A stretch of DNA of 32,076 nt from Planctomycetota bacterium. Its GTDB lineage: Bacteria > Planctomycetota > UBA11346. The notes below the pieces were generated by a model that was not told the origin of the DNA, ran no database searches, and was given only the letters and a program-made list of their open reading frames with translations. The stretch covers positions 1 to 32,076 of the forward strand of contig JACCZE010000388.1 in the NCBI GenBank assembly GCA_013696105.1, read 5' to 3'. The position numbers and the translations under genes are program-made. Shown in pieces: positions 1 through 32,076 of this stretch. How positions within the stretch are numbered: the stretch's first letter is position 1; every line of letters starts with the position of its first letter.

Positions 1-18
1 GCAAGATGCCCCCTTCAA

Positions 19-54
19 CCCCCAGCAGACTGTTTTTCAACAGCCTGCTGGGGG
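19..54 (-). terminator. Hairpin just downstream of the alpha/beta hydrolase gene
   Basis: A 10-bp perfect stem (19-28 with 45-54) continues, after one A/C mismatch, into a 5-bp inner stem (30-34 with 39-43) closed by a TTTC loop. It lies four bases past the stop codon of the minus-strand hydrolase gene, where a transcription terminator would be expected. No T-run follows the stem on the minus strand, so it may instead be a dispersed palindromic repeat or an mRNA-stabilising hairpin. Confidence 0.5.
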
Positions 55-57
55 CGC

Positions 58-924
58 TCAGCGCGGACGTGCCATGGCCGCCAGCAGGCGGTCGCGGGCG
101 TCATCGATGATGTCGTTATGGCCGGCATCGGCCACTTCGTCGAAACGCACCCCGGGGAACTCGGCGGCCAGCGCGCGGCCCATGGCGATCGGAATGACCT
201 CGTCCTGCGTGCCATGGACGATCGTGATCGGAGGCGCATCGGGTCGAGTGTAGATCTCAGCCAGACGAGCGCGATTGTCGAACCGATGCGTGAGCAGGTG
301 GCAGAGGGGCCAGCCGACCGTCATGCGCGCCATGGACATCAAATCGGTGAACGGAGAGACCAAGACGGCGCTCTCCACCGGGTGCTTGGCCATGAACTGC
401 AGCGCCGCTGCGCACCCGAGCGAGTGCGCGAAGACCGCCAGGCGCGCGGATCGCTCGCTCGGGCTCCAGCCGAACTTGGCTGCGATCGCATCCGCCGCGG
501 CCTCGCTCGCAGCCAGGATCGACCGCGGCGACGGCGAACCACCATTCGCGCCATAGCCCGGATAATCGATGAGCAGGAACCCGTCCTCGGGATCGATGTC
601 GGGTCGGACGAAGTGGTGGATCCACTGCGAGGCGATCATGCCGTTGCCGCCCCAGACCAGCCACACGCGGCGCGGAGGCGATCCGCCGCTCGGTCGGATG
701 TAGAACGCCGACTGCTCGCCCGCATCGCAGCGGTAGGTCAGGAGCGACACCGGATCCGTCAGCGCAGCCGCGAAGCCCGCCTCGTAGCGCGAGGGGAAAT
801 AGATCATGCGCGCCTGGAACGCCCACAACGGCACGACCACGGCGAGCATGACAACCAGAGCGATCCAGAGGAAGGACATCATCACCCGCCTCGGCCACGA
901 CGTCCGCGCCGCGGCGATACCCAT
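58..924 (-). CDS. Membrane-anchored alpha/beta hydrolase
   Basis: A 288-aa serine hydrolase of the alpha/beta fold, of the type with one N-terminal membrane segment and a hydrolase domain outside the membrane. A hydrophobic stretch at about residues 17-36 is followed by the FQARMIYFPSR motif common in this group. The likely triad is Ser168 (in AHSLG, a variant of GxSxG), Asp241 (in HGTQDEVIP) and His269 (in AGHND). The substrate cannot be told from sequence. The ATG at 924 lacks a clear ribosome site; ATGs at 882 or 879, just before the hydrophobic segment and after a GAGGCGGG stretch, are good alternatives. It diverges from purH with 90 bp between them. Confidence 0.85.
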   Translation of the reverse strand: MGIAAARTSWPRRVMMSFLWIALVVMLAVVVPLWAFQARMIYFPSRYEAGFAAALTDPVSLLTYRCDAGEQSAFYIRPSGGSPPRRVWLVWGGNGMIASQWIHHFVRPDIDPEDGFLLIDYPGYGANGGSPSPRSILAASEAAADAIAAKFGWSPSERSARLAVFAHSLGCAAALQFMAKHPVESAVLVSPFTDLMSMARMTVGWPLCHLLTHRFDNRARLAEIYTRPDAPPITIVHGTQDEVIPIAMGRALAAEFPGVRFDEVADAGHNDIIDDARDRLLAAMARPR

Positions 925-1014
925 GCCTGTTGGATAACACCCGACACCGGACAGTCCACTGGTCCTTGACCCATCAGCCGCCGGCGGGGAACGTAGCCGT
1001 CCCGGAGCGATTCC

Positions 1015-2604
1015 ATGCCCATCTGCCGCGCGCTGCTGTCCGTCTACGACAAGACCGGTGTGGTCGAATTGGCGAAGGCCCTGCACGAGCTGTCGGTCGA
1101 GCTGCTGTCCACCGGCGGCACCTACAAGGCCCTGCGCGAAGCGGGCATCCCGGTCGTCGAGGTCGCCGAGTACACCGCCTTCCCCGAGATGATGGACGGG
1201 CGCGTGAAGACCCTGCATCCGAAGATCCACGGAGGCCTGCTCGCACGCCGAGATGACCCGGCGCACCTGGACGCGGCTCACAAGCATGGCATCGGCCTGA
1301 TCGACCTGGTGGTGGTGAACCTCTACCCGTTCGAGGCGACCTGTGCCCGCCACGACGCCACCGTCGCCGACAAGATCGAGAAGATCGACATCGGCGGCCC
1401 GAGCATGCTGCGTTCCGCGGCCAAGAACCATGCGGCGGTCACGGTGCTGGTCGACCCGGCCGACTATGCGCGCTTCCTCTTCGAGCTCGAAGCCAATGCC
1501 GGGGACACCACCCCCGCGTTCCGCGCGCAGTGTGCACGCAAGGTCTTCCGCACGACCAGCCGCTACGACGCGCTGATCGCCGACGAGCTGACTCGCATCG
1601 CCGAGATCGAGAAGCCCGGCGCCTGGGATGCCGAGCGCTTCCCCAGCGAGTGCGCGATCCCGTTGAAGAAGGTCCAGGACCTGCGCTACGGCGAGAACCC
1701 GCACCAACGCGCCGCGCTCTACGACCTGCGGCTTCCCGGCGCGGCGAGCGTGGTGCGCGCGAAGCAGCTGCACGGCAAGGAGCTCAGCTACAACAACCTG
1801 ATGGACGCCGATGCGGCCTGGGAGCTGGTGAAGGAGTTCGCCGATCCGGCATGCGCCATCATCAAGCACACCAATCCCTGCGGCTGCGCGTCTGCCGACG
1901 CGCTCGAGCAGGCCTTCCTGCGCGCCTACGAAGGCGATCCGCAGGCGGCGTTCGGATCGATCATCGCGGTGAATCGCGAGCTCGATGCCGCCACCGCCGA
2001 ACGCATCGCCGATCCGGGGCGCTTCGTCGAGGTCATCGTCGCGCCATCGTTCTCGGCCGAGGCCTTGGCGATCATCACCACCAAGCCGAAATGGAAGGCG
2101 AACGTGCGCCTGATCGCGGCTGGGAAGCCTGGCCCGACGCCGCGCACCGCGAACTACCTCAAGAACGTCCTCGGCGGATTGCTGATCCAGGATTACGACG
2201 CGCTCGGCTGGGATGCGGCCACCGTGAAGGTCGTCTCCAAGCGTCAGCCCGACGCGCGCGAGATGAAGGACCTGGCGTTCGCGTGGCTGGTGGTGAAGCA
2301 CTTGAAATCCAATGCCATCTGCCTGGTCAAGGATCGCGAACTGGTCGGCGCGGGAGCCGGGCAGATGAGTCGGGTGAATTCCAGCACCATCGCCACGCAA
2401 CTGGCGGGAAAGCGCGCCATCGGCTCGGTCCTCGGCAGCGACGCGTTCTTCCCCTTCCCCGACGGCGTCGAGACCGCGGCAGCCGCCGGCGTCACCGCCA
2501 TCGTCCAGCCCGGCGGGTCGAAGGCCGATCCCGAGGTCATCGCCGCTGCGGACAAGCACGGCCTGGCGATGATCGTCACCGGGGTCCGGCACTTCCGCCA
2601 CTGA
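1015..2604 (+). CDS. purH: Bifunctional AICAR transformylase / IMP cyclohydrolase
   Basis: PurH carries out the last two steps of purine synthesis: formylation of AICAR with 10-formyl-THF, then ring closure to IMP. It is cytoplasmic. The 529-aa length is normal for the family. The N-terminal cyclohydrolase (MGS-like) domain shows LLSTGGTYKAL, GRVKTLHPKIHGG and NLYPFE. The C-terminal transformylase shows RYGENPHQ, the catalytic KHTNPCG and the terminal VTGVRHFRH. GGAG at 1004-1007 sits 7 bases before the ATG. No other purine gene is nearby. glyA about 5.5 kb away supplies one-carbon units to folate, a metabolic link only. Confidence 0.97.
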   Translation: MPICRALLSVYDKTGVVELAKALHELSVELLSTGGTYKALREAGIPVVEVAEYTAFPEMMDGRVKTLHPKIHGGLLARRDDPAHLDAAHKHGIGLIDLVVVNLYPFEATCARHDATVADKIEKIDIGGPSMLRSAAKNHAAVTVLVDPADYARFLFELEANAGDTTPAFRAQCARKVFRTTSRYDALIADELTRIAEIEKPGAWDAERFPSECAIPLKKVQDLRYGENPHQRAALYDLRLPGAASVVRAKQLHGKELSYNNLMDADAAWELVKEFADPACAIIKHTNPCGCASADALEQAFLRAYEGDPQAAFGSIIAVNRELDAATAERIADPGRFVEVIVAPSFSAEALAIITTKPKWKANVRLIAAGKPGPTPRTANYLKNVLGGLLIQDYDALGWDAATVKVVSKRQPDAREMKDLAFAWLVVKHLKSNAICLVKDRELVGAGAGQMSRVNSSTIATQLAGKRAIGSVLGSDAFFPFPDGVETAAAAGVTAIVQPGGSKADPEVIAAADKHGLAMIVTGVRHFRH

Positions 2605-2739
2605 TCCCAGGGTCTGCCGTCGTTCGCCAGCACCGACCCGAGGTCGGTGAACGGCGCGCGGAACCCTGCCCCCTGCGCCAGTTGACTCGTCGCCGGCATC
2701 CGCCTACTGACCGCCCTACCAACCCCACCTGGGAAAACT

Positions 2740-3432
2740 ATGCGTCCATCTTACGTGCTCCTCGCCATCGCCGCCGCCGGTCTCCTGTCGCTCGCGGGAT
2801 GCGGCAGCGATTCGCGCTCGTCGGCCTCCTCCACCACCGGCTCGGCAGCGCCCAGCGGCAATCCCGTGGTCTTCGTGCCGACGCTCACGGCGAAAGCGGG
2901 CAGCGAATTCAAGCACCAGGCTGGCGACACCCTGGCCATCCTCACGGTCGAGCCGTCGAAACTCACCGTGACCCAGGAGAAGGATGCCAACCGCGCCACC
3001 GGCATGGGATCGTCGGTCGGCGGCAAGACCCGGTACGAGGTCGTGACCAAGGACGTCGCCGCCTTCGAGCCGGACAAGCTGAACCTGCTGCTGGCGCTGA
3101 AGAACACCGGCGCGACGCCGATCAGCTACGGCTCGATCAAGGTCGAATACCTGATCAATGGCAAGCCCGCTGATTTCTACCAGTCGAGCGAAGGCCTCAG
3201 CGCCAGCGACGTACCCAAGGACGGCACCACCTTCATCCGTCTCACCGGCCCGAAGATCATGAAGCTCAGCGAGGGAGACGTGGTGCACATCGCCTTGCAT
3301 GCCGTCCCCACCAAGGTGAAGGATGCGGGCGACAAGAAGACCACGGAATCGACCGATCTGAACTGGGACGGCACCATCACCGCCGCGCAGAAGGTCGAGC
3401 TGAAGACTGTGACCACGACCGAGTGGCGCTGA
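2740..3432 (+). CDS. Predicted lipoprotein, probable beta-sandwich domain
   Basis: A 230-aa protein with a lipoprotein signal: a short charged start, a hydrophobic stretch and the lipobox LAGC with Cys21 as the lipidation site. A low-complexity Ser/Ala/Thr linker (about residues 24-40) precedes one domain of alternating hydrophobic and polar residues, which suggests a beta-sandwich exposed in the periplasm. No catalytic motif and no family is recognised with confidence; it distantly recalls DUF4352-type Ig-like domains. The gene follows purH by 135 bp and ends at a strong hairpin terminator, so it is probably a single transcription unit. Function unknown. Confidence 0.8.
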   Translation: MRPSYVLLAIAAAGLLSLAGCGSDSRSSASSTTGSAAPSGNPVVFVPTLTAKAGSEFKHQAGDTLAILTVEPSKLTVTQEKDANRATGMGSSVGGKTRYEVVTKDVAAFEPDKLNLLLALKNTGATPISYGSIKVEYLINGKPADFYQSSEGLSASDVPKDGTTFIRLTGPKIMKLSEGDVVHIALHAVPTKVKDAGDKKTTESTDLNWDGTITAAQKVELKTVTTTEWR

Positions 3433-3464
3433 TCACTCCCAGCACCTGAGACACCACTGATCCC

Positions 3465-3496
3465 GAAGACCCGGTGCCGATCGGCGCCGGGTCTTC
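3465..3496. terminator. Bidirectional hairpin terminator
   Basis: A near-perfect palindrome: GAAGACCCGG (3465-3474) pairs with CCGGGTCTTC (3487-3496), and the inner GCCGA/TCGGC extends the stem. It lies between two convergent genes, 32 bp after the lipoprotein stop and 5 bp after the minus-strand stop at 3502. It can serve both strands. A short pyrimidine-rich CTGTTTC follows on the plus side. Confidence 0.75.
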
Positions 3497-3501
3497 CTGT
3501 T

Positions 3502-3882
3502 TCAGGATTTCCGACGGAAGACCGACGCGGCGATCTTCTTGATCGATCCGTTCGCATCCTTGGTGCTGCGCGCCCGGCCTTTGAGCGCGCGCAGGACATC
3601 GGCGAGCGAGGTGGTCATGAGCTCGTCGAAGCTGAGCTCGCGGCTCATCGTCAGCATGTGCTGGACCTGATCGGCGAGGGCCTGGGGAACCGTGATGGTG
3701 AGCACGGTGGTGCGCTTGTCGAAGACCGGCGCCGCTGGGGCCGACCGCTTGGTGCGGGCTACGAGCTTCACCGGCGCCGCTGGGATCAGCTGATCGAGGG
3801 GATTCTCTCCGATCGTCGACGGCAGCTTCGCCGGCGGTGCCCGCTTGGACTTCTTCGTGGTGTTCTTCCGGACTTTGCTCAT
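3502..3882 (-). CDS. Small ribbon-helix-helix-like protein, second copy, ParA operon
   Basis: A 126-aa basic protein. Residues 1-50 are a Lys/Arg/Pro/Ala-rich, probably disordered arm. Residues about 58-100 hold a strand (TVLTITVP) and two helices, the pattern of a ribbon-helix-helix DNA-binding domain, followed by a basic tail. The folded part lines up with that of the gene just upstream (3897-4214): both have TV, then VP, then LAD, then an LSF/QSL-type turn before the last helix, so the two look like a tandem duplication. It is the last gene of the parA operon, 14 bp after its twin. It may bind DNA and act with ParA or regulate the operon; that role is inferred. ParG/Omega-type partners are the closest known analogy. 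Confidence 0.7.
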   Translation of the reverse strand: MSKVRKNTTKKSKRAPPAKLPSTIGENPLDQLIPAAPVKLVARTKRSAPAAPVFDKRTTVLTITVPQALADQVQHMLTMSRELSFDELMTTSLADVLRALKGRARSTKDANGSIKKIAASVFRRKS

Positions 3883-3896
3883 CGGGTGACGCCTCT

Positions 3897-4214
3897 TCAG
3901 CTCGCGATGACGATCAGGCAGTCATCGGTGCCCGGGGCATGGCGTCGGCGGGGGGCTTCCAGTGAGCCATGGCTCGCGAGCACGCGCCGCAGCGCTTCGG
4001 CCAGGAGCGCATTCAGGCTCTGACCGGGAAGCACCGATATCGTCTGCTTCAGCTCATCTGCCAGCTCGCTCGGAACCGCGACCGAGAGGGTCACGGTCGG
4101 GCCAGGGCGCGGCTTGGACGGCCGGCGCGCACGCTTCGGACGGTCCGCATCGGATACCAGCACGAACAGGGTATCTGCATGCTCAGCAGGCTGGGCGGCA
4201 TCGTTCGCGATCAT
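3897..4214 (-). CDS. Small ribbon-helix-helix-like protein, first copy, ParA operon
   Basis: A 105-aa protein. A variable N-terminus is followed by a basic, Pro-rich linker (residues about 25-38), then TVTLSVAVP as a beta-strand and two helices ending in LLAEALRRVL, typical of ribbon-helix-helix DNA-binding proteins. A GAGGGG ribosome site sits just ahead of the ATG at 4214. It lies 16 bp after parA and 14 bp before a paralogous gene, so the three are almost surely co-transcribed. In known partition systems with this layout the small protein binds the centromere and stimulates the ParA ATPase; whether that holds here is inference. Confidence 0.72.
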   Translation of the reverse strand: MIANDAAQPAEHADTLFVLVSDADRPKRARRPSKPRPGPTVTLSVAVPSELADELKQTISVLPGQSLNALLAEALRRVLASHGSLEAPRRRHAPGTDDCLIVIAS

Positions 4215-4230
4215 CGTGCCCCCCTCGGTG

Positions 4231-5001
4231 CTATTTCGCCAACGCCCGTTCCTGCTTCAGCACCTCGGCCGCGAGATCGCGGTAGTCCTTGGCGCCGTAG
4301 CTGAACGAATCGTATTGGGTGATGGGCTTCGCGAACGACCAGCACTCGGCGAGGCGGATGTTCTCGCGGATGACGGTCTTGTAGACGGTCTTGCCGAAGC
4401 GCTCGCGCAGCTTCTCGACCACCTCGAGGGAATGGCGTGTCCGCGCGTCGACGCGGCAGGCGACGATGCCGCTGATCTCGAGCTCGCGGTTGAGCCGCTC
4501 CTTGACCACTTCGACGGTCTTGTGGATCTGCGCGACGCCGGCCAGCGCCATGACGTGGGATTCCACCGGGATCATCACCTCGTCGGCACCGGTGAGCGCA
4601 TTGATGGTCAGCGTTCCCAGGGTCGGCGGGCAATCGATCAGGCAGTAGTCCCAGCGATCCTTGGGCAGCTTCGCCAAGCGCTTCTTCAGGATGCTCTCGG
4701 CGCCCGCTTCGGGAGCGAGGGCCTTCTCGGCGCCAGCAAGCCAGGTCGAGCACGGGATGACCCAGACTCCTGGGACCAGCGTCTCCTGCACCTGATCGAT
4801 CAGCGCCGCATCGCCGGTGAAGACGTCGAGCAGGCCCTTGCCGCTGTCCTTGATCCCGTACCACATCGACGCCGAGGCCTGGGGGTCGAGATCGATCAGC
4901 AGCACGCGGCGGTCGCGCTCACCCAGCGCCGCGGCCAGGTTGACGGACGTGGTCGTCTTGCCGCTGCCGCCTTTCTGGTTCACGATGGCCAAGGTTCGCA
5001 T
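4231..5001 (-). CDS. parA: ParA-family ATPase
   Basis: A 256-aa ParA/Soj-type (MinD superfamily) ATPase. The deviant Walker A is KGGSGKTT at residues 10-17, with the signature Lys at the start; Walker A' is LLIDLDPQ and Walker B is CLIDCPP. There is no N-terminal helix-turn-helix, so it is of the short (Soj or type Ib) kind. Such proteins bind DNA non-specifically when ATP-bound and position chromosomes, plasmids or protein clusters. No ParB follows; two ribbon-helix-helix-like proteins do, which suggests either a non-ParB partition module or positioning of another cargo. Nothing plasmid-like surrounds it. The gene symbol is by family only. Confidence 0.9.
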   Translation of the reverse strand: MRTLAIVNQKGGSGKTTTSVNLAAALGERDRRVLLIDLDPQASASMWYGIKDSGKGLLDVFTGDAALIDQVQETLVPGVWVIPCSTWLAGAEKALAPEAGAESILKKRLAKLPKDRWDYCLIDCPPTLGTLTINALTGADEVMIPVESHVMALAGVAQIHKTVEVVKERLNRELEISGIVACRVDARTRHSLEVVEKLRERFGKTVYKTVIRENIRLAECWSFAKPITQYDSFSYGAKDYRDLAAEVLKQERALAK

Positions 5002-5055
5002 GCGACAGCTCTCGGGAGTTCGTGTGCCTGTGGTCCGCGCACAGTCGCGCTATTC

Positions 5056-5141
5056 GAAGTAGAACACCCCTGTCGGCCAGGCAAGCCGGTACCCGGGTCC
5101 GGGCCGGCAACATACGCACACGCATGCCCGCTGACAGGGGT
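5056..5141 (-). promoter_or_regulatory. Inverted repeat and possible promoter upstream of parA
   Basis: The 144-bp gap ahead of parA holds a perfect 9-bp inverted repeat, ACCCCTGTC (5066-5074) and GACAGGGGT (5133-5141). On the minus strand a weak promoter-like pair is TTGCCT (complement of 5079-5084) and TACTTC (complement of 5056-5061), 17 bp apart, with one repeat arm inside the spacer. A GC-rich region with the palindrome ACCCGGGT (5091-5098) lies between the arms. This could be an operator or a centromere-like site for the ribbon-helix-helix proteins. The sequence match is seen; the role is inferred. Confidence 0.35.
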
Positions 5142-5145
5142 TACG

Positions 5146-7056
5146 TCAACGACGCGGGCGACGCACAGCGATCAGGCCAAGCGTCAGCAGGCACGCTGCG
5201 AGGCCGGATCCGGATCCGCAATCGTCGCCAGCAGGCGAGATGGGATTCGGCTCGACGCTCTTGGACAGCACCGGAAACGCCAGGCTCGCACCAGCCAGGG
5301 AGGCACGCCCGCCGATGTCCACGGCCGCGCCCGCCGGCAGGTCGACGGTCACCAGCGTGCTGCCAGCGGGGGCCGTGACGAGCATCTGGTAGGCGGGGCC
5401 GCTGCCCACCAGGGCCCCGGCGACCGCGCCGCCGCCGAGGACGACGTCGGAGGCGGTGAAGCCGGTGACGCTCTCGGTGAAGAGGAAGCGCAGCAGGATC
5501 GAGCCTCCGGGCGCGATCGACGTCGCGGAGGCGAGGATGGTCGGGACTGGTGCCTTGCGATCGCTCTTCACCGTGCGCGAGAAGGCGAGGTTGCCGTTGA
5601 GGGCGGCGTCGCGGGCCGCGTCCGCGGGGATCGAGAGCACCACGTCGCCGTCGTCCGTGGGAGTGACAGGGACGGTATAGGTGGTGCCGCTGCCGGTGAC
5701 CGCCCCGACGGTGCCGTTGGTCGCGGTGAGCGCGCCCGCAGGGAAGCCGGTGACAGTCTCATTGAAGGTGATGAGGAAGAGGATCGGGTCGGCGCCCGTT
5801 ATCGCGCCAGCCGCGGGCGTGGCGGTGATGGTGGGCTTGGTGGTGTCGTAGGTCACGGTCGCGGTGGCCGGGGTGCTGGGATTGCTCGATGAGTCGATCG
5901 CCGCGCCATTCGCGACATCGACCGTCACCCCACCCTGGGCGCTGGCGGTCACAGGCAGGGTGTACGTCGTGCCCGAACCGCTCAGCGCTCCCGCCGAGCC
6001 GTTGGTGAGTGTGATGTCCGATGCGGTGAATCCGGTCACGGCGCGATCGAAGGCGAAGGTGAAGACGATCGCGGCGGTGGATTGGAAGGTACCGGATGGC
6101 GTGATCGACAGCACCGGCTGCGTCGTGCTGTAGGTCACCGTGGCCGATGATCCGGCGCTCGCGTTACCGGCAGCGTCGTGCACTACCGCGGCAGGAACGG
6201 AAACGCCGACCGCCCCTGTGGTGACGGGGGCCACTTGCAGGGTGTAGCTCGCACCGGAACCAGCGAACGCGCCCTTGGTGCCGTTGGTGACGGTCACGTT
6301 CGCAGCGGTGAAGTCGACGACGGCTTCATTGAAGGTGAAGGTGAAAGCGATCGGCGTCACGCCGGTGGTCGTCCCGTTGGGCGTGATGACGAGCGTGGGC
6401 ACGGCGGAATCGAAGGTGACGCTCGCTGTGGGCGCGGCGGTGTTCGGCGCTCCCAGGCCATCGAAAGCGGCGCCGGCAGCGACGTTGACGGTCACGGCGC
6501 CTTGCGCGCTGGGCGTGATCTCGAGGGTGTAGATGTCAGCGCCCGGCGATACGCTCGCGAACGCTGCGGCCTTGGTGCCATTGCCGACCGTCACGTCATT
6601 GACGGTGAAGCCGCTGACCGTCTCGCTGAAGGTGAAGGTGAACACCATCGGCGAGACGTTGCTCGACGTCCCGGTGGGGGTGATGGCGAGGGCGGGCGGC
6701 AGGTTGTAGGTCACCGAACCGCTGCCAGCGAGGTTGTCCTCGGCGGTGCTGTTCTGCGCGGCGCCGGCAGGGATGGTGAGCGTCACGGCTCCCTGGCTGC
6801 TTGGGATCACCGTGATGGAGTAGGTGGTTCCGCTTCCCGAGAAGGTGTCGAGGCTGCCGTTGCTCGCCACCGCGTCGGCGAGCACGAAGCCGGTGACCGC
6901 CTGCGAGAAGGTGACGGTGAACGAGATCGGATTCGAGGTCGTCGAACCGCTGTTCGGCGTCACCGTCACCGTCGGTTGGGCTGCCCAAGCCGGTGCGCAG
7001 AGGAGCGCCAGCAACCAGGCGAGGATCGGGAACGATGGGCGGCGGTGGGAGCGCAT
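5146..7056 (-). CDS. Secreted protein with six Ig-like repeats and a CTERM-like sorting tail
   Basis: A 636-aa protein. Residues 1-22 are a signal peptide ending in AWA. Six repeats of about 95 aa follow, each with a PxxxxTP start, an FTFTF-x-xxVTGF core, a SGSGTTYT-like turn and an IPAGAA-like close, as in bacterial Ig-like domains found in adhesins and surface proteins (Big_12-like). The C-terminus reads DDCGSGSG, about 12 hydrophobic residues, then RRPRR: the layout of a C-terminal sorting signal (motif, membrane helix, basic end) of the GlyGly-CTERM / Synerg-CTERM kind. The ATG at 7056 is chosen because the signal peptide starts there and GAGGT lies about 10 bases upstream. It follows the beta-barrel gene by 43 bp and is probably co-transcribed. 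Likely surface-exposed. Confidence 0.85.
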   Translation of the reverse strand: MRSHRRPSFPILAWLLALLCAPAWAAQPTVTVTPNSGSTTSNPISFTVTFSQAVTGFVLADAVASNGSLDTFSGSGTTYSITVIPSSQGAVTLTIPAGAAQNSTAEDNLAGSGSVTYNLPPALAITPTGTSSNVSPMVFTFTFSETVSGFTVNDVTVGNGTKAAAFASVSPGADIYTLEITPSAQGAVTVNVAAGAAFDGLGAPNTAAPTASVTFDSAVPTLVITPNGTTTGVTPIAFTFTFNEAVVDFTAANVTVTNGTKGAFAGSGASYTLQVAPVTTGAVGVSVPAAVVHDAAGNASAGSSATVTYSTTQPVLSITPSGTFQSTAAIVFTFAFDRAVTGFTASDITLTNGSAGALSGSGTTYTLPVTASAQGGVTVDVANGAAIDSSSNPSTPATATVTYDTTKPTITATPAAGAITGADPILFLITFNETVTGFPAGALTATNGTVGAVTGSGTTYTVPVTPTDDGDVVLSIPADAARDAALNGNLAFSRTVKSDRKAPVPTILASATSIAPGGSILLRFLFTESVTGFTASDVVLGGGAVAGALVGSGPAYQMLVTAPAGSTLVTVDLPAGAAVDIGGRASLAGASLAFPVLSKSVEPNPISPAGDDCGSGSGLAACLLTLGLIAVRRPRR

Positions 7057-7099
7057 GGGGCCTTGGACCTCGAGTGGTGCTGTCCGGTGAGCTGCAGGA

Positions 7100-7891
7100 T
7101 CAGAATCGATAGCCGATATCGCCGGCGGCGACGAAGCCCATGCCATCGATCTCGAGCGAGCTCTTCGCCCCGTTGGGCAGGTCGACGTCGACCTCGGCAT
7201 GCGACAGCAGGTAATCCGCGTGCACGCCGCACAGCCAGTGCGAGGAGCACAGGTAGGCGCCGACGCGCGGGCCGACGACGTAGGTCCAGCCGATGCCGCG
7301 CTCGCGCACGGGCGTGCTGGTCGAACTGAAGCCTTGCGTGCGGGTGTAGGCCAGGCCGCCGCCGCCCACGAGCAGGACCTCGACATGGAGATCGCCGAGG
7401 TCGGTGTACCGCATCGGCGAACCGTAGCCGATCATCAGGTCGACGCGCCAGACCTGGTGATCGAGTTCGATATCGGTGCGCGCGTTGGCGTAACTCAGAC
7501 CGCCGGTCTCGTAGCGCTGCGGGGTGATGTCGAAGTTCTCGTAGGCGATGCCGGTGCCCAGGAGCAGCGAGCCGCCGCTGGTCGTCGCCCATTCCGGCGC
7601 ACCGATGAAATAGAGTGCACCGGTGAATCCGAGGTCGTCGGTGCCCTTCCAATCGTAGGTGGCGGTGCCGGCCGAATCGGACACGCGCTCGCTGACGCTG
7701 GGCGCCTGCATCACGCCCGCTGACAGGCGCACGTCGCACACCGGCATCCCGGACACATGCGGCAGGTGTTCGGCCATCACGCCGTCCGTCTCGTCCGGCA
7801 TGCGCTCGGCCATCAGCGCATCCTCGGCCGCTGCCGTGCTGGACAGGGCCAGCGCGAGGGCGGCGATGGGGACTGCGTGGGCTGATCTCAT
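7100..7891 (-). CDS. Outer-membrane beta-barrel-like protein
   Basis: A 263-aa protein with a signal peptide (cleavage near STAAA at about residue 22). The body is rich in alternating aromatic and Gly residues and ends in GYRF, a C-terminal Phe typical of outer-membrane beta-barrels recognised by the Bam machinery. An internal near-repeat MAERMP/MAEHLP lies shortly after the signal. A strong GGAGGA ribosome site stands 6 bases from the ATG at 7891. It is the first gene of a two-gene unit with the Ig-repeat protein, so the pair may form a surface structure. The family is not recognised beyond the barrel features. Confidence 0.75.
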   Translation of the reverse strand: MRSAHAVPIAALALALSSTAAAEDALMAERMPDETDGVMAEHLPHVSGMPVCDVRLSAGVMQAPSVSERVSDSAGTATYDWKGTDDLGFTGALYFIGAPEWATTSGGSLLLGTGIAYENFDITPQRYETGGLSYANARTDIELDHQVWRVDLMIGYGSPMRYTDLGDLHVEVLLVGGGGLAYTRTQGFSSTSTPVRERGIGWTYVVGPRVGAYLCSSHWLCGVHADYLLSHAEVDVDLPNGAKSSLEIDGMGFVAAGDIGYRF

Positions 7892-7982
7892 GGATATCCT
7901 CCGGCAGGCTCGGCTGCGCCGGCCGCCATGTGAATCATACGAGGTGCGTCCACAAGCGTTGATCGGATCCGTACATGCGGCT

Positions 7983-8000
7983 CGGGCGCTGCGGCGCCCG
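7983..8000 (-). terminator. GC-rich hairpin downstream of glyA
   Basis: CGGGCGC (7983-7989) pairs with GCGCCCG (7994-8000) around a 4-base TGCG loop. It lies about 80 bp past the glyA stop on the minus strand and could end that transcript. No T-run follows, so the call is weak. Confidence 0.35.
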
Positions 8001-8023
8001 TGAATCCTCTGCGCAGGGCGATT

Positions 8024-8051
8024 GGAGCCTGGAGCCTGCAGCCTGCAGCCT
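8024..8051. repeat. Heptanucleotide tandem repeat, four units
   Basis: Four back-to-back 7-mers: GGAGCCT twice (8024-8037), then GCAGCCT twice (8038-8051). It lies in the 190-bp gap between glyA and the beta-barrel gene. The 7-bp unit length matches the other tandem elements in this window (18078, 19745, 26852), though the unit sequence differs and no clear complementary arm is seen. Probably a one-armed or decayed member of the same class. Confidence 0.65.
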
Positions 8052-8081
8052 AGGGGCTCGGGGGCCCTCCGACCCGTGTTC

Positions 8082-9362
8082 TCAGCGATAGATCGGAAAG
8101 CGCTCGCACAGCGCCCGCGCCGCCGCCTTCACCTGCGCCAGCTCCGCCGCGGTGCCACCGGTGCGCAGGGCGCGGTCGATGAGCTTGGCGACCTCGACGT
8201 TCTCGGCGACGCCGAAACCGCGGCTGCATACCGCGGGCGTACCGATGCGGATGCCGGATCCCTGCTGGGCGGGCTGGGTATCGAAGGGGATCAGGTTCTT
8301 GTTCACCGTGATCCCGACCTCGTGCAGCTTGTCCTCGGCCTGCTTGCCGGTGACGCCCTGGCTCATGACGTTCAGGCTGAACAGGTGGTTGTCGGTACCG
8401 CCGGACACCACCTGCCAGCCGCCGGCGACGAAGGTCTCGGCCATGGCGCGCGCGGAATCCTTCACGCGCTTCATGTAGTCGGCGAACTCGGGCTTGAGCG
8501 CCTCTCCGAAAGCTACCGCCTTGGCCAGGATCACGTGCATCAGCGGACCTCCCTGGATGCCAGGGAACACGCGCGAGTTGACCTTCTTCGCGTGTTCGGG
8601 CGAACGCGAGAACACCATGCCGCCGCGTGGGCCACGCAGCGTCTTGTGGGTGGTGGTCGATACGAAGTCGGCGTGGCCGAACGGGGTCGGGTGCAGTTCA
8701 GCGGCGACCAGCCCGGCGATGTGCGCCATGTCGACGAACAGCAGCGCGTTGGCCTTCTTGGCGATCGCGGCGAAGCGCGCGAAATCCAGGGTGCGCGAAT
8801 AGTTCGACGCTCCGGCGATGATCATCTTCGGCTGGAACTCGAGGGCCTGGCGCTCGAGCGCGTCGTAGTCGATGACCTGCGCGTCCTTGGTCACGCCGTA
8901 GGACGCGATGGTGTAGTCGAGGCCGGAGAAATTCAGCTTGTAGCCGTGCGTCAGGTGGCCGCCGTGGTCCAGGCTCATGCCCAGGACCTTGTCGCCCTTG
9001 GCCAAGCCCGCGGCCATGTACACCGCCATGTTGGCCTGCGACCCCGAGTGCGGCTGCACGTTGCAGGCGTAATCGGTCTTGAACAGCTGCTGCGCACGGC
9101 GGATCGCCAGCTCCTCGGCCTTGTCCACCTCTTCGCAGCCGCCGTAGTAGCGTTTGCCGGGATAGCCTTCGGCGTACTTGTTGGTCAGCACCGAGCCCTG
9201 CGCTTCCAGCACCGCGGTCGAGACGATGTTCTCGGAGGCGATGAGCTCGATGGTGTACTGCTGGCGATCCCACTCGGCCTGCATGATGCGCGCGGCGTCG
9301 GGATCGGCCTGCACCAGGGCGCGCGGGGCGGTGTGGCGTTGCGACGGATGGCTCTGGGTCAT
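8082..9362 (-). CDS. glyA: Serine hydroxymethyltransferase
   Basis: A PLP enzyme that interconverts serine plus THF with glycine plus 5,10-methylene-THF, the main source of one-carbon units. The 426-aa length is normal. Visible family motifs: [36 protein letters not shown], the PLP-binding [14 protein letters not shown] with its Schiff-base Lys, and [16 protein letters not shown] lies about 6 bases before the ATG at 9362. It is transcribed away from the small lipoprotein gene. The long plus-strand open frame over this gene is only a by-product of GC-rich codon usage. Confidence 0.97.
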
Positions 9363-9623
9363 GGGGCGCTCCTACTGTCCGGCGCACCGGAGGTTTTGGG
9401 GACTGCCCAGGCGCGCGGCGATCGGTCCGCAGATGCGGACCCCGGGGACTCCCTCGCGGTTTCCCGCTCCGTCGGCCCGTTCGCGCGGCCTCCGAGCGCC
9501 AGTCGTCCCCGGCGGGCGAAAGTCTGGGTCGCACGCAGGGCGCTCAAGCGGCAACGTCCACGTGCCCCTCGTGCGCGGTGGACTTTGCCCCCTCGCGGCT
9601 ATCGTCCGCGCCAGGAGTCAGCC

Positions 9624-9923
9624 ATGAACGTCCGCGCGCTCGCCCGTCCTGTCCTCGTCGTCGCCGCGCTGGTGTTCGCGCTCCTGGTCAGCGGCTGCGG
9701 CCAGACCCGGCAGATCGTGAAGACCTACGTGAAGAAGGACTCCTCGGAGTCCAAGATGCTCCAGGACGAGACTGACCTGAAGCGCACCGGCGGCGTGAAG
9801 CAGGTGATCTCGCACATCGACAGCGCGAACACCATCACCATGGACCTGTACCTGGACGAGGACGATGACGGCAAGGGCCGTCAGAAGGCGCTCGATCTGG
9901 GGTACGTCCAAGTCCGCAACTGA
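9624..9923 (+). CDS. Small lipoprotein
   Basis: A 99-aa protein with a lipobox VSGC (Cys25) after a hydrophobic segment. The mature part of about 75 aa is strongly charged, with a KKDSSESKM stretch and an acidic DEDDDGKG loop that resembles a cation-binding loop by composition only. AGGAG at 9613-9617 is 6 bases from the ATG. No family is recognised. It stands alone, divergent from glyA across 261 bp that hold no visible gene and presumably both promoters, and is followed by hairpins. Confidence 0.75.
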   Translation: MNVRALARPVLVVAALVFALLVSGCGQTRQIVKTYVKKDSSESKMLQDETDLKRTGGVKQVISHIDSANTITMDLYLDEDDDGKGRQKALDLGYVQVRN

Positions 9924-9933
9924 ACGGCGCTGC

Positions 9934-9955
9934 GTTTGGCCGGGGACGGCCAAAC
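9934..9955 (+). terminator. Hairpin after the small lipoprotein gene
   Basis: GTTTGGCC (9934-9941) pairs with GGCCAAAC (9948-9955) around a 6-base loop, starting 10 bp after the lipoprotein stop. This is the expected place for a terminator. There is no T-run afterwards. Confidence 0.5.
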
Positions 9956-10030
9956 CCGCGTCCTACGGCCGCGGCGCCGCTGCGCGGCGGCATCGCCTGT
10001 CGACGCTCGCTTCGCTTGGTCGACGTTGTG

Positions 10031-10068
10031 TGGGGGACTGCCGTCCCCCAGGCCCCCTGCCTCAGGGG
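10031..10068. repeat. Pair of adjacent GC-rich hairpins, possible dispersed palindromic repeat
   Basis: TGGGGGAC (10031-10038) pairs with GTCCCCCA (10043-10050) over a TGCC loop. Immediately after it CCCCTG (10054-10059) pairs with CAGGGG (10063-10068). They sit between the convergent small lipoprotein and esterase genes, 38 bp from the esterase stop. They may terminate the minus-strand esterase transcript or belong to a REP-like repeat family; one copy cannot decide. Confidence 0.4.
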
Positions 10069-10106
10069 CTTTGCGCCCCCGAGACCCCGACGAACCACCA
10101 ATCGCC

Positions 10107-12053
10107 CTACCCTCCGCTTGCCGCCCGCCCTGACACGGCTTCGAGTTCGGAAAGGTCGGCGTACTTCAGCAGGCCGCTGACGACCACGTCGTAGATGCGC
10201 GCAGCGTCGTAATGGCGGGCCCCGACCCAGTCGGCGACGCTGGGCGTGCCGTCGACCACCTCGCAGGCCGCGATGCGCTGGTCGAGCACCGCCGCCAGCC
10301 GGCCGTAGATGCCTTCGCGGCCGTGGGCGTAGACGCGCAGGTCCGATGCCGACACGCCCGGCCACTGCGCGACCATGTCGAGCGCGCGCAGGGTATCGAA
10401 GGTCCGCATCAGCGCGAGGTCGTCGCCGAGGAAGATCAGGTCCGTGCACAGCTTGTGCAGCGGGCCGAAGGGGGCGGTCGAGTTCGGCGCCGCGAGCGCG
10501 CCGACACCGCTGGTGTTCAGCACCAGCACCGCGCGCCCCGCGGCGCAGGTGGCGCGGATCCATGCCAGGTGCGGACGCAGGCACGCGGTGCCGTCCTGCC
10601 AGACGGCGATGGTGACCGGCAGGGTCTTGCCGGCGGATGCAGATGCATGGGTCCGGAACAGCATGCCGTGGCCCAGTATGTCGGCTTGCGACCACCACAG
10701 CGACGCGGTGATCGACAGGTCGTCGTGCTCGTACGCGCCATAGATGCGCGGGTTGAGATCGCACGGGGTACGATCCCGCATCACGCGCCCGCGCAGCCAC
10801 TCGACCGCGGCCTTGCGCGATCCCGACTGCTGGCGCGCGCGCTGCAGCTCGGCGAGGCGATCGCGATTGTGCTCGTGCACCGCGCGCGCGTCGGGAAAAT
10901 GGTCGCGCACGTATCCGGTGGGCGTGCACCACAGCCGCTGCGGCGGGAAGGTGGTGATCGAGGCGGGATCGACGACGACCTCCTTGCCGAGAAGATGGCG
11001 CGAGAAGAACGCAGCCGAGGCCTGCGCGAGCTTGGGCGTGTAGTTGTGGATCTGCTGGTCCTCGACCAGGTCGAGGTTCGCGGGCTTGCCCGCGAGCTCC
11101 CACAGGCGGCGGCAGCGCGCGACGGTCTCGCGCGTGCCCTCGATCGGGAAGAAGTCGTAGGTGACGGCGAGCACGCGCACCGGTTTGGGCGCCATCGCCA
11201 GGAGGATGTCCTCGTGATCGAAGCCCTCGGCCGAGAATCCCGGCCAGATCTGCTCGGCGTCCTGGGCGCCGCCGCAGAGCAGGTAGGTGCGCCGATTCAT
11301 GATGAACGTGCCCGGCGCCGCCGCGGCGATGCGGGGGTCCGCGAGCATCATCATCGCGGTCTGGGTGCCGCCGCCCGAATTGCCGGTCACGCCGATGCGG
11401 TCGGGGTCGACCTCGGGACGGCTGCGCAGGTAATCGATGCCGCGCATGGAATCGTGCAGGAAGTAGCGCGCGATATTGTCGCCCAGCGGCAGGCACTGGG
11501 CGCCGGCGTAATCGTGCTCGGGGCAGCCCCACTCGACGGTGGACTCCGCCTCGAGTCCGCGCTCGCGGTAGCTCACGCGCTCGCCCTGACCGATCGGATC
11601 CTGGGCGAGCACGACCAGTCCTGCCTTCACCAGGCAATGCATGACCAGCTGGTACTGCGGCCAATGCTTGGCCTCGCGCGCATGTCCGCACACGAACTGC
11701 ACCGCCCCGGTCCGCCCGCTGATGCCGTCCGGCAGGTACAGGTTGGCGGTGACGTACACCTTCGGCCGCGACTGGAAGATGATCTTCTGCACGCGGAAGC
11801 CGTCGCCCCGCTCCTCGCCCACCACCTGCGCATCCAGCGGCGTGTCCATCGCAGGCAGGCCGCCGAGCGAAGCGATGAAGCTCGCGCGCACGCGCTTCTG
11901 CCGCTGTTCGAGCGCGGCGCGATCGCGGATGGCGTCGCGGGCGGCGTCCCCGGCGGCGAAGGCGCGCAGCGAACGCGCGTGGACGTGTCCACGCAGCTGC
12001 GGCTGCACCTCGTACATCCAGGGCGAATGGCCTTCGAGTTCGAACACCTGCAT
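10107..12053 (-). CDS. Large alpha/beta hydrolase, acetylxylan-esterase-like
   Basis: A 648-aa protein without a signal peptide. Residues about 85-350 form an alpha/beta hydrolase domain: VYVTANLYLPDG leads in, DPIGQGER sits in the oxyanion region, and the nucleophile is Ser226 in GNSGGGTQ. This is the style of acetylxylan esterases and related carbohydrate esterases. The second half (about 440-620) looks like a further, possibly degenerate hydrolase-like domain with no clear nucleophile motif. A GGAGAG ribosome site precedes the ATG at 12053. The domain order suggests a cytoplasmic esterase acting on polysaccharide-derived esters, but the substrate is a guess. It lies alone between hairpins and the tRNA gene. 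Confidence 0.75.
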   Translation of the reverse strand: MQVFELEGHSPWMYEVQPQLRGHVHARSLRAFAAGDAARDAIRDRAALEQRQKRVRASFIASLGGLPAMDTPLDAQVVGEERGDGFRVQKIIFQSRPKVYVTANLYLPDGISGRTGAVQFVCGHAREAKHWPQYQLVMHCLVKAGLVVLAQDPIGQGERVSYRERGLEAESTVEWGCPEHDYAGAQCLPLGDNIARYFLHDSMRGIDYLRSRPEVDPDRIGVTGNSGGGTQTAMMMLADPRIAAAAPGTFIMNRRTYLLCGGAQDAEQIWPGFSAEGFDHEDILLAMAPKPVRVLAVTYDFFPIEGTRETVARCRRLWELAGKPANLDLVEDQQIHNYTPKLAQASAAFFSRHLLGKEVVVDPASITTFPPQRLWCTPTGYVRDHFPDARAVHEHNRDRLAELQRARQQSGSRKAAVEWLRGRVMRDRTPCDLNPRIYGAYEHDDLSITASLWWSQADILGHGMLFRTHASASAGKTLPVTIAVWQDGTACLRPHLAWIRATCAAGRAVLVLNTSGVGALAAPNSTAPFGPLHKLCTDLIFLGDDLALMRTFDTLRALDMVAQWPGVSASDLRVYAHGREGIYGRLAAVLDQRIAACEVVDGTPSVADWVGARHYDAARIYDVVVSGLLKYADLSELEAVSGRAASGG

Positions 12054-12173
12054 GCGACTCTCCGCGGGGTAGGGCGGCCATGCTAACGTGCAGCGGGTAC
12101 GGACAAGACCGCGGAATCATGCGTGAAAATCACGCCTCATCGCTTGGCCACGGTCACGATACTGCGGGGGAGA

Positions 12174-12250
12174 TGGCGCGCCGGGAGGGATTCGAACCCC
12201 CAACCCTCAGATCCGAAGTCTGATGCTCTATCCAGTTGAGCTACCAGCGC
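12174..12250 (-). tRNA. tRNA-Arg (anticodon UCG)
   Basis: A complete cloverleaf on the minus strand. Acceptor GCGCTGG (from 12250) pairs with CCGGCGC (one U-G pair). The D stem is GCTC/GAGC, the anticodon stem TCAGA/TCTGA with loop CTTCGGA (anticodon at 12214-12216), and the T arm contains GGTTCGAATCC. G is the discriminator base and CCA is encoded at 12174-12176. It reads CGA/CGG-type Arg codons. A small hairpin with arms GCGTGA/TCACGC (12121-12135) lies downstream and could be its terminator. Confidence 0.96.
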
Positions 12251-12310
12251 CTACGCGCGAGGGTAGCAGGCTGCGCAAAAACAACAGACCGAACGTAACC
12301 ACCTATCCGT

Positions 12311-12332
12311 GCCGTGGTCTCGCCGTGGTCTC
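12311..12332. repeat. 11-bp direct repeat between nhaB and the tRNA
   Basis: GCCGTGGTCTC occurs twice head to tail, just past the nhaB stop. It is probably a local slippage duplication; no function is suggested. Confidence 0.6.
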
Positions 12333-12338
12333 GCCGCG

Positions 12339-13865
12339 CTACGCTACGAACAGACACGTCGCCACGGCGCTGACGATGGTCAGCACGATGGTGTACGGCA
12401 AAGCCATCGTCATCATCCTCAGATAGCCGAGCCGGATCGGGGCCGCGAGGGCGCTGGTGAGCAGGAACAGGAACGCGGCTTGGCCGTTCGGCGTGGCGAT
12501 CGACGGGATATTGGTGCCGCAGTTGATCGCGATCGCGAGGTGCTCGAACTGCTGGTCGGTGACCGCGTGCGCGCGGTGCGCGGCGAGCGCTTCGTTGATG
12601 AACACGGTCGCGACGAACACGTTGTCCGACACCGCGCTGAGCACCGCGCTCGCCGCGAAGAAGCTCATCACCTGTGCGGATTCCTGCTGGTTCAGGGCCG
12701 CTGCGATGATCGGGCCGAACAGCTGCTGGTCGGCGATCACCGCCACGATGACGAAGAACACCAAGAGCAGCGCGGTGAAGGGCATGCTCGCGGTGAAGGC
12801 CTGGCCGATGCGGTGCTCGTCATTGACGCCGGTGGATGCGGTCGCGAGGACGATCAGCCCCAGGCCAAGCATGCCGACTTCCGCGACGTGGAATGCGAGC
12901 CCGGCGACCAGGAGCGCGGCACACGCCCCCTGCGCCCATAGGCGGAAGCGGTCGGATGGCGTGCGCGCCGCCGCGCGCTCGCGTGCGTCGGCGGCCAGCA
13001 CCTCGCGCACGCGTTCGGGCAGCCGGACGCCGTAGCCGACCAGCGCGAACCGCTCGCAGACGACCGTGGTCATCAGCCCCGCGATCAGCGTCGGCACCGT
13101 CACCACGGCCATCTGCATCGCGAACCCGATGAAGGACCAGTGCGCGTCCAGCGCATCGGGAAGCGCATCGCGCATGACGTGGGCGATCAACAGGTTCTGC
13201 GGCTCGCCGACCATGGTCATGACTCCGCCCAGCGCGGTGCCGACCAGCGCATGCATCACGAGCGAACGCAGGAAGGCCCGGAATTCATCCAGTTCGCGCT
13301 CGTCCTGTCCGTGCGCCTTCGAGCGGTACGACTGGTAGGTATCGTGGAACCCCGTGCACACCGCGATGATCACCGCGGTCACGGTGAGCGCGTCGAGGAA
13401 TGCCGACATCACGGCGCCAGCGGAGCAGAACATCAGCGAGAGGGCGATCTTCGAACGGGTCGAGAACAGCAGCGCGGTGAACACCACCGCGAGCCAGTCC
13501 TTGAGGAAGACCACGCCGGCGACCACGCAGATCACCAGCAGGATCACCGGAAAATTGTGCAGCGTCTCCTGGTAGGCATGGTCGGCGGACGTCAGGCCCA
13601 GGACCACCGCCTGGATCGCGAGCAGGCCCCCGGGCAGCAGCGGGTAGCACTTCAAGGCCATCGCCAGGAAGAAGATGAATTCGCCTAGAATCATCCAGCC
13701 GACGCAGAATCCGGCCGTGCGGGCATCGATGGCCGCCGCCAGCAGGCCATAGAGTGCCGCGTTGACGACCAGGCAGGCGATCACGACGAGCTTGAACCAC
13801 ACCGCCACGTCGCCGAGGAAGATGCGCAGCCACAGAGGATTCCTGGTGGCGACGTTGGTGTTCAT
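12339..13865 (-). CDS. nhaB: Na+/H+ antiporter NhaB
   Basis: An inner-membrane sodium/proton antiporter that exports Na+ in exchange for protons. The 508-aa length fits the family (E. coli about 513). It has many hydrophobic helices and signature stretches AMALKCYPLLPGGLLAI, SAFLDALTV, GVGTALGGVMTMVGEPQNL-like (here VGTALGGVMTMVGEPQNL), VSDNVFVATV and IATPNGQAAFLFLLTSALA. The ATG at 13865 is chosen because it gives the same short N-terminus as known NhaB; ATGs at 13871 and 13877 in frame are alternatives and none has a clear ribosome site. It implies sodium or pH stress in the habitat. Confidence 0.95.
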   Translation of the reverse strand: MNTNVATRNPLWLRIFLGDVAVWFKLVVIACLVVNAALYGLLAAAIDARTAGFCVGWMILGEFIFFLAMALKCYPLLPGGLLAIQAVVLGLTSADHAYQETLHNFPVILLVICVVAGVVFLKDWLAVVFTALLFSTRSKIALSLMFCSAGAVMSAFLDALTVTAVIIAVCTGFHDTYQSYRSKAHGQDERELDEFRAFLRSLVMHALVGTALGGVMTMVGEPQNLLIAHVMRDALPDALDAHWSFIGFAMQMAVVTVPTLIAGLMTTVVCERFALVGYGVRLPERVREVLAADARERAAARTPSDRFRLWAQGACAALLVAGLAFHVAEVGMLGLGLIVLATASTGVNDEHRIGQAFTASMPFTALLLVFFVIVAVIADQQLFGPIIAAALNQQESAQVMSFFAASAVLSAVSDNVFVATVFINEALAAHRAHAVTDQQFEHLAIAINCGTNIPSIATPNGQAAFLFLLTSALAAPIRLGYLRMMTMALPYTIVLTIVSAVATCLFVA

Positions 13866-13965
13866 CGCCATCACCATCGGCGGTCGACGACGGCGCTGCA
13901 AGCGGCTGCGGTGGATGCATCGTCAGGGAGAAGGCGATCAGGCGCCGGCTCCTGAACCGGCGGCC

Positions 13966-15147
13966 TTAGAAGAGCCCCAGCGCGCGCAGCTGGGCTTCGA
14001 GCGCCTCGAGCCGGCCCCAGCGATGGAGGACCAGCACGTAGATGGCGAAATTCAGGATCACCAGCAGCAGGATGATCCCCCAGAATCCGCGACGGCTGCG
14101 CGCCTGCGCCGCGGCCGGCTTGGGCGTCTTCTGGGTCTTGGATTCCTTGAGCACGTCCTCGAGCCGGGCGATGACCGTGGTGGCGTCGCGCGGCCGTTTG
14201 GCCGGGTCCTTGTCGAGCATGCTGGTGATGAGTTCGGCGACGCCGCGCGGCAGATCGGGCGCGAGATCAGTGACCGGAGGGGTCTGGTCGCGCAGCACCT
14301 TCGCCATCACCTCGAGTCCGCTGGTGCCGTTGAACGGCGGAGAGCCGCTGACCGCGTGATAGAAGGTCGCGCCGAGGGCATAGATGTCCGCCGACCGCGT
14401 CACCTCGCTGGCGTTGTGGATCTGCTCCGGCGGCATGTAGGCGGGCGAACCGAGCACCATGCCCTGCTTGGTCAGGAGCGCCTGCTTGTCGTTCGGGCCG
14501 AGGTCGACCTTCTTGGCCAGGCCGAGGTCGGCGAGCTTGGCCACGCCGTCGGCGGTCACCAGGATGTTCGACGGCTTGACGTCGCGGTGCACGATCCCCA
14601 GCCCATGCACGTGCTCGAGCGCGCGCGCGACCTGGATCATGAAGCGGCTGCTGATGCCAACGGACAGGCGGCCAGCCTCGTCGATCACGTTCGACAGCGT
14701 GGGACCGTTGACGAATTCCATGGTCAGGTAATGGACGTTGCGCTCGAAGCCGAAATCGTGGACGCCGACCACGTGCTCATGGCGGATGCTCGCGCAGAGC
14801 TTGGCCTCGCGCTGGAAGCGTTCGACGATGCGCGAATCGGCGGCCGCCCGGCTCGACAGCATCTTGATCGCTACCGGCCGTTCGAGCTTGGTCTGCAGCG
14901 CCTCATAGACCACGCCCAGAGAGCCGGTGCCCAGACGGCGCAGCAGGCGGCAGTTGGCGAGTTCCTGACCCGACAGCGGATCCTCGGCCGCCGCCGGAGC
15001 CACCACCACCAGCCGGCGCAGGCAGAACGGACACAGGACCTTCTTGCCGATCAGTCGCGTGGGTACGCGGAATTCGTGCTCGCACGCGTCGCAGTTCTGG
15101 AGAAGGGCCTGGTCGCTCACGAAGCGGCGGTTATGCCGGAAAATCAC
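13966..15147 (-). CDS. Ser/Thr protein kinase with N-terminal zinc ribbon and C-terminal membrane helix
   Basis: A 393-aa Hanks-type kinase. Residues 19-42 carry two Cys pairs (CDAC, CPFC) predicted to bind zinc. The kinase domain starts near 66: glycine loop GTGSLG (73-78), Lys95, Glu114, catalytic HRDVKPSN (Asp189), and DLG at 207-209 in place of the usual DFG, a common bacterial variant. A YMPPEQ motif marks the P+1 region. A Lys/Ala-rich linker leads to one membrane helix at about 350-372, so the kinase domain faces the cytoplasm with only a short tail across the membrane, unlike PASTA kinases. The start is a GTG without a good ribosome site; a second GTG lies nine codons in. Targets unknown. 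Confidence 0.92.
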   Translation of the reverse strand: MIFRHNRRFVSDQALLQNCDACEHEFRVPTRLIGKKVLCPFCLRRLVVVAPAAAEDPLSGQELANCRLLRRLGTGSLGVVYEALQTKLERPVAIKMLSSRAAADSRIVERFQREAKLCASIRHEHVVGVHDFGFERNVHYLTMEFVNGPTLSNVIDEAGRLSVGISSRFMIQVARALEHVHGLGIVHRDVKPSNILVTADGVAKLADLGLAKKVDLGPNDKQALLTKQGMVLGSPAYMPPEQIHNASEVTRSADIYALGATFYHAVSGSPPFNGTSGLEVMAKVLRDQTPPVTDLAPDLPRGVAELITSMLDKDPAKRPRDATTVIARLEDVLKESKTQKTPKPAAAQARSRRGFWGIILLLVILNFAIYVLVLHRWGRLEALEAQLRALGLF

Positions 15148-15299
15148 CGGGAAGCCAGATCCGAAACGCCGATCCGGCCTGCATGTGCAATCTGATTCAC
15201 CCCGTAGTGGCGCTGCTCCCAGGGCATTGGTGGTGCCAGGCCGGGTCGGATGGGTGCGTCACCTGTGCCGGATCATGCCGTTCATCGCAAGGAGGTCCC

Positions 15300-18074
15300 A
15301 TGCGTCTGCTCATCCTGCTGTGCCTGACCGTCGCTACGACCGCTGCAGATCCCCTCATGATCTGCGATTTCGAAGGCGAAGATGCGAAGGCGTTCGAGGC
15401 GCCTCCCGGGGTGGTCGTGGTCGACGAACACGCGAAGCGCGGCAAGCGCTCCCTGCGCATCGTTACCGACCCGGTGGGATATCCTGGCCTCACCTTCCAG
15501 GGCGGGCGCGAACTGTCGCGCTTCCGTGAACGCCCGATCTTCGCGATGGACATATTCAATCCGCAGGATCATGCCGTCGGCTTCTCGGTTCGGGCCGATG
15601 ACGCCAGCAGCAAGGACTATGGCAGCCGCTACAACGACGACGGCTATTCAGCCCGCCCCGGGTGGTCGACCGTGCGCATCAACCTCACCGGGTTGCTGTG
15701 CTCCAACTCGCGCAATTTCTCGGAGCAGCGTGCGCTCGACATGAGCATGCTGCGCATCTTCATGGTCTTCATGGGCCCGACTCCTGACGGCAAGAGCACG
15801 TCGCTGTACTTCGATGACGCCCGACTCGAGGATACGGGACTGCCCGCGTGCGCCGGACTGCGGGCGTTCGACTTCGGACCCGTGGGATCGGGAGTCTTCT
15901 CCGGATTCACCGGCGTGACCGAAGCGGACATCTACGCGTCAGGCAAGGGATACGGCTGGATCGGTCCCGAGAGCGGTCAACGCCCGGCAAATCCCGACGA
16001 TCTCGGTGGCGACTTCGGTAGCGGGAAATCCTTCGTGGTCGATCTGGCCGAAGGCGCCGGCACCTACGTGGTCGAGCTCTGCATCGACGCGTTCGGTGCT
16101 TGGGCGACCCCACAGAGCTTCAAGCACCGCACCGTCACGCTCAATGGCGACACGGTGCTCGATGAGACCTGGGACGGAGTCGCCTTCCTCGAAAAGCGCT
16201 ACCTGCGCTTCGAGCGGGATGAGGACGAGCCGGGCATGGACCTGTGGGAGCGGCGCGTGAAGCCGGCGACGCCGGTGCGACGCTTTGAGGCGGCGGTCAA
16301 AGCCGACGGCAAGCTCGCTGTTTCCGTGCATGGTGACGGCCCATTCGGCTCAGCGATGTGCTACATGGTCGTCTATCCGAAGGCGAAGGCCGTCGAGGGG
16401 GCCGCGTTCATGAAGGCCCTCGACGCGCGACGCAAAGACCTCTTCAGCAACGAGATCTCGCTCGCCCTGCCCAAAACCGATCACCCGGCTCCGAAAGCCA
16501 CCGCCGAGGAGCAGGCGCGGGGTTTCATCGCCTTCGCGCGTTCGAGCGACATCGACATCGCGTGCACCGCCTCGCCTAGCGATAGCGAGCGTGGAGCGGC
16601 TCTCGCGCTTGCAGGTTGTGCTGGCGAACGCATCGCCGGCCAGGTCGGTCTGCTGCCGCTAAAAGCCGTCGACGCAGTGACCGCGACCGTGTCGGATCTC
16701 GCGTCTGCTGACAGCTCGATCTCATCCTCGGCGATCGACATACGCGCGGTGCGCAATCTGGCCAAGCGCGGAGGAATCGGTCGCGAAGCCACGCTCACCC
16801 CCTTGATCCTCGAGCCGCGGCAGCGGCTGCCGCTCAAGCCAGGGTTCACGCGCGCGTTCTGGCTCACGGTGCGGATCCCCACCGGCACCAAGCCCGGCGA
16901 CTACCGCGGCTCGGTGACCCTCGCCGGGGGAGGCACACCGCTGACGGTGCCGATCTCGCTCACCGTGCATCCGTTCGTGCTCGATGCTGCCGACGACGCG
17001 ACATTCAGCTGCACCGGCACCACCGCCGGGCACACGCGCGGACTGTACCCGGACCTGGATGCAATCTGGTGGACGACCGCCGACGCCATGTTGAAAGACC
17101 AGGCCGATCACGGGTTGAACGCGGTGACCGGCGGACCCGGCATGCGCCTGACCGCGCTCTCGGGCGGCATTGCGACCATCGATTGGGCCGATGCCGATCG
17201 CTGGATGGCCCTCGCCATCAAGCACGGGCTCAACAAGCGCGGCGACAGTTACCAGGGCTTTGACCTCGACCTCGGCATCGGTCACGATCGCAGCAAGGAC
17301 GCGCTCGGCGAGAACGATCGCCGCGCGAAGCAGAAATGGGGGGTGGGGTTCGCCGAGCTGGTCACCATCGCATACGGCACCGTCGAAGCGCACGCCAAGG
17401 AGCGCGGGTGGCCGCCGCGATCGTACTATCTGATCGATGAACCACGCCCTGAATTCGGAAACATCGAGCCGTGCCGCCAGCTCATCGCTTTGTACGCCGC
17501 CGCTGCTCCTGGCACGACGTTCAGTGGTTTCTATTCGCCCGGAGAAGGACGTGATCCGTACTTCTCGATGCTCGGTGTCTCGATCGCCCATCACACGCCT
17601 GCATCCTTGAAGCTGTGCGTCGATGCAGGCAAGCAGGCCTGGGACTACAGCGCCGGGGGTTCTCGCTACGACATTGGCCGCTGGTTCTTCGCGCTGCACC
17701 GACAAGGCATGTCCGGATTCCTGCGCAATGGCTGGACGTACGTGAACTCGGATCCCTATTACGACTTCTCGGACACCGAGGGGTCGTGGGCGCAGGTGTA
17801 CCCCAGCGCGAGCGCCGCCGGATTTGTCGCCACCGTGATGTGGGAACGCACCGCCACTGGCATCGCCGACTACCGCTACCTCAAGACGCTCGCCGGCCGC
17901 ATCTCGGCGGCGAAGACGGGCAAACGGGACACCGCCGCCGCGGAAGCGTTCCTCGCCAAGACCCTCGCTCCGATCACCGTCGAAGACAGCGGCACCGCGG
18001 TGCTCTCCGCTGCAGATACCGCGGCCTTCCGCACCGAGCTGGTGAAGCACATCGTGGCGCTGGCTGGGAAGTAG
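15300..18074 (+). CDS. Secreted GH123-like glycoside hydrolase (DUF4091)
   Basis: A 924-aa protein with a short signal peptide (cleaved near TTAA, residue 16). N-terminal beta-rich regions (about 20-190 and 195-370) look like carbohydrate-binding or jelly-roll domains. The C-terminal half matches DUF4091/GH123: the motif IDEP with Asp713-Glu714 fits the catalytic Asp-Glu pair of GH123, which uses substrate-assisted hydrolysis of N-acetylgalactosaminides. The end has MWERTATGIADYRYL, typical of DUF4091. An ideal AAGGAGGT (15289-15296) precedes the ATG at 15300. It is probably periplasmic or secreted and acts on amino-sugar polysaccharides such as mucin or sulfated glycans; the substrate is inferred. 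It starts 152 bp from the divergent kinase gene. Confidence 0.82.
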   Translation: MRLLILLCLTVATTAADPLMICDFEGEDAKAFEAPPGVVVVDEHAKRGKRSLRIVTDPVGYPGLTFQGGRELSRFRERPIFAMDIFNPQDHAVGFSVRADDASSKDYGSRYNDDGYSARPGWSTVRINLTGLLCSNSRNFSEQRALDMSMLRIFMVFMGPTPDGKSTSLYFDDARLEDTGLPACAGLRAFDFGPVGSGVFSGFTGVTEADIYASGKGYGWIGPESGQRPANPDDLGGDFGSGKSFVVDLAEGAGTYVVELCIDAFGAWATPQSFKHRTVTLNGDTVLDETWDGVAFLEKRYLRFERDEDEPGMDLWERRVKPATPVRRFEAAVKADGKLAVSVHGDGPFGSAMCYMVVYPKAKAVEGAAFMKALDARRKDLFSNEISLALPKTDHPAPKATAEEQARGFIAFARSSDIDIACTASPSDSERGAALALAGCAGERIAGQVGLLPLKAVDAVTATVSDLASADSSISSSAIDIRAVRNLAKRGGIGREATLTPLILEPRQRLPLKPGFTRAFWLTVRIPTGTKPGDYRGSVTLAGGGTPLTVPISLTVHPFVLDAADDATFSCTGTTAGHTRGLYPDLDAIWWTTADAMLKDQADHGLNAVTGGPGMRLTALSGGIATIDWADADRWMALAIKHGLNKRGDSYQGFDLDLGIGHDRSKDALGENDRRAKQKWGVGFAELVTIAYGTVEAHAKERGWPPRSYYLIDEPRPEFGNIEPCRQLIALYAAAAPGTTFSGFYSPGEGRDPYFSMLGVSIAHHTPASLKLCVDAGKQAWDYSAGGSRYDIGRWFFALHRQGMSGFLRNGWTYVNSDPYYDFSDTEGSWAQVYPSASAAGFVATVMWERTATGIADYRYLKTLAGRISAAKTGKRDTAAAEAFLAKTLAPITVEDSGTAVLSAADTAAFRTELVKHIVALAGK

Positions 18075-18077
18075 GAG

Positions 18078-18123
18078 GCGATGGGCGATGGGCGATGGGC
18101 GGGCCGCTAGCTGATAGCCGATA
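18078..18123. repeat. Heptanucleotide repeat element between the GH123-like gene and gnd
   Basis: GGCGATG is repeated three times (18078-18098). After a short spacer come AGCTGAT and AGCCGAT (18109-18122), also 7-mers. The element starts 4 bp after the stop codon of the glycosidase. Unlike the elements at 19745 and 26852, the two halves are not good complements, so this may be two fused or decayed arms. Confidence 0.65.
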
Positions 18124-18195
18124 GCAGGGTGCCGAAGAAGCACCCGCGGGGGGTCCGGGAGGGTGTTCCGTCCCCCGGTAAAAAAGTCGCCCTCG

Positions 18196-18228
18196 CGAAA
18201 ACCCGGCACGATAGGCGCCGGGTTTTCG
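18196..18228 (+). terminator. Hairpin terminator before gnd
   Basis: CGAAAACCCGGC (18196-18207) pairs perfectly with GCCGGGTTTTCG (18217-18228), a 12-bp stem with a 9-base loop and a T-run in the 3' arm. It separates the glycosidase gene, which ends 122 bp earlier, from gnd, so gnd should have its own promoter in the 85 bp that follow. Confidence 0.75.
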
Positions 18229-18313
18229 TGATTTCCGTCGCTCCGACCCGTGCGTTGCCGCTGGACCCGCCGGTGGTCCTCCCCAGGCTTGGCCGCTCCA
18301 CCCGGAAGGACAC

Positions 18314-19735
18314 ATGAACGCGACTGCAGACGCCGGCGTCATCGGCATGGCCGTGATGGGCCGCAACCTGGCCAAGAACATCGAATCGCGCGGCAACACC
18401 GTCGCGCTCTATAACCGCACCTGGTCGGTGACCGAAGAGGTCATGAAGTGGGAGCACGCCAAGGGCGCGCGCTTCATCCCGTGCAAGGAGCTGGCGGATT
18501 TCGTCAAGGCGATCAAGCGGCCGCGGCGGATCATCATCATGGTCCAGGCCGGCAAGGGCACCGATGCGGTGATCGAAGGCATCGCCCCCCTGCTCGAACA
18601 GGACGACATCCTGGTCGACGGCGGCAACGCCCATTGGGCGGACACCGACCGGCGCAACGCCTTCGCCGCGGGCAAGAACTTCCGCTTCGTCGGCATGGGC
18701 GTCTCGGGCGGTGAAGAAGGCGCGCGCATCGGCCCCTCGATCATGCCGGGCGGCGATCGTGCGGCGGTCGACCTGCTGATGCCGATCCTCAAACAGATCT
18801 CTGCCAAGGCCGGTCCCGGGAATGACGAGCCCTGCGTGACCTGGTGCGGCGCGGGCTCGGCCGGGCACTTCGTCAAGATGGTGCACAACGGCATCGAGTA
18901 CGGCGACATGCAGATGATCGCCGAATGCTACGACCTCATGCACCGCGGCCTGGGCCTGGGCCACGCCGACTGTGCGAAGACCTTCAAGGAGTGGAATCGC
19001 GGCGAGCTCGGCAGCTTCCTGATCGAGCTCACCGGCCAGATCGCCGACAAGGCCGACCCCGAGAAGTCCGGCGGATTCCTGCTCGACGCGATCCGCGACG
19101 CAGCCGGCCAGAAAGGCACGGGCAAGTGGACGACCATGGCCGCCCTCGAAGCCGGCGTCGCCATCCCGACCATCACCGCCGCGGTCGACGCGCGCATCGT
19201 CTCGAGCGTGAAGACCGAGCGCGAGGCCGCGGAGAGGATTCTCGCTCTGCCGCGGTCCAAGGTCTCGGGCATCGCCACCGCGGATCTCGCGCAGGCGTTG
19301 TACGGCGCGAAGATCTCGGCCTACGCCCAGGGCATGACCATGATCAAGGCCTGCGCGGCGCAGCGGAACTACCAGACCGACATCGGTTCGATCCCGGCGA
19401 TCTGGCGCGGCGGCTGCATCATCCGCGCGGTCTTCCTCGACCGCATCACCGCCGCGTTCAAGAAGCAGCCGACCCTCGCCAGCCTGCTGATCGCCGACGA
19501 GTTCCGCGCCGACATCACCCGCACCGTCCCGGCCCTGCGCAAGGTCGTCGGCGCCGCGATCGCGGCCGGCATCCCGGTGCCCGCGCTGTCCGCCAGCCTC
19601 GCCTACATCGAGAGCTACGCGACCGCGCGCCTCCCTGCGTACGTGACCCAGGCCCAGCGCGACGCCTTCGGCAGCCACACCTACGAGCGCATGGACAAGC
19701 TCGGGACGTTCGTGCACACGGAATGGCTGGCGTGA
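18314..19735 (+). CDS. gnd: 6-phosphogluconate dehydrogenase (decarboxylating)
   Basis: An oxidative pentose-phosphate enzyme: 6-phosphogluconate to ribulose-5-phosphate plus CO2, making NADPH. The 473-aa length is typical. The N-terminal Rossmann motif is GVIGMAVMGRNLAKN followed by YNRT, the usual NADP-type pattern. Substrate-site motifs are GMGVSGGEEGARIGPSIMPGG and KMVHNGIEYGDMQ with the catalytic Lys, then GTGKWT. GGAAGGA precedes the ATG. The next gene, a likely NAD(P)H-dependent FMN reductase, begins 111 bp later across a palindromic heptad element, so the two may or may not be co-transcribed. Confidence 0.97.
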   Translation: MNATADAGVIGMAVMGRNLAKNIESRGNTVALYNRTWSVTEEVMKWEHAKGARFIPCKELADFVKAIKRPRRIIIMVQAGKGTDAVIEGIAPLLEQDDILVDGGNAHWADTDRRNAFAAGKNFRFVGMGVSGGEEGARIGPSIMPGGDRAAVDLLMPILKQISAKAGPGNDEPCVTWCGAGSAGHFVKMVHNGIEYGDMQMIAECYDLMHRGLGLGHADCAKTFKEWNRGELGSFLIELTGQIADKADPEKSGGFLLDAIRDAAGQKGTGKWTTMAALEAGVAIPTITAAVDARIVSSVKTEREAAERILALPRSKVSGIATADLAQALYGAKISAYAQGMTMIKACAAQRNYQTDIGSIPAIWRGGCIIRAVFLDRITAAFKKQPTLASLLIADEFRADITRTVPALRKVVGAAIAAGIPVPALSASLAYIESYATARLPAYVTQAQRDAFGSHTYERMDKLGTFVHTEWLA

Positions 19736-19744
19736 TAATCGCAC

Positions 19745-19832
19745 GTTCTCAGTTCTCAGTTCTCCGTTCTCCGTCGACAGCCAACGGCGCGCGATGCTCC
19801 GGTTGTCCGACAGAGAACGGAGAACCGAGAAC
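19745..19832. repeat. Palindromic heptanucleotide repeat element between gnd and the FMN reductase
   Basis: Left arm: GTTCTCA twice then GTTCTCC twice (19745-19772). Core of 39 bp from GTCGACAGCC to TTGTCCGAC (19773-19811). Right arm: AGAGAAC, GGAGAAC, CGAGAAC (19812-19832), the reverse complement of the left units. The whole can fold as one long hairpin. It ends just before the TAGGA ribosome site of the next gene, so it forms most of that gene's leader. The core shares its ends (GTCGAC at the left, TCCGAC at the right) with the element inside mnmG. Confidence 0.85.
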
Positions 19833-19846
19833 GTAGGACGTTTCCC

Positions 19847-20398
19847 ATGCGCCTCGTCATCGTCCCGGGAACCAACCGCGCCGGCAGCCTGACCGCGAAG
19901 CTCGCGAAGCTGGTGGTGGCGGACTACGTCGCGCTCGGATGCGAGGTCGACGTGCTCGAGATGAATCTCGGACCCGAGTTCCTCGAGCCGACCGCGTACA
20001 AGCAACCCAAGCCGGCGGTGACCGCGCTGGTGAACCGCTTCCTGGCCGGGGACGCCGCGGTGTTCCTGGTGCCGGAATACAACGGCAGCTATCCCGGCAT
20101 CCTCAAGCTGTTCGTGGACATGCTGCCCGAACGCGAGGGCTTCAGCGGCCGGCCATGCGCCTTTATCGGCTTGAGCGCGGGACAGTTCTCCAGCCTGAGG
20201 TCCGTGGAGCACTTCCAGGGCGTGGCCGGCTACCGCAACGCCTACATCTTCCCCACGCGCCTGTTCATCGGCGACAGCTTCAAGCGCTTCGCCGCGGACG
20301 GCAGCTTGATCGACCCCGCCTATGCCGAGCGCCTGAAGGCACAGGCGGCGGGCTTCGTCGACTTCGTGCGCGCGCTGAAACGCCCGGCTCGGCCATGA
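19847..20398 (+). CDS. NAD(P)H-dependent FMN reductase family protein
   Basis: A 183-aa flavodoxin-like oxidoreductase. The N-terminal MRLVIVPGTNRAGSLTAKL is the phosphate-binding loop of this family (usual form GSxRxxS), and PEYNGSYPGILKLFVDML is its hallmark flavin-side motif. It is likely to reduce FMN, quinones or azo compounds with NAD(P)H in the cytoplasm. TAGGA at 19834-19838 is 8 bases before the ATG and directly abuts the palindromic repeat element. gnd upstream makes NADPH, a plausible but unproven link. It ends 23 bp before the convergent last gene of the pseudopilus operon. Confidence 0.9.
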   Translation: MRLVIVPGTNRAGSLTAKLAKLVVADYVALGCEVDVLEMNLGPEFLEPTAYKQPKPAVTALVNRFLAGDAAVFLVPEYNGSYPGILKLFVDMLPEREGFSGRPCAFIGLSAGQFSSLRSVEHFQGVAGYRNAYIFPTRLFIGDSFKRFAADGSLIDPAYAERLKAQAAGFVDFVRALKRPARP

Positions 20399-20421
20399 GG
20401 GCCATCACAGCCGCCGAGCGG

Positions 20422-21219
20422 CTACTCCATGTCGTTCATGGCGCACAGGGCATCGACCAGCCCAGCCATCGGTTCGACCGCCGCCGATAGCAGCAGGGCT
20501 CCGGCCACGACATAGACGATCCCCGAGAGGATGCGCACCATGTGGCGTCGGGACCGCACGGCCGCGGAAGCGTGATAATCGGCGAGCTGGCGACAGTGGT
20601 GCTCGGCCTCGGGGTGACGGAGCACCGTCCCGAGTCCCGCCGCGTCGGATCCCAGCACGGGAATCAGCTCGGACTCCGGCAGCCGCCAGCGGGCGACCAG
20701 CGCGGCACGTTCGAATCGCTGGGATTGCGACATATGGTAGCCGAGACTGGCGAGCGACGGCAGCCAGCGCGCGGCATAGGGAGACTGCGACAGCCACACC
20801 ACCGCTGCGCCGACGATGAGCACGCCGATCCCCACGATCAGCCAGGGCGCGGCGAATCCGTGACCCGAAACGCGGAGGATCACCACCACCGCCACGACGA
20901 CGCCGATCATGGTCAGGAGCGGATGGGCGATGGCATCGATCCAGGCGAGACGCGCGGCGCGGTCCAGGCGCAGACGTTCGGCGGTGAGCAATGCGCTGCG
21001 CTCCAGGGAGGGACGGGGGCCCCGCAGCGCAGCCCGGAGCTCATCGGGGAGATGGCCGGACAAAGCGCTCGCGACGTCCTTGCCCGCATCAAGCTCGTCG
21101 GCGATCATCTTACCCAGGGCGCCGCATTGGGCGCGCAGATCGGGACCCAGCGGCCGCCGCTCCAGAGCCGAGGCGGCGATGGTGCGGAGGATGCATTCGA
21201 TGTCCGCAGCGTGGCTCAT
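20422..21219 (-). CDS. GspF-like membrane protein, third copy
   Basis: A 265-aa protein, last of the nine-gene operon. The N-terminal 85 residues, with CILRTIAASALERRPLG and a later GKDVASALSGHLPDE stretch, follow the pattern of a T2SSF domain. Two membrane helices lie at about 98-145 and one near the C-terminus (about 232-250). GspF/PilC normally carries two T2SSF domains and about 400 aa; this has one, so it looks like half a platform protein. Its ATG at 21219 overlaps the stop of the gene before by ATGA. Its assignment rests on pattern and context more than on strong motifs. Confidence 0.6.
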   Translation of the reverse strand: MSHAADIECILRTIAASALERRPLGPDLRAQCGALGKMIADELDAGKDVASALSGHLPDELRAALRGPRPSLERSALLTAERLRLDRAARLAWIDAIAHPLLTMIGVVVAVVVILRVSGHGFAAPWLIVGIGVLIVGAAVVWLSQSPYAARWLPSLASLGYHMSQSQRFERAALVARWRLPESELIPVLGSDAAGLGTVLRHPEAEHHCRQLADYHASAAVRSRRHMVRILSGIVYVVAGALLLSAAVEPMAGLVDALCAMNDME

Positions 21220-21545
21220 CGTCGGGTTCCCTTGGGGATCCAGCTTTCACGGCCGTCCGCCGAGATGCGGTAGGTTCCACGAGGCCCGCTCGCCGTCCGC
21301 TCGTTACCGGTCGCGCGCGTCACATTCCACGCACCAGAGGTCACCTGCGCGCCTTCTGCCAGGGTCGATGCCCCGATGCACCATTCGCGACCTTGGACGC
21401 GCGCCGCCCGATCCGATACCTCCACCCGGCGCAGGGCACCCTGCGCGGCGATGGTGATGCCGACGATCATCGCGGCCCCGGTGATGATGAAGATCACCGC
21501 GGTGATGACCATCCCCTGCCGATTCATCGATCGCTTCATGGACAT
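21216..21545 (-). CDS. Pseudopilin-like protein, GspK-like
   Basis: A 109-aa protein. A basic leader (MSMKRSMNRQG) is followed by a hydrophobic helix starting MVITAVIFIITG, the layout of a prepilin-peptidase substrate cut after Gly11. Residue +5 is Ala, not Glu, as in GspK-type minor pseudopilins, but it is far shorter than GspK. The soluble part of about 70 aa holds a Trp-rich strand pattern. The start at 21545 follows GAGGTG; the alternative ATG at 21539 would give a 4-base ATGA overlap with the gene before, as elsewhere in this operon. It probably sits at or near a pseudopilus tip; this is inference. Confidence 0.65.
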   Translation of the reverse strand: MSMKRSMNRQGMVITAVIFIITGAAMIVGITIAAQGALRRVEVSDRAARVQGREWCIGASTLAEGAQVTSGAWNVTRATGNERTASGPRGTYRISADGRESWIPKGTRR

Positions 21546-21904
21546 GCGCGCACCTCGCGTCGGGGCAGTCCGACCGGCTGCAGGACCACCTGGATCGTCC
21601 TGCCGTCGCTCGTCCACTCCGCGCTCTGGACATGGCAGGTGCGCACGGCGCCGCGCATCAGTCTGCCCTCCACGACGCGCCAGCGGACCCCGCCGGCCAC
21701 CAGGTCGCCGCCATGGATCCGCCCCCCTCTTTCGAGGTCGCGACGCAGCCGATCGCATGCCAGGTCGATGATCCGCGCCGGCTGCGCCTCTGCGCGGGCA
21801 TACTTGGAGATCTGGTTCAATGCCGTTGCGCCAAGCTCCAATACGAAGGCGACCATCGCAATCGAGATCGCCATCTCCAGGAGGGTCATGCCGCGCCTGA
21901 TCAT
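21536..21904 (-). CDS. Pseudopilin with type IV prepilin signal, GspJ-like
   Basis: A 122-aa protein beginning MIRRG then MTLLEMAIS, a textbook type IV prepilin signal: cleavage after Gly5, methylatable Met, Glu at +5. The hydrophobic helix runs to about residue 27. The soluble part (residues about 40-122) includes LACDRLRRDLERGGRI, like the early helix of GspJ/PilW-type minor pseudopilins. It should be processed by a prepilin peptidase encoded elsewhere. The start ATG overlaps the stop of the gene before by ATGA. This is the clearest pseudopilin in the operon. Confidence 0.8.
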   Translation of the reverse strand: MIRRGMTLLEMAISIAMVAFVLELGATALNQISKYARAEAQPARIIDLACDRLRRDLERGGRIHGGDLVAGGVRWRVVEGRLMRGAVRTCHVQSAEWTSDGRTIQVVLQPVGLPRREVRACP

Positions 21905-22218
21905 GGCTCGTCCCGCGATGTGATCAGGGTAGCGAGAGAGACCTGTTCGGACCTGACGCGTAATTCGACCACCCCATCCGCGAGCATACGACGGGACCAC
22001 GTCCATCCCGCACGCTCCGGAAGCGTCCCCTCGCCGAGACGCAGCCTGAGACGTGCCTCATTCAGCAGATTCTGAGCGACATCGAGCTCGGAGGAACGGG
22101 CCTCCTCCCGCTGTCGGCCGCGATTCTGTGCAGCGGCTTCGGTCACCGTAGCCAGGATCAATCCGCAGGCGGCGAGGGACGCCACGACATCGACGGTGAG
22201 GGTTCCGCGTCGTCTCAT
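21901..22218 (-). CDS. Pseudopilin-like protein, GspI-like, Asp at +5
   Basis: A 105-aa protein starting MRRRG then TLTVDVVASLAACGLILAT. This fits a prepilin signal cut after Gly5, except that +5 is Asp where Glu is nearly universal. The helix ends near residue 28, followed by QNLLNEARLRLR, a pattern like the N-terminal helix of GspI/PilV proteins. It is joined by ATGA overlaps to the GspF-like gene before and the GspJ-like gene after. The Asp is a conservative swap that could alter pilin assembly order. Confidence 0.7.
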   Translation of the reverse strand: MRRRGTLTVDVVASLAACGLILATVTEAAAQNRGRQREEARSSELDVAQNLLNEARLRLRLGEGTLPERAGWTWSRRMLADGVVELRVRSEQVSLATLITSRDEP

Positions 22219-23195
22219 GATAGGTTCTCGAGGGAGTTGATGATCGAGATGAGGAGACCGAATACCGCTCGCCCCAGCAGGAGGACGGGGATCGCCAGCA
22301 GCAGCGGTGCGACGATCTCGAAGACCGCCATCAGCACCACTCCATGCCGATCACTGCGCTCACGACTCGAAGCCAGCGCGATCGCCAGGGCATCCGCGTC
22401 CGCGACCTTCCAACCGGCAGCATGACAGATGGAGGTGAGTGACGCGTTGGCGCGGGGTACACCCAGGGCGGCGGCGATCGCATCCTCCGGCACTCCGCTG
22501 CGCACCGCGCTGAGGATGATCTCCCCGCGCAGGATCCTGCGTCCCATCACCCAGCGCCAGCGCGACCACAGCGAGACCAGCACGATGACGATGATGATGA
22601 GCGTCAATCCGGCCCAGGGACCCGCCAGGATCTGCAGCCACGCCCACGCACCGACGCCGGTGAAGTCCAGATCGATCTCCCGCGCCATCAGCTCGAACTT
22701 CGGTGCGATGAAGACGCTGAAGAACATCATGACGAGGACGATGGCGGCGATGGTCAGCAGCACGGGCGCTATCCGGCGACCGATCGAGACGCGCACCCTC
22801 GGGGGGACCGACACCGATCTGAACCAATGCTCGAGCACCGTGGGGCCGAGCCGTTCTGCTGATTTCGCCAGGGGTACCATCGTGGCGGGCAGCAGCCTGC
22901 CGATCTCCAGGGCCTCGACGGTGGTGATGGGCCGGTTCGCGCGCAGGGCATCGGCCGCCTTCTGGAGACGCCGGGGATAGGGCCACGGCAGGAGCGGGCG
23001 CAGGCCCTCGAGGGCGAGCTCGATCGCTTGCACGCGATGCATGGACTCCGCGATGCGGCCCGCCACCAGACGAACCGCCTCTGCGGCCGGACCGGCCATG
23101 AACGCGCGCATCACCGCCCACACCGCGTTGACCACGCACACCACCCCGACCGGGACCAAAGTAAGCAGCATCAGAAAGGCCAGCGTATCTTTCAT
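22215..23195 (-). CDS. GspF-like inner-membrane platform protein, second copy
   Basis: A 326-aa protein with a hydrophobic N-terminus (3-30), membrane segments near 145-165 and 190-212, and a C-terminal one (about 291-318) in FEIVAPLLLAIPVLLLG, which recalls the end of GspF/PilC. The region after 215 has RILRGEIILSAVRSGVPEDA, close to the T2SSF helix pattern that in this family sets up the platform contact with the ATPase. Together with the gene before, it may make up a split platform. Both junctions are ATGA overlaps. Confidence 0.7.
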   Translation of the reverse strand: MKDTLAFLMLLTLVPVGVVCVVNAVWAVMRAFMAGPAAEAVRLVAGRIAESMHRVQAIELALEGLRPLLPWPYPRRLQKAADALRANRPITTVEALEIGRLLPATMVPLAKSAERLGPTVLEHWFRSVSVPPRVRVSIGRRIAPVLLTIAAIVLVMMFFSVFIAPKFELMAREIDLDFTGVGAWAWLQILAGPWAGLTLIIIVIVLVSLWSRWRWVMGRRILRGEIILSAVRSGVPEDAIAAALGVPRANASLTSICHAAGWKVADADALAIALASSRERSDRHGVVLMAVFEIVAPLLLAIPVLLLGRAVFGLLISIINSLENLS

Positions 23196-24199
23196 AGATA
23201 GCTCGCCACCCGGATCAGCGGAGCGAGCACGCTCATCGCCATGCCCATGAAGCCGGTCCAGACCGTCAGGAGCAGCACGGGGCGGACCAGCAGGTAGGAG
23301 GACGAGAGCGCATCATCCAGCCGCTCGCGGCACAGCGTCTCTGCTGCGTCCCAATCGGGTCGACCCCGATCGCTGTCCACGATGCCGAGCAGCGTCAGCC
23401 GGCTCGCGAGATCGCGGCGCTGGGCAGACTGCTTCCGGAGGTCGGGGGACAGGCGCCACCGCGTGAGGAACATCCACGTCCGCCAATCGCGATCCCACAC
23501 GGGCTGGTTAGGCCGCCAGGCGCCGACGCCGACCCGAGCCAAGGCCGAGCGGAGCGGATCCAGCCGCACCGGTGCGTCATCGCCCAGGCGGGCGTGCTGG
23601 ATCAGGCGCAACAACGCGACCTGGCGATCGACTTCCGGGCACCAGAAATGGGTGAGGTGGCGCAAGCCTCGCACACCACGCACCGCCGCGTCGCCAGCCG
23701 TGATGGCCAGCAGCATCGCCCCCAGCAGCAAGGCGCTCGCGAGCGGCTGGTGGCTCAACCTGCCGATGCTTCCGACGGTGATCCCGAGTTGATCCGTGGC
23801 GTAGTGCAGATCCATCCCATTGGCGGCGAGCAGCAGACACCAGGCGGTCGCAGGCAGGGCGAACGCCAACGCACAACTGACGGGCAGATGCCTGACCCAC
23901 CAGATTCCGCGCGGCGGCGACGCGGCGGCGCTCGCTATGCGATCCAGGGCGGCGACGAAATCCGCATCAGCGGCCAGGATGCGCGTCTCGTGGCGTGACA
24001 GCAGTCGGGCCCGGCGCAGGACATCGGGGGCCGGAGTTCCGGAGCGCAACGCGGGAGCCAGCCGGGACGCCCACCGCGACAGGTGCGGGTCTCCGGCGGT
24101 CAGGCTCACCAAGCCGTCGGCGAGCGGCTCCCGGGCTCGAGCGACCAGCGCGACCGCGGCCAGGATATCCGCGCGATGAGGATGCAGGAAGACGCTCAT
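23192..24199 (-). CDS. GspF-like inner-membrane platform protein, first copy
   Basis: A 335-aa protein. Residues about 7-85 look like a T2SSF domain: a helix with VALVARAREPLADGLVSL, then ALRSGTPAPDVLRRA and a closing AADADFVAAL, the order of the usual platform-protein domain. Membrane helices lie near 100-125 and 148-165, and another at the C-terminus (about 305-330). It directly follows the GspE ATPase gene, where GspF normally stands. The ATG at 24199 overlaps the GspE stop by ATGA, which fixes the start. In known systems this protein anchors the ATPase and lifts pilins out of the membrane. Confidence 0.75.
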   Translation of the reverse strand: MSVFLHPHRADILAAVALVARAREPLADGLVSLTAGDPHLSRWASRLAPALRSGTPAPDVLRRARLLSRHETRILAADADFVAALDRIASAAASPPRGIWWVRHLPVSCALAFALPATAWCLLLAANGMDLHYATDQLGITVGSIGRLSHQPLASALLLGAMLLAITAGDAAVRGVRGLRHLTHFWCPEVDRQVALLRLIQHARLGDDAPVRLDPLRSALARVGVGAWRPNQPVWDRDWRTWMFLTRWRLSPDLRKQSAQRRDLASRLTLLGIVDSDRGRPDWDAAETLCRERLDDALSSSYLLVRPVLLLTVWTGFMGMAMSVLAPLIRVASYL

Positions 24200-25239
24200 C
24201 CGAGCACCCGGTCGAGTTCGTCGGTGGTCGTCACGCCCTGGGAGACCAACTCGGCGGCCTGCCGGTCGAGATCCGCGAACAGGGGCGCATCCACGCCGCG
24301 TCGCAGGAGCGCGCGAGAATCCTGATCCACCAGCAGGAGGTCGGCGATCGCCTGGCGTCCGCTGAAACCACCGGTGCATGCGGCGCATCCCTCGGCGCGG
24401 CATGCCAAATGGCGACGGCGCACCAGACGCTGCGCGAGGACCGCGCTCAGCGCAGGCAGGAGGAGGTCGGCATCGACTCCCATCTCGATCAATCTCGGCA
24501 CGACCTCGGCCGCCCGGCCGGCATGGACCGTGGTCAAGACCAGATGACCGGTGAGTGCGGCGCGCACGCAGGCGAGCGCGGTGCCGGGATCGCGCACCTC
24601 TCCGACCACGATGACATCCGGGTCGTGCCGCAACGCCGCGGTCAGCGCGTCGCAGAAGCCGAAACCCCTGGGGATCGCAACTTCGATCTGAGTGACACCA
24701 GCCACTCGGCGTTCGACCGGATCCTCGATGGTCAGCACGTGGCGGTCAGGCCGCTGCTGGGCCAGCTCGGCGAGGATGCTGTGCAGCGTAGTGGTCTTTC
24801 CCGAACCCGTCGGCCCAGCGACCACGATCAGACCATCGGGGCGCCGTGCGAGAGCGCGCAGCGCTGAGACCACCCCATCGGGCAAGCCCAGACCGTCTGG
24901 AGTCGGCAGCTGCCCGATGGCTGGAAGGCGGATGGCCGCACGCTGTCCGCGGACCGTCGGCAGGAAGGATGCGCGCAGGTCGCCGCTCATGCCCAAGGCG
25001 CGCCCGTCGATGCGCCCATCCTGGGCCTCGTCGGTGATGTAGGCGGGAAGGCCGGCCAGTGACTTCAGGCGTGCGATGGCGACGACGGCGTCTCCAGGAG
25101 GGATCCGACCGATCACCGAGCGTACACCATCGATGCGCGCCATCGCTACCAGCGCCGAACCGTCATCGGGCTCCAATGCGAAATCGCTGGCCCCCAGAGC
25201 TTCGGCGCGGCGGAGCATCCCTTCCAGGATCACGGTCAT
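24196..25239 (-). CDS. GspE/PilB-type secretion ATPase, short form
   Basis: A 347-aa hexameric-type ATPase that should power pseudopilus assembly. Walker A GPTGSGKT (142-149), Asp box LTIEDPVE (about 169-176), Walker B VIVVGEVRDP (about 209-218) and His box TGHLVLTTVHAG (230-241) are all intact. The zinc loop is reduced: Cys280, Cys285 and Cys288 instead of the usual four Cys. The N-terminal domain that binds GspL or PilM is missing, since GspE is usually about 500 aa, so docking must differ. The retained middle domain resembles the N2 domain. It is the third gene of the operon and overlaps both neighbours by ATGA. Confidence 0.93.
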   Translation of the reverse strand: MTVILEGMLRRAEALGASDFALEPDDGSALVAMARIDGVRSVIGRIPPGDAVVAIARLKSLAGLPAYITDEAQDGRIDGRALGMSGDLRASFLPTVRGQRAAIRLPAIGQLPTPDGLGLPDGVVSALRALARRPDGLIVVAGPTGSGKTTTLHSILAELAQQRPDRHVLTIEDPVERRVAGVTQIEVAIPRGFGFCDALTAALRHDPDVIVVGEVRDPGTALACVRAALTGHLVLTTVHAGRAAEVVPRLIEMGVDADLLLPALSAVLAQRLVRRRHLACRAEGCAACTGGFSGRQAIADLLLVDQDSRALLRRGVDAPLFADLDRQAAELVSQGVTTTDELDRVLG

Positions 25240-25736
25240 TCGACGCTCCTGCGCTGCAGGAATGCGGCGATGCGGAGATCCAGCGCTCGAGGCACGCGCT
25301 CGGCATCGACGTTCTCAGCGTTCTCAGCGACCGGGGCCATCGGCATCCGCTCCGCGACCGAGCGCACCGTCAGCATCATGAGGCTCACCAGCAGCAGCGC
25401 GGCGGCCGACATGCCGCCGATCTCCCAGACCAGCGACTTGGCTGCCCGTATCGCCCGCGTGCGCTCATGCCGGATCTTGGACATCACCCGTTCGGTGTAC
25501 GCGAGCGCATCCTGTTCCGCCCGATGGCGCTGCCACATGCCGGCGATGAACGGTTCGCACCGGCGCTCCGGAGCGACCACCTGGGATGCGACCTCGCTGA
25601 TGATCAGGTGCTGCCGCATCAGCCGCAGGAGCCTGGGATCCTCGTCGATGGCCCGGAGGAGCCTCGCGATGTCAGCCGAGTCGGGATGGCCGTCGAGTAC
25701 GAGGGAGATCAGCTCTTCGGGAGTCTGGGCGGTCAT
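25236..25736 (-). CDS. FecR/anti-sigma-like membrane protein
   Basis: A 166-aa protein. Residues about 4-50, including LVLDGHPDSADIARLLRAIDEDPRLLRLMRQHL, follow the helical N-terminal pattern of planctomycete FecR-like anti-sigma proteins (a short helix, then 'D..L..L..HL'). One membrane helix lies at about 108-126, and a short periplasmic tail of about 40 aa replaces the FecR domain. The ATG at 25736 overlaps the sigma-factor stop by ATGA; a GTG at 25742 is an alternative. Position directly after an ECF sigma factor supports an anti-sigma role. There is no HxxxCxxC zinc motif. Confidence 0.65.
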   Translation of the reverse strand: MTAQTPEELISLVLDGHPDSADIARLLRAIDEDPRLLRLMRQHLIISEVASQVVAPERRCEPFIAGMWQRHRAEQDALAYTERVMSKIRHERTRAIRAAKSLVWEIGGMSAAALLLVSLMMLTVRSVAERMPMAPVAENAENVDAERVPRALDLRIAAFLQRRSVE

Positions 25737-26272
25737 GGCCACGCCTCTTTGCCGATACGGCCTTCGACGCAGCGGCGGAGGACCTCGCGCACCCGGAACA
25801 GCGCCTGACGCACCGCGTTGCCCGCGCGGCCGAGGTCCGCCCCCATCGCGTCGGAGTCCAGATCCTCCTCGTAGCGGAGGCGGACCAGCTCGCGGCTGTG
25901 CGCCGGGAGATCATCGATGCACAACCGCAAGGCCGTGTGCGTTTCCCTCAGCGACATCGAGCTGGGCTGCGTGTCATCGATCGCCCGGGCGAGCAGCTCG
26001 GCGACATCACGCCGGATCAGCCGGCTCCGCCTGCCTTCCTTGCGCCGCTCGTTCGCCACGACGTTGCGCGCGATGCCGCGCAGCCAGGTGAGGAATTCTC
26101 GCTCGGGATCGTAGGCCGCGAAGTTCCGGTACGCGATGAGGAAGACCTCCTGCGAGACGTCATCCACCCACATGGGATGGATCCCGAGCATGCGGACGAA
26201 CGTCCGCAGCACCGCCTGGTGCTCGGCGACCAGGGTCGAGAATGCGCTGTCCGGGTCTTCGGAGTGGTCCAT
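25733..26272 (-). CDS. ECF-type RNA polymerase sigma factor
   Basis: A 179-aa sigma-70 family protein of ECF size. Region 2 (about residues 10-75) has VDDVSQEVFLIAYRNF and FLTWLRGIARNVVANERRK. Region 4 (about 115-175) has LPAHSRELVRLRYEEDL followed by the helix-turn-helix around GRAGNAVRQALFRVREVLRR. The pattern matches the planctomycete-enriched ECF group that sits with FecR-like proteins. It is the first gene of the operon, so it may direct transcription of its own operon. The upstream 193 bp is shared with divergent mnmG. The ATG at 26272 gives the normal length; the longer upstream frame is not supported. Confidence 0.93.
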   Translation of the reverse strand: MDHSEDPDSAFSTLVAEHQAVLRTFVRMLGIHPMWVDDVSQEVFLIAYRNFAAYDPEREFLTWLRGIARNVVANERRKEGRRSRLIRRDVAELLARAIDDTQPSSMSLRETHTALRLCIDDLPAHSRELVRLRYEEDLDSDAMGADLGRAGNAVRQALFRVREVLRRCVEGRIGKEAWP

Positions 26273-26465
26273 CTGCCCTGCTTTGTCGCCAGGTCCCCAT
26301 CCGTTACGAGGAGATATCCCGGGGGCGCTCCCGCACGGACCTCGTCCGACCGTCATCATATGGCCAGGGTCGACGTAATGCCCTGTTACTGCCCGAGGAT
26401 CGGTTGGAGGGGCCGGGGCTCGCCGTCGCTGGCCCGGCATCCCCTGGCTGCATACTCTGCGGCCC

Positions 26466-28373
26466 ATGTCATCGACCTCCTTCGACGTGATCGTGATCGG
26501 CGCCGGCCACGCCGGGATCGAGGCCGCAGCCGCCTCGGCGCGCCTCGGCTGCCGCACCGCGATCGTCAGCGGCAACCTCGACACCATCGGCAAGATGTCG
26601 TGCAATCCGTCGATCGGCGGCGTCGCCAAGGGTCAGCTCGCACGCGAGGTCGACGCGCTCGGTGGCCTCATGGGCCTGGCGACCGACGCCACTGGCATCC
26701 AGTTCCGCACCCTCGGCCTGTCCAAGGGCCCCGCGCTGTGGAGCCCACGCGCGCAATGCGACAAGGCCGCCTACGCCGCCTGGATGAAAGAGCGCATCGA
26801 GTCCACGCCGAACGTGTTCCCGATCCAGGGGGAGGCGGTGGGAATCGTCACGTGCTCCGTCCTCCGTCCTCCGTCCTCCGTCGACGGCCGACAGCCGGCG
26901 CTGTTGCCTTCCGACGGAGCACGGAGCACGGAGCACGGAGCACGTCCCGCCGTCTCCGGCGTCTCGCTGCGCGATGGTCGCACCCTATCTGCTCCGCGCG
27001 TCGTGCTCACCACCGGGACGTTCCTCCAGGGCCTGATGCATCAGGGCGAGACCCGCACCGGCGGCGGGCGCATGGGCGATCAGCCGGCGCTGGGGATGTC
27101 CGACAGCCTGCGCGCGCTCGGCCTACGTTTGATCCGCCACAAGACCGGCACGCCCTGCCGCATCCACGCCGACTCCGTGCGCTGGGACCTGTGCGAGGAG
27201 CAGCCGGGGGACGAGCCGCCCAAGCCGTTCAGCTTCCTCACGCCCGCGATCACCCAGAGCCAGCTGAGCTGCTGGATCTGCCACACCACCAAGGAGTCGC
27301 ACGCGCCGATCCTCGCGAACCTCCATCGCGCGCCGATGTACAACGGACAGATCGCCTCGGTCGGCCCGCGTTACTGCCCCTCGATCGAGGACAAGGTCGT
27401 GCGCTTCAAGGACCGCGACAGCCACCACCTGTTCCTCGAGCCCGAAGGCCGCACGACCAAGGAGATCTACGTCAACGGCCTGAGCACCAGCCTGCCGATC
27501 GACGTGCAGGACGCGGTGCTGGCGCTGATCCCCGCACTCGCGCACGCGCACGTGCTGCGTTATGGCTACGCGGTCGAGTACGACGTGGTCGCGCCCGAGC
27601 AGATGACCCACGCGCTCGAAGCGCGCGCCATCCCCGGCCTTTTCCTCGCCGGCCAGATCAACGGCACCTCGGGTTACGAGGAGGCCGCCGCGCAGGGCAT
27701 CATGGCGGGCGCCAACGCCGCGCTCACCCTCGGCGCCGGGACCACCGGCGGCACGCCGCTGGTGCTCTCGCGCGCGGACGCCTACATCGGCGTGCTGATC
27801 GACGACCTGGTGACGCGTTGCCCCGAAGAGCCGTACCGCATGTTCACCAGCCGCGCCGAGCACCGCCTACACCTGCGCTCGGACAATGCGGATCGCCGCC
27901 TGACTCCGCTCGCGGCGCGGGCTGGACTCGTATCCGACGCGCGCGGTGCGTCGGTCGACGCCAAGGATGGCGCCATCCGCGCGCTCGTCGCCACCGTCCC
28001 CGATGAGCTCGCGCGCCGGATCGCCGGCGAGGGCCTGGCGTTCGTCGATGCGGGCGTGGTGATCCCCGCACTCGCGGGCGCGGATCCGCTGATCGCCGAG
28101 GAGGCGTGGATCGAGCTGCGCTACGCGACCTACCTCGAACGGCAGCAGACGCGCATCGATCAGCTCACGCGCTTCCGCGACCTCGCATTGCCGCACGATC
28201 TCGACCTCGCGTCGATCGCCTGCATCAGCCACGAAGGACGGCTGAAGATGGCCGCGGCCAAGCCGCGCACGCTGGGCGAGGCGAACTCGCTGCCCGGCGT
28301 CAGCCAGGCCGATGTCGAGACGCTGTACGCGGTGCTGCAGGGCCGGCACAAGCGAGCCGCTGCGGCCGGTTGA
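26466..28373 (+). CDS. mnmG: tRNA uridine-5-carboxymethylaminomethyl modification enzyme, large subunit
   Basis: MnmG (GidA) works with MnmE to make cmnm5U at the wobble position of several tRNAs, using FAD, NADH and methylene-THF. The 635-aa length is close to the E. coli protein. The FAD loop IGAGHAGIEAA is near residue 12. Other family stretches are SCNPSIGGVAKGQL, GTFLQGLMHQGE, RYCPSIEDKV, FLEPEGRTTKEIY and GYEEAAAQG. A palindromic heptad repeat (26852-26944) is translated in frame as about residues 129-160, in a turn before the VVLTTGTF strand, and disrupts no stop or frame. No ribosome site is visible; a CATACT box at 26451-26456, ten bases from the ATG, hints at leaderless expression. 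Confidence 0.95.
   Translation: MSSTSFDVIVIGAGHAGIEAAAASARLGCRTAIVSGNLDTIGKMSCNPSIGGVAKGQLAREVDALGGLMGLATDATGIQFRTLGLSKGPALWSPRAQCDKAAYAAWMKERIESTPNVFPIQGEAVGIVTCSVLRPPSSVDGRQPALLPSDGARSTEHGARPAVSGVSLRDGRTLSAPRVVLTTGTFLQGLMHQGETRTGGGRMGDQPALGMSDSLRALGLRLIRHKTGTPCRIHADSVRWDLCEEQPGDEPPKPFSFLTPAITQSQLSCWICHTTKESHAPILANLHRAPMYNGQIASVGPRYCPSIEDKVVRFKDRDSHHLFLEPEGRTTKEIYVNGLSTSLPIDVQDAVLALIPALAHAHVLRYGYAVEYDVVAPEQMTHALEARAIPGLFLAGQINGTSGYEEAAAQGIMAGANAALTLGAGTTGGTPLVLSRADAYIGVLIDDLVTRCPEEPYRMFTSRAEHRLHLRSDNADRRLTPLAARAGLVSDARGASVDAKDGAIRALVATVPDELARRIAGEGLAFVDAGVVIPALAGADPLIAEEAWIELRYATYLERQQTRIDQLTRFRDLALPHDLDLASIACISHEGRLKMAAAKPRTLGEANSLPGVSQADVETLYAVLQGRHKRAAAAG
26852..26944. repeat. Palindromic heptanucleotide repeat element inside mnmG
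   Basis: Left arm: GTGCTCC (26852-26858) then GTCCTCC three times (26859-26879). Core of 36 bp (26880-26915) begins GTCGACGGCC and ends TTCCGAC, with an inner hairpin ACAGC/GCTGT (26891-26895 and 26900-26904). Right arm: GGAGCAC four times (26916-26943). The right units are exact complements of the first left unit and one mismatch from the others. At 93 bp it keeps the mnmG frame open and adds about 31 residues. It shares design and core ends with the element at 19745. Confidence 0.9.
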
Positions 28374-28406
28374 GCCTCGGCTCCGTAAAGGGTCGCTGGA
28401 CGCCGA

Positions 28407-29267
28407 TCACACCAGCGTGCCGAACGCGCTCGGCGGCACGCCCAGTCGCGCTTTGAAGAAGCGCGAAAACCAGTACGGACTCGAGAAGCCGAGCGCCTCT
28501 GCCACCGCCGCGACCGCCTCGCCGGCGATCAGCCGCTGGCAGGCGTGGCGCACCAGCACGCGGCGCAGGTGTTCGCGCGGGGTCATACCGAGGTCGCGGC
28601 GGAAACGTCGGCTGAACGCCTCGCGGCCCAGCCCCGAGGAGCGCGCCATCTCGCTCACCGACAGCCCGGCATCGGGCCGTTCGTCGATGCGCGCGAGCAC
28701 GCCCGCGAACCGCGCTCGCGCGTGCAGGCGTCGCGCGACGTCGGCGACGGGCTCCTCGATGAACGAGCCGACGATCGCCAGCATCGCGCCGCGCGCGCGC
28801 GCGATCGCTCCCGCTTCGGCCCCCGCCACGGCACCGGCCAGCTCGTCGTACGCGCTTGCCGAGAGGTCGCGGCGCACGAGCCGCGTCAGATCGGCGCAGG
28901 CATCTACCCCGGGCGCCCATTCGAGCCGAAAGTGCCAGGCGATCATGCGCATGCCGACCGGAAAGAAGAAATGCAGCCGCACGTTCGCGGGCATGTACAG
29001 CGCGGTGCCGGGCTTGAGGGCCACGCGGTGACGCGGCGGACCAGCCATGGTCACGGCGGCATCGCATGCGGGTGCCTGGGGGGACACCAGGAACAGGCGG
29101 CACCACGGCATCGCGTTCGAACCGTCGACGCCCGGCGGCTGCTGTTCGACCATCACCACGTAAGGCGCCGAGAGGACGAGGGAGTCGCCCAGGGTCTCGA
29201 CCCCGCGTTGGTGGACATGGCCGCTGCCATCATCTGGGCGCTGAGCCCGTTGGTCACTCCAGTGCAT
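28407..29267 (-). CDS. AraC/XylS-family transcription regulator
   Basis: A 286-aa regulator. Residues about 20-115 form a cupin-like sensing domain with PGTALYMPANVRLHFFFP, as in sugar-responsive AraC proteins. The C-terminal 95 residues hold two helix-turn-helix units: LSVSEMARSSGLGREAFSRRF and AVAAVAEALGFSSPYWFSRFF, both close to the AraC consensus. It is divergent from the GH172-GH32 pair across 84 bp, so it probably controls that pair in response to a fructose-containing sugar. It converges with mnmG, 33 bp away. The ATG at 29267 is the first in frame after the intergenic region. Confidence 0.9.
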   Translation of the reverse strand: MHWSDQRAQRPDDGSGHVHQRGVETLGDSLVLSAPYVVMVEQQPPGVDGSNAMPWCRLFLVSPQAPACDAAVTMAGPPRHRVALKPGTALYMPANVRLHFFFPVGMRMIAWHFRLEWAPGVDACADLTRLVRRDLSASAYDELAGAVAGAEAGAIARARGAMLAIVGSFIEEPVADVARRLHARARFAGVLARIDERPDAGLSVSEMARSSGLGREAFSRRFRRDLGMTPREHLRRVLVRHACQRLIAGEAVAAVAEALGFSSPYWFSRFFKARLGVPPSAFGTLV

Positions 29268-29292
29268 GCGACCATGCTCACGCGTGCATGGT
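29262..29292. promoter_or_regulatory. Candidate AraC-type operator in the divergent promoter
   Basis: GTGCATG occurs twice, at 29262-29268 and 29284-29290, exactly 22 bp apart, which is two helical turns and the usual spacing of AraC half-sites. Between them CACGCGTG (29279-29286) is palindromic, flanked by ACCATGC/GCATGGT (29271-29277 and 29286-29292). The first copy covers the regulator's own start codon, which would suit self-repression. Chance cannot be excluded. Confidence 0.4.
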
Positions 29293-29351
29293 GTCGGCAA
29301 TAGGCGACTTCTATCCTTCTGTGAGGAAATACGCCTGAAAGGAGCATCGAC

Positions 29352-30479
29352 GTGATCGATACAACCGCCCTGTTCCGCATGCCCCCTGGGGTCGAGACGC
29401 GTTGGGCCAGCCCGGAGAATCCATCCGGCGCCCGCGGCGCCGGCGGGGCGGCCAACGGCGGCCGCAAGGGCTCCGCCTCGCTGCCGATGGCAGCGGGCAG
29501 CCGACGGGTGATGGCCGAGGTGGCGCAGACCTCCGGCACCATCCGCCGCATCTGGGTGACGGTCAGCGACCGCAGCCCGCTCATGCTGCGCTCGCTGCGC
29601 CTGGACATCTTCTGGGATGGCTCGCCCACGTCGGCGGTCAGCGCCCCGCTGGGCGATTTCTTCGGCACCGGACTCGGCCGGCAGGTGGCGTTCCAGAGCG
29701 CGTGCTTTTCGAGCCCCGAAGGCCGCAGCTTCAACTGCTGCCTGCCGATGCCGTTCCGCACCGGCATGCGCGTGGTGATCACCAACGAGAGCGCGAAGGA
29801 CCTCGAGCACCTCTACTACGATGTCGACTACACCATCGGCGACCGCCACGACGACGACATGCTGTACCTGCACGCGCATTGGCGGCGCGAGCGTCGGACC
29901 ACGCTGCAGCGCGACTACGAGTTTCTGCCCACGATCCGTGGCCGCGGACGCTTCCTGGGGCTCAATGTCGGCGTCATCGCCGATCAGGGATCCAACCTGC
30001 GTACCTGGTGGGGCGAGGGCGAGTTCAAGGCCTATATCGACGGCGACCGCGAGCTGCCCACGCTCTGCGGCACCGGCACCGAGGACTACATCGGCACCGC
30101 TTGGGAGCTCGGACGCTTCGACCACCTGTACCAGGGCTGCCACCTCGCCGACCACCAGGCGATGCGCTTCTGCTTCTATCGCTACCACATCCCCGACCCG
30201 GTGTACTTCCAACGCGACCTGCGGGTGAGCATGCAGCAGATGGGCAACTTCGGACCGACCTTCAAAGCCGAGCTGATCGCGGCGGGCAGACCCGTGGTCA
30301 TCGCCGGCCCGGAGCGCCTGCCGTTATCCCAGAGCACCGCGGTGCATGGTCTGCTCGAACGGCAGGACGACTGGTCGAGCTGCGCGTACGTCTACCTCGA
30401 TCGGGCGGGAAACGATCTGCCCGTGCTGGCCGACGTCGCCGAACGGACCGCCGGCTTGACTGGGGATGTCGATCCATGA
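29352..30479 (+). CDS. GH172-family (DUF2961) protein, likely fructan/difructose anhydride enzyme
   Basis: A 375-aa protein of the DUF2961 family, whose characterised members (GH172) are alpha-D-fructofuranosidases or difructose dianhydride synthases/hydrolases, and some alpha-D-arabinofuranosidases. Visible: FWDGSPTSAVSAPLGDFFGTG near residues 87-107, the family motif GTGTEDY (Glu244) and a YRYHIPDPVYF strand. It has no signal peptide and no membrane segment, so it acts in the cytoplasm. The start is GTG with AAAGGAG (29338-29344) at 7 bases. The stop overlaps the start of GH32 by ATGA, so the two are translationally coupled. The GH32 neighbour favours a fructose-linked substrate over arabinan; that is inference. 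Confidence 0.85.
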   Translation: MIDTTALFRMPPGVETRWASPENPSGARGAGGAANGGRKGSASLPMAAGSRRVMAEVAQTSGTIRRIWVTVSDRSPLMLRSLRLDIFWDGSPTSAVSAPLGDFFGTGLGRQVAFQSACFSSPEGRSFNCCLPMPFRTGMRVVITNESAKDLEHLYYDVDYTIGDRHDDDMLYLHAHWRRERRTTLQRDYEFLPTIRGRGRFLGLNVGVIADQGSNLRTWWGEGEFKAYIDGDRELPTLCGTGTEDYIGTAWELGRFDHLYQGCHLADHQAMRFCFYRYHIPDPVYFQRDLRVSMQQMGNFGPTFKAELIAAGRPVVIAGPERLPLSQSTAVHGLLERQDDWSSCAYVYLDRAGNDLPVLADVAERTAGLTGDVDP

Positions 30480-31996
30480 TCCACGAACCGCAGACCCCGG
30501 ATCCTGCTTCCGAGCAGTCTCAGATGAATTCCCAACGGTCGCTCCGGCACCAGACGGCGATTTCCGGTGCCCATCACGCTCTCGATCACGCGGCGTCTCC
30601 CGCCGACTGTCCGCATCGGCCGGTCTTCCACACCGCCGCGCCGGCGGGCTGGATGAACGATCCCAACGGATTGATCCATTTCCGCGGAGAATTCCACCTC
30701 TTCTATCAGCACCATCCCTACTCGAACGACTGGGGACCGATGCACTGGGGCCATCTGGCCAGCCGCGACCTGGTGCGGTGGCGACACCTGCCGATCGCGC
30801 TGGCTCCCAGCGAACCCTACGATCGCGCGCAGAAGGGCGGCGGCTGCTACTCAGGCAGCGCCGTCGACGACGACGGCGTGCTGACGCTGATCTACACCGG
30901 ACACGTCGATGGCGCCGCACAGATGGAAGTGCAATGCGTGGCGACCAGCCGCGACGGCGTCGCCTTCACCAAGGACCCCGCGAACCCGGTGATCGCGCGG
31001 CCGCCCGTGGACGGCTCCGCCGACTTCCGCGATCCCAAGGTCTGGCGCCATGGCGACCACTGGTACCTGGTCGCCGGTTCCTGCCAGGGCGGCCGCGGCA
31101 ACGTGCTGATCTTCCGCTCGGGAGATCTGCGCGATTGGCAGTACCTGGGCAAGGGCACCGAGAGCGACGGCACGCAGGCCGCGATGTGGGAATGCCCCGA
31201 CCTGTTTCCGCTCGGCGGCGTCGACGCGCTCATCGTCTCGCTCAGCCTCGAGCGCACGAAGACGGTGGTGATGACCGGCGCCTTCGACCACGCCACCGGC
31301 CGCTTCGACCGCCGCAGCTGGCGGGACCTCGACGCCGGCCCCGACTTCTACGCCGCCCAGACCCTGCTCGACCCGCGCGGCCGGCGCATCGTCATCGGCT
31401 GGATGGACTCGTGGAAATCCACCTTCCCGACCAAGCCCCGCGGGTGGGCCGGCGCGATGTCGATCCCGCGCGTGCTCACGCTGGCCGACGACGGGCAGGT
31501 GCTGATGTCCCCCCTGCCCGAGCTGTCCGCGCTGCGCGGCGACCCCTGGTCGCACGGCCCCCAGCCAATCGCCGGCGATCACGCGCTCGACGCTCCCGGG
31601 GGATCCTGCCTGGAACTCATCGCCGACTTCGACCTCGCCGCCAGCACCGCGACCTCGTTCGGCCTGCGCGTGCGCGCCTCCGCCAGCGGCGACGAGCAGA
31701 CGGTGATCCGCTTCGACCGCGCCACCGCCCGCCTGACCGTCGACCTCGACCGCTCCGGCTGCGGCCCCCGCGGCATCTTCGGTGGCGAGGTCTCCGGCGT
31801 CGACCGCACGCTGCGGCTGCACCTGTTCATCGACCGCTCCTCGCTCGAACTCTTCGCCAACGACGGCCGCCTGGCGATCACCAGCCGCATCTACCCCGCC
31901 GCCGCCAGCACCTCCCTCTCCCTCTTCGCCGACGGCGGCACCGCCCGGCTCACCCGCCTGGACGCCTGGCCCCTGACCTCGATCTGGGGCACCTGA
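30476..31996 (+). CDS. GH32 beta-fructofuranosidase / levanase-like
   Basis: A 506-aa GH32 enzyme that hydrolyses fructosyl bonds in sucrose, inulin, levan or their short products. The three catalytic motifs are intact: nucleophile Asp62 in WMNDPNG, the stabilising Asp186 in FRDPKV, and the acid/base Glu239 in WECPD. A five-bladed propeller (about 48-345) is followed by the usual beta-sandwich, with FIDRSSLELFANDG near residue 455. The first 45 residues are polar and variable, with no signal peptide, so it acts on imported sugars. No transporter is seen up to the window end, 80 bp later. The start codon at 30476 overlaps the GH172 stop. Confidence 0.95.
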   Translation: MIHEPQTPDPASEQSQMNSQRSLRHQTAISGAHHALDHAASPADCPHRPVFHTAAPAGWMNDPNGLIHFRGEFHLFYQHHPYSNDWGPMHWGHLASRDLVRWRHLPIALAPSEPYDRAQKGGGCYSGSAVDDDGVLTLIYTGHVDGAAQMEVQCVATSRDGVAFTKDPANPVIARPPVDGSADFRDPKVWRHGDHWYLVAGSCQGGRGNVLIFRSGDLRDWQYLGKGTESDGTQAAMWECPDLFPLGGVDALIVSLSLERTKTVVMTGAFDHATGRFDRRSWRDLDAGPDFYAAQTLLDPRGRRIVIGWMDSWKSTFPTKPRGWAGAMSIPRVLTLADDGQVLMSPLPELSALRGDPWSHGPQPIAGDHALDAPGGSCLELIADFDLAASTATSFGLRVRASASGDEQTVIRFDRATARLTVDLDRSGCGPRGIFGGEVSGVDRTLRLHLFIDRSSLELFANDGRLAITSRIYPAAASTSLSLFADGGTARLTRLDAWPLTSIWGT

Positions 31997-32076
31997 GCAC
32001 ACCGGCCGTCCGTATAGGAACTGAACGGAGTGCACGAGGATCGTCCCCCACCAACCGTGCCCCCACAGTCGCATCC

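Follow-up and report, generated by a model that had tools for sequence, protein, structure and literature searches.

Inverted heptanucleotide repeats placed downstream of stop codons form a dispersed family whose repeat unit is replaced between related species

Results

An inverted heptad element lies between gnd and an FMN reductase-family gene

In the window (the whole stretch of 32,076 nucleotides analysed here), positions 19745-19839 hold an inverted heptad element, in the gap between gnd and a gene of the NADPH-dependent FMN reductase family (Table 1). An earlier note on this DNA had described four left and three right heptads around a 39-bp core at 19745-19832; the sequence confirms this and adds to the three right heptads (19812-19832) a degenerate fourth, GTAGGAC, reaching 19839. 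The left arm begins 9 nt downstream of the gnd stop codon (19733-19735), and the ATG of the FMN reductase-family gene (19847) lies 7 nt past the end of the element. The predicted fold has an energy of -60.8 kcal/mol (z -8.3), a value equalled by none of 200 shuffled sequences. A tRNA was the sole match in an Rfam search of the window, the element itself matching no family.

Table 1 Coordinates of the two heptad elements and of the genes around them.
Feature	Position	Strand	Sequence or evidence
gnd, 6-phosphogluconate dehydrogenase	18314..19735	+	TIGR00873 5.9e-176; PF00393 4.7e-111
Left arm, FMN-site element	19745..19772	+	GTTCTCA GTTCTCA GTTCTCC GTTCTCC
Core, FMN-site element	19773..19811	.	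39 bp, GTCGACAGCC...GTTGTCCGAC (also written GTCGACAGCC...GGTTGTCCGAC)
Right arm, FMN-site element	19812..19839	-	AGAGAAC GGAGAAC CGAGAAC + degenerate GTAGGAC
AGGA in the last right heptad, candidate ribosome site for the FMN reductase gene	19835..19838	+	sequence
NADPH-dependent FMN reductase-family gene	19847..20398	+	PF03358 4.7e-24
mnmG	26466..28373	+	TIGR00136 2.4e-208
Left arm, mnmG element	26852..26879	+	GTGCTCC GTCCTCC GTCCTCC GTCCTCC
Core, mnmG element	26880..26915	.	GTCGACGGCCGACAGCC...TTGCCTTCCGAC
Right arm, mnmG element	26916..26943	-	GGAGCAC x4

The second element of the window, which had been placed beside mnmG, actually lies inside the mnmG reading frame. It is in frame and, by comparison with relatives, supplies about 29 extra residues where element-free relatives have a short turn. 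Its heptads had been called different from those at the FMN site, but both elements are built from the same degenerate heptad, GTBCTCC, in which the third base may be C, G or T. At the same site the congener G001 carries an element whose core is homologous, and G016, from another genus, carries one of GTCCGAT, while several other relatives have the short turn only; these element-free sites are too diverged to give the exact insertion borders that a check for a MITE target-site duplication uses. Inserts are apparently tolerated at this turn of MnmG: in G011 the same place (window 26600-27000; L078) holds a different, GC-rich repetitive insert of about 17 residues. A position within a gene is otherwise exceptional, being found for 1 of 43 paired elements in the source genome.

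The two elements belong to a family of roughly 100 members with a fixed period

The FMN-site and mnmG elements are members of one dispersed family, estimated at 98-127 elements, roughly 100, in the 4.3-Mb draft source genome; the estimate derives from the share of heptad hits falling in about 480 kb of that genome, sampled in stretches chosen mainly around heptad hits. Most of the sequence analysed was selected for holding elements, and all genomes are drafts. Genome-wide, three consecutive GTNCTCM heptads occurred 243 times, against 0 for the reversed control, and with the seventh base left free the number of triples rose to 402 (control 0). These counts exclude chance as the source of the arrays.

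In the usual layout, a variable core bounded by GTC and GAC separates four GTBCTCC heptads from four complementary ones, the left GTBCTCC array preceding the right GGAGVAC array in the paired elements (convergent inverted pairs). Across the 43 paired elements of the source genome the unit reads G T [C/G/T] C T C [mostly C]. In 358 units, positions 1, 2, 4 and 5 were at least 98% constant and position 6 93% constant, and the third base was C in 131, G in 118, T in 109 and A in none. Avoidance of GTAC was considered as the cause of the missing A and rejected, GTAC being only mildly depleted (0.84). In G032, a genome from another taxonomic family, the unit is GTACTCG. Four units per arm was the mode (55 of 86 arms in the 43 paired elements), and this mode is common to three genomes with three dialects. 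The flanks are purine-rich ahead of the left arm and pyrimidine-rich past the right arm.

Most cores start with GTC and end with GAC, and further GTC..GAC cores thus exist in the genome, whose absence would have told against the family proposed in the earlier note. A GACAGC / GCTGTC motif near the arms was present in 28 of 47 elements of the source genome; it also stands beside GTNCTG, GTCCGAC and GGTTGGT arms in the congener G001, and was found in 1 of 41 elements of G016. Core interiors were mostly unrelated between elements. A single core type nevertheless recurred at six places on three contigs, one unlinked pair of copies was 91% alike across 120 nt, and one site held three elements in tandem.

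The period is fixed at seven. Period-7 palindromic arrays of any unit numbered 48 in the source genome, 28 in G001, 42 in G016 and 8 at the Saprospiraceae loci described below, versus 0-5 arrays for each of the other periods (5, 6 and 8-12) across these four sets and 0-2 each in the 480 kb of the source genome; because heptads guided the choice of the surveyed loci, the density carries no weight, whereas the difference between periods does, though it is inflated for the main units. The exclusive period is one of the facts in favour of a purely mutational product, in which arrays would arise by 7-bp slippage and arms would be copied by template switching in hairpins, with no function at all. 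Heptads are over-represented in many bacteria, with polymerase slippage proposed as the cause (PMC4692102), and here neighbouring units of an arm agree at position 3 above random expectation (0.50 vs 0.34). However, one unit dominates about 100 separate loci, which local slippage would not yield, and at the variable positions the arms of one element resemble each other no more than they resemble arms from other elements. We therefore consider a mutational origin without function improbable.

Heptad elements follow stop codons

With gene borders taken from our own codon-usage script, elements were found to start about 4-15 nt past a stop codon. In the source genome and two relatives combined, 63 of 74 elements began or ended no more than 20 nt from a stop codon; uniform placement in the same gaps would give 35.2, and the observed number was reached in 0 of 20,000 simulations. 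Codirectional gaps with at least 80 nt of slack gave 20 of 30 elements near the stop vs 3.0 expected, a test that is weak for the congener G001 by itself (2 of 6). In convergent gaps a stop was often near both ends of the element. Palindromes of other units in G001 and G016 were likewise mostly next to stop codons, and at heptad-free gene ends inverted repeats just past the stop exceeded those of shuffled sequence.

This rule bears on the earlier note's proposal that the element forms the leader of the FMN reductase gene and, as a long hairpin right before the ribosome site, may limit its translation. The ATG is indeed close, and a possible ribosome site, AGGA, does lie in the outermost right heptad and is base-paired in the predicted fold. 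This AGGA, however, is not retained in the congener, whose copy folds at z -1.5, and the position of the family as a whole tracks stops, not starts. A dedicated FMN reductase leader is accordingly very hard to credit. Because the family's position follows stop codons, the element is assigned to the 3' end of gnd: it is thus read as a putative 3'-end hairpin of gnd that also stands near the FMN reductase start, and would be a leader by proximity only.

We also considered a canonical intrinsic terminator and rejected it: the stem has no T tract downstream of the arms, where the flank starts GTT and is then C-rich, and no terminator-like site was detected within 18000-21000, around the FMN-site element.

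The repeat unit is replaced between species at retained sites

Heptad units differed sharply between related genomes. Triples of GTNCTCN numbered 402 in the source genome, 3 in the congener G001 and 0 in G016, and those of GTNCTGN 1, 91 and 0, respectively. GTCCGAY triples occurred in all three (51, 57 and 165) and in G022, which like G016 represents another genus (61). GTCCGAC is accordingly a minor unit in the source genome and in G001 (51 and 57), GGTTGGT is a further minor unit in the source genome or its congener, and G001 and G016 contain many additional heptad units. Most other relatives were without GTNCTCN, GTNCTGN and GTCCGAY.

The sites themselves were largely retained. A heptad element was present in G001 at 9 of 12 compared orthologous sites, and at 5 of 7 among those reached purely by homology; these sets are small and partly biased, some G001 contigs having been chosen for their heptads. 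At the FMN site, the G001 element has recognisable core ends and altered heptads. Two further sites have GTCCGAC in G001 vs GTNCTC in the source genome, and at one of them the source-genome array retains a single GTCCGAC. What is kept is therefore the period of 7, the number of about four units per arm, the inverted layout and the stop-codon position, and what is replaced between species is the unit. The earlier note's notion of a family with a changing arm unit and a constant architecture holds both for the minor units GTCCGAC and GGTTGGT and for the other main units seen at orthologous sites.

One G001 locus (contig C210, 2440-4144) has a left array only, followed by about 1.7 kb with an apparent extra gene; the matching site of the source genome carries two heptad elements. 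In a scan of a genome collection, matches outside the source genome were found only in two Saprospiraceae MAGs. At several loci (L219-L224) these MAGs have inverted GTTCTCT heptads around a similar core, and they also contain other inverted units. Among viral contigs, no two-arm match was found.

Pairing between arms is strong but not the conserved property

Folding was strong over the elements as a whole (median z -5.6 in the source genome, -5.0 in G001 and -8.6 in G016), because both arms use one unit. The G001 copy at the FMN site, in contrast, is little above shuffled sequence. At position 3 the arm-to-arm match in the source genome was 0.40 vs 0.36 in permuted pairs; position 6 showed a slight excess (6 of 500 permutations), and in G001 positions 3, 6 and 7 gave no clear arm-to-arm excess. 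Compensatory pairing was thus rejected: save for the weak signal at position 6, the two arms show no covariation at the variable positions, and what is conserved is therefore something other than exact pairing. Together with the weak fold of the G001 copy, this lack of covariation makes a selected translation-limiting hairpin at the FMN site unlikely. The conserved trait is the unit within a genome, as would be expected equally if a recognised word were under constraint and if the unit spread by copying.

Discussion

A dispersed family with a fixed period, unit number and position, retained at orthologous sites while its unit is replaced between species, is directly observed here. As an explanation we tentatively favour, at a probability of roughly 45%, a family of 3'-end hairpins spread by copying and renewed by slippage, the gene-end role and the spread being what we infer. 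Each element would act in RNA as a gene-end hairpin, from either direction, and would either slow or terminate transcription or hold off 3' exonucleases. Whole elements would be copied, probably through arm-to-arm recombination, and so spread the unit, which 7-bp slippage would renew and lengthen; a new unit could then take over old sites, giving each species its own "dialect". Copying of elements is suggested by the recurring core type, the 91% alike unlinked pair and the tandem triplicate. Against the gene-end part of this explanation stand the lack of a T tract, the lack of covariation between arms, the weak fold of the FMN-site copy in G001 and the in-frame copy in mnmG. Some elements, moreover, stop just short of the next codirectional start, a place at which termination would be awkward.

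Possible, but less probable, is that the elements are selfish or neutral mobile palindromes of the MITE, REP or Rickettsia palindromic element type, which insert or survive mainly after stops and have no job. Core-sharing copies at unlinked places, the in-frame mnmG insertion, at a place occupied by a short turn in most other relatives, and the presence of elements in few relatives are all consistent with mobility. Rickettsia palindromic elements are mostly inserted in frame in genes; the mnmG copy resembles them as an in-frame palindrome, unlike the family as a whole with its single genic case in 43. The elements also share with REP sequences, which are associated with RAYT transposases, the character of dispersed intergenic palindromes. 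However, most compared orthologous sites are retained with diverged cores, which implies that most copies are old and stationary, and tolerance alone leaves the sharp 4-15 nt spacing in long gaps unexplained. At least four Y1/RAYT-like transposase genes exist in the source genome (L070-L073, on contigs C286, C83, C437 and C480), two of them cut by contig ends. A RAYT/Y1 transposase was rejected as mobiliser, and counts against mobile palindromes, since no heptad arrays lie beside the four genes in the roughly 1-1.5 kb of flank seen.

A distinct repeat, about 142 bp long and REP-like in having GTAG motifs along with several hairpins, occurs in the source genome (L062 3414-3556, contig C201) and on many contigs of G001, where it has at least 25 strong matches. 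It fills an intergenic site at which the congener has a GGTTGGT heptad element.

The heptad could alternatively be a word recognised at gene ends by a DNA- or RNA-binding factor whose specificity shifts between species. The near-constancy of positions 1, 2, 4, 5 and 6, the exclusion of A from position 3, the independence of the variable positions from the opposite arm and the genome-wide dialects would all suit such a factor. Neisseriaceae provide the best analogy for a species-specific word, as their DNA uptake sequence has species dialects and also forms inverted pairs, which are able to fold into stem-loops and are associated with terminators (PMC3630211). Uptake sequences, though, are single dispersed words, unlike the tandem heptads, and single GTCCTCC heptads outside arrays were not enriched (70 observed vs 73 expected), on which ground the dispersed uptake-sequence model was rejected. 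Several unrelated units coexist within one genome, and no candidate factor was found. A recognised word is therefore unlikely in our judgement, and it would be bolder still to suppose that gene ends are marked by a species-specific 7-bp word with a co-evolving reader, the word being rewritten genome-wide while its sites persist.

Returning to the preferred family of 3'-end hairpins, other heptad systems offer partial parallels. Cyanobacterial STRR are tandem 7-bp units and mostly intergenic. The likeness to them drawn in the earlier note is a loose one: the Anabaena GGGGA(C/T)T heptads share the tandem, mostly intergenic arrangement, but rarely form inverted pairs (PMC4692102). The TAACTGA heptads of Beggiatoaceae are likewise many-copy intergenic 7-bp units, but they are direct repeats, with one inverted case, and stand just ahead of start codons (PMC4679880), whereas the present heptads are inverted and follow stop codons. 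The nearest known system, related in kind, is that of the inverted GGGAATC heptads of Xanthomonas (Rehm et al. 2015, PMC4692102), which have a four-unit mode, many convergent inverted pairs and a strong post-stop bias, and of which 83% sit in matching gene contexts in two species, though with changes in length. Both systems combine 7-bp units having fixed and free positions with four-unit arms, inverted pairs and a bias to stop codons. Unit replacement at orthologous sites, several units per genome, a shared core-end motif and the in-frame mnmG copy go beyond what is described for Xanthomonas. A literature search found no report of heptanucleotide repeats in Planctomycetes.

The Xanthomonas unit can form G-quadruplexes, to which the authors link the four-unit mode while leaving function open (PMC4692102). 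GTBCTCC / GGAGVAC shows the same mode although it nowhere has three G in succession; as the G runs that a quadruplex usually needs are missing, the quadruplex explanation of the four-unit rule is weakened, and quadruplexes probably do not account for four units in general. Heptad repeats are widespread among bacteria, but no function has been accepted for them. The present case separates the traits that are kept (period, unit number, layout and place) from the one that is free (the unit), and demonstrates unit replacement at orthologous sites between close species. It thereby raises the question of what holds one heptad word uniform across a genome, on which the family is a natural experiment.

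Elsewhere in the window, the minus strand encodes at 5146-6969 a protein that contains tandem repeats, each about 95 residues long, and has no NCBIfam match. Its C-terminal tail is hydrophobic, ends in arginines and may be a sorting signal of a surface protein.

Follow-up and report, generated by a model that had tools for sequence, protein, structure and literature searches.

A planctomycete operon that joins an ECF sigma factor to the genes of a putative small type IV filament motor

Survey models of type IV filaments, even in their most general form, call for an ATPase, a platform protein, and a major pilin (PMC6668835). PulF, the GspF-type platform protein of a T2SS, forms a homotrimer (PMC10790770), and TadB and TadC of the Tad pilus have one T2SSF domain each, which was explained by gene fission (PMC6668835). 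In the tip complexes of T2SS, T4aP, and Com systems, the last minor pilin has no Glu5 (PMC10790768). Sigma factors are implicated in the control of two such machines: ComX controls the minimal Com pilus (PMC10790768), and the ECF sigma factor VreI of P. aeruginosa is encoded directly upstream of the Hxc T2SS genes that it controls (PMC2729926). Because of these cases, VreI in particular, the statement in a preliminary description of the present locus that known T2SS and pilus loci carry no leading sigma factor was too strong.

The window analyzed here, i.e., the whole stretch of 32,076 nucleotides, comes from a Planctomycetota metagenome-assembled genome (G000; 79% complete, 4.3 Mb). We are highly confident that one of its operons encodes a filament-type motor. 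A search of the literature on Planctomycetota T2SS, pili, and ECF factors, with most subscription papers outside its scope, returned no title on this gene set.

Layout and products of the operon

The operon consists of nine open frames on the minus strand, from position 26272 down to 20422, in the order sigma, R, E, F1, F2, I, J, K, and F3 (Table 1). All eight junctions are ATGA overlaps, the one between J and K using the ATG at 21539; at least seven had been counted before, and the nine-gene operon first proposed was confirmed by the open frames and their overlaps. It is flanked on the sigma side by a divergent mnmG and at the other end by an FMN reductase gene preceded by a 6-phosphogluconate dehydrogenase gene. 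Five of the genes allowed a comparison with a second genome of the same genus (G001); their dN/dS values were about 0.14 (sigma), 0.34 (R), 0.10 (E), 0.24 (K), and 0.30 (F3), revealing purifying selection on these genes between the two species. The eight overlaps, the matching flanks in G001, and these dN/dS values show that the reading frames are real and selected. Scans for sigma-70 promoters and terminators found nothing, and no neighbors consistently pointing to a substrate were found. Elsewhere in the window (5146-7056, minus strand), a 636-aa protein carries six Big_12 Ig-like domains.

Table 1. Features of the operon, listed in the direction of reading
Feature	Coordinates	Strand	Basis
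Promoter-like element GTAAC-N14-CGACAAAG, 27 bp, 8 bp before the sigma ATG	26281..26307	-	conservation
ECF sigma factor, Rhodopirellula/Verrucomicrobium (gvs1) family	25733..26272	-	TIGR02989; Pfam Sigma70_r2 + r4_2
R, membrane anti-sigma factor, FecR-type N-terminus without FecR domain	25236..25736	-	R-profile search; no Pfam hit
E, short GspE/PilB-type ATPase without N-terminal docking region	24196..25239	-	PF00437
F1, GspF/PilC-like platform	23192..24199	-	hhalign
F2, GspF/PilC-like platform	22215..23195	-	hhalign
I, GspI-like minor prepilin, site RRRG|TLTVD	21901..22218	-	position + cleavage site
J, GspJ-like minor prepilin, site IRRG|MTLLE	21536..21904	-	TIGR02532
K, GspK-like minor pilin without Glu5	21216..21539	-	architecture + position
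F3, third GspF-like platform, second half shortened, this class only	20422..21219	-	hhalign

The sigma factor matched TIGR02989 with 145.9 bits, above the curated cut-off of 124.55, and is the best match to this family in G000, a genome in which 38 matches were found. R had no Pfam match at an E value of ≤1, and the FecR domain (PF04773) was not detected in it. A search of six genomes with a profile of R returned the three orthologs first and then weaker stretches. The six best nonorthologous matches sit directly behind TIGR02989-type sigma genes, and the four such proteins that were scanned have a FecR domain after residue ~136. Since the matches are FecR-domain proteins encoded behind sigma genes of this type, R is the anti-sigma portion found at the N-terminus of FecR proteins, followed by a single membrane segment and lacking the periplasmic FecR domain, and is of the type cognate to TIGR02989-type sigma factors. 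The earlier label "FecR-like" thus holds for the anti-sigma part and not for the domain after which it is named. At least one FecR protein behind a TIGR02989 sigma gene in G000 has a CBM_11 domain.

The element upstream of the sigma gene is common to G000, G001, and G021, a genome of another genus of the family, with its spacing kept and at 8 to 10 bp from the ATG; the surrounding intergenic DNA has diverged. The exact GTAAC pattern with GCGACAAAG was found a single time in each of G000 and G021 (a reversed-pattern control gave no match), G001 has a one-base variant in the same place, and every copy in the fetched loci lies at the site before the sigma gene. We also considered that the sigma factor drives other modules of G000, and rejected this in the absence of a second copy of the pattern. 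The element would fit an autoregulated ECF promoter with a very short leader. The spacers of ECF promoters are usually 16 to 17 nt long; the spacer of 14 nt is shorter, and the second half of the element could belong to the ribosome-binding site, which is why we only infer a promoter role.

The ATPase E (347 residues) matched PF00437 with 231.7 bits. Its match to TIGR02533 begins only at profile position 113 of 486, so that E lacks the N-terminal region with which GspE docks GspL, as had been noticed in the first reading. In a phylogenetic tree, the short E proteins form their own clade (support of 100/99), apart from GspE, PilB, and PilT, and a test for extension ATPases placed E on the GspE/PilB side, away from PilT. 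E is also found without any F module, e.g., behind protein-kinase-like genes in G003 and G019, and may therefore serve more than one partner. In both of these genomes (G019, L041 7957-10760; G003, L043 5387-8112), the end of a Ser/Thr-kinase-like gene and the short E gene share 4 bases; F3 was not found in either. In G005 (L045 6619-11660), a lone short E gene lies between CinA-like and ComF-like genes, names linked to competence that were read from the sequence. A search for E in contigs of named genomes returned only the same-genus contig JACDEN010000182.1 (Planctomycetota bacterium isolate MGR_bin361) and a distant Curvibacter locus.

The platform proteins F1 and F2 had no Pfam match at an E value of ≤1, and F3 had only weak, unrelated ones. 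With hhalign, alignments of the orthologs of each F protein were set against an alignment of seven GspF/PilC sequences, giving E values that refer to single pairs and not to a database: 6.4e-12 for F1 (321 columns), 3.8e-17 for F2, and 1.3e-9 for F3 (253 columns). In a control search of each F profile against a set of 35 membrane proteins, taken from the fetched loci and including relatives, the orthologs ranked first, and nearly all top matches below them were F paralogs and GspF/PilC proteins. Moreover, the F1 profile matches PilC genes in relatives, and F2 has a weak ComGB match. In all nine F3 sequences, a [Y/H]P motif lies at the start of or before TM1, the same position as the Tyr-Pro in TMS1 of GspF homologs (PMC10790770). 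The predicted model of F3 (pLDDT of 82) had no significant match to the PDB by Foldseek, and this assignment therefore rests on the profile comparison. The description of three GspF-like proteins is thus sustained by profile-profile comparison with its control, while a direct Pfam search fails to recover it.

Conserved cleavage sites support the identification of I and J as prepilins. For I, both position and cleavage site are conserved in related loci, where residue 5 is glutamate (aspartate in the window), and its counterpart in G048, a genome of another family of the phylum, matches XpsI at 5.4e-6. J passes TIGR02532 narrowly (17.0 bits, with a cut-off of 16.3) and has the glycine at -1 and Glu5 in all seven loci with a clear start. 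K lacks Glu5 in the nine sequences that we looked at, like the last minor pilins of known tip complexes. Its AlphaFold model (pLDDT of 86) consists of one 54-residue helix followed by a five-strand sheet, the predicted lollipop layout of a pilin. Foldseek found no significant fold match to it in the PDB, so the call rests on architecture and position. The GspI-, GspJ-, and GspK-like calls of the preliminary description are retained on these grounds, even though neither I nor K has a Pfam match at an E value of ≤1. Of the profile searches that it proposed, those for sigma and E passed clearly and that for J barely, and R, F1, F2, I, and K remained without a Pfam match.

Related modules and parts encoded elsewhere

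All nine genes occur in the same order in G021 (L042). G001 has the two ends of the operon on separate contigs whose flanks match those of the window operon: in L040, sigma, R, and E are next to a minus-strand gene as large as mnmG, and in L096, K and F3 are next to the genes for the dehydrogenase and the reductase. The gene order is therefore kept in relatives, as had been anticipated. Other modules are reduced. In G017 (L046), the set is E-F1-F2-I-J-K-F3, without sigma or R, and three genomes (G000:C209, G009:C36, and G014:C116) carry F1-F2-I-J-K-F3 without E. Two further modules, G000:C102 (L039 3470-7523) and G014:C75 (L099 6796-9545), consist of a fused F1-F2 and F3 with no pilin genes nearby, the former with a divergent E; pilins may therefore not be essential. 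The sigma pair heads three of the nine modules (the window operon and those of G021 and G001), which confirms the leading sigma factor for these genomes and places the pair outside the core machine. In the tree of F1, F2, and F3, the sigma-bearing modules group together (support of 84/97), which is consistent with one gain of the sigma/R pair.

F3 was found in 6 of the 23 genomes of the class, and in a sample of 392 Planctomycetota genomes no score above 22 bits was obtained outside the class. E and F3 modules occur together in five genomes (E in 8 and F3 in 6 of the 23; P = 0.009, with phylogeny ignored). Related six-gene sets occur in two other families of the phylum, as E-Fa-Fb-I-J-K in G048, where Pfam recognizes the F proteins, and as E-I-Fa-Fb-J-K in G023; no secretin, GspG, or F3 was found inside these two clusters. 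G058 has E-F-F, and in G041 (L048 7952-16560) a short E gene is convergent with a cluster that comprises three T2SSF genes, a DUF4350-like gene, and genes of an ABC transporter. An ABC gene also lies behind the E-I-F-F-J-K set of G023 (L047). These related clusters in other families and the clade of short E proteins point to a lineage of small filament motors in the Planctomycetota, of which the window operon is the most elaborate member seen.

None of the nine genes encodes GspC, D, G, H, L, M, or O, and profile searches with Pfam and TIGR models found no ComGC-like major pilin among them. Secretins are absent from the window operon and from the related modules read, and neither GspD nor GspG adjoins any of these modules. 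The lack of secretin, GspC/L/M, GspG, and prepilin peptidase genes in the operon was thus described correctly at the outset. The hint of a self-contained machine found no support; a prepilin peptidase and secretins are encoded elsewhere in the genome. One A24 peptidase gene (PF01478) was detected in G000, on contig C351, outside the operon, and it is plausible that this enzyme is supplied in trans. G000 also has five secretin genes, and every module-bearing genome checked has secretins, often as tandem arrays, which are possible pore partners for the module. Arrays of two to three consecutive secretin-domain genes, of ~760 to 870 aa each, were seen in L108 7777-15139 (G000:C162), L113, L114, L116, and L117, and those of G000 and G001 sit behind a PilM-like gene. 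GspG (PF08334) was not found in G000, which is 79% complete; overall, four of the six class genomes checked, all of them incomplete, gave no match. It is present in G001 and in G009, the latter with a separate cluster of GspE, GspF, and GspG (L057).

Possible mechanism and alternative readings

We favor, as probable though well short of certain, a distinct Planctomycetota branch of type IV filaments: a small inner-membrane pilus motor with its own switch and a peptidase acting in trans. R would keep the sigma factor at the membrane until a signal is received, and the freed sigma factor would transcribe the operon that encodes it, using the element 8 bp upstream of its ATG. I, J, and K would be inserted as prepilins, and the A24 peptidase encoded elsewhere would cleave I and J, and perhaps K as well. 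The three might then form a tip complex, with K, which has no Glu5, as its cap. A hexamer of E would drive a platform to which the three different GspF-like proteins F1, F2, and F3 all contribute, perhaps as a 1:1:1 heterotrimer that replaces the usual homotrimer; a heterotrimer is the simplest guess, since PulF is a homotrimer (PMC10790770). The motor would extend a short pseudopilus, whose major pilin and any outer-membrane pore would come from other loci or not be used. Such a pseudopilus might serve secretion, surface display, or DNA uptake.

The operon could also be the motor half of an ordinary T2SS with scattered genes, in which secretin, GspG, and inner-membrane partners are encoded elsewhere and the whole secretes proteins. 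The five secretin genes and the A24 peptidase gene of G000 agree with this, as do the secretins of every module-bearing genome checked, two beside a PilM-like gene, and the GspG genes of G001 and G009. However, E has no GspL-docking region and falls outside the GspE clade, G009 has its GspE, GspF, and GspG in a separate cluster, and GspG is missing from most of the class genomes checked, incomplete as they are, so we regard a scattered T2SS as unlikely. Quite unlikely, in our estimation, is a pseudopilus for DNA uptake like that of Com, with a dedicated sigma switch acting as ComX does for comG. The Com pilus, under ComX, is the closest minimal secretin-less filament, weak ComGB and ComGF matches were obtained, and the short E gene of G005 lies between the CinA-like and ComF-like genes. 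Against this, neighbors differ at other loci, the operon has no ComGC-like major pilin, and a diderm would still need a pore; ComEC does not discriminate, because it is present in 18 of the 23 class genomes with or without the module.

That the operon is a decaying, functionless remnant of a T2SS is extremely improbable. Parts of it are missing or divergent and some relatives lack E or the pilins, but the frames and junctions are intact, the order is the same in two genera, the upstream element is conserved, and decay was rejected on the dN/dS values of 0.10 to 0.34.

Within the favored reading of a distinct filament branch, a bolder version is doubtful: a motor that needs neither major pilin nor secretin although its host is a diderm, has one heterotrimer of three different GspF proteins as its platform, and is built only on release of its own sigma factor. 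If it were true, the pilin-less version in G000 (E, F1F2, and F3) would be a second machine, a motor that does not build a filament. 

Whichever reading holds, gene sets like the window operon could be missed by surveys of type IV filaments, since they have no major pilin gene and their platforms escape Pfam. An operon with three distinct platform proteins, in contrast to the homotrimer of PulF (PMC10790770), offers a natural test of how a platform works, as the three positions could be altered one at a time. Its sigma/anti-sigma pair is a simple handle for switching the machine on and asking what it does.

Comparison with known systems

The Com pilus of monoderms (ComGA-GG and ComC) shares with the window operon a short ATPase, a platform, and small minor pilins in one operon without a secretin, as well as a last minor pilin without Glu5 and control by a dedicated sigma factor (PMC10790768). 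It differs in having a single platform protein, ComGB, where the window operon has three of platform type, and in encoding the major pilin ComGC, for which the window operon has no counterpart. The latter has the sigma and anti-sigma genes inside the operon, and its host is a diderm. With the T2SS it shares E, F, and the minor pseudopilin order I-J-K. The T2SS has GspC, D, G, H, L, M, and O, all absent here, whereas F is tripled; GspE of the T2SS docks GspL, in contrast to the phylogenetically separate E of the window.

In the Hxc/VreA-VreI-VreR system, an ECF sigma factor and its regulator also adjoin and control T2SS genes (PMC2729926). Hxc is a conventional T2SS downstream of a cell-surface-signaling locus, whereas the sigma gene of the window is the first of an overlapping operon. 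The Tad pilus likewise has more than one GspF-like platform protein per machine (TadB/TadC); compared with these, F1 and F2 come close to full length, and a third protein, F3, is added. The Planctomycetota pairs of TIGR02989 sigma factors and FecR anti-sigma factors have the same sigma family and the same anti-sigma N-terminus, but carry FecR, LamG, or CBM periplasmic domains, of which R has none. In the papers searched, no system combines three platform proteins, the lack of a major pilin gene, and a sigma pair inside one overlapping operon, as the window operon does.
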